From contig JANXWE010000142.1 of NCBI GenBank assembly GCA_025351325.1, forward strand, positions 1-38,434: a DNA stretch of 38,434 bases. Reading direction: 5' to 3'. The notes under the pieces are model-generated. The model was not told where the DNA came from, made no database searches, and saw nothing but the letters and a program-made list of their open reading frames with translations. Shown piece after piece: positions 1-38,434 of the stretch. Each line of letters opens with the position of its first letter. The first letter of the stretch is position 1. The stretch is from Fimbriiglobus sp. (GTDB taxonomy: Bacteria > Planctomycetota > Planctomycetia > Gemmatales > Gemmataceae). Position numbers and translations under genes: made by a program.

Positions 1-1123
1 GTACGGCATCGAAACTCTTGGCACCGACGGTAATACAACGGCTGAGAAGGTTGCCGAGTTTGTTCGCCAATTCCGAGTTGTACACTTCTTCGTACCGTTG
101 CCCGCTGTAGTCGCCATCACCCGGGAAGGCACACTCGCGCATGAAGAAGTAGCGGTAGGCATCGACGCTGCTCTTGGCGATGATTTCGAGCGGCTGAACG
201 ACGTTGCCCATGCTCTTGCCCATCTTCGTGCCGTCGACCGTGACGAAGCCGTGGCTGAACACTTGGCGTGGGAGTTCGATTCCAGCCGCCCAACACATCG
301 CCGGCCAAATGTGGCTGTGAAACCGCGTGATGTCCTTGCCGATGAAGTGGATGTCCGCCGGCCAATTCTTGCGGAACAGCGCCTCGTCATCGCCGTAGCC
401 GATGCCGGTGATGTACGTCAGCAGCGCGTCGAACCAGACGAAAGTCGTGAACTCCTCATCGAAAGGCAGCGGAATCCCCCACTCCTTCCCGTGCCGCGAG
501 ATGTTCAGATCTTCCAAGCCTTCGGCTTCGATGAAGCCGATCATCTCGTTCCTCCGGCTCTCCGGCAGAACGTAGTCGGGATTGTCCTTCAGGAACGCGA
601 GTATCCGATCTTGGAAGGCGCTCAATCTGAAGTAGTAGCACGGCTCCGAACGGCGCAGGAGTGGCTGCTTATGGTTCGGGCAAAGGCCGGCGTTCTCGGC
701 GTGGAGCTTGTCGCTCTTGAACTCCTCGCAGCCGGGGCAGAACCAGCCCTCGTAAGTCCCCTTGTAAATGTGGCCGTTGTCGTAGACCTTCTGGATGAAT
801 TTCCGGCAGCAGGCTTTGTGGCGCTCGTGGCTTGTCTGCACAAAGACGTCGTACGAAATGTCGAGAGCATCCCAGACTTCACGAAACTGCCGGGCCATGT
901 CGTCGCAGTAGGCCTGCGGTTCCAAGCCGAGTTCCTTGGCTTTGTCGGCGACTTTGAGCGTGTTCTCGTCGTTGCCCATGAGAAACAACACATCGTACCC
1001 TTCCATGCGCCGATAGCGGGCCTGGACGTCGGCGCCCAGCTTCTCGAAGGCGGTGCCGATGTGGGGCCGGCTGTTCGGGTAATCGATGGCCGTGGTCTGG
1101 AACCAACGGGGTTTGTCGCTCAT
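1..1123 (-). CDS. metG: Methionyl-tRNA synthetase, N-terminal 374 residues (cut by window start)
   Basis: This enzyme charges tRNA-Met with methionine in the cytoplasm, a class I aminoacyl-tRNA synthetase. The minus-strand frame is open from ATG at 1123 to the window edge, giving 374 residues of a family usually 500-680 long. The HIGH motif is HIGT at residues 21-24 and the KMSKS motif is KMGKS at 300-304. Between them lies a zinc-type knuckle, C129-x2-C132 and C148-x2-H151, typical of one of the MetRS zinc classes. The start is supported by GGAAGAG about 10 nt upstream. It lies 58 nt downstream of leuA on the same strand, so it could be cotranscribed with it; nothing suggests a leucine-linked role. 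The C-terminal anticodon-binding part is outside the window. Confidence 0.95.
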   Translation of the reverse strand, partial: MSDKPRWFQTTAIDYPNSRPHIGTAFEKLGADVQARYRRMEGYDVLFLMGNDENTLKVADKAKELGLEPQAYCDDMARQFREVWDALDISYDVFVQTSHERHKACCRKFIQKVYDNGHIYKGTYEGWFCPGCEEFKSDKLHAENAGLCPNHKQPLLRRSEPCYYFRLSAFQDRILAFLKDNPDYVLPESRRNEMIGFIEAEGLEDLNISRHGKEWGIPLPFDEEFTTFVWFDALLTYITGIGYGDDEALFRKNWPADIHFIGKDITRFHSHIWPAMCWAAGIELPRQVFSHGFVTVDGTKMGKSMGNVVQPLEIIAKSSVDAYRYFFMRECAFPGDGDYSGQRYEEVYNSELANKLGNLLSRCITVGAKSFDAV

Positions 1124-1181
1124 GGAAACTCAACTCTTCCGCAGAGGGTGCAGGGAACCGGCCCAAGTTACTTTGTAGGGA

Positions 1182-2777
1182 CTATACGACCGGCACCACG
1201 TTCGTCGGCACGTTGTCCGTCGGTTTCAAGCGGTCCCGGAGTTGCTGTTGAACGAACCGGTTCAGCACTTCCAAGTACGCCAGGGCGCTGGCTTCGATCA
1301 CGTCCAAGCTCACGGCACGGGCACTCGACCGCTTGCCGTTGTACTCGACTTCGATGTGCGCTTCGCCGAGCGCGTCCATGTCTTGCGACACCGCGCGCAC
1401 GCGGTAGTCGATCACTTTCGCCGTGACGCCGGTCACCCGGGCAATGGCTTTGAACAGGGCGTCGATGGGGCCGTTGCCCGGGGCCGCGTCGCGGCGGACG
1501 ACGCCGACCGGGTCGTCGCGGTGCCGCAAGCTCACGGCCGCGGACGTTTGCGAGCCGGTGCCGGCCGTGCTCGTGAAGCCGACGAGCGACCAGAGCTTGC
1601 CGCCGGAGTTGGCTTGCAACTGCGTTTCGATCAGCGCTTCGATGTCGGCGTCGAAGACTTCTTTCTTCTGGTCGGCGAGTTTTTTGAAGTCGGCGAACAC
1701 CGTGTTCAATTGCTCGTCGGCGAGGTGGTAGCCCAGGTGCGCCACCCGCTCCCGCAGGGCGGCGCGACCGCTGTGCTTGCCCAGCACGAGTTCCGTCTTC
1801 GAGATGCCGACGTCCTCGGGCCGCATGATTTCGTACGTGTTCGGGTTCTTCAACATGCCATCTTGATGGATGCCCGCTTCGTGGGCGAACGCATTGCGGC
1901 CGACGATGGCTTTGTTCCGCTGCACCTGCATCCCCGTCACGTTCGACAGTTTCCGGCTCACGGGGCCGAGGAACTTGGTTTCGATCCCGGTGGTCAGGCC
2001 GTAGTAGTCTTGGCGGGTTTTGAGCGCCATGACGATCTCTTCGAGGGCGGTGTTGCCGGCGCGTTCGCCGATCCCGTTGATGGTGCATTCGACTTGGCGG
2101 GCACCTTCGCCGAGCGCCGCGAGGCTGTTGGCCACGGCCATGCCCAAATCGTTGTGGCAGTGGACGCTCAGCACACAGCGGTCGATGTTGCGCACGGTCG
2201 TTTTCAGATGGCGGATGATCGCCGCGTAGTGGGCCGGCACGGCGTAGCCGACGGTGTCCGGGATGTTGAGCGTCGTCGCCCCGGCTTCGATCGCACGCTC
2301 GACCACTTCAGACAAGAAATCGAGTTCCGTGCGGGCAGCATCTTCCGGACTGAACTCCACGTCGGCGCAGAAATCGCGAGCGCGTTTCACGCTCTCGACG
2401 GTGCGGGTCAAAATGTCCTCGCGGGACATTTTGAGTTTGAACTCACGGTGGATCGCACTCGTCGCCAAGAACAAGTGGATCCGCGGCTTCTTGGAATGCT
2501 TCACCGCGTCGGCGGCCCGATCGATGTCAGCGGGGTTGCAGCGTGCCAAGCCACAGATGATCGGCCCGTGGATCTGCCGGGCGATCTCGGCGACACTCTC
2601 GAAATCCCCCGGCGACGCAATCGGGAAACCCGCTTCAATGACGTCAACACCGAGGTTTTGCAGGGCGTGGGCCATCTCGAGCTTCTCGGGAAGCGTCATG
2701 CTGCAACCGGGGCTTTGCTCGCCGTCACGCAGGGTCGTGTCGAAGATGATGACGCGGTTCGGGTCGGTCGCGGCCAT
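1182..2777 (-). CDS. leuA: 2-isopropylmalate synthase (leucine biosynthesis)
   Basis: It condenses acetyl-CoA with 2-oxoisovalerate, the first committed step of leucine synthesis. The 531-residue protein has the catalytic DTTLRDGEQSPG at residues 13-24 and the metal-binding HCHND at 206-210. The conserved NGIGERAGN follows at 234-242, and a C-terminal LeuA regulatory (allosteric) domain fills roughly the last 150 residues. The frame stays open upstream to 2882, but an extended protein would have to be read through the rho-independent hairpin at 2803-2836. The ATG at 2777, which begins MAATDPNR, is therefore the better start. The ribosome site is weak. Expression is probably controlled by leader-peptide attenuation (see 2803-2975). 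Length and motifs are normal for the family. Confidence 0.95.
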   Translation of the reverse strand: MAATDPNRVIIFDTTLRDGEQSPGCSMTLPEKLEMAHALQNLGVDVIEAGFPIASPGDFESVAEIARQIHGPIICGLARCNPADIDRAADAVKHSKKPRIHLFLATSAIHREFKLKMSREDILTRTVESVKRARDFCADVEFSPEDAARTELDFLSEVVERAIEAGATTLNIPDTVGYAVPAHYAAIIRHLKTTVRNIDRCVLSVHCHNDLGMAVANSLAALGEGARQVECTINGIGERAGNTALEEIVMALKTRQDYYGLTTGIETKFLGPVSRKLSNVTGMQVQRNKAIVGRNAFAHEAGIHQDGMLKNPNTYEIMRPEDVGISKTELVLGKHSGRAALRERVAHLGYHLADEQLNTVFADFKKLADQKKEVFDADIEALIETQLQANSGGKLWSLVGFTSTAGTGSQTSAAVSLRHRDDPVGVVRRDAAPGNGPIDALFKAIARVTGVTAKVIDYRVRAVSQDMDALGEAHIEVEYNGKRSSARAVSLDVIEASALAYLEVLNRFVQQQLRDRLKPTDNVPTNVVPVV

Positions 2778-2802
2778 GGCAAGATCACTCGAAAAAGGTA
2801 CG

Positions 2803-2836
2803 AAAAAAGCCCCGGAACACTTTCGAGTTCCGGGGC
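2803..2836 (-). terminator. Attenuator terminator in front of leuA
   Basis: On the minus strand a perfect 10-bp stem (arms 2827-2836 and 2809-2818, 5' arm GCCCCGGAAC) is followed directly by six T (2808-2803). The loop can close further with a C-G pair around GAAA, a GNRA-type tetraloop. It lies 26 nt after the stop codon of the leader peptide and 25 nt before the leuA start. It therefore sits inside the leuA leader and is not the end of an upstream gene. This is a textbook intrinsic terminator placed as an attenuator. Confidence 0.85.
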
Positions 2837-2878
2837 CTGGGTCGATTCGGTGAAGACCGCAATCAGGCACGAAACTCG
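2824..2878 (-). promoter_or_regulatory. Predicted leuA antiterminator pairing
   Basis: Leader-peptide codons 21-24 (CGAGTTTCG on the minus strand, 2878-2870) can pair over 9 bp, with one G-U, with CGGAACTCG (2832-2824). The second segment contains six bases of the terminator 5' arm, so the two structures exclude each other. A ribosome stalled on the Leu codons (codons 7-16) would leave codons 21-24 free to pair and block the terminator. A ribosome reaching the stop codon would cover them. A small hairpin, CTCGGA/TCCGAG, also lies inside codons 14-19. The pairing is read by eye; folding energies were not computed. Confidence 0.6.
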
Positions 2879-2940
2879 GCACCGCTCGGAATCAATCCGA
2901 GAAGCATCATGAGGTTCGTGAGCCGAATCGCAATATTCAT
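2863..2940 (-). CDS. leuA leader peptide (25 residues)
   Basis: This short frame runs from ATG at 2940 to TGA at 2865-2863. Its centre (residues 7-17) reads LTNLMMLLGLI. Five of the 25 residues are Leu (codons CTC, CTC, CTT, CTC, TTG) and three are Ile, so translation should be sensitive to charged tRNA-Leu. It ends 26 nt before the intrinsic terminator that precedes leuA, the arrangement of amino-acid biosynthetic leader peptides such as those of leu and ilv operons. There is no room for a normal ribosome site if the promoter at 2947-2975 is right, so it may be translated from a leaderless mRNA. The peptide itself probably has no function after synthesis. It is too short to appear in routine gene calls. 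Confidence 0.75.
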   Translation of the reverse strand: MNIAIRLTNLMMLLGLIPSGAEFRA

Positions 2941-2946
2941 AAACAT

Positions 2947-2975
2947 ACCATATACCGGCATCCGCTTTAGTGCAA
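2947..2975 (-). promoter_or_regulatory. Candidate promoter of the leuA leader
   Basis: On the minus strand TTGCAC (2975-2970) and TATGGT (2952-2947) are separated by 17 bp, each matching four of six sigma-70 consensus positions. The expected transcription start falls at or next to the leader ATG at 2940, so the transcript would have almost no 5' untranslated region. The stop codon of the neighbouring gene (2991) lies just upstream, so the promoter is squeezed into the 50-bp gap. Confidence 0.45.
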
Positions 2976-2990
2976 TCCGGTTTCCCCTTC

Positions 2991-4841
2991 TTACCGATTA
3001 TTCCCATCGGCCGGAGCCAGTTCCATGGATTGCCAATAGGCTTCAAGCCATTTCGTCAGCGGCTTCTTCAACTCTTTTTGGGATAGTTGAATCGTGAGTG
3101 TCTGCCCCGATCCTTTGGCTTGCAGGGCGACGGGTGGCACCGCGGCGAGCGACTTCGTCAGCTCCAATTCCGCGGCCGCACGCGGATCGGGAACATCCGG
3201 CATCGGTTGCTGATCTTTGGCATCGTCATCGACAAGTTTAACGCTTCCAGATTGCGGTGACTGTGCAGCAATGTCCGGGTTGCGATTCGGGAACAAAGTC
3301 CAGAATTTTTCGAACGCCACGATACCAGACGCGGCCGGTTGCCCCTCCAATTGAGTCCCATTTGCCACCGTCGATGTGGCACACTTCACAACCGATTCGC
3401 GTTCCCGGCCGACGATGAGCCGAGAACCAGCAACGGCATAGAAGATCGGGGTCGAGCCGTGAACCAGCCCCCACACTTTGATCTTTTGAATCGTTTCGCT
3501 GGCTGGTTCCGGCAGTTTCTCCGCCTTCAAAATGAGTTGCGAGAGCTTGGGGAGGATGCCGAGCCAGCCCGTGGCAGCAGCTTGGTCATCCAGCGTGAGA
3601 ATGATCAACGGCCGCACTGGTTTGGCTTTGGAATCTTTCAATTCTTTGGGCACAATCCACGTCGCCGACTGAACCAACGGCAACCATTCCGACGACAGTT
3701 TCAAGCCGCCCTTCTCCGCTTCATTGACCAAATCGGTTGGCAGCGCCCCGGTTTCACCCAGAGCTTGTCCGATGGCGTCGGCGACGCCGAGGATGGCACC
3801 GGTGCGCTTTTCTTTGGGCGGGAATGCCACGGTGAAATCCGCAGCGGAACCCCGCGTCTGAGGAGCGGTCGCCTCGCCGCCGGTGAGCAACGATTGCAAC
3901 GGGCCAACGCCGTCAGCACGGACTTCCGCAGTCGCGGTCATCGTCCAGCCGTCCGGCTGCAGTTGCCAAGAACCAGTGAAACTCACGACTTGTTTCGGGT
4001 TGAGCAGGAAGCGGACAAACGAGACGAGTGGCGATTTCAACCAATCGACTTGGGAAACTTTCTTGGCCGCGACGAGTTGCGTTTCGAAGCGGGCGACATC
4101 GGCGCAGAAAAAAAGGCCGGGGTTCTTGCGAGCCGCACCATGCGGAGCGAGAACGACCGACGATGCGAAACTCGCGGACTTCTCTGTGCCGAGGAATCGA
4201 CGGTACACGTCGCCGACGGCCGAGGTGTTGGAGCCGATCACAAATAAGCCCTGTGCGTACAGGTAGGTCGGTTCGGCCGTCCCCTGAGCGGGTGTCGAAT
4301 CGTCGATCGGTTCCGGCTTGCCATTCTCATCGACCGTCGCCCCGGTCAACCCGCGATTCTGGTACACCGCAACTCCGTCGACTGTTCCGACCCGGCGAAT
4401 GTTCGGCGACGTCAGCAGATAGTGCCGAGCCAACAACCCGCCGACATGGCTCTCCCCCATCAGGAACGCGACCGCCAACGATGCGCGTCCCGTTTTGGGA
4501 TCGAAGCCCGTGATGGCGGCAGCGACCCCCCCGAACTTCTTAAATTCGGAGAGCATTTCGGGGGACGTGAGCAAGCTCCACTCGCCCGCTTTGGACAACG
4601 CGCTAAGGTTGCCCGGTGGCTGCATTTTGTCCCGCCGATCATGACTCGGCTTCAAACTGTCCGCCAGCGAAGTCCCCTTCACAAATTCCCCGATGGCGAC
4701 CGACGTGCCCGCCGGTTGGCCGATCTCGGCGTACGCCAGCGTGCCCGCCGGGAACAACTGCGCGAGATCTTTGGCTTCGGCCGCAACGACGAAAGTCGTG
4801 TGCAGAAACGCGAACGATGTGAGGAGGAGATATCGCAGCAT
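2991..4841 (-). CDS. Secreted protein of unknown function, 616 residues
   Basis: I do not recognise a named family with certainty. The protein begins with a clear Sec signal peptide (hydrophobic residues 4-19, likely cleavage after VVAAEA near residue 23). The mature start, LAQLFPAGTLAYAEIGQP, resembles large exported planctomycete proteins that open with LFPAxTLxYxE; a DUF3352-like relationship is possible but unproven. The rest alternates beta-rich and helical stretches with no catalytic motif I can name. The C-terminus is rich in Lys and Gln. It probably acts in the periplasm or envelope. It is transcribed toward leuA and ends 15 nt before the candidate leu promoter, so it is not part of that attenuated unit. 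The start ATG at 4841 has only a weak purine stretch (GAGAAGCGGA) before it. Confidence 0.7.
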   Translation of the reverse strand: MLRYLLLTSFAFLHTTFVVAAEAKDLAQLFPAGTLAYAEIGQPAGTSVAIGEFVKGTSLADSLKPSHDRRDKMQPPGNLSALSKAGEWSLLTSPEMLSEFKKFGGVAAAITGFDPKTGRASLAVAFLMGESHVGGLLARHYLLTSPNIRRVGTVDGVAVYQNRGLTGATVDENGKPEPIDDSTPAQGTAEPTYLYAQGLFVIGSNTSAVGDVYRRFLGTEKSASFASSVVLAPHGAARKNPGLFFCADVARFETQLVAAKKVSQVDWLKSPLVSFVRFLLNPKQVVSFTGSWQLQPDGWTMTATAEVRADGVGPLQSLLTGGEATAPQTRGSAADFTVAFPPKEKRTGAILGVADAIGQALGETGALPTDLVNEAEKGGLKLSSEWLPLVQSATWIVPKELKDSKAKPVRPLIILTLDDQAAATGWLGILPKLSQLILKAEKLPEPASETIQKIKVWGLVHGSTPIFYAVAGSRLIVGRERESVVKCATSTVANGTQLEGQPAASGIVAFEKFWTLFPNRNPDIAAQSPQSGSVKLVDDDAKDQQPMPDVPDPRAAAELELTKSLAAVPPVALQAKGSGQTLTIQLSQKELKKPLTKWLEAYWQSMELAPADGNNR

Positions 4842-5045
4842 GTCCGCTTCTCGGCGACGAAGATACTTTTCGGTAATTCTATAACGAGCTTGTGAAAAAT
4901 GCTCGATTGTCGCGCCGAACGTAAACTCGAATTTATCATCCCTTCACGCCGAGTTCAGAGCAGTCCGTTAAACTCATGACCAGTGATCGAGTCGTTGCGG
5001 GTCGTTTCCCACTTCGACGGATCACGAGTTTTCAAGGAGTGACGC

Positions 5046-5576
5046 ATGCGTGTATTACTGTCGATGGCTCTGGGACTCTTGGTCATTTCCCTGTGCGGGA
5101 ATGGCGCGAGCGAAGCCCGCGCCGACGAAGAAAAGATCGCCCTCGACAAGCTGCCGAAGGCGGTGCTTGAAACTGTGAAGGCACGCTTCCCGAAAGCGGA
5201 ATTGATCGAAGCGGCTAAGGAGACCGAAGGCGACAAGGTCGAGTTCGAAGTGACCCTCAAAGTCGGGGAAACCAAGTACGACGTGATGCTCAGCCCGGAC
5301 GGCAAGATCACACTCATCGAAAAAGTGATCACCGCCAAAGACCTGCCGAAGGTCGTGGCCACCGCACTGGAAGAAAAGTACCCGAAAGCGATGTACAAAA
5401 TCTACGAAGAGATGACCAAAATCGCGGACGGCAAAGAATTCATCGCTTACTACGAAGTGCTGATCGAAACGGCTGACAAGAAGACGCTCGAAGTCGAAGT
5501 GTCGCCCGAAGGCAAGATTCTGAAAACCGAAGAGAAGAAGGAAGAAAAGAAAGAAGAGAAAAAGGACAAGAAGTAA
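5046..5576 (+). CDS. Secreted PepSY-like domain protein with two repeats and a Lys/Glu tail
   Basis: The 176-residue protein starts with a signal peptide (cleavage near ASEARA, residue 26), supported by a strong AAGGAG 7 nt before ATG. Two repeats follow, beginning LPKAVLETVKARFPKAEL and LPKVVATALEEKYPKAMY. Each is followed by a beta segment ending in SPDGKI or SPEGKI. This is the pattern of the putative PepSY-like (DUF2874) fold, known from small periplasmic proteins that bind or inhibit other proteins. The last 16 residues are only Lys, Glu and Asp. No catalytic residues are expected. It is a single gene with a hairpin just after its stop (5588). The partner is unknown. Confidence 0.75.
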   Translation: MRVLLSMALGLLVISLCGNGASEARADEEKIALDKLPKAVLETVKARFPKAELIEAAKETEGDKVEFEVTLKVGETKYDVMLSPDGKITLIEKVITAKDLPKVVATALEEKYPKAMYKIYEEMTKIADGKEFIAYYEVLIETADKKTLEVEVSPEGKILKTEEKKEEKKEEKKDKK

Positions 5577-5587
5577 ACTGACACCGG

Positions 5588-5613
5588 CGGGTCGAAGTTC
5601 CTTCGGCCCGTTT
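5588..5613 (+). terminator. Probable terminator after the PepSY-like gene
   Basis: A 9-bp stem with one G-U pair (CGGGTCGAA, 5588-5596, with TTCGGCCCG, 5602-5610) and a 5-nt loop starts 12 nt after the stop codon. Only TTT follows, so termination may be partial and some transcripts may reach the glycosyltransferase gene at 5644. Confidence 0.5.
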
Positions 5614-5643
5614 GCATACTACCGTTCCCCGAAGTTCCCGCCC

Positions 5644-7320
5644 ATGCCGTCACCTTCCGACTCGTCCATTCGCCAGCGCTACCGACTCGGGGCCGTCGGC
5701 ATCCTCACACTCAGCGCCCTTCTGTTCGGTGTCCGACTCGGCGACCGCGAAATCGTCTCCGAGGAATTGCGCTTCGCGGAAGTGTCGCGCGAGATGACCC
5801 TGACCGGCGACTACCTCCACCCGACACTCAACGGCAAAAGTTACTACGACAAGCCACTCGGCTCGTATTGGTTGATCGCGGTGGCGTCCCATGTCACCGG
5901 TGGCGTCGACGAAACAGCGGCCCGATTACCCGCTGCCGTTGCTGGCTGGCTCGGCGTCCTCTGCGTGATGCTCCTCGGGCGAAAATTTTACGATGCCCGC
6001 ACCGCACTTTGGGCGGGTGCGATCTTGGCGACCTGTTTCAGTTTCGCGATGTATTCCCGTCGGGCTACCGCCGACATGGAGACCGTCACCGGCACGCTCG
6101 CCGCGGTGAGTTTGTTTGCTTACTGCCGCGAGCGCAAGTCCTATGCCTGGGTCGTCGGACTGTGGTTCATCATGGGGCTGACGTCGTTGACGAAAGGGTT
6201 GCTCGGATTCGCGTTGCCCATCGCCGTGCTGGGCATATTTGGAATCTGGTCGACGGTGACGGAACTTGGCACCGCAGGTGGAATCGTGAACCGGTACTGG
6301 ACGCACAACCGCTGGTTTTTTAACTGGTGGACGCTGTTGGCGGTGCCCTTGGGTGTCGGGGTGTTCTTAGTGCCGTACGTGCTGTCCGGTTGGCAATCCG
6401 GGTTGGAAGACGGCTTGGCCCTGGTGTACCGGGAGAACGTGAAGCGTTTCTTCCAGCCGCACAATCACACCGGGCCGATCACCACCTATGTGCCGGTGCT
6501 GTTTGTGCTCGCCGCACCGTGGGGATTATTTTTGCCGACGGCACTCTGGTCGCGCCGCGATTCCACCGACGCGGATCGACTGGTGAAGGCGTTTTTCTGG
6601 GGCCTATTTCTCTTCTTCACACTCTCGGCATCACGGCGGAGTTATTACCTCCTGCCAATCTTGCCCGCCGTGGCACTCTTGGTGGCACGATTGATGACCA
6701 CGCCGATGGAGTCGCTGCGACCGACGAGCCGACGGTTGTTGAACCTGGGTTACATCGTCGTGGCGTCGGGCGTTGGCTTCGCCGGAGTTCTGCTGCTCGC
6801 ACCCGCCGATTTTCTGCCACCGCCGAACGATCAACTACCACCCTTACCAGCACGACCGTATTTCGCTATCGGTTGGCTACTGAGTGTCGTCATGGTGATA
6901 TCGGCGATCATACGCCCCCAATGGAGGGCCTTCGGAACGCTCGCGGTCACCGCCGCCGGCTTAGGTTTCGCATTCCTGGTCGTTCTCCCGGCCACCGACG
7001 ATTACCGCAGCCGGCGGAGTTTTGTAGCCGGGGTAAACTCCGCGGTCTCCGCCGATCCGGAGTCGCTCGCGCTCTACCACGCCCGCGATCTGGTGTTCCA
7101 ATTGGCCCGGCCGGTGCCACTGCTCGACTTTGAACAGGCCGACGAATTCCACCGCGTCGCTGCCGGTGGACAAGTTCATTGGGTGATCGTCCGCCGGCGT
7201 TACTTGCCTCAATTATCGGCGACGGCCACCGCATTGATTCTTGAAGAAGCAACGTACCCTTGGGAAGGGCCGGATCAACTCGGCGATAAAATGTTGCTGC
7301 TGAAAATCGTTCGCCCGTAA
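5644..7320 (+). CDS. GT39 (ArnT/PMT-like) membrane glycosyltransferase
   Basis: This 558-residue polytopic membrane protein belongs to the GT-C glycosyltransferases that use polyprenyl-phosphate sugars as donors. The first periplasmic loop carries EELRFAEVSREM (residues 40-51) and YYDKPLGSYW (67-76). These are the ArnT/PMT signatures around the catalytic acidic residue, here E40-E41 where D-E is usual. About ten to twelve hydrophobic segments follow, and the last 110 residues form a soluble periplasmic domain. The substrate cannot be read from sequence; lipid A, glycan or protein are all possible. The two-component genes begin 17 nt downstream on the same strand, so it may share their transcript. 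No clear ribosome site is seen before ATG 5644. Confidence 0.85.
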   Translation: MPSPSDSSIRQRYRLGAVGILTLSALLFGVRLGDREIVSEELRFAEVSREMTLTGDYLHPTLNGKSYYDKPLGSYWLIAVASHVTGGVDETAARLPAAVAGWLGVLCVMLLGRKFYDARTALWAGAILATCFSFAMYSRRATADMETVTGTLAAVSLFAYCRERKSYAWVVGLWFIMGLTSLTKGLLGFALPIAVLGIFGIWSTVTELGTAGGIVNRYWTHNRWFFNWWTLLAVPLGVGVFLVPYVLSGWQSGLEDGLALVYRENVKRFFQPHNHTGPITTYVPVLFVLAAPWGLFLPTALWSRRDSTDADRLVKAFFWGLFLFFTLSASRRSYYLLPILPAVALLVARLMTTPMESLRPTSRRLLNLGYIVVASGVGFAGVLLLAPADFLPPPNDQLPPLPARPYFAIGWLLSVVMVISAIIRPQWRAFGTLAVTAAGLGFAFLVVLPATDDYRSRRSFVAGVNSAVSADPESLALYHARDLVFQLARPVPLLDFEQADEFHRVAAGGQVHWVIVRRRYLPQLSATATALILEEATYPWEGPDQLGDKMLLLKIVRP

Positions 7321-7337
7321 CCCCGAGGCAGGCGCTT

Positions 7338-8027
7338 ATGGCGAGTCGAGTCCTCTTGATCGAAGACGAAGCGGCCATCGCCGATTTCCTCGTGCGTGGC
7401 TTGCGCGAGGAGGGATTCACCGTGGAACATTGCGCCCACGGCACCGATGGCGACCACCGCTTGCAGACCGAAACGTGGGACGTGGTGTTGCTCGATTGGT
7501 GGCTGCCGGGCACCGACGGCCTGACGCTGCTGCACCGGTTCCGCACGGCCGGGCACATGACCCCAGTCTTGTTCCTCACGGCCCGCGATTCGATCTCGGA
7601 TCGCGTGCGCGGCTTGGACGCCGGGGCCGACGACTACTTGTGCAAGCCCTTCGCATTCGAAGAGTTGCTGGCTCGGGTTCGCTCGCTGGCCCGCCGGCGT
7701 GACGGCCGCACCAGCCCGCTGTTGACAGTCGGCGATGTTCAGGCGAACTTGTCCACACACCGGGTCGAACGTGCAGGACAACGGCTCGAACTCACGGCGA
7801 AGGAACACGCCTTGTTGGTCTTCTTCCTGCGCCACCCCGGTGAACTGTTGACCCGGACCCGCATCTACGAACACGTCTGGGACGAGCGCTACGACGGCGT
7901 GTCGAACACGCTCGAAGTCCACATCGTCGAACTGCGCCGCAAACTGGAAGTCCACGGCCCTCGGCTCATACAGACGGTGCGTGGCCGCGGGTACATCTGG
8001 GATGCGGACACGAAAGGGACGCCATGA
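7338..8027 (+). CDS. OmpR/PhoB-family response regulator
   Basis: This is the DNA-binding half of a two-component system. The receiver domain (residues 1-115) has the acidic pair E9-D10, the phosphoacceptor D53 in VVLLDWWLPGTDG, T81 and K103 in the LCKPF motif. The C-terminal winged helix (about 128-225) ends with the typical TVRGRGYIWD. Length (229) is normal. GAGG lies 9 nt before ATG. Its stop overlaps the start of the histidine kinase gene by 4 nt (ATGA), so the pair is translationally coupled. Similarity to the CusR/CopR group is suggestive only; the signal and the target genes are unknown. Confidence 0.95.
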   Translation: MASRVLLIEDEAAIADFLVRGLREEGFTVEHCAHGTDGDHRLQTETWDVVLLDWWLPGTDGLTLLHRFRTAGHMTPVLFLTARDSISDRVRGLDAGADDYLCKPFAFEELLARVRSLARRRDGRTSPLLTVGDVQANLSTHRVERAGQRLELTAKEHALLVFFLRHPGELLTRTRIYEHVWDERYDGVSNTLEVHIVELRRKLEVHGPRLIQTVRGRGYIWDADTKGTP

Positions 8028-9406
8028 CCCTGACCACGCGATTGACACTGTTCTTTCTGAGCGCGCTCGGCTTGGTACTCACCGCGTTTTCCATCACGCT
8101 GTACTTGTTGGCCCACCACCATCTGCACCGGCAGTTGCACGACCGGGCGGCCGCGACGCTCGCCACGCTGATGGCGCGGGCCGAAATCGATCCCGAGGGA
8201 GTGGAGTGGGAATTGAAGAGTACGAGGCGCGAGTCCGAGTACCACCACGGGGCCGTGTTCCAGACGGATGGGGAGCGTTTGGAAGGTGACGCAGAACTGG
8301 AGTGCTACCGGGATCAATCGATCTCCGAGAAGCGCGGGCTGGCAGCGGAAATCGACGGCCGGGGTTGGCACGTCGTCCGCCAAATGATCGCCCACCCGAA
8401 TCCAGAAACACTTCCGCAAACACTCAAACCGAACTGCTACCGTTCCCTCACGTTCGTCGTCGCCTACCCGACGGCCCCCGTCGATGCGACGTTGCGAACC
8501 TTGGCGTCGAGCCTCGCCGGGAGTTCGCTGCTCGTCTGGTTGGCGGCGGCATTTGCGGCGCGGTGGGTCTGCCGCCGGGCACTGCGGCCCGTCACAGCTA
8601 TGGCCGGAGCCGCCCGCAAGTTCAGTCCCAATCAGCTCGTCGAACGGTTGCCGCTACCCGCGGCAAAGGATGAACTGCACGACCTCGCTGGGGCGTTCAA
8701 CGACTTGCTCACACGCCAGCAGAATGCGTTCGAACGCCAGAAGCGGTTCACCGGCGAAGCGTCTCACCAGTTGCGAACCCCGCTGACGGCCATGCTCGGG
8801 CAACTCGAAGTGGCCCTGCGTCGCGACCGCGACCCCGGTGAGTACCGGAGCGCTCTCACGACCGCAAAAACGCAAGCACTCCGCTTGCAAGAAATTGTCG
8901 AAAGCCTGCTGTTTCTCGCCCGCGCCGATGCGGAAGCCCACCGCCCGGAACTTCAGTGCATCGACTTACGAACCTGGCTCGGCGAATACCTCCACGACAC
9001 CTGGGGTGCCCACGTCCGCTGGCCGGACATTCGATTGCACCTGCCCACGTCAGCCGACATTGTGATCAAAATCCATCCGGTGCTGTTCGGGCAAGCGCTC
9101 GGAAATTTACTCGAGAACGCCCTCAAGTTTAGCCCCCCGGGTTCGGACGTGGACGTCCGGGTGGAGTCGCACGCTGGCACCATCTCACTTGCGGTGAGCG
9201 ATCAGGGTTGTGGCATTTCCGCAGCGGATCAGCCCCACATTTTCAAGCCGTTCTTCCGCGCCGCCAGTGCCCGCACATCCGGGACGACGGGCGTCGGCCT
9301 CGGCCTCGCCATCACGGCCCACATCGTCGAAACGATGGGTGGGAAGCTGATCTGGCACAGTCTGACCGGCTCCGGGAGTCGCTTTCAGATTGAATTCCCG
9401 AAGTAA
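8024..9406 (+). CDS. Membrane sensor histidine kinase
   Basis: This is the sensor partner of the regulator at 7338. A transmembrane helix lies at residues 8-30, a periplasmic sensor region of about 130 residues follows, and a second helix spans about 155-180. Then come a HAMP-type linker and the dimerisation domain with phosphoacceptor H248 in EASHQLRTPL. The ATPase domain shows NLLENALKFSP (N box), DQGCGIS (G1) and GVGLGLAI (G2). All catalytic boxes are intact, and the length of 460 fits CusS-like kinases. The periplasmic domain has no recognisable ligand motif. The start is fixed by the ATGA overlap with the upstream gene. Confidence 0.95.
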   Translation: MTLTTRLTLFFLSALGLVLTAFSITLYLLAHHHLHRQLHDRAAATLATLMARAEIDPEGVEWELKSTRRESEYHHGAVFQTDGERLEGDAELECYRDQSISEKRGLAAEIDGRGWHVVRQMIAHPNPETLPQTLKPNCYRSLTFVVAYPTAPVDATLRTLASSLAGSSLLVWLAAAFAARWVCRRALRPVTAMAGAARKFSPNQLVERLPLPAAKDELHDLAGAFNDLLTRQQNAFERQKRFTGEASHQLRTPLTAMLGQLEVALRRDRDPGEYRSALTTAKTQALRLQEIVESLLFLARADAEAHRPELQCIDLRTWLGEYLHDTWGAHVRWPDIRLHLPTSADIVIKIHPVLFGQALGNLLENALKFSPPGSDVDVRVESHAGTISLAVSDQGCGISAADQPHIFKPFFRAASARTSGTTGVGLGLAITAHIVETMGGKLIWHSLTGSGSRFQIEFPK

Positions 9407-9425
9407 TCCCGCTGCAGCTGGGTTC

Positions 9426-9464
9426 TCGTCAAGCGGAGCGAGAGGACTACAATTCCAGTAGGAA
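9426..9464 (+). promoter_or_regulatory. Candidate promoter and operator of the ArsR-type gene
   Basis: TCGTCA (9426-9431) and TACAAT (9448-9453) are spaced by 16 bp and lie about 25 nt before the start codon. A dyad, TTCC-AGTA-GGAA (9453-9464), covers the end of the -10 box and the expected transcription start. That is where ArsR/SmtB repressors often bind their own promoter. Both boxes were read by eye. Confidence 0.4.
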
Positions 9465-9477
9465 ATTTACTTCGTGG

Positions 9478-9828
9478 ATGAGGCCAATGGCTAAGGACAA
9501 ATTACAACCGGAACGCTGTGCCGAAGTGTTAGGAGCACTTGCGGCCCCAGAACGGCTGATGATCGTCCGGTTCTTGGGCGACGGCCCACGCAATGTCACC
9601 GAGATCGCCGCGATGCTTGCGGTTCCGGCCGTCAACGTGTCCCATCACTTGATGGTGCTGAAAGTGGCGAAATTGATTCGTGGTAAGAAGTCGGGCCGAT
9701 TCGTGAACTACGGACTGTGTCCTGGCGTCCTCGCCGAAGCTGTCGCAGCCGGGATCGATGAACGAGCACTCAACCTCGGCTGTTGTCGCTTGGTACTCCC
9801 CATGACCGATGTCAAACCGGACTGTTGA
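9478..9828 (+). CDS. ArsR/SmtB-family transcriptional repressor
   Basis: This 116-residue winged-helix protein matches the ArsR fold. The helix pair LGALAAPERLMIVRFLGDGPRNVTEIA is followed by the recognition helix VPAVNVSHHLMVLKVAKLI and the wing RGKKSGRFVNYGL. Such proteins repress metal-resistance or stress genes and leave DNA when ligand binds. Metal sites on the recognition helix (CxC type) are absent. Three cysteines sit near the C-terminus instead (GCC at 101-103, and the last residue), which could bind a soft metal or a thiol reagent. ATG at 9487 is an alternative start. The gene overlaps the convergent exonuclease gene by 17 bp. No obvious target gene is adjacent apart from itself. 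Confidence 0.85.
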   Translation: MRPMAKDKLQPERCAEVLGALAAPERLMIVRFLGDGPRNVTEIAAMLAVPAVNVSHHLMVLKVAKLIRGKKSGRFVNYGLCPGVLAEAVAAGIDERALNLGCCRLVLPMTDVKPDC

Positions 9829-10366
9829 TCGCCGCTTCCGTCGCGTACGCCGCGATCAAGATTCGGGCACACGCTTCCGCGTCACTTCCCGCATCGTGGT
9901 GCCTCAACCCGATTCCCAAACGAGCGCAGACCGCCGGCAAATTGTTGGGTCGCTCATTCCATTTCTTGCGGGCCACCTGCACCGTGCAGACGAACGGCAG
10001 TGCCGGAATCGCCAAACCGGCCACTATGCAACAGGTGTGCAGAACTTTGCGGTCGAACGAAGAATTGTGTGCGACCAATGCATTGGCACCGTCGAGCATC
10101 GGAGCTAACTCCGGCCAGATTTCGCCGAACGACGGGGCGTCTCGTACCATCGCCCAAGTGATGCCGTGGATCGATGTGAACACGATCCGCTGCCGCGGGG
10201 GCCGAATCAGCACCACGCGCTTGGCGACCACTTTCAAATTCTCGACGCGCACCAAGCCGATGGCGCAGGCACTGTCGGCCCAGTAGTCGGCCGTTTCGAA
10301 ATCAATCGCCACGAAGGCCCCGTTCGCCGGGGGCAATCGCAGCGGTTTCGGGCGACGCGGGGCCAT
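9812..10366 (-). CDS. DEDDh 3'-5' exonuclease (DNA polymerase III epsilon/RNase T type)
   Basis: This 184-residue nuclease domain removes nucleotides from 3' ends using two metal ions. The DEDDh residues are visible: D22-x-E24 in VAIDFETAD, D105 in AHNSSFD, and H157 to D162 in HDAGSDAEA. Small stand-alone members act in repair or RNA trimming; the exact substrate is unknown. The ATG at 10366 is chosen because it overlaps the stop of the preceding gene by one base (TGATG), the usual coupling signal, and the conserved domain starts soon after. Its 3' end overlaps the convergent ArsR gene by 17 bp. Codons and composition match the neighbours. Confidence 0.85.
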   Translation of the reverse strand: MAPRRPKPLRLPPANGAFVAIDFETADYWADSACAIGLVRVENLKVVAKRVVLIRPPRQRIVFTSIHGITWAMVRDAPSFGEIWPELAPMLDGANALVAHNSSFDRKVLHTCCIVAGLAIPALPFVCTVQVARKKWNERPNNLPAVCARLGIGLRHHDAGSDAEACARILIAAYATEAAINSPV

Positions 10367-11394
10367 CACTCTTGTGGCACCGTGAAATCGGCGATGTAAA
10401 GCTGCGTCGGGGAACGCCCATCGCGACTGCTCGTCCAAAGGATTTTCTTGTAATCGGGGCTGAACACGGGCAGCACATCTTGCCCCGGCGCATGCGTCAA
10501 CCGGGTAGTCTTTCCGGTCTCGATGTTCATCCAGTAAAGGTCGTAATTCGGCCGGGCCAATTCGTTGGAATGGTCGGCCGCCGTGTAAATGATGTGCTTG
10601 CCGTCCTTGTACCAATAGGGCGCCCAGTAGACCCACTTGTCATCGCTGGTCAGTGCTTTCTCACCGGTGCCGTCCGCGTTCACTACGTACAGTTGCAAAC
10701 GATCTTTCTCTTTGCGATCCGAGCGGAAAATCACCTTGGTCGCATCCGGGCTGAAGAACGGCCCGCCGTTGTAACAATCCTTCGCGGTGGTGATCGCCTT
10801 GGCATTCTTGCCGTCCGCGTCCATGGTGTAGAGCTGCACGTTGCCTGCATTCCCGGAGCTATACACAATCTTCTTGCCATCCTGCGAGTAGCTCCCCTCG
10901 GCGGAATACGCCTTCGCGTCCGGGGTCAGGCACTTCAGATTGGCCCCATCAATGTCCGCTTCGTAGATCTTCATAAACGGGTCGAAATCCCAAGAATAAC
11001 GCCGGCGTTTGCCGCTCTTGGCGTCTTCGGCCCGCTGCTTCACTTCGGCCTCGACGTGCGATTTAATATCCGGATCTTCATGGCTACTGGCGAACAAGAT
11101 CCGGCCGTTGGTCGGGTGAAAGTAGGCGCAGGTCGTCCGACCTTTGCCGGGGCTGACCCGGTTGAATTTCCCGGTGCGCAGATCCTGCACGAAGATTTGG
11201 TAGAACGGGTTGCCAGTCCCCTTTTCCTCGGCTTGGTAGATGATCGACTTGCCGTCTGGCGCGAAGTACCCCTCTCCCGCCCGGACGAAATCTTTGGTCA
11301 CTTGGACAATGTTCGTGAGGTGCTTGGCCTCGTCCGCTTTCCAGTCCGTGTCCGCCCCCGCAGCGAAGGCCATCGACAGCAGCAATGCATTCAT
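10366..11394 (-). CDS. Exported TolB-like beta-propeller (PD40 repeats)
   Basis: The 342-residue protein has a short signal peptide (MNALLLSMAFAAGA) and then several PD40/WD40-like repeats. Typical blades read SQDGKKIVYSSGNAG, SPDATKVIFRSDRKE, YKDGKHIIYTAADHS and SPDYKKILWTSSRDG. This fits a TolB C-terminal-type propeller acting in the periplasm as a binding platform. It lacks the TolB N-terminal domain, and no Tol-Pal genes are nearby, so it is not tolB itself. An upstream start at 11520 is open, but ATG 11394 gives the signal peptide directly. It is coupled (TGATG) to the downstream exonuclease gene, an unexpected partner for an exported protein. Partner and ligand are unknown. Confidence 0.75.
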   Translation of the reverse strand: MNALLLSMAFAAGADTDWKADEAKHLTNIVQVTKDFVRAGEGYFAPDGKSIIYQAEEKGTGNPFYQIFVQDLRTGKFNRVSPGKGRTTCAYFHPTNGRILFASSHEDPDIKSHVEAEVKQRAEDAKSGKRRRYSWDFDPFMKIYEADIDGANLKCLTPDAKAYSAEGSYSQDGKKIVYSSGNAGNVQLYTMDADGKNAKAITTAKDCYNGGPFFSPDATKVIFRSDRKEKDRLQLYVVNADGTGEKALTSDDKWVYWAPYWYKDGKHIIYTAADHSNELARPNYDLYWMNIETGKTTRLTHAPGQDVLPVFSPDYKKILWTSSRDGRSPTQLYIADFTVPQE

Positions 11395-11431
11395 GACGCC
11401 AGTCCCGAAATAGTGAACCAGAAACGAACAC

Positions 11432-11809
11432 TCACATCTTAGTGTGCTTCGCATCCGTGCGGGAGCTGTGCCGCTTTCGGTTGTCGTTGAGCAGCCCCAA
11501 CTCGCGGCGTTTCTTTTCAATGTTCGCCCGGGTCCGGTTCAGTTCCAGCGCCAGGACACCCGGTGTCACCTGGAGAGTCTTCAACCGTTCGATCTCTTCC
11601 GCCGTCCAAGGACGCGGTGGCCGGGCCGCTTTCACTTCCTTGAATAAGCACCCGCAAGAGCGGGTGACCCCGACGCGCAAGTTGGCCTGTTTAATGTCGC
11701 AAATCTTGCCGCAATCGCACAAGCAGACCCAGTACTGCGGGATTTTAGACCGCTTTTGAACCAAGAGTCGCCCGTAGCGCTGACCCGCGAGTTCGAGTTT
11801 GGGCTTCAT
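11432..11809 (-). CDS. Small zinc-knuckle plus helix-turn-helix protein (mobile-element-like)
   Basis: The 125-residue protein has two parts. Residues 1-60 read like the N-terminal module of phage and homing-endonuclease AP2/HNH proteins: a GQRYGRLLV opening, then CLCDCGKICD, a basic strand and TRSCGCL. Its closely spaced cysteines could bind zinc. Residues 65-110 (PWTAEEIERLKTLQVTPG to KKRRELGLL) look like a small SANT/Myb-like helix-turn-helix. No nuclease residues are present. The start at 11809 has AGGAAG about 8 nt upstream. The upstream intergenic DNA is visibly AT-rich, hinting at acquisition by transfer. Probably a DNA-binding protein; its role is unknown. Confidence 0.6.
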   Translation of the reverse strand: MKPKLELAGQRYGRLLVQKRSKIPQYWVCLCDCGKICDIKQANLRVGVTRSCGCLFKEVKAARPPRPWTAEEIERLKTLQVTPGVLALELNRTRANIEKKRRELGLLNDNRKRHSSRTDAKHTKM

Positions 11810-11831
11810 GCTAGTCTTCCTATAGAAATAA

Positions 11832-11843
11832 TTGTTCGGACAA
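11832..11843. promoter_or_regulatory. Dyad upstream of the zinc-knuckle gene
   Basis: TTGTTCGGACAA is a 12-bp near-palindrome (one mismatched pair) lying 23 nt before the start of the minus-strand zinc-knuckle gene. It sits in the AT-rich 227-bp divergent region 11810-12036. It could be an operator. I see no convincing paired -35 and -10 boxes there, and no gene. Confidence 0.3.
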
Positions 11844-12036
11844 CGGCACATTTGAATAACTACACCGTCGCACGACCGATAGTAACTATAGTATGGCAAC
11901 TGTTGAGTTGTTGCAAATACCTTTTCAATAATATTAGACGTTTCGGTTCTTTGGGATCAACGCGAACCACGGATTTCGGGAAAGATTCTGCTCGGTTGGG
12001 CGTCCCGATGATTAAATCGGCATTCTCTCGTACAAA

Positions 12037-12855
12037 ATGCTCACCATGGAACAACCGCCGCCCAATGTTCTGCCGTTCCGAGCGCTGAACTCCGATCATC
12101 CCTCGTCGGTGATCCCGGCCGCACGTCGAACCGAATTGTTACTCGAAGCTCTCAAGTCGGCGGTGGCCGAGGCGCGGGAACATCGGCTCTTTGCGGCAGG
12201 GAAGTTCACAGGGCTATTCCCCAACCGCTCCACGGCCTGCGCCGAAGCGGCCCATGAAGCCAATCACCTCGGCCTGTTCGAAACGGTTCGAACCGAAACC
12301 AAGGCCAAACAAGTCATCGAATGGGTTCGGATCACCCCAAAGGGGATCGCCTTCCTCCACGATCACGATTCCCCCAAGGCCGTGTTGCAAGATCTGAAAG
12401 CGACGCTCAACGCCACGGCAGTCGGGGTGCCGGCGTGGATGCACGACACCGGCGAGCAGCTCGCGGAATTGAAGATCGAATTCGAGACCCGCGCCAATGA
12501 GATGATCGGCCAACTCTCGGAACTCACCCGGCGTGTGGAGGCGGCCCTGAGGCGAGTCGATGCGGCGACCCCGAAATTACCGAGCATTTTGCAAACGGTC
12601 GTCCCGTGGGGCGTCACGGCTCTCGAATATCTCGACAGTCGCCGGGAAGTGCTGGCCAGCGGAGACTGCACCCTCCGGGAGCTTTTCGTGGCCTTGCGCC
12701 CCAGGTTCCCGGAATTGTCGGTTCCCGAGTTCCACACGGGTTTGCGCCGGCTCCACGACAACCGCTCGATTCAACTGAACCCCACCGGCTCGGGCAGCGA
12801 CCCGGAATATGCGATCCTGATCGGGGCCGAACTGTGCGACGGCGTGGGCCGGTGA
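12037..12855 (+). CDS. Unknown protein with winged-helix-like N-terminus and coiled coil
   Basis: I do not recognise the family. The 272-residue protein has an N-terminal alpha/beta region. It includes helices around residues 28-85 and the strand-turn WVRITPKGIAFLHDHD, which resembles a winged-helix domain ending in the TxKG turn. A long amphipathic helix (about 132-180, rich in Glu, Leu and Arg) is a likely coiled coil. The C-terminal 80 residues again look helix-turn-helix-like (REVLASGDCTLRELFVALRP). There is no signal peptide or membrane segment, so it should be cytoplasmic. ATG 12046 is an alternative start; neither has a ribosome site. It is followed 57 nt later by the photolyase gene. 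Function is unknown; a regulator is possible. Confidence 0.6.
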   Translation: MLTMEQPPPNVLPFRALNSDHPSSVIPAARRTELLLEALKSAVAEAREHRLFAAGKFTGLFPNRSTACAEAAHEANHLGLFETVRTETKAKQVIEWVRITPKGIAFLHDHDSPKAVLQDLKATLNATAVGVPAWMHDTGEQLAELKIEFETRANEMIGQLSELTRRVEAALRRVDAATPKLPSILQTVVPWGVTALEYLDSRREVLASGDCTLRELFVALRPRFPELSVPEFHTGLRRLHDNRSIQLNPTGSGSDPEYAILIGAELCDGVGR

Positions 12856-12912
12856 ACGGCAATGTGCGAAAAGAAGTAGCAGCACGGCGACTCGCCGCGC
12901 TACCAATAGGGC

Positions 12913-14466
12913 ATGAAACCGAAACGCCCCGCCACCGTCCGTAATTTGGTGCTTGTCCTCGGCGATCAGCTCGATCCGGAATCGTCGGCACTCGAAGGCT
13001 TCGATCCCAAGCTCGATGTCGTCTGGATGGCGGAAGTTCGCGAGGAATCGGAGCACGTCTGGAGCCACAAAGTCCGGATCGCCCTGTTCCTGTCGGCGAT
13101 GCGGCACTTCTGCGACAGTCTGAAATCGCGGGGCTTCACGGTCGATTACCGCTTGCTCGACGACGCCGAGAACGCCGGGTCGTTGGCGGCCGAACTCGCG
13201 GTCGCCATTCGCACACACGAGCCGAAACTGCTGATCGTCACCGAGCCGGGCGAGTACCGGGTGCAGGAATCCCTCATCGCCGCCGCGAAGACAGCGGACG
13301 TACCGCTCGACATCCGCGCGGACAAGCATTTCATCAGTACCACTCACGATTTCGCCAAGTTCGCCGACGGTCGCAAACAGCTCCGTCTCGAATACTTTTA
13401 CCGCGAACTCCGCAAAAAAGCCGGCGTGCTGATGGACGGCGACAAGCCCGAAGGCGGCGACTGGAACTATGACGCCGAGAATCGTGGTAGCTTTGGCAAG
13501 GCCGGCCCCGGACTGGTACCCGCGCCCAGTTCGTTCCCACCCGATGCGATCACCCAAGCGGTGCTCAAACTGGTCGAGAAGCAGTTTGCCGACCATCCTG
13601 GCAATCTCAAACAGTTCGATTGGCCCGTGACCCCCGCCGATGCGGAAGTCGCGTTGCGTGACTTCATCGACCACCGGCTGATTTCGTTCGGCCAATACCA
13701 AGACGCCTCCTGGACGGCCGAACCGTATCTGTACCATTCGCGGTTGTCGGTGACGATGAATTTGAAGTTCATGAATCCACGTCGGGTGGTGCAGGCCGCC
13801 GAACAAGCCTACCGCGACGGACTGGCGCCGTTGCCTGCGGTTGAAGGGTTCATCCGACAAATCCTCGGCTGGCGTGAGTACGTGCGTGGCATCTACTGGC
13901 GCTTCATGCCGGAGTACCTCGACGGCAACGCCCTCGATGCGCACCATCCATTGCCGAAGTTTTACTGGACGGGGGAGACCGACTACCAGTGCTTGAAGCA
14001 GGCCATCGGTCAGACGCTGGAGCTCGGGTACGCGCACCACATCCAACGGCTGATGGTGACGGGGCTGTTCAGCCTGATGCTTGGGGTCGAACCGAAGCAA
14101 GTCCACGAGTGGTACTTGGCCGTGTACGTCGATGCGGTGGAATGGGTGGAGGTGCCCAACGTCATCGGCATGTCGCAGTACGCCGACGGTGGCATCATGG
14201 CCTCGAAGCCTTACGCGGCGACCGGGAAATACATCCAGCGAATGAGCAACTACTGCAAGGGTTGCCAGTACGATCCAGCGAAAAGTACCGGCGCGACCGC
14301 CTGCCCGTTCACCACGCTTTACTGGGATTTCTTGATGCGGCACGAAGAGACGCTGGCAAAGAATCCGCGAATGATTTTGCAGGTCAAGAACCTGAAACGG
14401 TTGGACGCGGCCGAGAAGAAAGCGATCCGCAAACAAGCGGACACGCTCCGGATCAGTCTCCTATGA
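12913..14466 (+). CDS. Iron-sulfur bacterial cryptochrome/photolyase (PhrB type)
   Basis: It belongs to the FAD-dependent deoxyribodipyrimidine photolyase-related family (FeS-BCP), whose characterised members repair (6-4) photoproducts with light. The N-terminal Rossmann domain starts NLVLVLGDQLDP, and the antenna and FAD domains follow. Four cysteines that would hold the [4Fe-4S] cluster are present at C360, C448, C451 and C464. Their spacing matches that I recall for Agrobacterium PhrB (350, 438, 441, 454). The length of 517 is normal. FAD-domain segments such as GWREYVRGIYW and GMSQYADGGIMASKPYAA are intact. The stop overlaps the next gene by 4 nt (ATGA). AATAGGG just before ATG is a close, modest ribosome site. 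Confidence 0.92.
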   Translation: MKPKRPATVRNLVLVLGDQLDPESSALEGFDPKLDVVWMAEVREESEHVWSHKVRIALFLSAMRHFCDSLKSRGFTVDYRLLDDAENAGSLAAELAVAIRTHEPKLLIVTEPGEYRVQESLIAAAKTADVPLDIRADKHFISTTHDFAKFADGRKQLRLEYFYRELRKKAGVLMDGDKPEGGDWNYDAENRGSFGKAGPGLVPAPSSFPPDAITQAVLKLVEKQFADHPGNLKQFDWPVTPADAEVALRDFIDHRLISFGQYQDASWTAEPYLYHSRLSVTMNLKFMNPRRVVQAAEQAYRDGLAPLPAVEGFIRQILGWREYVRGIYWRFMPEYLDGNALDAHHPLPKFYWTGETDYQCLKQAIGQTLELGYAHHIQRLMVTGLFSLMLGVEPKQVHEWYLAVYVDAVEWVEVPNVIGMSQYADGGIMASKPYAATGKYIQRMSNYCKGCQYDPAKSTGATACPFTTLYWDFLMRHEETLAKNPRMILQVKNLKRLDAAEKKAIRKQADTLRISLL

Positions 14467-14882
14467 GAAATGCGATGCCGCCCAAGTGGATGTCCACCAC
14501 CATGATCTTGGCGGGGTGTTACAACCTCGCCTGGGGGTCGTGGGCCGTCTTCTTTCCGACCCATTCGTTCGAGTACTCGGGTTTGCAGAAGCTCGGCAAA
14601 CCACTCGATTATCCGCAACTCTGGCAGTGCATCGGCATGATCGTCGGTGTGTACGGCGTTGGCTATTTGGCCTCGGCACGCAACCCGATTCGACACTGGC
14701 CCGTGATCCTCGTCGGCTTTTTGGGGAAGTGCTTCGGCCCGATGGGGTACGTTTACGGAGTGTCGCGTGGTGAGACGGAACCCGGCACGATCGTCACCAA
14801 TATTTTCAACGATTTAATCTGGCTGCCCGCGTTCGCCATCATTTTGCTACGGGCGTATCAGCTGCGAAACCGGATTGAATGA
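14463..14882 (+). CDS. Small four-helix membrane protein coupled to the photolyase
   Basis: The 139-residue protein has about four hydrophobic segments: TMILAGCYNLAWGSWAVFF, LWQCIGMIVGVYGVGYLA, WPVILVGFLGKCFGPMGYV and LIWLPAFAIILLRAYQL. Similar small inner-membrane proteins occur in planctomycetes and their relatives, often under misleading oxidoreductase names; I know of no proven function. The start is fixed by the ATGA overlap with the photolyase stop. It is therefore translated from the same mRNA, and a link to light or DNA-damage response is possible but inferred only from position. No cofactor motif is visible. Confidence 0.75.
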   Translation: MRNAMPPKWMSTTMILAGCYNLAWGSWAVFFPTHSFEYSGLQKLGKPLDYPQLWQCIGMIVGVYGVGYLASARNPIRHWPVILVGFLGKCFGPMGYVYGVSRGETEPGTIVTNIFNDLIWLPAFAIILLRAYQLRNRIE

Positions 14883-15034
14883 GCAAGTTTACACGAAGGA
14901 AGTCGCCAGCCGTGGAAGTGATGGTTAAGGGAGCAGCAGCAAGTAGCTTTGGTCAGCGGCCCGCTCCAGACGTTGCAAACCGGCAAAGGGTTACGCCGAG
15001 GACGACCTTCCGAGTGAACGCACGATGCGTGACA

Positions 15035-15874
15035 TCAACGCTTGGGAGGGATCACCGTCGGAGTGCTGTCACCCACCGGGAATTTCGGAATGTCCGGAAT
15101 CGAAATCGGCGGGGCCACTTTCGGCACCGGCAACGCCGTTGCCGGCATCTGCATCGGTACCGGAATCGGCGGAGCCACGATCATCGGCATCGGTGGCTTG
15201 ATTTCCGGTACTGTCACCGAAGCCGCTTTTGGCTTCGCCAAGGGCGGTTCGGCTGTCGGCTGCAAATTCGCCCCTTTGCCCATGCCCTGTGTAATAGGGC
15301 GGAACGAACTCTCGCTGACCACCGGCTGCGGTTTTGTCGGGGGCAACGGCACGCTGGCTGGCTTCCGAACCGCCAAGGGTGGCTCTCCCGTCTGATTCGC
15401 AACGCTGGCCGAGGGCGACGTTTTGTATCCGTTCAAGTGGTACTGCCAGAGAGCGGACTTCGCCATGGCCCGGACGTTGGCATCCGGATCCGATTTTTCG
15501 GACGATTCGAGCGCGGCCCCGGCCGTGGGATAGATCGACTTGATTTCGCCCAGCGATTCGGCCGCGATGGCGCGAACGCCGGCATTCGGGTCATTTTGCA
15601 GTGTGGACACGAGCGTTGGGATCACGTCGGCATTGTTGCGCGGATCGAGTGTCCGCAACGTTTCGGCAGCGACTTTCCGCCGATCCGTATCGGGATCTGA
15701 TTGCAGGGTCGCCACCAATTGCTTGATTTTCAGCGAACTGTCCGACTTCGAGGTACTCGGCGCGCTCGGTTGCGACTTGCGTTTGAACAGGCCGAGGCCC
15801 AAGTCGATCGCGCGGGCCTGCTGGGCAGATGCCACAATGAGAGTGGCCGTGAGAATCTTGGCGATACGGTTCAT
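15035..15874 (-). CDS. Exported HEAT-repeat protein with proline-rich tail
   Basis: The 279-residue protein begins with a signal peptide (MNRIAKILTATLIVASAQQARA). Three HEAT-like repeats span about residues 45-140, with the pattern SDPDTDRRKVAAETLRTLD, NDPNAGVRAIAAESLGEI and SDPDANVRAMAKSALWQY. The remaining half is low in complexity: Pro, Val, Ala and Lys with repeated KPxS and PxPxP stretches, ending VIPPKR. Such proteins usually serve as binding scaffolds; this one is probably periplasmic or surface-bound. ATG 15874 is preferred over upstream ATGs because GGAG lies 9 nt before it. The 156 bp separating it from the coaB-like gene hold nothing I recognise. Confidence 0.75.
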   Translation of the reverse strand: MNRIAKILTATLIVASAQQARAIDLGLGLFKRKSQPSAPSTSKSDSSLKIKQLVATLQSDPDTDRRKVAAETLRTLDPRNNADVIPTLVSTLQNDPNAGVRAIAAESLGEIKSIYPTAGAALESSEKSDPDANVRAMAKSALWQYHLNGYKTSPSASVANQTGEPPLAVRKPASVPLPPTKPQPVVSESSFRPITQGMGKGANLQPTAEPPLAKPKAASVTVPEIKPPMPMIVAPPIPVPMQMPATALPVPKVAPPISIPDIPKFPVGDSTPTVIPPKR

Positions 15875-16030
15875 CGGTGTCATCTCCATCCGAACGGGCG
15901 TACAGGGAAGATCGACCGGACGACTCCATTCTTGCCGGAAAATCATGCCGTGTCGGGCGGCCGACGCGGGGTGGGGAGCTGAATCGTGAGTACAACCGGC
16001 AAATCCGGTTGCGCACGTCTTTCCCAACAG

Positions 16031-16723
16031 TCACATTTTACTTGGTTCGCTGCCACGCGGCGCCGAAAAAATCTGTTCGATTCGATCCAACAGCATTTTT
16101 GGTAAGTCAGCACGGACGACCCGACTTGCAGAATCCTCACGGTCGACGATCCAGGCATCGGTTTCGTAGCTGTCGAGCGTATTGGCAATTAGCAAATCCG
16201 CATCCGACTGAATCCGGGACCGTATGGCAATCGCCACGAGTTCTGCGTCGCTCACTCCGACTTCGAGTTTGAATTTCACAAGCACGCCGCGAAAGTGCCA
16301 GCGGCTACGCATCCAATCGACGAGTTTCGGTGTCGGTAAGAGCTTCATCCAGAGTTCGGGGTGCGTGCTTTTGATTTTTCCAGAGGTCGGTTCCCCAATA
16401 CGTTCCGAAGTACTCCCGGAATAGACCCCCGCCAATGCGTAATCGCTGACGGCAGCCGAATGGATGATCGCATCGAACGTCCCCGTTGGTATCAATTCCG
16501 TCAGGAATGCTTCGAGTTCGTCGAATGTCCGGTACGGTTTCACCGTGATTCCGTGTCCAGCGGCTACCGTTTCCGGTTGCGATGTCAGCAGTGTCACGGC
16601 ATGGCCGCGCGCCCACGCTTCCAAGGCCATCCGGGCGCCCGTACGACCAGTAAAAATATTCGTGATGCAGCGCACCCGATCGATGGGTGTCTGCGTGTTC
16701 CCCGCCGTGATCAGGATGTTCAT
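16031..16723 (-). CDS. Stand-alone phosphopantothenoylcysteine synthetase domain (CoaB-like)
   Basis: The 230-residue protein matches the C-terminal (CoaB) half of the bifunctional CoaBC enzyme, which joins 4'-phosphopantothenate and cysteine in coenzyme A synthesis. The start MNILITAGNTQTPID matches the family opening ILITAGGTxEPID. It is followed by TNIFTGRTGARMA, the AAVSDY motif and the conserved Lys of GKIKS. The C-terminal part has LLIANTLD, where the family has the Asn-containing ligand loop. The CoaC decarboxylase half is absent and not adjacent, so the organism must have it elsewhere or use this protein for another purpose. It is transcribed divergently from the PepSY gene across 112 bp. 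Confidence 0.75.
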   Translation of the reverse strand: MNILITAGNTQTPIDRVRCITNIFTGRTGARMALEAWARGHAVTLLTSQPETVAAGHGITVKPYRTFDELEAFLTELIPTGTFDAIIHSAAVSDYALAGVYSGSTSERIGEPTSGKIKSTHPELWMKLLPTPKLVDWMRSRWHFRGVLVKFKLEVGVSDAELVAIAIRSRIQSDADLLIANTLDSYETDAWIVDREDSASRVVRADLPKMLLDRIEQIFSAPRGSEPSKM

Positions 16724-16835
16724 GATGCACCACTTGGGAAATTGCTCGTTTTAACGCGCATTCACGCTTTCGCTATGGAAGTTTCCTTAAAACGATCTGT
16801 TGTACCGTCGAAATCCTCAGTAGGTTCCTGCCCCC

Positions 16836-17846
16836 ATGATCGTTTCCGAATCAAATGTAACCGATCCACCCATCGCAACGAAATCTTCGCGTCGGCCACT
16901 GCACAAGCGGATCATTCAGGTGTTACGTCGTAGCCACTTGTATTTCGGTCTGTTCCTATTTCCATGGGCCATCCTCTACGGTGTCACCGGGTTTTTATTC
17001 AACCACCCAACTGTATTCAGCGACCAACCAACGAAAAGCTTCGGCCGCGACGCATTGGTGGGAACTCCCCTTGATGGGCTTCCAACAGCGACTGAACAAG
17101 CCGCGCAAGTCGTCGCATTGTTGAATGAAAAGAAACAGCCGACGACACCGTTCCGGTTGGTCGGGGAAGCGAAATACAGCCGTGAATTCGCCTTCGCCAC
17201 CGTCAAAGCCGAGGGACAGACTGTCAGCGTGCTGGTGGATGTGAAGAACGGCCAAGGCACCGTACGGAGTGCCCCGTTGGAAGCCCCGAAACCAGAACTG
17301 CCAGCGGCACCATTCGCCATCGGACAAGCGGCAAAGGAGAACCCTGGTGGCCGGATCAGAGACAACGAACCTTCCAATACCGAAACCCTCAAACTCGATT
17401 TTCCCCTGCTGAACCGCGTGAAGGTAGCCATTCCGTCGATCCTAATCGCCACCGGATTTCCCAGTGGCGACATCACCGCGATTTCCGTACCTGATTTGAC
17501 CTTCCCGCTCGAAGCGGACGGCCAAATTTGGACGGCCACCTACACCTCAGCGGGGATACTCAGTGGTAGACCGACCGATTCCGTCGAAAAACCAGAACCG
17601 TCCGTGCGTCGATTCCTAACCGATCTGCATTTGTCTCACGGCTACTCCGGCGAACCGAATGCCCGTTGGTTCTGGGCGATCATCGTCGACGCGATGGCAT
17701 ACGTAATGTGCTTCTGGGGCCTAACGGGGTTGCTCATGTGGTGGCAAATCAAAGCCACGCGCAAACTCGGGGCCGTGGTGTTGGCACTCAGCGCTGTCGC
17801 ATCCGTGGCACTGGGAATGGGAATGTACGTCGCGACTGTGGGATGA
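16836..17846 (+). CDS. PepSY-associated membrane protein
   Basis: The 336-residue protein has a first transmembrane segment near residues 34-55 (HLYFGLFLFPWAILYGVTGFLF), a large periplasmic PepSY-like region, and two C-terminal helices (around 280-332). The segment LHLSHGYSG before the last helices carries His residues typical of PepSY_TM proteins, some of which are ferric-siderophore reductases or copper-linked proteins that bind haem. No flavin or NADPH domain is present, so it would need a partner. The gene stands alone upstream of a palindromic operator (17879). The start ATG 16836 has only AGTAGG at distance 14. An iron role is plausible but not shown. Confidence 0.75.
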   Translation: MIVSESNVTDPPIATKSSRRPLHKRIIQVLRRSHLYFGLFLFPWAILYGVTGFLFNHPTVFSDQPTKSFGRDALVGTPLDGLPTATEQAAQVVALLNEKKQPTTPFRLVGEAKYSREFAFATVKAEGQTVSVLVDVKNGQGTVRSAPLEAPKPELPAAPFAIGQAAKENPGGRIRDNEPSNTETLKLDFPLLNRVKVAIPSILIATGFPSGDITAISVPDLTFPLEADGQIWTATYTSAGILSGRPTDSVEKPEPSVRRFLTDLHLSHGYSGEPNARWFWAIIVDAMAYVMCFWGLTGLLMWWQIKATRKLGAVVLALSAVASVALGMGMYVATVG

Positions 17847-17862
17847 ACCAGACCCGATAGTA

Positions 17863-17894
17863 TTGACAAATCATAATAGTTAGCCTAGGCTAAC
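17863..17894 (+). promoter_or_regulatory. Promoter with 16-bp palindromic operator before the DUF1559 gene
   Basis: TTGACA (17863-17868) is a perfect -35 box, and 17 bp later TAGGCT (17886-17891) is a partial -10 box. A perfect palindrome, GTTAGCCTAGGCTAAC (17879-17894), covers the -10 region, where a repressor would block RNA polymerase. The TTAGCC/GGCTAA half-sites resemble operators of the DtxR/IdeR metal-dependent family (TTAGGTTAGGCTAACCTAA-like), but the match is partial and the regulator is not in the window. Confidence 0.5.
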
Positions 17895-17929
17895 CAAAAG
17901 TGTTTTTGTCACCTATTTGGAGTACCACC

Positions 17930-18997
17930 GTGCGAATACCCTACCGACGAGCGTTCACGCTCATCGAACTGCTGGTGGTGATTGCCATCATTGCGATTTT
18001 GATCGGGCTGTTGCTGCCGGCGGTACAGAAAGTCCGTGAAGCGGCCAGCCGGATCCAGTGTGCCAACAACTTGAAGCAGCTCGGATTGGGGCTGCACAAC
18101 CACGAGTCGAGCTTGGGTGTTTATCCCTCGGCGTACCAAACCACCGATCCTCGAGCCAACGGCACGGCCTACGGGGTGATGTTTGGGGACGACAACCGCA
18201 ATGGGCTACCCGGTTGGGCCTGGGGTACACAACTGTTGCCCTACCTCGAACAAGATAACCTCTATCGATCGTTCAACTTGAATGAACCGTGCTGGGCACC
18301 GGTCAACGCCACCGCCGCACATGCGAAGGTCAAACTGTTCCTCTGCCCCTCGGCGACTGGGGGCAGCGATGGTTTTGAAGTCCAACGAGTCGGGGCCGAT
18401 GCTCGTCACGGTGTGCCAATTGTGTTGAGCGGCGGGGCCAAAGTCGTCTTCGGCCATAGCCATTACGTCACGAATGCCGGCATCCACCAACCGTGGGGCC
18501 GCACCACGGCCTATTCGTACGACTTCGATCAGCCCGAGCCGATCCCGGAGTTCGGCAACCGGCCGGCCCGCATCGATGGCCCGTTCTACCGCAACTCCAA
18601 GACCCGAGTGGCGTCCGTTTCAGATGGTTTGTCGAACACGGTCTTCCTGGGTGAACACAGTTCGGTATTGAGCAACAAAACTTGGGTCGGGGTGGTACCG
18701 GGTGCCGTCACTCCGCCTCGGCTTGATCTTCGACCGTGGCCTTCGGAGAACAACACGGCGGGCTGCTTAGTCGGTGCTCACAGTGGGCCGGACACGCACG
18801 ATCATCCACAGGTGATCATTCACGCTCCGAACGATCCGTTCGGCCATACCGACCAAATGTGGGGCGAACACGGCTTCGGCTGCAATGTGCTGTTCGGCGA
18901 TGGTTCGGTGCGGTTCATCACCACATTCATCCGCCCGAATACTTGGGTTGCCTTGTCGACACGCGATGGCGGGGAGGCGATCAGTGCCGATTACTAA
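17930..18997 (+). CDS. DUF1559 prepilin-like protein
   Basis: This family is greatly expanded in planctomycetes. The 355-residue protein starts with a type IV pilin/pseudopilin signal ([19 protein letters not shown]), so it is likely cleaved and methylated at the Phe of AFTLIE and placed by a type II secretion or pilus machinery. The C-terminus has [14 protein letters not shown], the conserved H-X9-DG-type motif. The start is GTG at 17930 because GGAG lies 7 nt upstream; an earlier GTG at 17900 would add 10 residues and has no ribosome site. The function of the family is unknown. It overlaps the next gene by 14 nt. Confidence 0.9.
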
Positions 18998-19376
18998 CTC
19001 GCAATCGAACCAACGGATCGGCTGGATCGCCCTGGCGACCGTGGCCGTCGTACTCGTCATCGTGCTGGTATTGAGTCTGCGTACCCCACCGCAAATGGGG
19101 CCGGATGAAGAGGTGTTCAACACTGTGGACGCGTTGTACACGGCCGTGCGAAACCAAGACGACCGACAGTTGACGGCGTGCGAAGAGAAATTGAACGGCT
19201 ACCGGGACGCGGGCAAACTCCCGACTTCCGCCGCTGAGTCGCTCGCGGGCATCATCGCCCAGTCTCGTGATGGAAACTGGGAGTCGGCCGCCAAACGACT
19301 GTACGACTTCATGGCTGCCCAAAAACGGGACGGGTTCGCGCCCACACCCAAAGTGGACAAGCCGAAAAAGAAGTGA
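18984..19376 (+). CDS. Small single-helix membrane protein downstream of DUF1559
   Basis: This 130-residue protein starts with GTG at 18984, supported by a strong GGGGAGG (18971-18977) 6 nt upstream. The start lies inside the last codons of the DUF1559 gene (14-nt overlap), so the two are coupled. A transmembrane helix (residues 12-32, [19 protein letters not shown]) leaves a soluble helical domain of about 90 residues on the far side, ending in PKKK. Small genes like this are common behind DUF1559 genes; the function is unknown. A mobile element is inserted exactly at its stop codon, which is rebuilt by the target duplication. Confidence 0.8.
19368..19376. repeat. Target site duplication, left copy
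   Basis: AAGAAGTGA, the last two sense codons and the stop of the upstream gene, is repeated exactly at 19545-19553, directly outside the inverted-repeat element. This is the mark of a 9-bp staggered insertion. Confidence 0.75.
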
Positions 19377-19544
19377 GGGTGCGCCAACGATTCTTGGAGT
19401 CTTTAAGACCCAAGAAGAACGTGGATGACGCGGATGAAACCCGGGATGAAGAGGATCGGAAAGAAATCGATCTTTTTCTGATCCTCCTCATCCGGACTTG
19501 GAGACGTCGTTTTCGAAATAGCCTCCAAGAATCTTTGGTACACC
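19377..19544. mobile_element. MITE-like element, 168 bp, with 22-bp inverted ends
   Basis: The ends 19378-19399 and 19523-19544 are inverted repeats identical at 19 of 22 positions. The inner 11 bp are perfect (GATTCTTGGAG against CTCCAAGAATC), and the outermost bases are GGTG/CACC. The element is flanked by 9-bp direct repeats (AAGAAGTGA). It has no room for a transposase, so it must have been moved by an enzyme encoded elsewhere. Nine-bp duplications are made by, for example, IS1 and IS4-type enzymes; the family here is not identified. It lies between two convergent genes and contains a long hairpin (19441-19495). Confidence 0.75.
19441..19495. repeat. Long internal palindrome of the MITE
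   Basis: The two halves pair around the centre ATCGAT (19466-19471). Counting pairs outward from 19468/19469 gives arms of about 27 bp with three mismatches and two G-U pairs. One strand would form a hairpin long enough to stop RNA polymerase or shield mRNA ends. It falls between the convergent genes ending at 19376 and 19558. Confidence 0.8.
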
Positions 19545-19553
19545 AAGAAGTGA
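19545..19553. repeat. Target site duplication, right copy
   Basis: AAGAAGTGA immediately follows the right inverted end and equals 19368-19376. Removing one copy and the element would leave the upstream gene with the same last codons and stop. Confidence 0.75.
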
Positions 19554-19557
19554 TCGC

Positions 19558-20304
19558 CTACTTCCGCAATGGATACGCAGCCTGGTTGAACGAGGCGGGA
19601 TCGAACGGATCGTTCGGATTCAATTTGCCCGGCTGGTTGACCTTGGGCTGCACCGCGAAATTCTCGGGTAGCTTCGCCGGCTCGATGGCCGGTATCGTCG
19701 CGGCAGTCAGTTGAATCGGATTCGCGGGGACGAGGGTTGGTTCCGGGCGCTTGACTGCCACCAACTGTGGAACCGAATCTGGCAGAGGAGTACCGTCACG
19801 CAGGGTGGCCCAGTACGACCACAGTTCGAGGTTCTTGTAAGCCGGATGTGCCTTCGACCCGAACGGCGCCACCTTCATTTTCCCGTGCGCTTCCAGCGAC
19901 TTCACCAAGAGAGGGCTGGAACCGGAATTGATCCGGTCGAGCTGTTTGACGGTCGCTCGCAAGTTCTGTTCGATGCCCGCCGCATTTTCATAGCCTTCCT
20001 CCAGCCGTTTCAATTTGAACGCACCGGCGTAGTCGTTCTTGCCATGGCAACCCATGCAGGCGTTCATCAAGATCGGATGGATTCTGGTCGCGAATATTTT
20101 CGATGAGGCACTGTTGAACGCCAGTGTCTCTTCCTCGATCACCGAGGCCATGGCCGGGATCAGCGCTGGGCTTTCGCTGACGGTTCGTTTCGCACGGGCC
20201 TTCAAAAGGGTCAAGCTCGAAACGGGCCGGCGGTCGAGCGGTTGGGCCGAAGCCACCGTGCCCAACCCGATGACCAACACGAATGCGAGTAGAATTTGTT
20301 TCAT
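19558..20304 (-). CDS. Exported mono-haem c-type cytochrome-like protein
   Basis: The 248-residue protein has a signal peptide (MKQILLAFVLVIGLGTVASA) and one haem c attachment motif, CMGCH, at residues 83-87, in HPILMNACMGCHGKNDYAG. A cytochrome-type domain of about 100 residues surrounds it. The context resembles planctomycete cytochrome domains that sit in the periplasm. A distal Met ligand could be that in HGKMKVAPFG, but this is a guess. The C-terminal 80 residues are rich in Pro and look disordered. ATG 20304 gives the signal peptide directly and has AGGA close before it; a longer frame to 20376 adds nothing recognisable. Redox partner unknown. Confidence 0.75.
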   Translation of the reverse strand: MKQILLAFVLVIGLGTVASAQPLDRRPVSSLTLLKARAKRTVSESPALIPAMASVIEEETLAFNSASSKIFATRIHPILMNACMGCHGKNDYAGAFKLKRLEEGYENAAGIEQNLRATVKQLDRINSGSSPLLVKSLEAHGKMKVAPFGSKAHPAYKNLELWSYWATLRDGTPLPDSVPQLVAVKRPEPTLVPANPIQLTAATIPAIEPAKLPENFAVQPKVNQPGKLNPNDPFDPASFNQAAYPLRK

Positions 20305-20481
20305 AGTCCTGGAGGGATAACCGGGCCAACGGAGTGCGTCAATCCGAAGGGGTGCACCGTGCGGCTCCGATTGCATCTTGCCGACGGTGCGTTGGTGCTT
20401 GTTCCCACACTTTTGACGGAACGCTTCTGCGAATGGTGATCGGACGCGCTCACCGACAACTGATTAGGAATAAGACAGGAT

Positions 20482-20958
20482 CTATTTTTTGTCGTCGCGG
20501 ATGAGAAAGACGAGTTGTTTGGCACAAAGTCCGATTTTATCGCCTGGACGCAGTTTCGTTGGGCCGTGAATCTTGGCCCCGTTCAACAGTGTTCCATTTT
20601 TTGACGCGATATCGTGGAGTTCGCAGGCACCATCACGGTGAACCACAATGGCACAGTGACGACGTGAGACGCATTCGTCGCGGATGATCACGGAATTGTC
20701 TGGCAGTCGTCCAACGCTGTTCACGCCGACCGTCAACGCGTGAAGCTGCTCCCCATCTTGCACCCAAAAACTTCGACTCGTGCTTACGCCGAATGCTCGC
20801 GTATCTCCTTGACCGGACTCGGACTCCTCCAACCAGCCCAAATCCCCACCGAGGGTCAATTGGCCGCAACCCAATTCCATCCGCTCCCGCGCAGCTCGGA
20901 ATTCAGCTTGCCGAGGCAAACCCTCCAGGTGCACACTTTGGAAACGCAAATCGGGCAC
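20482..20958 (-). CDS. FHA-domain protein
   Basis: The 158-residue protein has a forkhead-associated domain at about residues 76-154, which binds phosphothreonine peptides. The conserved positions are visible: VGRLPDN (G83, R84), the SRRH motif at 98-101, and DIASKNGTLLNG with N121-G122. The first 70 residues are not recognisable. The start is GTG at 20958, with GAGG 7 nt upstream. Part of that ribosome site can pair in a 5-bp hairpin (ACCTC/GAGGT). FHA proteins read out Ser/Thr kinase activity, so the kinase-tubulin proteins at 24121 and 27814 are possible clients, but this is only an inference from proximity. Confidence 0.88.
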   Translation of the reverse strand: MPDLRFQSVHLEGLPRQAEFRAARERMELGCGQLTLGGDLGWLEESESGQGDTRAFGVSTSRSFWVQDGEQLHALTVGVNSVGRLPDNSVIIRDECVSRRHCAIVVHRDGACELHDIASKNGTLLNGAKIHGPTKLRPGDKIGLCAKQLVFLIRDDKK

Positions 20959-21149
20959 AGTCCAACCTCATTGAAGAGGTGCAGGAACAACCATGACAAA
21001 TTCTATACCACTAACCATGCCAATATTCAACTGTGACTGTCTTTTTGGAATGAGAACCCCATTTCCATTCGGCATTTCGAAGCGGTTAACTCAAGACCAT
21101 CGAAGCCCGTCACTGGCGAAGAGTCGACCAGCTCACTATTTTTGACTGA

Positions 21150-22727
21150 ATGAAGCTTACTCACGTGCTGCATTTCCTCGGTTGGGCTGGGCTGTTCGGA
21201 CTCGCTTACACCCAGGCGCCCCTCTATTACTCCAATCAAAATCAGTACTGCTTACATGGCCTCGCTGCGGTTGATCGTGGACCACTCCACGACGATTGGC
21301 TCGCAAATACAGCCAGTCCGACGCCGGTCTTCGATGTCCTTATCTCGGTCACAGTGAAATATGGCCACGAGTTCGCCTTCTACGGGTATTACGTTCTGTT
21401 GCTCGGGTTGTACTGGAGCAGTCTCGTCGGATTGTTCGAACATCTCGCTGGAATTCAGGCGACGTCCCAGAGGCGGTTGGCCTTTGCAGCAGTCCTGATG
21501 CTGGCTCACTCCGCACTCCTGCGATGGGCCTCGTATCGGTTGTTCGATGCAGATTACCCGTGTTATCTCCAAGGCTGGCTGGCGGCTCAGTACATACTGG
21601 GGCCTGTCTTTCAGCCGTCGACGTTCGGCGTGTTTCTCATCGCTGGCATCCATCAATTCGTCCGGAATCGACCACTCTTGGCCGTGACGTGCTTGGGTCT
21701 GGCGTGCATCGGCCACGCGACCTATTTGCTTCCGGCCGGTATCCTCACGCTGACTTTTGCCGGCCTGCTTGTCGCCGACCGACGGCCGAGACAGGCCTTG
21801 GTGATCGCAGCAGCGGCACTGTTTCTCGTTCTGCCGGTGATTTTCGATATCGCAGCCAAGTTTCAGCCAACCACCCCGGAGGCGTTTGCCGAAGCGAGTC
21901 GCATTCTGGTGGAAGTTCGCATCCCCCACCACTGCGCACCACGACAGTGGTTCGATGCTGTGGCGGGGCTACAAGTGGCTTACGTGGCGGTGGCTTGGCT
22001 CCTCGGTCGACGGACGCGACTCTTTCCGATCATGGGCGTGTTGTTTATTTCTTCAATCTTGTTGACGCTCATTCAATTGGCCACCGGCAGTACCTCTCTC
22101 GCGTTGCTCTTCCCGTGGCGGAACTCGGTCGTGTTGCTACCGTTAGCCACGATGATCTTCGCCACTCGCCTGGTTCAATTCGCAGGCCGTTGGATCGAAT
22201 CGACGACGGTGACAGTATTCAGCATCTCCACGATCGTATCGGTGACAATCGCTGGCTTCGGAATCATGGCGTCGCACCAAAGCTATGCGACCAATGCCAC
22301 CGAAGAACCGCTGATGCAGTATGTCCGACTGAATCGCCGGCCGGGCGACCTCTATCTGTTGCCGGTGACGGTTCCCAACTTCGCGGGGAATCGCGGATCG
22401 ATCTCGGGTGATTTCAAACCCCGAAGGGGATTAGCGTCCGATGGACGGCTCATTCCCATCGATTACCAAAGGTTCCGCCTCGCCGCCGGAGTGCCAATTT
22501 ATGTCGACTTCAAAGCGATCCCGTACCGGGATGTCGACGTGCTGGAATGGTATCAACGTGTCCAATGGAACGCGGCCATCACCGAGGCCCGGGTAGTGAC
22601 ACGCAGTGAATTGGTTGCGCGCGGGATCACGCACGTGGTCGTGACCCGCGACCGCGATTTTACGGTCGAAGGAACCAAACTGCTCTTCGAAGACGACCAT
22701 TTCCGGTTGTACGGCGTGGTACCTTAA
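21150..22727 (+). CDS. Polytopic membrane protein, DUF6798-like
   Basis: The 525-residue protein has about ten transmembrane segments over residues 1-380 and a soluble C-terminal domain of about 140 residues. The latter includes RPGDLYLLPV, GVPIYVDFKAIPYRDVDVLEWY and the final GITHVVV-to-YGVVP region. That C-terminal pattern is the one I associate with DUF6798 proteins of planctomycetes; the overall layout resembles GT-C glycosyltransferases or O-antigen-type enzymes. The acidic loop motif of GT39 is not obvious, though YCLHGLAAVDRGPLHDDWLA in the first loop may be its equivalent. The gene meets the convergent mfnB gene with no bases between the two stops. Substrate unknown. Confidence 0.6.
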   Translation: MKLTHVLHFLGWAGLFGLAYTQAPLYYSNQNQYCLHGLAAVDRGPLHDDWLANTASPTPVFDVLISVTVKYGHEFAFYGYYVLLLGLYWSSLVGLFEHLAGIQATSQRRLAFAAVLMLAHSALLRWASYRLFDADYPCYLQGWLAAQYILGPVFQPSTFGVFLIAGIHQFVRNRPLLAVTCLGLACIGHATYLLPAGILTLTFAGLLVADRRPRQALVIAAAALFLVLPVIFDIAAKFQPTTPEAFAEASRILVEVRIPHHCAPRQWFDAVAGLQVAYVAVAWLLGRRTRLFPIMGVLFISSILLTLIQLATGSTSLALLFPWRNSVVLLPLATMIFATRLVQFAGRWIESTTVTVFSISTIVSVTIAGFGIMASHQSYATNATEEPLMQYVRLNRRPGDLYLLPVTVPNFAGNRGSISGDFKPRRGLASDGRLIPIDYQRFRLAAGVPIYVDFKAIPYRDVDVLEWYQRVQWNAAITEARVVTRSELVARGITHVVVTRDRDFTVEGTKLLFEDDHFRLYGVVP

Positions 22728-23429
22728 TCAAGCCGAAAGTGCTGTTTTCCATTTTTGAATACGCACAGGGTCGAGCATTCCTTCGCGGGTGCCCCCTGCG
22801 CAAACCGCACCGCGAACGGCGAACCAGTCCGGGGCTAGCGGCTTCAATTGCTTGAGATGTTCGAGCTTCAACGAACCCCCGAGCGCGATGGGAATGCCAC
22901 TCTTTTTCAAACTCGCCATGAGTTCGGTCAATTCGGCGAAGGGTAACGAATCGAGCAAGGTCGAGCCGTCTTTATTGAAGGTGTCGAAGAGCACGGCTTT
23001 GTAGCGGAACCGCCGCGCGAACTTGACGATCTCAGCCGGTGCGGGTGACTTCGCTTTCTCCCAGTCGGCATACGCCACCAGCACGACTTCCGTGCCCGTG
23101 CGAATCTGCCGCCGCGTTTCAAGCAAATCTTCGCCCCACCCGGGACTGTTACCGTAACCGGCCAAACCCCATTTCAAGAACTGAACGGGCAGTTGGAGGT
23201 GCCAATGGGCCTCGTTGAGGGCGTTGGGCGTCCATTCACCCAGAGCCGCACTCACCGGGACGGCCCCATTCACCACCGCCAGGACAGCCGCCAGGACTTC
23301 GTGGTGGGCAACGCCTAAGGGGCCATTGGACGGCTCTTTGACGTCGATGAGGTCGGCCCCGCCGGCCAACGCCACGGTGGCTTCCTCGGAGGAGCGAACG
23401 CTGATGAGTAATCGGGAGGGGGTCGTCAT
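22728..23429 (-). CDS. mfnB: (5-Formylfuran-3-yl)methyl phosphate synthase (MfnB-like)
   Basis: MfnB makes the furan ring of methanofuran from two glyceraldehyde-3-phosphate molecules. Bacterial forms occur where tetrahydromethanopterin-type C1 transfer is used, which includes planctomycetes. The 233-residue TIM-barrel protein has the family motifs LLISVRSSEEA near the start, DVKEPSNGPLG with the active-site Lys, QFLKWGLAGYG with a second Lys, and LFDTFNKDG. Near the end it has the phosphate-binding ALGGSLK and FAVRGAVC. Start ATG 23429 is fixed by the ATGA overlap with the ASCH gene; the longer frame to 23561 is rejected. Length is normal for the family. Confidence 0.85.
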   Translation of the reverse strand: MTTPSRLLISVRSSEEATVALAGGADLIDVKEPSNGPLGVAHHEVLAAVLAVVNGAVPVSAALGEWTPNALNEAHWHLQLPVQFLKWGLAGYGNSPGWGEDLLETRRQIRTGTEVVLVAYADWEKAKSPAPAEIVKFARRFRYKAVLFDTFNKDGSTLLDSLPFAELTELMASLKKSGIPIALGGSLKLEHLKQLKPLAPDWFAVRGAVCAGGTREGMLDPVRIQKWKTALSA

Positions 23430-23929
23430 GGTGCGGGAAATCCTTTTCGGGGGCCTTCGGGCGGATCGATCCAGACGACCGTCGGCAACGGTGCTTCCGC
23501 GATCACGACCTCTGGTAGAGTGTACCCCTTCACGGCGAAGAAAAAAGTATTCCCTGTCCATGGCGCAAACGGAACCAACTGCGCATTTTCAAATACGAAG
23601 CCGAACAGGCGCGGTGGGCGGAACCATTCCGCTGCGTTGCGGTGGCGTGGGCGATCGGTGGCAAATGCCTCGGGAGTGTCGTATCGAATGCAATCGACCA
23701 ACTCGGCTACGCCAAGAATACCACCCTGAAATTGCGCCAACGCTTTCAATTCCGGGGTGTCGAGGGCAGCCCAACCTTCCGGGCGAAGATCCGGAACTTT
23801 GGCGGCGTGGATTAATATCCGGTTCCGGCGCGAAACGTTCCAGGTTCGGATTTCGATGGTTTTGCGCCCGGAGACCAGTAAGGCCGCCCACGGTTGCTTG
23901 ACAGAAAGAGCATGCCAAACTTCGGTCAT
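23426..23929 (-). CDS. ASCH-domain protein coupled to mfnB
   Basis: ASCH domains share the PUA-like barrel and are thought to bind RNA or modified nucleosides; some are RNases or deaminate modified cytidines. The 167-residue protein shows the defining start ALSVKQPWAALLVSGRKTIEIRTW, with the conserved Lys and Glu of the GxKxxExR pattern, and RNRILIHAAK just after. The C-terminal half continues the barrel (LFGFVFENAQLV). Its stop overlaps the mfnB start by 4 nt, so the two are coupled. A link to methanofuran synthesis is not known for ASCH proteins. The start ATG 23929 lacks a good ribosome site (AAGG is 11 nt away). Confidence 0.82.
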   Translation of the reverse strand: MTEVWHALSVKQPWAALLVSGRKTIEIRTWNVSRRNRILIHAAKVPDLRPEGWAALDTPELKALAQFQGGILGVAELVDCIRYDTPEAFATDRPRHRNAAEWFRPPRLFGFVFENAQLVPFAPWTGNTFFFAVKGYTLPEVVIAEAPLPTVVWIDPPEGPRKGFPAP

Positions 23930-24120
23930 ATTCAGGCGGGACCTTAATTTTCACTTCGGGCCGCAATTGTTTAACCGTCACTGCCAACTTAGCGAAAATT
24001 CAGTGTCGGTGCGAAGTCTGCGCTTTTGCCAAACGTCGGGCGTGAGCTAAGAGATACGCAGGCGCAAACTTGCGACGCGGGATCACCGCCGCCAAGTTCA
24101 CCGTTTTGGAATTCGTCCGC

Positions 24121-27100
24121 ATGGCCATCAACCCCGCAGCAATGGGTGCTCTGCCGGAGCAACTCAAGGGATACCGCCTGATCGAAAGGCTCGGTCGGGG
24201 CGGCTTCGGCGAAGTCTGGAAAGTCGAAGCGCCCGGCGGCTTCATGAAGGCGATGAAGTTCGTGTTCGGCGACCTGGACGCAACCGAAGACGAAGGCCGG
24301 GCTGCGGAACAAGAACTCAAAGCGCTTCACCGTGTTAAGACGATTCGCCACCCGTATATTTTGTCCCTCGAACGCTTCGACATCATCGACGGCCAGCTCA
24401 TCATTGTCATGGAGTTGGCCGACCGCAACCTGTGGGATCGTTTCCGCGAATGTCGGATGTCTGGCCTCGTGGGCATCCCGCGCGACGAACTGCTGCGCTA
24501 CATGCACGAAACGGCCGAAGCGCTCGACTTGATGAACACGCATTATCAAATCCAGCACCTCGACATCAAACCCCAGAATTTATTTCTGGTGTTCGATCAC
24601 GTCAAAGTCGCCGACTTCGGGCTGGCGAAAGCCTTCGAGGGTGCCCGGGCGACGGTCACGGGCGGCGTCACGCCGGTGTACGCTGGCCCCGAGACCTTCG
24701 AGGGGTATGTCACCCGCTACAGCGACCAGTACAGTCTGGCGATCGTCTACCAAGAGTTGTTGACCGGGCAGCGACCGTTCAACGGCGCCAACACGAAACA
24801 GTTGCTGCTTCAGCACCTCCGCGATGCCCCGGATGTCTCGCCGTTGCCGATGCATGATCGGCACATCATTGCACGCGGACTGAGTAAAACGCCGCACGAA
24901 CGCTGGCCGAGCTGCGCCGAGATGGTGAAGCTGCTGCTCCACGCCCCAGCCAATGCCGAAGCGAATCGCTCGGATTACGGCGCTCTGCCCCTGCCGACAT
25001 CGTTTTCGCCGAGTTTGCACTCCGCCAAAACACCGCAACCGAGCCAGCGGGATTCGGTTCACACGATGCCGGCGGCAGCGGTCCAAGAAGCGCGGAATGC
25101 GTTCGCCCTGACGTTTGGCACGAGTTCATTCCTCGATGGAACTCCCCTCCCGAACCCGCTGTCGCGTTCGGGCGGTGCCAGCACGGTTCAGAATTTCTTG
25201 CCCGGATTGGTGACGCCCAAGCTCGTCACGCAGCGGAGTATTTCCGGCCCCGCGCCGATGTTGACCCAGCAGAAGGGTTCGATCATCGAAACCGGGTTGA
25301 TGAGCGAGCTGGGAATCGCGCCGCCACCGCGTGAAGGGGACGGGGTGCTCTTCCCAGCCCTCGTGGTCGGTCTGGGTCAAACCGGGTTGGCCGTCATCCG
25401 ACGATTGCGGGAGTTCATGCGGCTGCGCTTCGGAAAAGTCTCAGCCCTTCCGAACATCCGTTTCCTCTATCTGGACACGGACGGAGAATCCATCGCCGAA
25501 GCCGGCCAAGGGGATGACCCGCTTCAGCCCCAAGAGTTGGTGCATATCAAGTTAAATCGTCCGGCCCACTACCTTCAGCGCGATGGTTTGCCACCGGTCG
25601 ATCAGTGGATGCCGCCCGGCACGCTGTATCAACTCCCGAAGAACCCTGGCCCGGCCGACGGGATTCGCGCCTTCGGGCGGTTGGCGCTCTGCGATCATTA
25701 CCGGTTCGTGTCGGCCCGCGTCCGCCAAGAAATTGAAGTGTTAATTAGCGAAGACTTACTCGACAAGACTGCCAAACAAACCGGTTTGGGCCTGCGGACG
25801 AATCAAGCCCGTGCGTACATCGTGGCCAACCTCGCCGGTGGCACCGGTGGCGGGATCTACCTCGATATGGCTTATCTCGTCCGCCACGAACTCCGGCAAG
25901 TCGGGTATCGCAAACCGGAGTCGGTGGGGATTCTACTGATGCCGCCCGCCGATAAGGCGATGCCGCGCAAAGCGTTGGCCAATACCTATGCGGCACTGAC
26001 CGAGCTGTCCCACTACGCATCGGGGGAACAGTACAAAGCGCGGTACGATCTCGCCGATTCGCCCATCGTCGACAGCCAGGCTCCGTTCGACCGGACGACG
26101 ATACTCCAATTGCCCAAAAAAGTCCGGGCGCGGACTCAGAACAAAGCGGCGGGCGCCGCGGCACGCGGACTCGATTTGGAACTCTTCACCCCGATCGGGA
26201 AAGCGACTGACTACGTGCGCTCGGTGTCACCACAAGATCCTTATTCGGGGCCAGTTGTTCAACCGATGGGACTGTATCGGCTCAGTTGGCCCCGCCCGGA
26301 AATCCTCGCGGCCATTACCAAACGCTTCGCGATGCATCTACTTCGGCGCTGGGCCGAGAAAGAAACGACCCACCTGTGTGAGCCGATCACCTCGTGGCTC
26401 ACGGATCAATGGACGAAGTACCTCCTGGCCCCGAAAGATTTGGTGCTGCGGTTCGACGCCGCCGTACGAGTCGGGCTGAGCGAAAATGCGGAAGTCGTCT
26501 TCGACGCGGTGGTGAATTCACTCAAGATCCGCACGCCGGGGGCTAGTAAACTCGACGCCATGGCGACCGTGGACGTTTTGGATCAACTCGTCAAACTCGT
26601 CGGGAAACCGGACGTGGAAGAGAGCCATTCGGCGTCGTCCATGAAGGCGTTCATCGACGTGGAAGCCAAGAAAGCCACGCTGGAAATCGAAGCGCATTTT
26701 TCGGAAATCGCGGTTTCATTCATCGAACAGCCCCAGTACCGTCTCGCGGGTGCCGAAGAGGCGTTGAACCAAGTGACAACCCGGTTGAAAGAGGCCGTCG
26801 AGGGCCTCGAAGGAGAACTCGCCAATTTGAACCGCGACGTGGGGGAATCGTACGCCCGGCTCTTCCCGCTCATCAGCGGTTTGAACGCGTCGGGCGGGTT
26901 CAGCAAGCTCGTCACGCGGAAGGGGGCCATCGCGGCCGAACTGTTCGAAATGCTGACGGCGTACCCCCGGAAGCGCTACCGGAGTTTGCTGCTCTCCACG
27001 GCCATGACTCTGTACCGCAGCCTTCTGGGGAACATCCCAGAATACTTGCGGGACGTTGCGTACTGCCGAACTCGCTTGGAAGGTTTCGCCACCACGCTCG

Positions 27101-27765
27101 ATCGGGAACGCACGGCCGATGCCAACTCCGAATCTGGGGCGTTCATCTTGCCCGCCGGTTGCGACGATTTGGATTCGGCCGCAGACCAGTTCATTGCCGC
27201 GATGCCACCCGAAGAGATTTTGGAATTCGACCGGGGGCTTCAAGCTCAAGTCGAGAAGAAATACCAAAAGCTCGTCAACATCTGTCTCAGTCCGGATCGG
27301 AGTTCGGAGTTCCCCCCGTTGTTGACCAACGCGGCGCGGACTTATTTGGATCTGCGGCTGGAAAAGGCCAACCCGGCCGAGGCGTTGAATCGCTACCGCG
27401 GTTCGGGGCACGACTGTGAAGCCGTGCTGACCAAAATGTTCGACGAGGCGTTGCCGACCTTGATCAGCTCAGGAATGAAGGCACCGCAACTCGAAGCGAC
27501 ACTGCTCGCCGTGCCGGAGGGGGCCATCGGCGACCAACTGCGCCGACTCGCTTCAGACGCGAACCCAGGTATCGAGTTCATCCCGGCTACTTTGACGGAC
27601 GGCATCGTGATGCTCCGTGAATTTCCCCGGATGCCACTCGCCGATCTGCCACAGCTCGCCGAAGAAGGCCAGCTGGCCTACCAAGCCTTGCGGGCGGCGG
27701 AGCAATCCCCGCATGCCCGGGTGGATGTGAATTGGCGAACACCGATGAAGCCTACTTTGAAATGA
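24121..27765 (+). CDS. Ser/Thr protein kinase fused to a tubulin-like domain (paralogue 1)
   Basis: The 1214-residue protein has three parts. Residues 17-281 are a protein kinase: LGRGGFGEVW loop (24-33), K46 in AMK, E65, catalytic HLDIKPQN (146-153, D148), DFG 165-167 and GPE 189-191. A Ser/Pro-rich linker follows. Residues about 410-780 form a tubulin/FtsZ-superfamily domain of the Tubulin_2/FtsZl1 type: FPALVVGLGQTG (411-422) opens it, and the nucleotide-binding glycine loop AGGTGGG is at 572-578. The last 430 residues are helical, with likely coiled coil at 850-920. No membrane segment or signal is seen, so it is cytoplasmic. The kinase may phosphorylate the tubulin part or its partners; this is inference. 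Start ATG 24121 has no clear ribosome site. Confidence 0.88.
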   Translation: MAINPAAMGALPEQLKGYRLIERLGRGGFGEVWKVEAPGGFMKAMKFVFGDLDATEDEGRAAEQELKALHRVKTIRHPYILSLERFDIIDGQLIIVMELADRNLWDRFRECRMSGLVGIPRDELLRYMHETAEALDLMNTHYQIQHLDIKPQNLFLVFDHVKVADFGLAKAFEGARATVTGGVTPVYAGPETFEGYVTRYSDQYSLAIVYQELLTGQRPFNGANTKQLLLQHLRDAPDVSPLPMHDRHIIARGLSKTPHERWPSCAEMVKLLLHAPANAEANRSDYGALPLPTSFSPSLHSAKTPQPSQRDSVHTMPAAAVQEARNAFALTFGTSSFLDGTPLPNPLSRSGGASTVQNFLPGLVTPKLVTQRSISGPAPMLTQQKGSIIETGLMSELGIAPPPREGDGVLFPALVVGLGQTGLAVIRRLREFMRLRFGKVSALPNIRFLYLDTDGESIAEAGQGDDPLQPQELVHIKLNRPAHYLQRDGLPPVDQWMPPGTLYQLPKNPGPADGIRAFGRLALCDHYRFVSARVRQEIEVLISEDLLDKTAKQTGLGLRTNQARAYIVANLAGGTGGGIYLDMAYLVRHELRQVGYRKPESVGILLMPPADKAMPRKALANTYAALTELSHYASGEQYKARYDLADSPIVDSQAPFDRTTILQLPKKVRARTQNKAAGAAARGLDLELFTPIGKATDYVRSVSPQDPYSGPVVQPMGLYRLSWPRPEILAAITKRFAMHLLRRWAEKETTHLCEPITSWLTDQWTKYLLAPKDLVLRFDAAVRVGLSENAEVVFDAVVNSLKIRTPGASKLDAMATVDVLDQLVKLVGKPDVEESHSASSMKAFIDVEAKKATLEIEAHFSEIAVSFIEQPQYRLAGAEEALNQVTTRLKEAVEGLEGELANLNRDVGESYARLFPLISGLNASGGFSKLVTRKGAIAAELFEMLTAYPRKRYRSLLLSTAMTLYRSLLGNIPEYLRDVAYCRTRLEGFATTLDRERTADANSESGAFILPAGCDDLDSAADQFIAAMPPEEILEFDRGLQAQVEKKYQKLVNICLSPDRSSEFPPLLTNAARTYLDLRLEKANPAEALNRYRGSGHDCEAVLTKMFDEALPTLISSGMKAPQLEATLLAVPEGAIGDQLRRLASDANPGIEFIPATLTDGIVMLREFPRMPLADLPQLAEEGQLAYQALRAAEQSPHARVDVNWRTPMKPTLK

Positions 27766-27813
27766 TGTTTCCGCCCCGGATTGTGTCGACTCGTACCCTC
27801 AGGATCCCCGTCC

Positions 27814-30800
27814 ATGTCCGTCTCATTCCAAACCGGCGCCGAACCGATCCCCGGCTACAAATTCATGGATCGATTGGGTAGTGGCGGCTTCGGCGAGGTC
27901 TGGCGCTGCGAAGCCCCCGGTGGAATTTTCAAAGCCGCCAAAGTGATCTACGGCGATCTGCGCAACCAAGACAACGATTCCTACCGCTTCGCCGAGCAAG
28001 AGTTGAAGGCCCTCAAACGGGTCAAGACCGTCCGGCACCCGTATCTGCTGACCCTCGACCGCTACGACATCGTCGAAGGTCGGCTCGTCATCATCATGGA
28101 ACTCGCGGATTGCAATCTTTGGGAACGCTTCCGCGAACATCGTAAAGCCGGCCTGCCCGGTATCCCGCGCGAAGAATTGCTCCAGTACATGAGCGAGACG
28201 GCCGAAGTCCTCGACCTCATGAACGACAAGCACCAGTTGCAGCACCTCGACATCAAACCGCAGAACTTGTTCCTGCTGTACAACCACGTGAAAGTGGCCG
28301 ACTTCGGCCAAGTGAAAGATCTCGAAGGCTTGGTGGCGTCCGTCACCGGTGGCATCACCCCTGTCTATGCGGCCCCCGAAACGTTCGATGGCTTTGTGTC
28401 GCGCTTCTGCGATCAGTACAGCTTGGCTTGCGTTTATCAAGAACTGTTGACCGGGCACCGCCCCTTCGACGGCACCAGCATGCAGCAACTTTTGATGCAG
28501 CACTTGCAAGCGCCACCGAACTTATTGCCCTCGCCAGCCGGGGAACGCTTCGCTCTGGCCAAGGCACTTTCCAAGAAGCCCGACGACCGATTCCCGAATG
28601 TGTCGAGCATGGTGAAAGCCATTCGAGACGGAGCCATCGTCCGGGTGGCCGTGCCGGCGAAACTGTTGGTCGGCGCCACCGATTCCAAATCGGACGACTA
28701 CGGTTCCGGCGTGTCCGCATTCGAGACGTCGGCGCTGCCGCATAACCCGTTCGATGTCGCCCAAGGGACTTCGCTCCCGCACGGAATGGACGGCGGTTGC
28801 GGCATCGAACTCACCCACACGCCGAATCCGCGCGGCGTTATCGAAACGTCGTCGCCACCGGAACGGCCGGCTCCTCCCGAACAAAAAGGCCCCGGCCCGA
28901 TCCGGCCCGCCATTGTCATCGGTCTCGGGTTCACCGGCCTCCAGATCGTTCAGCAACTCCGGCACGCACTCGAAGAACGTTTCGGTTCGATGGACAATGT
29001 GCCCGCCCTCCGTTTGATCGGAATCGACAGCGACCACGAAGCCATCGAACTCGCGGCCTCGCAGGTCGCCGACGGGCATTCTCCGTTACCCAAAGAAGAC
29101 CTCATCGCCGCACGGCTCAACCGTTCCGCGCATTATTTGAAGCCCCGGAACAACGGCCGCATGGTCACCGAAGGCTGGTTCGATCCGCAAGTGTTCTACA
29201 AGATGACGCGGCAACCCACGACCATGGGGCTACGTTGCCTGGGTCGGCTCGCCTTCTGCGATCACTACCGCACCATCCTCAACAAGATCCAACTCGAACT
29301 CGAAGCCTGCGTCGATCCGGCCGCGATCAGCGAAACGCTGGCCCGCACCGGCCTCGACAAGCGGACGAACCGGCCGCGCATTTACATTGTCGCTAATCTC
29401 GGCGGCGGTACGGGCAGCGGCATGTTCATCGATCTCGCTTACGCTGTCCGCGCCCGGTTGAAACGCATCGGCTACCACGCTCCCGATGTCACGGGCCTGC
29501 TCCTAACACCGCCCGACAATCCCACCACTCATGTGGATGTCACCGCGTTGGCCAACACCTTTGCCGCGCTGACGGAATTGAACCACTTCACCGACCCCGA
29601 GACGGTCTTCGAAGCGGCTTACGACGATCGTCACGGGGTCATCCGCGATGCCGAGTCGCCGTTCACACGAGTCTTCATCATCCCCGGACTCGAACCCGAC
29701 GCCACCCCCACGACACCTTCGGGCAGTGGTTCGGGCGTTCGCACACTCGGTTCTTTGAGCAAACCTGGATCCGGCCGCCTTTCGGGGGCTTCCCGTGGAA
29801 CGGGATCGGTTCGCACCCCGGAACAACGCACCGGTGGCCAGCTCGACGCATTGCTCGCTGCCTCGGATTTTTTGAGGCTCGATCTCCTCTCGAACCTCGG
29901 GCGGGCCTGTGATCAAAGTCGTGCTGTGCCGCTCCATCCGACTGGCAACGAGATTCATACATTCGGCCTGACGCGATTCGGTTGGCCCCGGATGGAAGTG
30001 GTCTCGCGGACGGCCCGCATCATGGCCCCGGTGCTGTTCGGGAATTGGGTGCACCCCGATCCGAAACACCTCCGCGCCGTCATTCCCCAGTGGGCCGAGC
30101 AGCAATGGCACCGCTTCGGGCTGGGTAGCGAGCACCTTTCCAAAACACTCCGAGACCGAGCCGACACTACGGCAGGTCGCAGTATCGACGATTTCATTCA
30201 AAGAGTTTGTGGCCCGCTGACCCCGAAAGGTTGGTTGGCCAAGCCGCCGGAAACCGAGAAGTTGGCGGAAGCACTCGACCAATTCACGCAGTTGCTCGGA
30301 ACCCCGCGTGAAAGTCCGAATCGGCAATTGTCCGACGTGGAAGAAGTCTTGATCACCGCCGCCGCCGAGATCGTGAAGGGATCGAACGACGAACTCAGTG
30401 GAATGCTTCCCGCCCTGATGGACACGCCCGATTTCCGCTTCGCGGGAACCGAAGAAGCGGTTCGCCACCTGGTGCACGGTGTCGCCACGGCGCGAGAAGT
30501 CTTGCAAAAACAAATCGCCGCACTCGAAATCACGGCCAACCTGTCGTACGAACGAGTCGTGGCGAGCATCAACCCGCAACGGGGTATTAAAAAATCGACG
30601 GCCCAAGAGATCGGAGCCGCGGTGCGCGAGTTTCCGACGGCGTGGTACCAAGTCCTCGTCGGCCGGCAGGTACTGGTGATCTACCGCCACCTCCACGACG
30701 TGTTGCAAATGCGCCTGAACGAAGTGAGTGCCTGCCGGGTGAAGGCCCAAGAGAACCTCATGCAGTTGGTCGCCGAGTCGGAATCACTCGCCCCGCCCGT

Positions 30801-31422
30801 CCGCCCCGACGACCTGCTGCCGGTCGGCTGCGCGAGCATTGAAGAAGCCTCGCAACGCTTTTTGAAGGTGCTCACCGACGACGATCTCGTCGAACTCGAG
30901 CAGCGTGTCCAGCACGACATCCTCAAAGAGTTCGGGGGACTTTACGAAGCGTGTATGAATTCCGCCGGTTCCGAGCGATTGCTCCGCATCCTCCGCAACG
31001 CCACGAGGGGCTACCTGAACGACCGTCTCGGGGAAGTGGACTTCGCCGGCATGTTGAAGCAGAAGTACCCTTCCAAAGCCGCGTTCGCACAAGTGATCGC
31101 GAAGAGCTATGCGGACGCCGAACCGAAACTCGTGTCCGGTGGATTGTGGGCACGCTCGGAAGTGGCGATTTTCGGTGCCCCTCAAGGGGAGAGTGGTGCG
31201 GCAATCACACTCCAAACCCAACCGATGTTGCCGACGAATTCCAGCGTGGTGGCGTCGGCCGACGAAGTGCTCTTTTACCGGGAATACTCGAACGTGCCAC
31301 TGGCGGCGCTCCCGCAACTCGGGCCGGTTTGGTCGGCCGCGTACCACGGTGCCGCCGACTTGATTCAAACCAGCCCGCACGTGCGGCTCGACGTTACGCA
31401 GTGGCGCCATGTCGACGGTTGA
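27814..31422 (+). CDS. Ser/Thr protein kinase fused to a tubulin-like domain (paralogue 2)
   Basis: The 1202-residue protein repeats the layout of its upstream neighbour, 48 nt away. The kinase has LGSGGFGEVW (21-30), K43, HLDIKPQN (144-151, D146), DFG 163-165 and an APE motif (YAAPETF). The tubulin-like domain begins RPAIVIGLGFTG and has a perfect signature loop, GGGTGSG, at 530-536, preceded by RIYIVANL. A Gly/Ser/Thr-rich insertion lies at about 630-675 and is absent from paralogue 1, where only a short basic stretch is found. The helical C-terminus aligns with that of paralogue 1. AGGA lies 9 nt before ATG 27814. Both proteins are probably cotranscribed and may form mixed polymers, as some tubulins do. 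Confidence 0.88.
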   Translation: MSVSFQTGAEPIPGYKFMDRLGSGGFGEVWRCEAPGGIFKAAKVIYGDLRNQDNDSYRFAEQELKALKRVKTVRHPYLLTLDRYDIVEGRLVIIMELADCNLWERFREHRKAGLPGIPREELLQYMSETAEVLDLMNDKHQLQHLDIKPQNLFLLYNHVKVADFGQVKDLEGLVASVTGGITPVYAAPETFDGFVSRFCDQYSLACVYQELLTGHRPFDGTSMQQLLMQHLQAPPNLLPSPAGERFALAKALSKKPDDRFPNVSSMVKAIRDGAIVRVAVPAKLLVGATDSKSDDYGSGVSAFETSALPHNPFDVAQGTSLPHGMDGGCGIELTHTPNPRGVIETSSPPERPAPPEQKGPGPIRPAIVIGLGFTGLQIVQQLRHALEERFGSMDNVPALRLIGIDSDHEAIELAASQVADGHSPLPKEDLIAARLNRSAHYLKPRNNGRMVTEGWFDPQVFYKMTRQPTTMGLRCLGRLAFCDHYRTILNKIQLELEACVDPAAISETLARTGLDKRTNRPRIYIVANLGGGTGSGMFIDLAYAVRARLKRIGYHAPDVTGLLLTPPDNPTTHVDVTALANTFAALTELNHFTDPETVFEAAYDDRHGVIRDAESPFTRVFIIPGLEPDATPTTPSGSGSGVRTLGSLSKPGSGRLSGASRGTGSVRTPEQRTGGQLDALLAASDFLRLDLLSNLGRACDQSRAVPLHPTGNEIHTFGLTRFGWPRMEVVSRTARIMAPVLFGNWVHPDPKHLRAVIPQWAEQQWHRFGLGSEHLSKTLRDRADTTAGRSIDDFIQRVCGPLTPKGWLAKPPETEKLAEALDQFTQLLGTPRESPNRQLSDVEEVLITAAAEIVKGSNDELSGMLPALMDTPDFRFAGTEEAVRHLVHGVATAREVLQKQIAALEITANLSYERVVASINPQRGIKKSTAQEIGAAVREFPTAWYQVLVGRQVLVIYRHLHDVLQMRLNEVSACRVKAQENLMQLVAESESLAPPVRPDDLLPVGCASIEEASQRFLKVLTDDDLVELEQRVQHDILKEFGGLYEACMNSAGSERLLRILRNATRGYLNDRLGEVDFAGMLKQKYPSKAAFAQVIAKSYADAEPKLVSGGLWARSEVAIFGAPQGESGAAITLQTQPMLPTNSSVVASADEVLFYREYSNVPLAALPQLGPVWSAAYHGAADLIQTSPHVRLDVTQWRHVDG

Positions 31423-31431
31423 ACGGGCGGC

Positions 31432-32799
31432 TCAGTCGTGTCGCAACGCTTCGATGGGATCGAGCTTGGCGGCCCGCCAGGCCGGATACAGTCCGAACAC
31501 GACGCCAACGATCACCGACACGCCCACGGAGAGAGCCATCGGTTGCCAACTGAGTTGGGCCGGGAGGTTGGTCTCGAAAAAGAGACGGGAGAGCGGCGGT
31601 AAGCCGAACACGAGGATGACTCCGAACGTCAGCCCCGCCAGTCCCCCGACGGTGGTCTGCACGACCGCTTCGACCAGGAATTGGATAATGATGTCGCGTT
31701 GCTTGGCCCCGAGTGCCCGGCGGATACCGATCTCGCGGGTCCGCTCCGTCACGGTGGCCAGCATGATGTTCATGATGCCGATGCCACCGACGAAAAGGGA
31801 AATCGAAGCAATCAGTACGAGCAGCGAAGTAAACCGGGCCTGGGCCCGCTCCGCTTCTTCGAGGCGATCGAGCGGCACCGACACGGCCCAATCCTCGCGG
31901 AGGTGGTCCTCCTTCAGCATCCCCTTGATGGCATTGCCGACGGCGCGGACTTTCTCGCGTCCTTCCGACGTTTCAAAATCGGCGTCGACCGTCAGCGTCA
32001 CCTGCGACACTTCCACTCTCTCCCCGCCACGCGACCCGGACGTGCGGATGACGACCGTCGAACCGACGCGAACCTTGGCCGTATCGAATGAAATGTACAC
32101 GTCGTTGTTATAGTCCTCGGCCGACTGGCTCCCACCGGTACCGCCGGTCGGCATCCGGTCGATCAGGACGCCCACGACGCGATACTCTTGTTTTTGAATC
32201 ACCACCGACTTCCCCATGGGATCTTCAAACGGGAAGAGCTTGTCGGCCAACCCGGCACCGAGTACGCAGTGGTTCAATTTGCGGAAGTTGTCCTCGTCGT
32301 TCAGAAACCGCCCGCTGCTGAGGGTGAGTTTGTTCACCTGCGCGTAATCTTCGGTGGTGGCGACGAGCCGGCCGTTCGACATGCGATCCAAGTAGCGAAC
32401 TTCTGTCGGGAAGACGCGCATGGGCACCATTTTGGAAATCGTACCGCCAAAAGTGCCCATCCTTGAGAGATCGGCCACTTTCAGCCCGTAACTGGCCACG
32501 AATGAGCGGCTGGCCGTGGCCCCTTCGTCTGGCGGCTTCACGCTGCGCACCACGATGTTCGTCGCGCCTTGCCGCTTGATGTCTTCCAGAGCGTCTTGCA
32601 TCGAACCTTTGCCGAAGGCCATGAGTGCGATCACCGCCGACGTGCCGATGATGATGCCGAGCACCGACAGAAACGCCCGCAACTTGTGCAGCCACAAACT
32701 GCGGATCGCGAGCACGAAGCTCCGCCGCACCTTATTCAGGCCTTCGAAACCGGTCGCCGCGGCGAGCGGGGGGACGGGGGGAATGTCGCGGATGTCCAT
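31432..32799 (-). CDS. MacB-type ABC transporter permease
   Basis: The 455-residue inner-membrane protein is the permease of a tripartite exporter. It has an N-terminal helix (about 39-62, [20 protein letters not shown]), a periplasmic MacB core domain (63-320) and three C-terminal FtsX-type helices. These include [19 protein letters not shown] and the conserved [13 protein letters not shown] coupling loop; the protein ends DPIEALRHD. In MacB the ATPase is fused to the permease; here it is a separate gene just upstream (3-nt gap), as in LolCDE and many bacterial MacB-like systems. It is the last gene of the operon and ends 9 bp from the convergent kinase-tubulin gene. Cargo cannot be told; antibiotics, peptides or lipoproteins are all exported by such systems. 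Confidence 0.9.
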
Positions 32800-32802
32800 C
32801 GG

Positions 32803-33510
32803 TCACCGGAACCCAAGTGGTTTGTCATTTCGAATGTCCGATTCGACCATTCCATCCCGCAGTCGGACGACTCGCCGCGACCATGCGGCGATGTCGTTCT
32901 CGTGCGTCACCATGATGATGGTCTTCCCGGCCTTGTTCAGCTCGGTGAGCATCTCCATGATCTCGACGCTGGTGCGGCTGTCGAGGTTTCCCGTCGGTTC
33001 GTCGGCGAGGATCAACTGCGGATCGTTGACCAGCGCCCTGGCAATGGCTACCCGTTGTTGCTGCCCCCCGGAGAGTTGCAAGGGTCGGTGGTCGAGCCGC
33101 GTCCCCAGCCCGACCATCTCGGCGAGGGCCACGCAGCGATCCTTCGTGCGGGCATCGAGTGGAACTCCCTGGTACACGAGTGGCAGTTCGATGTTCTCCA
33201 CGACCGTGTACTGCGGGAGCAAGTTGTACGCCTGGAAAATGAAGCCGAGGTAGGTGCTCCTGACGTCCGACAACTGATTGTCGGTCATGTGGGCGACGTC
33301 GCGGTCGCGCAAATAGTAGTTGCCCGCGGTCGGCCGGTCGAGGCAGCCCAAAATGTTCATCAGGGTCGATTTGCCCGAACCCGACGGCCCCATGAGCGAC
33401 ACGAAGTCACCCTCCTCGAAGGACAAGTCCAGCCCTTTGAGGACGTTGACGGTCACGTCGCCCATGTAGTAGTTTTTGATGAGGTCTTGGACTTCGACGA
33501 TCGCAGCCAT
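32803..33510 (-). CDS. MacB/LolD-type ABC transporter ATPase
   Basis: The 235-residue protein powers the exporter. It has Walker [10 protein letters not shown] at 41-49, the Q loop FIFQAYNLL, the signature [15 protein letters not shown], Walker [13 protein letters not shown] with the catalytic Glu, and the switch His in IIMVTHEND. All motifs are intact. The sequence is of the MacB/LolD/FtsE branch, which drives mechanotransmission rather than pore translocation. Its ATG overlaps the stop of the membrane fusion protein gene by one base (TAATG), so it is coupled to it. The permease gene starts 3 nt after its stop. Confidence 0.95.
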
Positions 33511-35588
33511 TACTTTTTCGGGGCTTGGCCCGCCCCCCCGGATTTCGATTTGTCGCCGCCGGACTTACCTTTGCTGTTACCGCGTCCGGACGGGTCGCCT
33601 TCATCGCGGGTCTTGGCTTTGTCGCCGATGATGGCCTTCGGATTCAGCACGATCACATCGCCCTCTTTGAGGCCTTCCTTCACTTCCACTTTCTTGTCGT
33701 TGAACAGGCCCAAAACAATATCGCGTTCAACGGCTTGGCCCTCTTGCAACAAGAAGATCTTGCGCTTCGGCCCCGATTCGGCGCCGCCTACCACGGCCTG
33801 GATCGGCACCGTGAGCACTTTCTGCTCGGCTGGGTCGACTTGGATCGTTACTTCGGCGCTCATATCGGGCTTCAAGCCGGCTAACGATCTCCGTGCTCGT
33901 TCTTGATCATTCTCGAAATCGTCGTCGTCTTGACCGGCCGAGCCTTCGCGGCGAACCCCGGTGATCTGTACGAGCGTTTGGTAGAGTTTCACATCACTCG
34001 ACATCCAGTCGGCCATCGAGGCCACGGCAGCGACGGTACGAACACGGGCGATGTAGGTGCGATCCGGGAAGGCGTCGATCCGCACGGTGGCCCGCATCCC
34101 CTTGTTGGCGACGTAATATTCCTGGTCGTGTGCCACTTCGATAACGGCACTTTGGTATGAGTCGGATTGACCCAATATCCGACCGAGCAAATTCGGTTGA
34201 GCCAGCAAACCGATCCTCGAAGCGACGAACGCCCCGGTCGCTTTGCGGTCGTCCCCTTTGATGCGCGAGACGAGTGCCTCGTGAACCTTGACGTTCACTT
34301 GCAAGCGGCTGAGATCCGGAATTCGGAGGAGTTTCTGGCCTTCTTTGACCTGGGCACCGACTGCGATGAGGCCCTCGTTCGAGTTGCCGAAGCGGCTGGG
34401 TTCTTTGTAGTAGACCACCATGCCCGTTTGCGGGGAGACGATCTTGCACGCGAACAGTTGCTCTTTGATCTCGCGGAGTTTATCGAGTTCTTGCTGGAGT
34501 ACGGAGTTGGTCGTTTCGACTTCCGATTCCATTTGGATGAGTTTCGCCCGCGCTTGCAGAATCGCCTGCTCGAAGCCCGCACGGGCCACGTCCACTTTGC
34601 TGCTGAGGTCGGTCACTTCGCGCGTCCGAGTGAAGTTCTCCAGGGCGTACTTTTCGGCCGAGAGCTTGCCCAACGAGTCGTTCGCACTCTCGAGTTTGGA
34701 CCGCTCCACTTTGGCTTGGCTGGGCGTCAGGTAGCCGAGTTTCACGGAACGTTCGGCCCAAGAACTGCGATCGCGGTAGGCTTCGAGATCGGATTCCGCC
34801 AGCTTCAGCCGTCCGGAGACGTCGTCAAATTTCATCCGGTACTCGCCCTTCTCCACCAACGTGAACGGGGCGCTGACCAGGGCACCGATCGGATCGAGGA
34901 TGGTGTCGCGGCGGACGCCGAGAAACTTTTCGTGGTCGAGTTCGGCGACTCGCAGCGATGCGAACTTTGCGGCCTTGTCGGAATCGTTGATCTTCAACTG
35001 GATCGCCAGTTCTTCCTTGGCTTTTACCCAGGCCGAGGTCGCTTTGGAAACGACGATCCCTTGCGCCTGCTCTTGATCCTTCAAATTGGAATCGTCGAGA
35101 TCCATCAACGGCTGGCCCTTCGAGACCATGGTGCCGTCGTCGATCACCCACTTGATGGTACTAGCGAACGTTCCCCGGCTACCGGCTTTGACCCGGCAGA
35201 CGACATCCCGGTTGTCGGTCGATTCGAGCGTGCCCCGCTCGACCACGGTGACTGGCAGGTATTCTGCTTGCACGGTGTGCGGTAGCAAATCGGGACGGGC
35301 CGTGGCGAACAGCCCCCCGAAGTTGGGGGACAGAAAGAAGACCGCAGCACTGGCGGCACCGACGAAGAACAGCGTGCCGAGTGCCATGAGCCAGAAGAAC
35401 TTACGGGAACGCCGCTTTTGGGCGTTATCGGGAGTTGCTCGGAGCGGGGAGGACGATGGGTTCGAACTCCCGGCTGGCACGCGGCCCGATTGGGAGAGGT
35501 GCTGGGGCGGGGAGCCGCTCGGGTCCGACGGGGTTAGCGTCAAGACTTCCGGATCGTGGAGCGGGGCCGGGTGCAGTTGCGGAGTCAT
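33510..35588 (-). CDS. Membrane fusion protein (HlyD/MacA-like) of the tripartite exporter
   Basis: This 692-residue protein links the inner-membrane pump to the outer-membrane channel. After a Pro/Ser-rich cytoplasmic stretch (1-58), a basic KRRSRKFF leads into one transmembrane helix (64-87). A lipoyl half (ADDGTMVSKGQPLMDLDD-like, about 145-160) is followed by a long coiled-coil hairpin (170-390) and the second lipoyl half (FACKIVSPQTGMVVYY). Beta-barrel and membrane-proximal domains complete it. A Gly/Ser/Lys-rich tail ends it. It is longer than typical MacA (about 370). The start ATG 35588 (GAGG 11 nt upstream) puts the first 55 codons inside the 3' end of the preceding gene in another frame. 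A later GTG start is possible but has no ribosome site. Confidence 0.85.
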   Translation of the reverse strand: MTPQLHPAPLHDPEVLTLTPSDPSGSPPQHLSQSGRVPAGSSNPSSSPLRATPDNAQKRRSRKFFWLMALGTLFFVGAASAAVFFLSPNFGGLFATARPDLLPHTVQAEYLPVTVVERGTLESTDNRDVVCRVKAGSRGTFASTIKWVIDDGTMVSKGQPLMDLDDSNLKDQEQAQGIVVSKATSAWVKAKEELAIQLKINDSDKAAKFASLRVAELDHEKFLGVRRDTILDPIGALVSAPFTLVEKGEYRMKFDDVSGRLKLAESDLEAYRDRSSWAERSVKLGYLTPSQAKVERSKLESANDSLGKLSAEKYALENFTRTREVTDLSSKVDVARAGFEQAILQARAKLIQMESEVETTNSVLQQELDKLREIKEQLFACKIVSPQTGMVVYYKEPSRFGNSNEGLIAVGAQVKEGQKLLRIPDLSRLQVNVKVHEALVSRIKGDDRKATGAFVASRIGLLAQPNLLGRILGQSDSYQSAVIEVAHDQEYYVANKGMRATVRIDAFPDRTYIARVRTVAAVASMADWMSSDVKLYQTLVQITGVRREGSAGQDDDDFENDQERARRSLAGLKPDMSAEVTIQVDPAEQKVLTVPIQAVVGGAESGPKRKIFLLQEGQAVERDIVLGLFNDKKVEVKEGLKEGDVIVLNPKAIIGDKAKTRDEGDPSGRGNSKGKSGGDKSKSGGAGQAPKK

Positions 35589-38082
35589 CGGGCCATAATC
35601 CTCGGGAATCCAACGGGAGCAATTCGAGGTCGAGGTACAGTTCCATTCTAGCGGTGAGGTAATTCACCCACGTCGTCGAAAGATCATTTTGCGCTTGAAC
35701 CAGTGCGCCTTGGGCTTCGAGTAGCTGTTGCGTTAAAGCGGCGACGTTACCGGCGGTGTCTTGCGTTTTGGGGTCGGGCGGGGCGAGGAAAGTACTGCGG
35801 GCGTTGTCCACTTGAGAATACGCTAACTCCACCGCTCTCTGTTGTACCAAAAAGGTTTGATAAAGCTGGCGGAGTGCCCGGAGGTCGACCCGCGCATCCG
35901 TCACAATGTTATCTTCGAACGCTTGCAAGTTCCGCCGCTGGCGCTGATACGAGATCAGCGCGGCCCGGTACAAGTTTCGTTCCGCCCGCCTCACGAACGG
36001 CGGTTCGATCCGCATGGTCACCTGATGCAGCACCCGACTCGCCGAGAAGTTCAGACCGTCATTTCCGCCAAACGGCGAGTTCGCTGTTAGATCATACCGC
36101 ACATCGAACACACCTTGCAGAGCGTTCACCCGAATGGCAATTTGCCGCCAAGCGTCCACCACTTGAGCGCGGGCGTTCATCAGGTCGAGGCGGTTGTTCA
36201 GCGCCACCTGGGCAATTTTGAGATACGCTTCATCCAGTGAGATTTCCATGAGATTCGTATCGTCCACGAGCAACTGCGGCACCGCCGGCCACTCCCCCCG
36301 GATACCGTCGAGACGCTGGTTGCGGGCTTGGATGGCCACGAGTAACCCGGCTTCCACGACGAACCGGAATGCCACCGCCTGCTCGACGACGCGCTTCTCG
36401 GCGGGCGCCCGCATCCACGGTTGGGTTTCGTACCGCCGCAGGGCCAACTCGAAGTTGATCCGATCGAACTCGGCTTCGATGCGGCTCAACTTCAGCAGTT
36501 CCGCCTCGGATTCCGGCAGGCGTTTCGATTGGCGTTCCGCTTTCGCGTCCAGCAATTTGCGGCGTTGCTCCAACAGTTCCGACGTGCGTTTCGCCAAATC
36601 ATCGGCCGGTGCGGCTTTGAGATCGGTGGCCAGTTTCGGGTAATCCTTGGCGAGTTGCGTCCCTTTGACCAACTTCGATTCGGTGAGCTGTTTCACCCAG
36701 CGTTCCCGAAGTCCGATCACCGGCTCTTTTGGGTCGAATTGACCCGCCGCGAGTTCGAGTTCCCGCAGTTGGTCGTACACCTCCTCGAAGCGCTTCAGTT
36801 GCATCCGGATCGGTTTGAGTGGGGTGTCGTCCAGTTCCAGTTGCACCGTGGCGGGAATGCCGAGTTGCAGCTTGAAGTTGTCGATCCCGTCGACGTATTG
36901 CTGGGTTCGAGTCAACACCAGTGCCCGGCTCTGCAAGAGTCGCTGCTCGACCCGCACCACTTGCAATTCGGGCACCCCGCCGCCTTCTTTCAGATTCTCG
37001 AACAGTTTGAGGAACTGCTCCACGCTGGTGATGTTCTTTTTCTCGTTGGCCAGGATCGCCGCCCGCAACAGCGTCGGCAGATACCCGGCCGGGTTCGAGG
37101 TGAGGTTGGCCCCGATACCGCGTCCGAGGTTCTGCGAAAGGCCCTGCAAGCCGTAGGGGTTGTTCGTGTAGTTGCCGTTGCCGGCGATGGCGACGTAGAA
37201 GTTCGACCGGAAACGGGCATACGAGCGCACCGCGTAGAGCATGGTGCGTTCGGCCTGCGTGAGTGCTTCCAACGTCACAGCCAGTCCACCGCCCCGCAAG
37301 AGCGGCTGGACGAGGGCCAAGCCCAACGTCGAGACGCTGATGGTCGGCTTGCCACCGCTGAGGTCGATGACGACCTGATTCGCCAGCCGCACGAGCAGTT
37401 CGGCCCCGGTGGCGAATTTCCGGGTGAATCCGGCTTCCGTCGAAACTTTCCACCGGTTGCCCGCATCGGGTCGGTCGACCCCCGCATATTCGCGGATGAT
37501 CTGTTCGGACGCGAACGCCTGGGCCGAGAATTGGAACCGTTCCAGCGACACCGGCAACGCGGCGAGGTACAAGTCTTCGCGGCGATCCTGGAATTCCCGA
37601 CTGTTGAAGATCGCCAATTCGATGGCTTGATCGAGCTTCAACCGGTACGCCTTCTGTTCCGATTTGAGTGCCACCGCTGTCGGATCGACCGCAGGTTCCA
37701 CGACCGCTGCGGTAGTAACCTCCGGTTGCGCTTCGGCCCGGTTCTGGGCATCCCAGGCGATGATTTCGTTCATGTAGCCGTCGCCCTCAACCCGGGCGAT
37801 GCCGGCACGGCCGGGCCGCTGCGGGTTCGGCGAGAGCATCCGGGCGTACTCGTCGTCCGGCGGCATCGGCGGCCGATCCGGCGAGGTCGGGTCGGCGAAG
37901 CGCGACCGTTCATCCGGGTAGACGTGCCAATTTTCGATGGCGGCATTCGGAACGACGTTCTTCTGGGTCAGAATCCCGGACACGTCGCGGTCGGCCCGCT
38001 GGCGATACCTCTCACGGGAGCACCCCGTGCCGAGAGCCAAAAGGGCGACCGTGATGCTGAAAATGAAGACGGAACCACGCAT
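35425..38082 (-). CDS. Large TolC-like outer-membrane factor of the exporter
   Basis: The first gene of the operon encodes an outer-membrane efflux protein, 885 residues against about 430-480 in typical TolC. The N-terminus is a signal sequence (MRGSVFIFSITVALLALGTG) with Cys-21 in an imperfect lipobox, so it may be lipidated. Two OEP-type repeats are recognisable: LKLDQAIELAIFNSREFQDRREDLYLAAL early, and LDEAYLKIAQVALNNRLDLMNARAQVVDAW late. About 250 residues separate them, including a Lys/Glu-rich helical insertion (roughly 440-560). A Pro-rich tail (35425-35588) is shared in another frame with the next gene. ATG 38082 is chosen over an upstream GTG at 38091; GGGTG is close before it. Confidence 0.82.
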   Translation of the reverse strand: MRGSVFIFSITVALLALGTGCSRERYRQRADRDVSGILTQKNVVPNAAIENWHVYPDERSRFADPTSPDRPPMPPDDEYARMLSPNPQRPGRAGIARVEGDGYMNEIIAWDAQNRAEAQPEVTTAAVVEPAVDPTAVALKSEQKAYRLKLDQAIELAIFNSREFQDRREDLYLAALPVSLERFQFSAQAFASEQIIREYAGVDRPDAGNRWKVSTEAGFTRKFATGAELLVRLANQVVIDLSGGKPTISVSTLGLALVQPLLRGGGLAVTLEALTQAERTMLYAVRSYARFRSNFYVAIAGNGNYTNNPYGLQGLSQNLGRGIGANLTSNPAGYLPTLLRAAILANEKKNITSVEQFLKLFENLKEGGGVPELQVVRVEQRLLQSRALVLTRTQQYVDGIDNFKLQLGIPATVQLELDDTPLKPIRMQLKRFEEVYDQLRELELAAGQFDPKEPVIGLRERWVKQLTESKLVKGTQLAKDYPKLATDLKAAPADDLAKRTSELLEQRRKLLDAKAERQSKRLPESEAELLKLSRIEAEFDRINFELALRRYETQPWMRAPAEKRVVEQAVAFRFVVEAGLLVAIQARNQRLDGIRGEWPAVPQLLVDDTNLMEISLDEAYLKIAQVALNNRLDLMNARAQVVDAWRQIAIRVNALQGVFDVRYDLTANSPFGGNDGLNFSASRVLHQVTMRIEPPFVRRAERNLYRAALISYQRQRRNLQAFEDNIVTDARVDLRALRQLYQTFLVQQRAVELAYSQVDNARSTFLAPPDPKTQDTAGNVAALTQQLLEAQGALVQAQNDLSTTWVNYLTARMELYLDLELLPLDSRGLWPDDSATAPGPAPRSGSLDANPVGPERLPAPAPLPIGPRASREFEPIVLPAPSNSR

Positions 38083-38194
38083 GGTGGGCACCCGAGACGA
38101 AGCGAGCGCGGTACATGCCGCACAATCGTTATCGGCCGCAGGGTTTGCCCATCTTGAACCGGAATCGGTCGTCTGTCGACGACCCTATGACGAT

Positions 38195-38264
38195 TGTACT
38201 TGTTTCCGCGGAGTTTACCCCCCTGCCCGTTGCGGAACCAATGGAAGCACCGGAAACAAGTACA
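38195..38264. repeat. 14-bp perfect inverted repeat upstream of the exporter operon
   Basis: TGTACTTGTTTCCG (38195-38208) and CGGAAACAAGTACA (38251-38264) are exact inverse complements separated by 42 bp. They lie in the 224-bp region 38083-38306, between the exporter operon start and an IS630-like transposase end, which otherwise shows no gene. They could be ends of a small mobile element, a paired operator or a terminator for the transposase gene. No target duplication is visible. Confidence 0.55.
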
Positions 38265-38306
38265 CCGAACAGAATGACGGCTGTAATAGGATCGTTAGAG
38301 CGGTTC

Positions 38307-38434
38307 TCACGCTGATGTAGCGGACGAATAACCGCAGCTCGCGAAGTAGTTCCGGCACTCCTCCGGCGAGAAGCAGTCCAGCACCTCGCCCAAATACTTC
38401 TCCAAGGCCGGGATCGTCCGGTACTCCGCCGCCC
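38307..38434 (-). CDS. IS630-like transposase, C-terminal fragment (cut by window end)
   Basis: The minus-strand frame open from the window edge to TGA at 38309-38307 gives 42 residues. They include LEKYLGEVLDCFSPEECRNY and FASCGY just before the end. The pattern SPEECRNYFxxxGY at the C-terminus is typical of IS630-family DDE transposases and related insertion sequences. The catalytic residues are outside the window, so it is not possible to tell whether the gene is intact. It points toward the exporter operon, whose first codon lies 225 bp further on, and could influence its transcription. Confidence 0.55.
   Translation of the reverse strand, partial: AAEYRTIPALEKYLGEVLDCFSPEECRNYFASCGYSSATSA

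Follow-up and report, generated by a model that had tools for sequence, protein, structure and literature searches.

Tandem protein kinase-tubulin fusion genes in a Fimbriiglobus genome and a predicted tubulin fold split by a coiled-coil insert

Planctomycetes divide without FtsZ. In the genome of a Fimbriiglobus species, two adjacent genes, here called A and B, each join a Ser/Thr protein kinase to a domain of the tubulin/FtsZ superfamily, and the locus raises the question of what such a pair does in the cell. The window, by which we mean the whole stretch of 38,434 nucleotides that was analyzed, is one contig (C320) of a 5.1-Mb genome in 382 contigs.

The fusion itself has been known since 2010, when Makarova and Koonin described the FtsZl1 family, with four Planctomycetes members that carry an N-terminal protein kinase (PMC2875224). 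Neither T6-H7 nor a tubulin-like C-terminal domain was identifiable to those authors, who proposed membrane remodeling as the function of the family on the basis of vWA, GTPase, and OmpA operon partners. A kinase-tubulin fusion is also documented elsewhere (PMC9871819), and Gemmata massiliana has been noted as encoding FtsZl1 (PMC4672568). In the literature, we found no experimental work, biochemistry, or localization on the fusion. The 2010 description holds neither the set of three paralogues considered below (A, B, and a third gene, C) nor the loop deletion of C. We found no report of either, or of a fold completed around the coiled coil, in a search whose coverage left out most subscription journals. 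Thus, the three-gene set, the position of the insert, and the altered loop of C appear to be new. For cell organization in FtsZ-less Planctomycetes, a conserved set of proteins with a kinase and a complete tubulin fold would be a concrete target, and this value holds although the distribution of the genes argues against a simple substitute for FtsZ.

Two adjacent kinase-tubulin fusions

Both open reading frames were confirmed in tandem on the + strand of the window, at 24121 to 27765 (A) and 27814 to 31422 (B). They are separated by 48 bp, and their products are 34% identical along the full length, which bears out the description of A and B as tandem paralogues in the first-pass annotation. 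In both proteins, a PknB-like Ser/Thr kinase is followed by a Pro/Ser/Thr-rich linker and then by a Tubulin_2 (FtsZl1) domain. The closest named matches are labeled Fimbriiglobus, and wider ones come from Gemmata, Limnoglobus, Zavarzinella, and other Gemmataceae. The genes and their N-terminal parts are as follows.

24070, + strand: in-frame TTG upstream of the gene A ATG
24121..27765, + strand: gene A, kinase-tubulin fusion of 1214 aa, ATG at 24121; clade A in the tree
24172..24945, + strand: Ser/Thr kinase domain of A, residues 18-275, with a non-RD HLD catalytic loop (Pfam, motif alignment)
24973..25344, + strand: Pro/Ser/Thr-rich linker of A, residues ~285-408, poorly conserved (composition, conservation)
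27814..31422, + strand: gene B, kinase-tubulin fusion of 1202 aa, ATG at 27814; clade B in the tree
27856..28632, + strand: Ser/Thr kinase domain of B, residues 15-273, PknB fold (Pfam, motifs, model)
28639..28851, + strand: predicted disordered linker of B, residues 276-346, pLDDT < 50 (B model)

A Pfam search matched both proteins to Pkinase and to Tubulin_2, each far above the curated cutoff, so the joining of a kinase to a tubulin-family domain, twice, stands as first read. The matches to Pkinase (PF00069; E = 2e-31 for A and 5e-27 for B) are far beyond chance. The kinases had been called motif complete, and we found every motif in both: the glycine-rich loop, the Lys, HLD..K..N with the catalytic Asp, DFG, and APE/GPE. 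These motifs are intact in nearly all of the fusions, where HLD replaces HRD; the arginine of RD kinases was not found in A, in B, or in nearly all of the others. A model of the B kinase aligns with PknB (5u94) with a Z score of 29.2 and an rmsd of 2.0 over 249 residues at 25% identity. Thus, A and B have the fold and the catalytic residues in common with PknB-type bacterial kinases but differ from them in having HLD rather than HRD and in carrying a tubulin-family domain instead of PASTA domains.

The kinase is the best-conserved part of the fusion proteins. Within clades, identity is 67 to 74% for the kinase, 45 to 55% for the tubulin core, 26 to 38% for the C-terminal parts, and 18 to 27% for the linker. 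At the sequence level, the C-terminal parts appear too variable for partners to be named from them. The tether of the kinase is rich in P and S/T and is predicted from the models to be loose; the linker of A is probably disordered, judging by the corresponding region in the model of B.

There are 56 matches to the A/B-type kinase domain in the same genome. The closest kinase outside the trio of A, B, and C belongs to a protein encoded on another contig (G000:C173:6330-8951, L200), which has two kinase domains and ends in a PilZ domain; its first kinase is 51% identical to the A kinase. In a divergent relative from the sister family (L098:6899-10339, G039:C59), neither the kinase motifs nor the glycine loop of the tubulin domain has survived, and by its sequence this protein would be a pseudo-kinase joined to a pseudo-tubulin.

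The predicted fold of the tubulin domain

The Tubulin_2 (PF13809) matches span residues 414 to 741 of A (E = 1e-39, 137 bits) and 367 to 623 of B (E = 5e-36, 125 bits), against a Pfam cutoff of 27 bits. Both proteins have the traits of FtsZl1/Tubulin_2: a GGGTG(S/T)G-type loop, a coiled coil, and an alpha-helical C-terminal part. Canonical FtsZ (PF00091) scored 15.4 bits against B, below its cutoff of 33, and left A unmatched. Because a comparison with an E. coli FtsZ profile aligned only 49 columns, the C-terminal domain was recognized from the model instead. When the tubulin/C-terminal profile was searched against the sequences of solved structures, the matches were at chance level and mostly helical, and a viral structure library yielded phage tubulin-like proteins and nothing closer. 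The elements of the two domains are as follows.

25348..26352, + strand: tubulin GTPase domain of A through S7-H9, residues 410-744 (Pfam, model, structure alignments)
25834..25854, + strand: T4 glycine loop of A, AGGTGGG, residues 572-578 (alignment, model)
26368..27483, + strand: helical insert of A with a long coiled-coil hairpin, residues ~750-1121, at the H9/S8 junction (model)
27496..27702, + strand: rest of the tubulin activation domain of A (S8-H10-S9-S10-H11), residues ~1126-1194 (model, alignment)
27709..27735, + strand: conserved C-terminal motif of A, PHxRxDxxW, residues 1197-1205 (sequence alignment)
28906..30051, + strand: tubulin GTPase domain of B through S7-H9, residues ~365-746 (Pfam, model)
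29401..29421, + strand: T4 glycine loop of B, GGGTGSG, residues 530-536 (alignment)
30061..31143, + strand: helical/coiled-coil insert of B, residues ~750-1110 (B model)
31159..31365, + strand: rest of the tubulin activation domain of B, residues ~1116-1184 (B model)

We modeled A from residue 382 to its end with AF2 and 82 homologues (construct number equals protein residue minus 381), and the mean pLDDT was 93.3. The best VIA-align match was CetZ (3zid_B; Z = 27.1, rmsd 3.4, 299 of 342 residues), in an alignment that covers construct residues 29 to 813; other tubulins and FtsZ came next (Z = 22 to 24), and the top Foldseek matches were tubulins. With element names taken from our reading of the DSSP string and backed by the aligned ranges, the model runs in construct numbering through S1-H1-S2 to S4 (183-189), the glycine loop, H4 (194-212), S5, H5, and S6, and on to S7 (331-341) and H9 (344-363). 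About 370 helical residues follow, among them one helix of 50 residues and another of 64, and the model ends with E745-750, H754-766, E772-776, E780-786, and H800-811, which is the tubulin order S8-H10-S9-S10-H11. B was modeled at almost full length (pLDDT 86.8) with the same order of elements; its GTPase domain includes a disordered insert at 633 to 676.

According to these models, A and B each have a complete tubulin fold, and the coiled-coil hairpin is inserted within the activation domain. The search for a tubulin fold around residues 410 to 780, whose absence would have counted against the first-pass annotation, returned one by AF2, Foldseek, and VIA-align. The glycine loops lie between S4 and H4, the position of tubulin T4, which agrees with their proposed placement at a nucleotide site. 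The same annotation had about 430 helical residues following the tubulin domain. A helical stretch of about 370 residues is there, but it lies inside the predicted fold and not in a separate tail, and the last ~70 to 90 residues, taken for the end of that tail, would instead complete the activation domain with S8, H10, S9, S10, and H11.

The likeness to known structures is one of fold: the entire tubulin fold of CetZ, tubulin, and FtsZ is present in the A model (Z = 22 to 27 over 290 to 346 residues), with the glycine loop in the same place. In contrast to those structures, with which identity is 10 to 15%, A has the ~370-residue insert between H9 and S8, A and B carry a kinase on a flexible linker, and their T7 acid is only a candidate. 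In the alignment, the T3, T4, and T7-H8 regions are conserved in A and B, and D697 forms a conserved motif near T7 with R700. Of 52 A and B proteins, 45 have D or E at the D697 position; unfused relatives mostly have neither, and we tentatively regard D697 as the candidate catalytic T7 acid. BtubA/B is likewise a bacterial tubulin-family pair (Z = 22.5 to BtubABC), but A and B are of the FtsZl1 type and bear kinases, and many genomes have B but no A. Compared with the FtsZl1 description (PMC2875224), A and B belong to the same HMM family and likewise have an FtsZ-like domain followed by a coiled coil and then an alpha-helical C-terminal part, whereas our models show a complete fold to which the coiled coil is internal. 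If FtsZl1 proteins generally have an activation domain split by an insert, this would settle the point left from 2010, and the proteins could still assemble in a tubulin-like manner.

Paralogues and gene neighborhoods

Tubulin_2 was present in 45 of 59 relatives but, in a phylum-wide sample of 199 genomes, in only 9. Within this sample, kinase fusions were confined to the class of the window, and the proteins of other classes were unfused. We gathered 112 Tubulin_2 ORFs for comparison, and a tree built by a quick method, with SH-aLRT support only, grouped C (31 rows), A (18 rows), and the remaining B-type proteins (34 rows, with moderate internal support), A and the B type being sisters. Because AB-type and C-type genes also occur in the order's second family, the duplication into A and B came after the separation of AB from C. 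Of the 37 family genomes, 18 bear A, and 16 of these have a single copy each of A, B, and C; two or three B-type copies are present in some genomes. All three paralogues are typical of Gemmataceae. The order of the tandem is also conserved, with A immediately upstream of B in 12 genomes; in others, both are kept though separated.

The C gene of this genome is on contig C233. Every one of the 26 Gemmataceae C proteins has a glycine loop with one residue missing (for example, GGS-SG), whereas the loop is full length in the five from the sister family. The tubulin core of C is the best conserved of the three paralogues, at 55% within the clade, and C may therefore be a nucleotide-defective yet functional subunit. 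On the same contig, an ORF that overlaps the end of the C gene (G000:C233:4905-8429, L043) fuses sigma-70 (ECF-type) regions to WD40 repeats.

Two genes upstream of A have conserved synteny by neighborhood comparison.

22728..23561, - strand: 4-HFC-P synthase (MfnB-like) gene
23426..23929, - strand: ASCH-domain gene, divergent from A

In many relatives, the ASCH and MfnB-like genes lie upstream of and divergent from A or a single AB/B gene. Directly downstream of B, on the same strand, scpA (PF02616) is found in eight genomes, and it follows A in a ninth. Our genome has its scpA unlinked, on another contig, and the place after B is occupied by an efflux operon. Three genomes from another family carry a ParA-type gene upstream of their fusions. 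The conserved linkage of scpA to B, with parA near related fusions, is a weak hint of a role in chromosome organization or in the cell cycle, and not in division of the FtsZ type. The genomes share these links through common descent, which leaves few independent events, and the conservation could come from slow rearrangement rather than from function.

Possible functions of the pair

The explanation that we tentatively favor is that A and B form GTP-regulated assemblies that concentrate and switch the tethered kinase. GTP binding would make the tubulin domains of A and B oligomerize, probably head to tail, and the oligomers would bring the tethered kinases together. So concentrated, the kinases could phosphorylate one another, the linkers, and nearby client proteins until GTP turnover took the assembly apart, and the pair would be a kinase scaffold timed by GTP. 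Projecting from the assembly, the coiled-coil hairpin would bind partners, and C, with one residue missing from its glycine loop, may serve in Gemmataceae as a nucleotide-defective co-subunit or cap. For A and B, it is GTP binding, assembly, and kinase control that we infer.

Nearly as likely is a nucleotide-sensing kinase that forms no polymer, in which the tubulin domain would regulate the kinase as a GTP/GDP switch or as a dimerization module. That the kinase is by far the best-conserved part fits such a protein, as does the large insert that breaks the activation domain; the activation domain takes part in the longitudinal contacts of tubulins. Because C has lost a loop residue and yet keeps a tubulin domain 55% identical within its clade, a nonpolymerizing role would exist at least for C. 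However, A and B conserve T3, T4, and T7-H8, which suits GTP turnover coupled to assembly, and they retain a complete predicted tubulin fold. In another reading, A and B would be an obligate alpha/beta-like heteropolymer, which the tandem order in 12 genomes, the presence of B in 17 of the 18 genomes bearing A, and a partial correlation of 0.51 between A and B distances in a mirror-tree style test would favor. As a general rule, however, this form of the alpha/beta-type comparison raised in the first-pass annotation is not supported: 13 of the 37 family genomes (several of them incomplete) have a B-type gene without A, the correlation of A with C is no weaker (0.66), and the pair is split in several genomes. 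We therefore consider it improbable. We also give a low probability to a three-part cytoplasmic system of Gemmataceae for chromosome organization (ScpA/SMC) or the cell cycle, with A and B as GTP-dependent, kinase-decorated filaments and C as their nucleotide-defective cap or regulator; if true, this would be a bacterial filament that acts as its own kinase.

A cytoskeletal or membrane-remodeling machine with the kinase as its regulator, which the first-pass annotation had put forward for this pair, would accord with membership in Tubulin_2/FtsZl1, with a complete tubulin fold plus a coiled-coil arm, and with the published proposal for the family, but the gene neighborhoods make it unlikely. 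Five unfused planctomycete loci have a vWA-type gene, and two of the five belong to Gemmataceae genomes in which fusions are present as well (two genes above the Pfam cutoff, one marginal, one closely related to the marginal one, and one by motif only). A similarity search with relatives of these five proteins found none at 73 fused loci, so that the fused genes, unlike their unfused relatives, lack a linked vWA gene; nor did any of the 20 window ORFs have a vWA Pfam match. No membrane protein is a conserved partner beside the fusions in the neighborhoods of relatives, and the MacB efflux operon of the window is not a conserved neighbor. Replacement of FtsZ in cell division, the least probable of these readings, would fit a genome in which, as expected, we found no PF00091 FtsZ. 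However, PF00091 is equally absent from all 59 relatives, apart from one weak match in G004 that lies inside its own Tubulin_2 fusion, and these relatives include two ~100% complete genomes without a Tubulin_2 gene (G017 and G032). Together with the occurrence of Tubulin_2 in so few genomes across the phylum, this distribution led us to reject FtsZ replacement, and it does not support the implied tie between the fusions and the missing FtsZ. A search of the same genome for MreB gave five weak matches.

Two Gemmataceae loci with an unfused Tubulin_2 gene beside a vWA-type gene (L110:3049-16403 and L111:1-12980) come from genomes that also have fusions, and the former includes an HSP70-like protein. 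Within the window, MacB-type permease, ABC ATPase, HlyD-like, and outer-membrane efflux genes stand in a row at 31432 to 38091 (- strand), convergent with B, and an FHA-domain gene lies ~3 kb upstream of A at 20482 to 20958 (- strand). We rejected this operon, this FHA gene, and a DUF6798 gene as partners, as none of them is beside the fusions in relatives. FHA-domain genes do adjoin outgroup kinase-tubulin fusions at three loci (L096:6063-7268, an FHA-EAL gene; L097:9987-11084; and L183:6801-7922), which suggests a phosphothreonine reader as a partner of those fusions.
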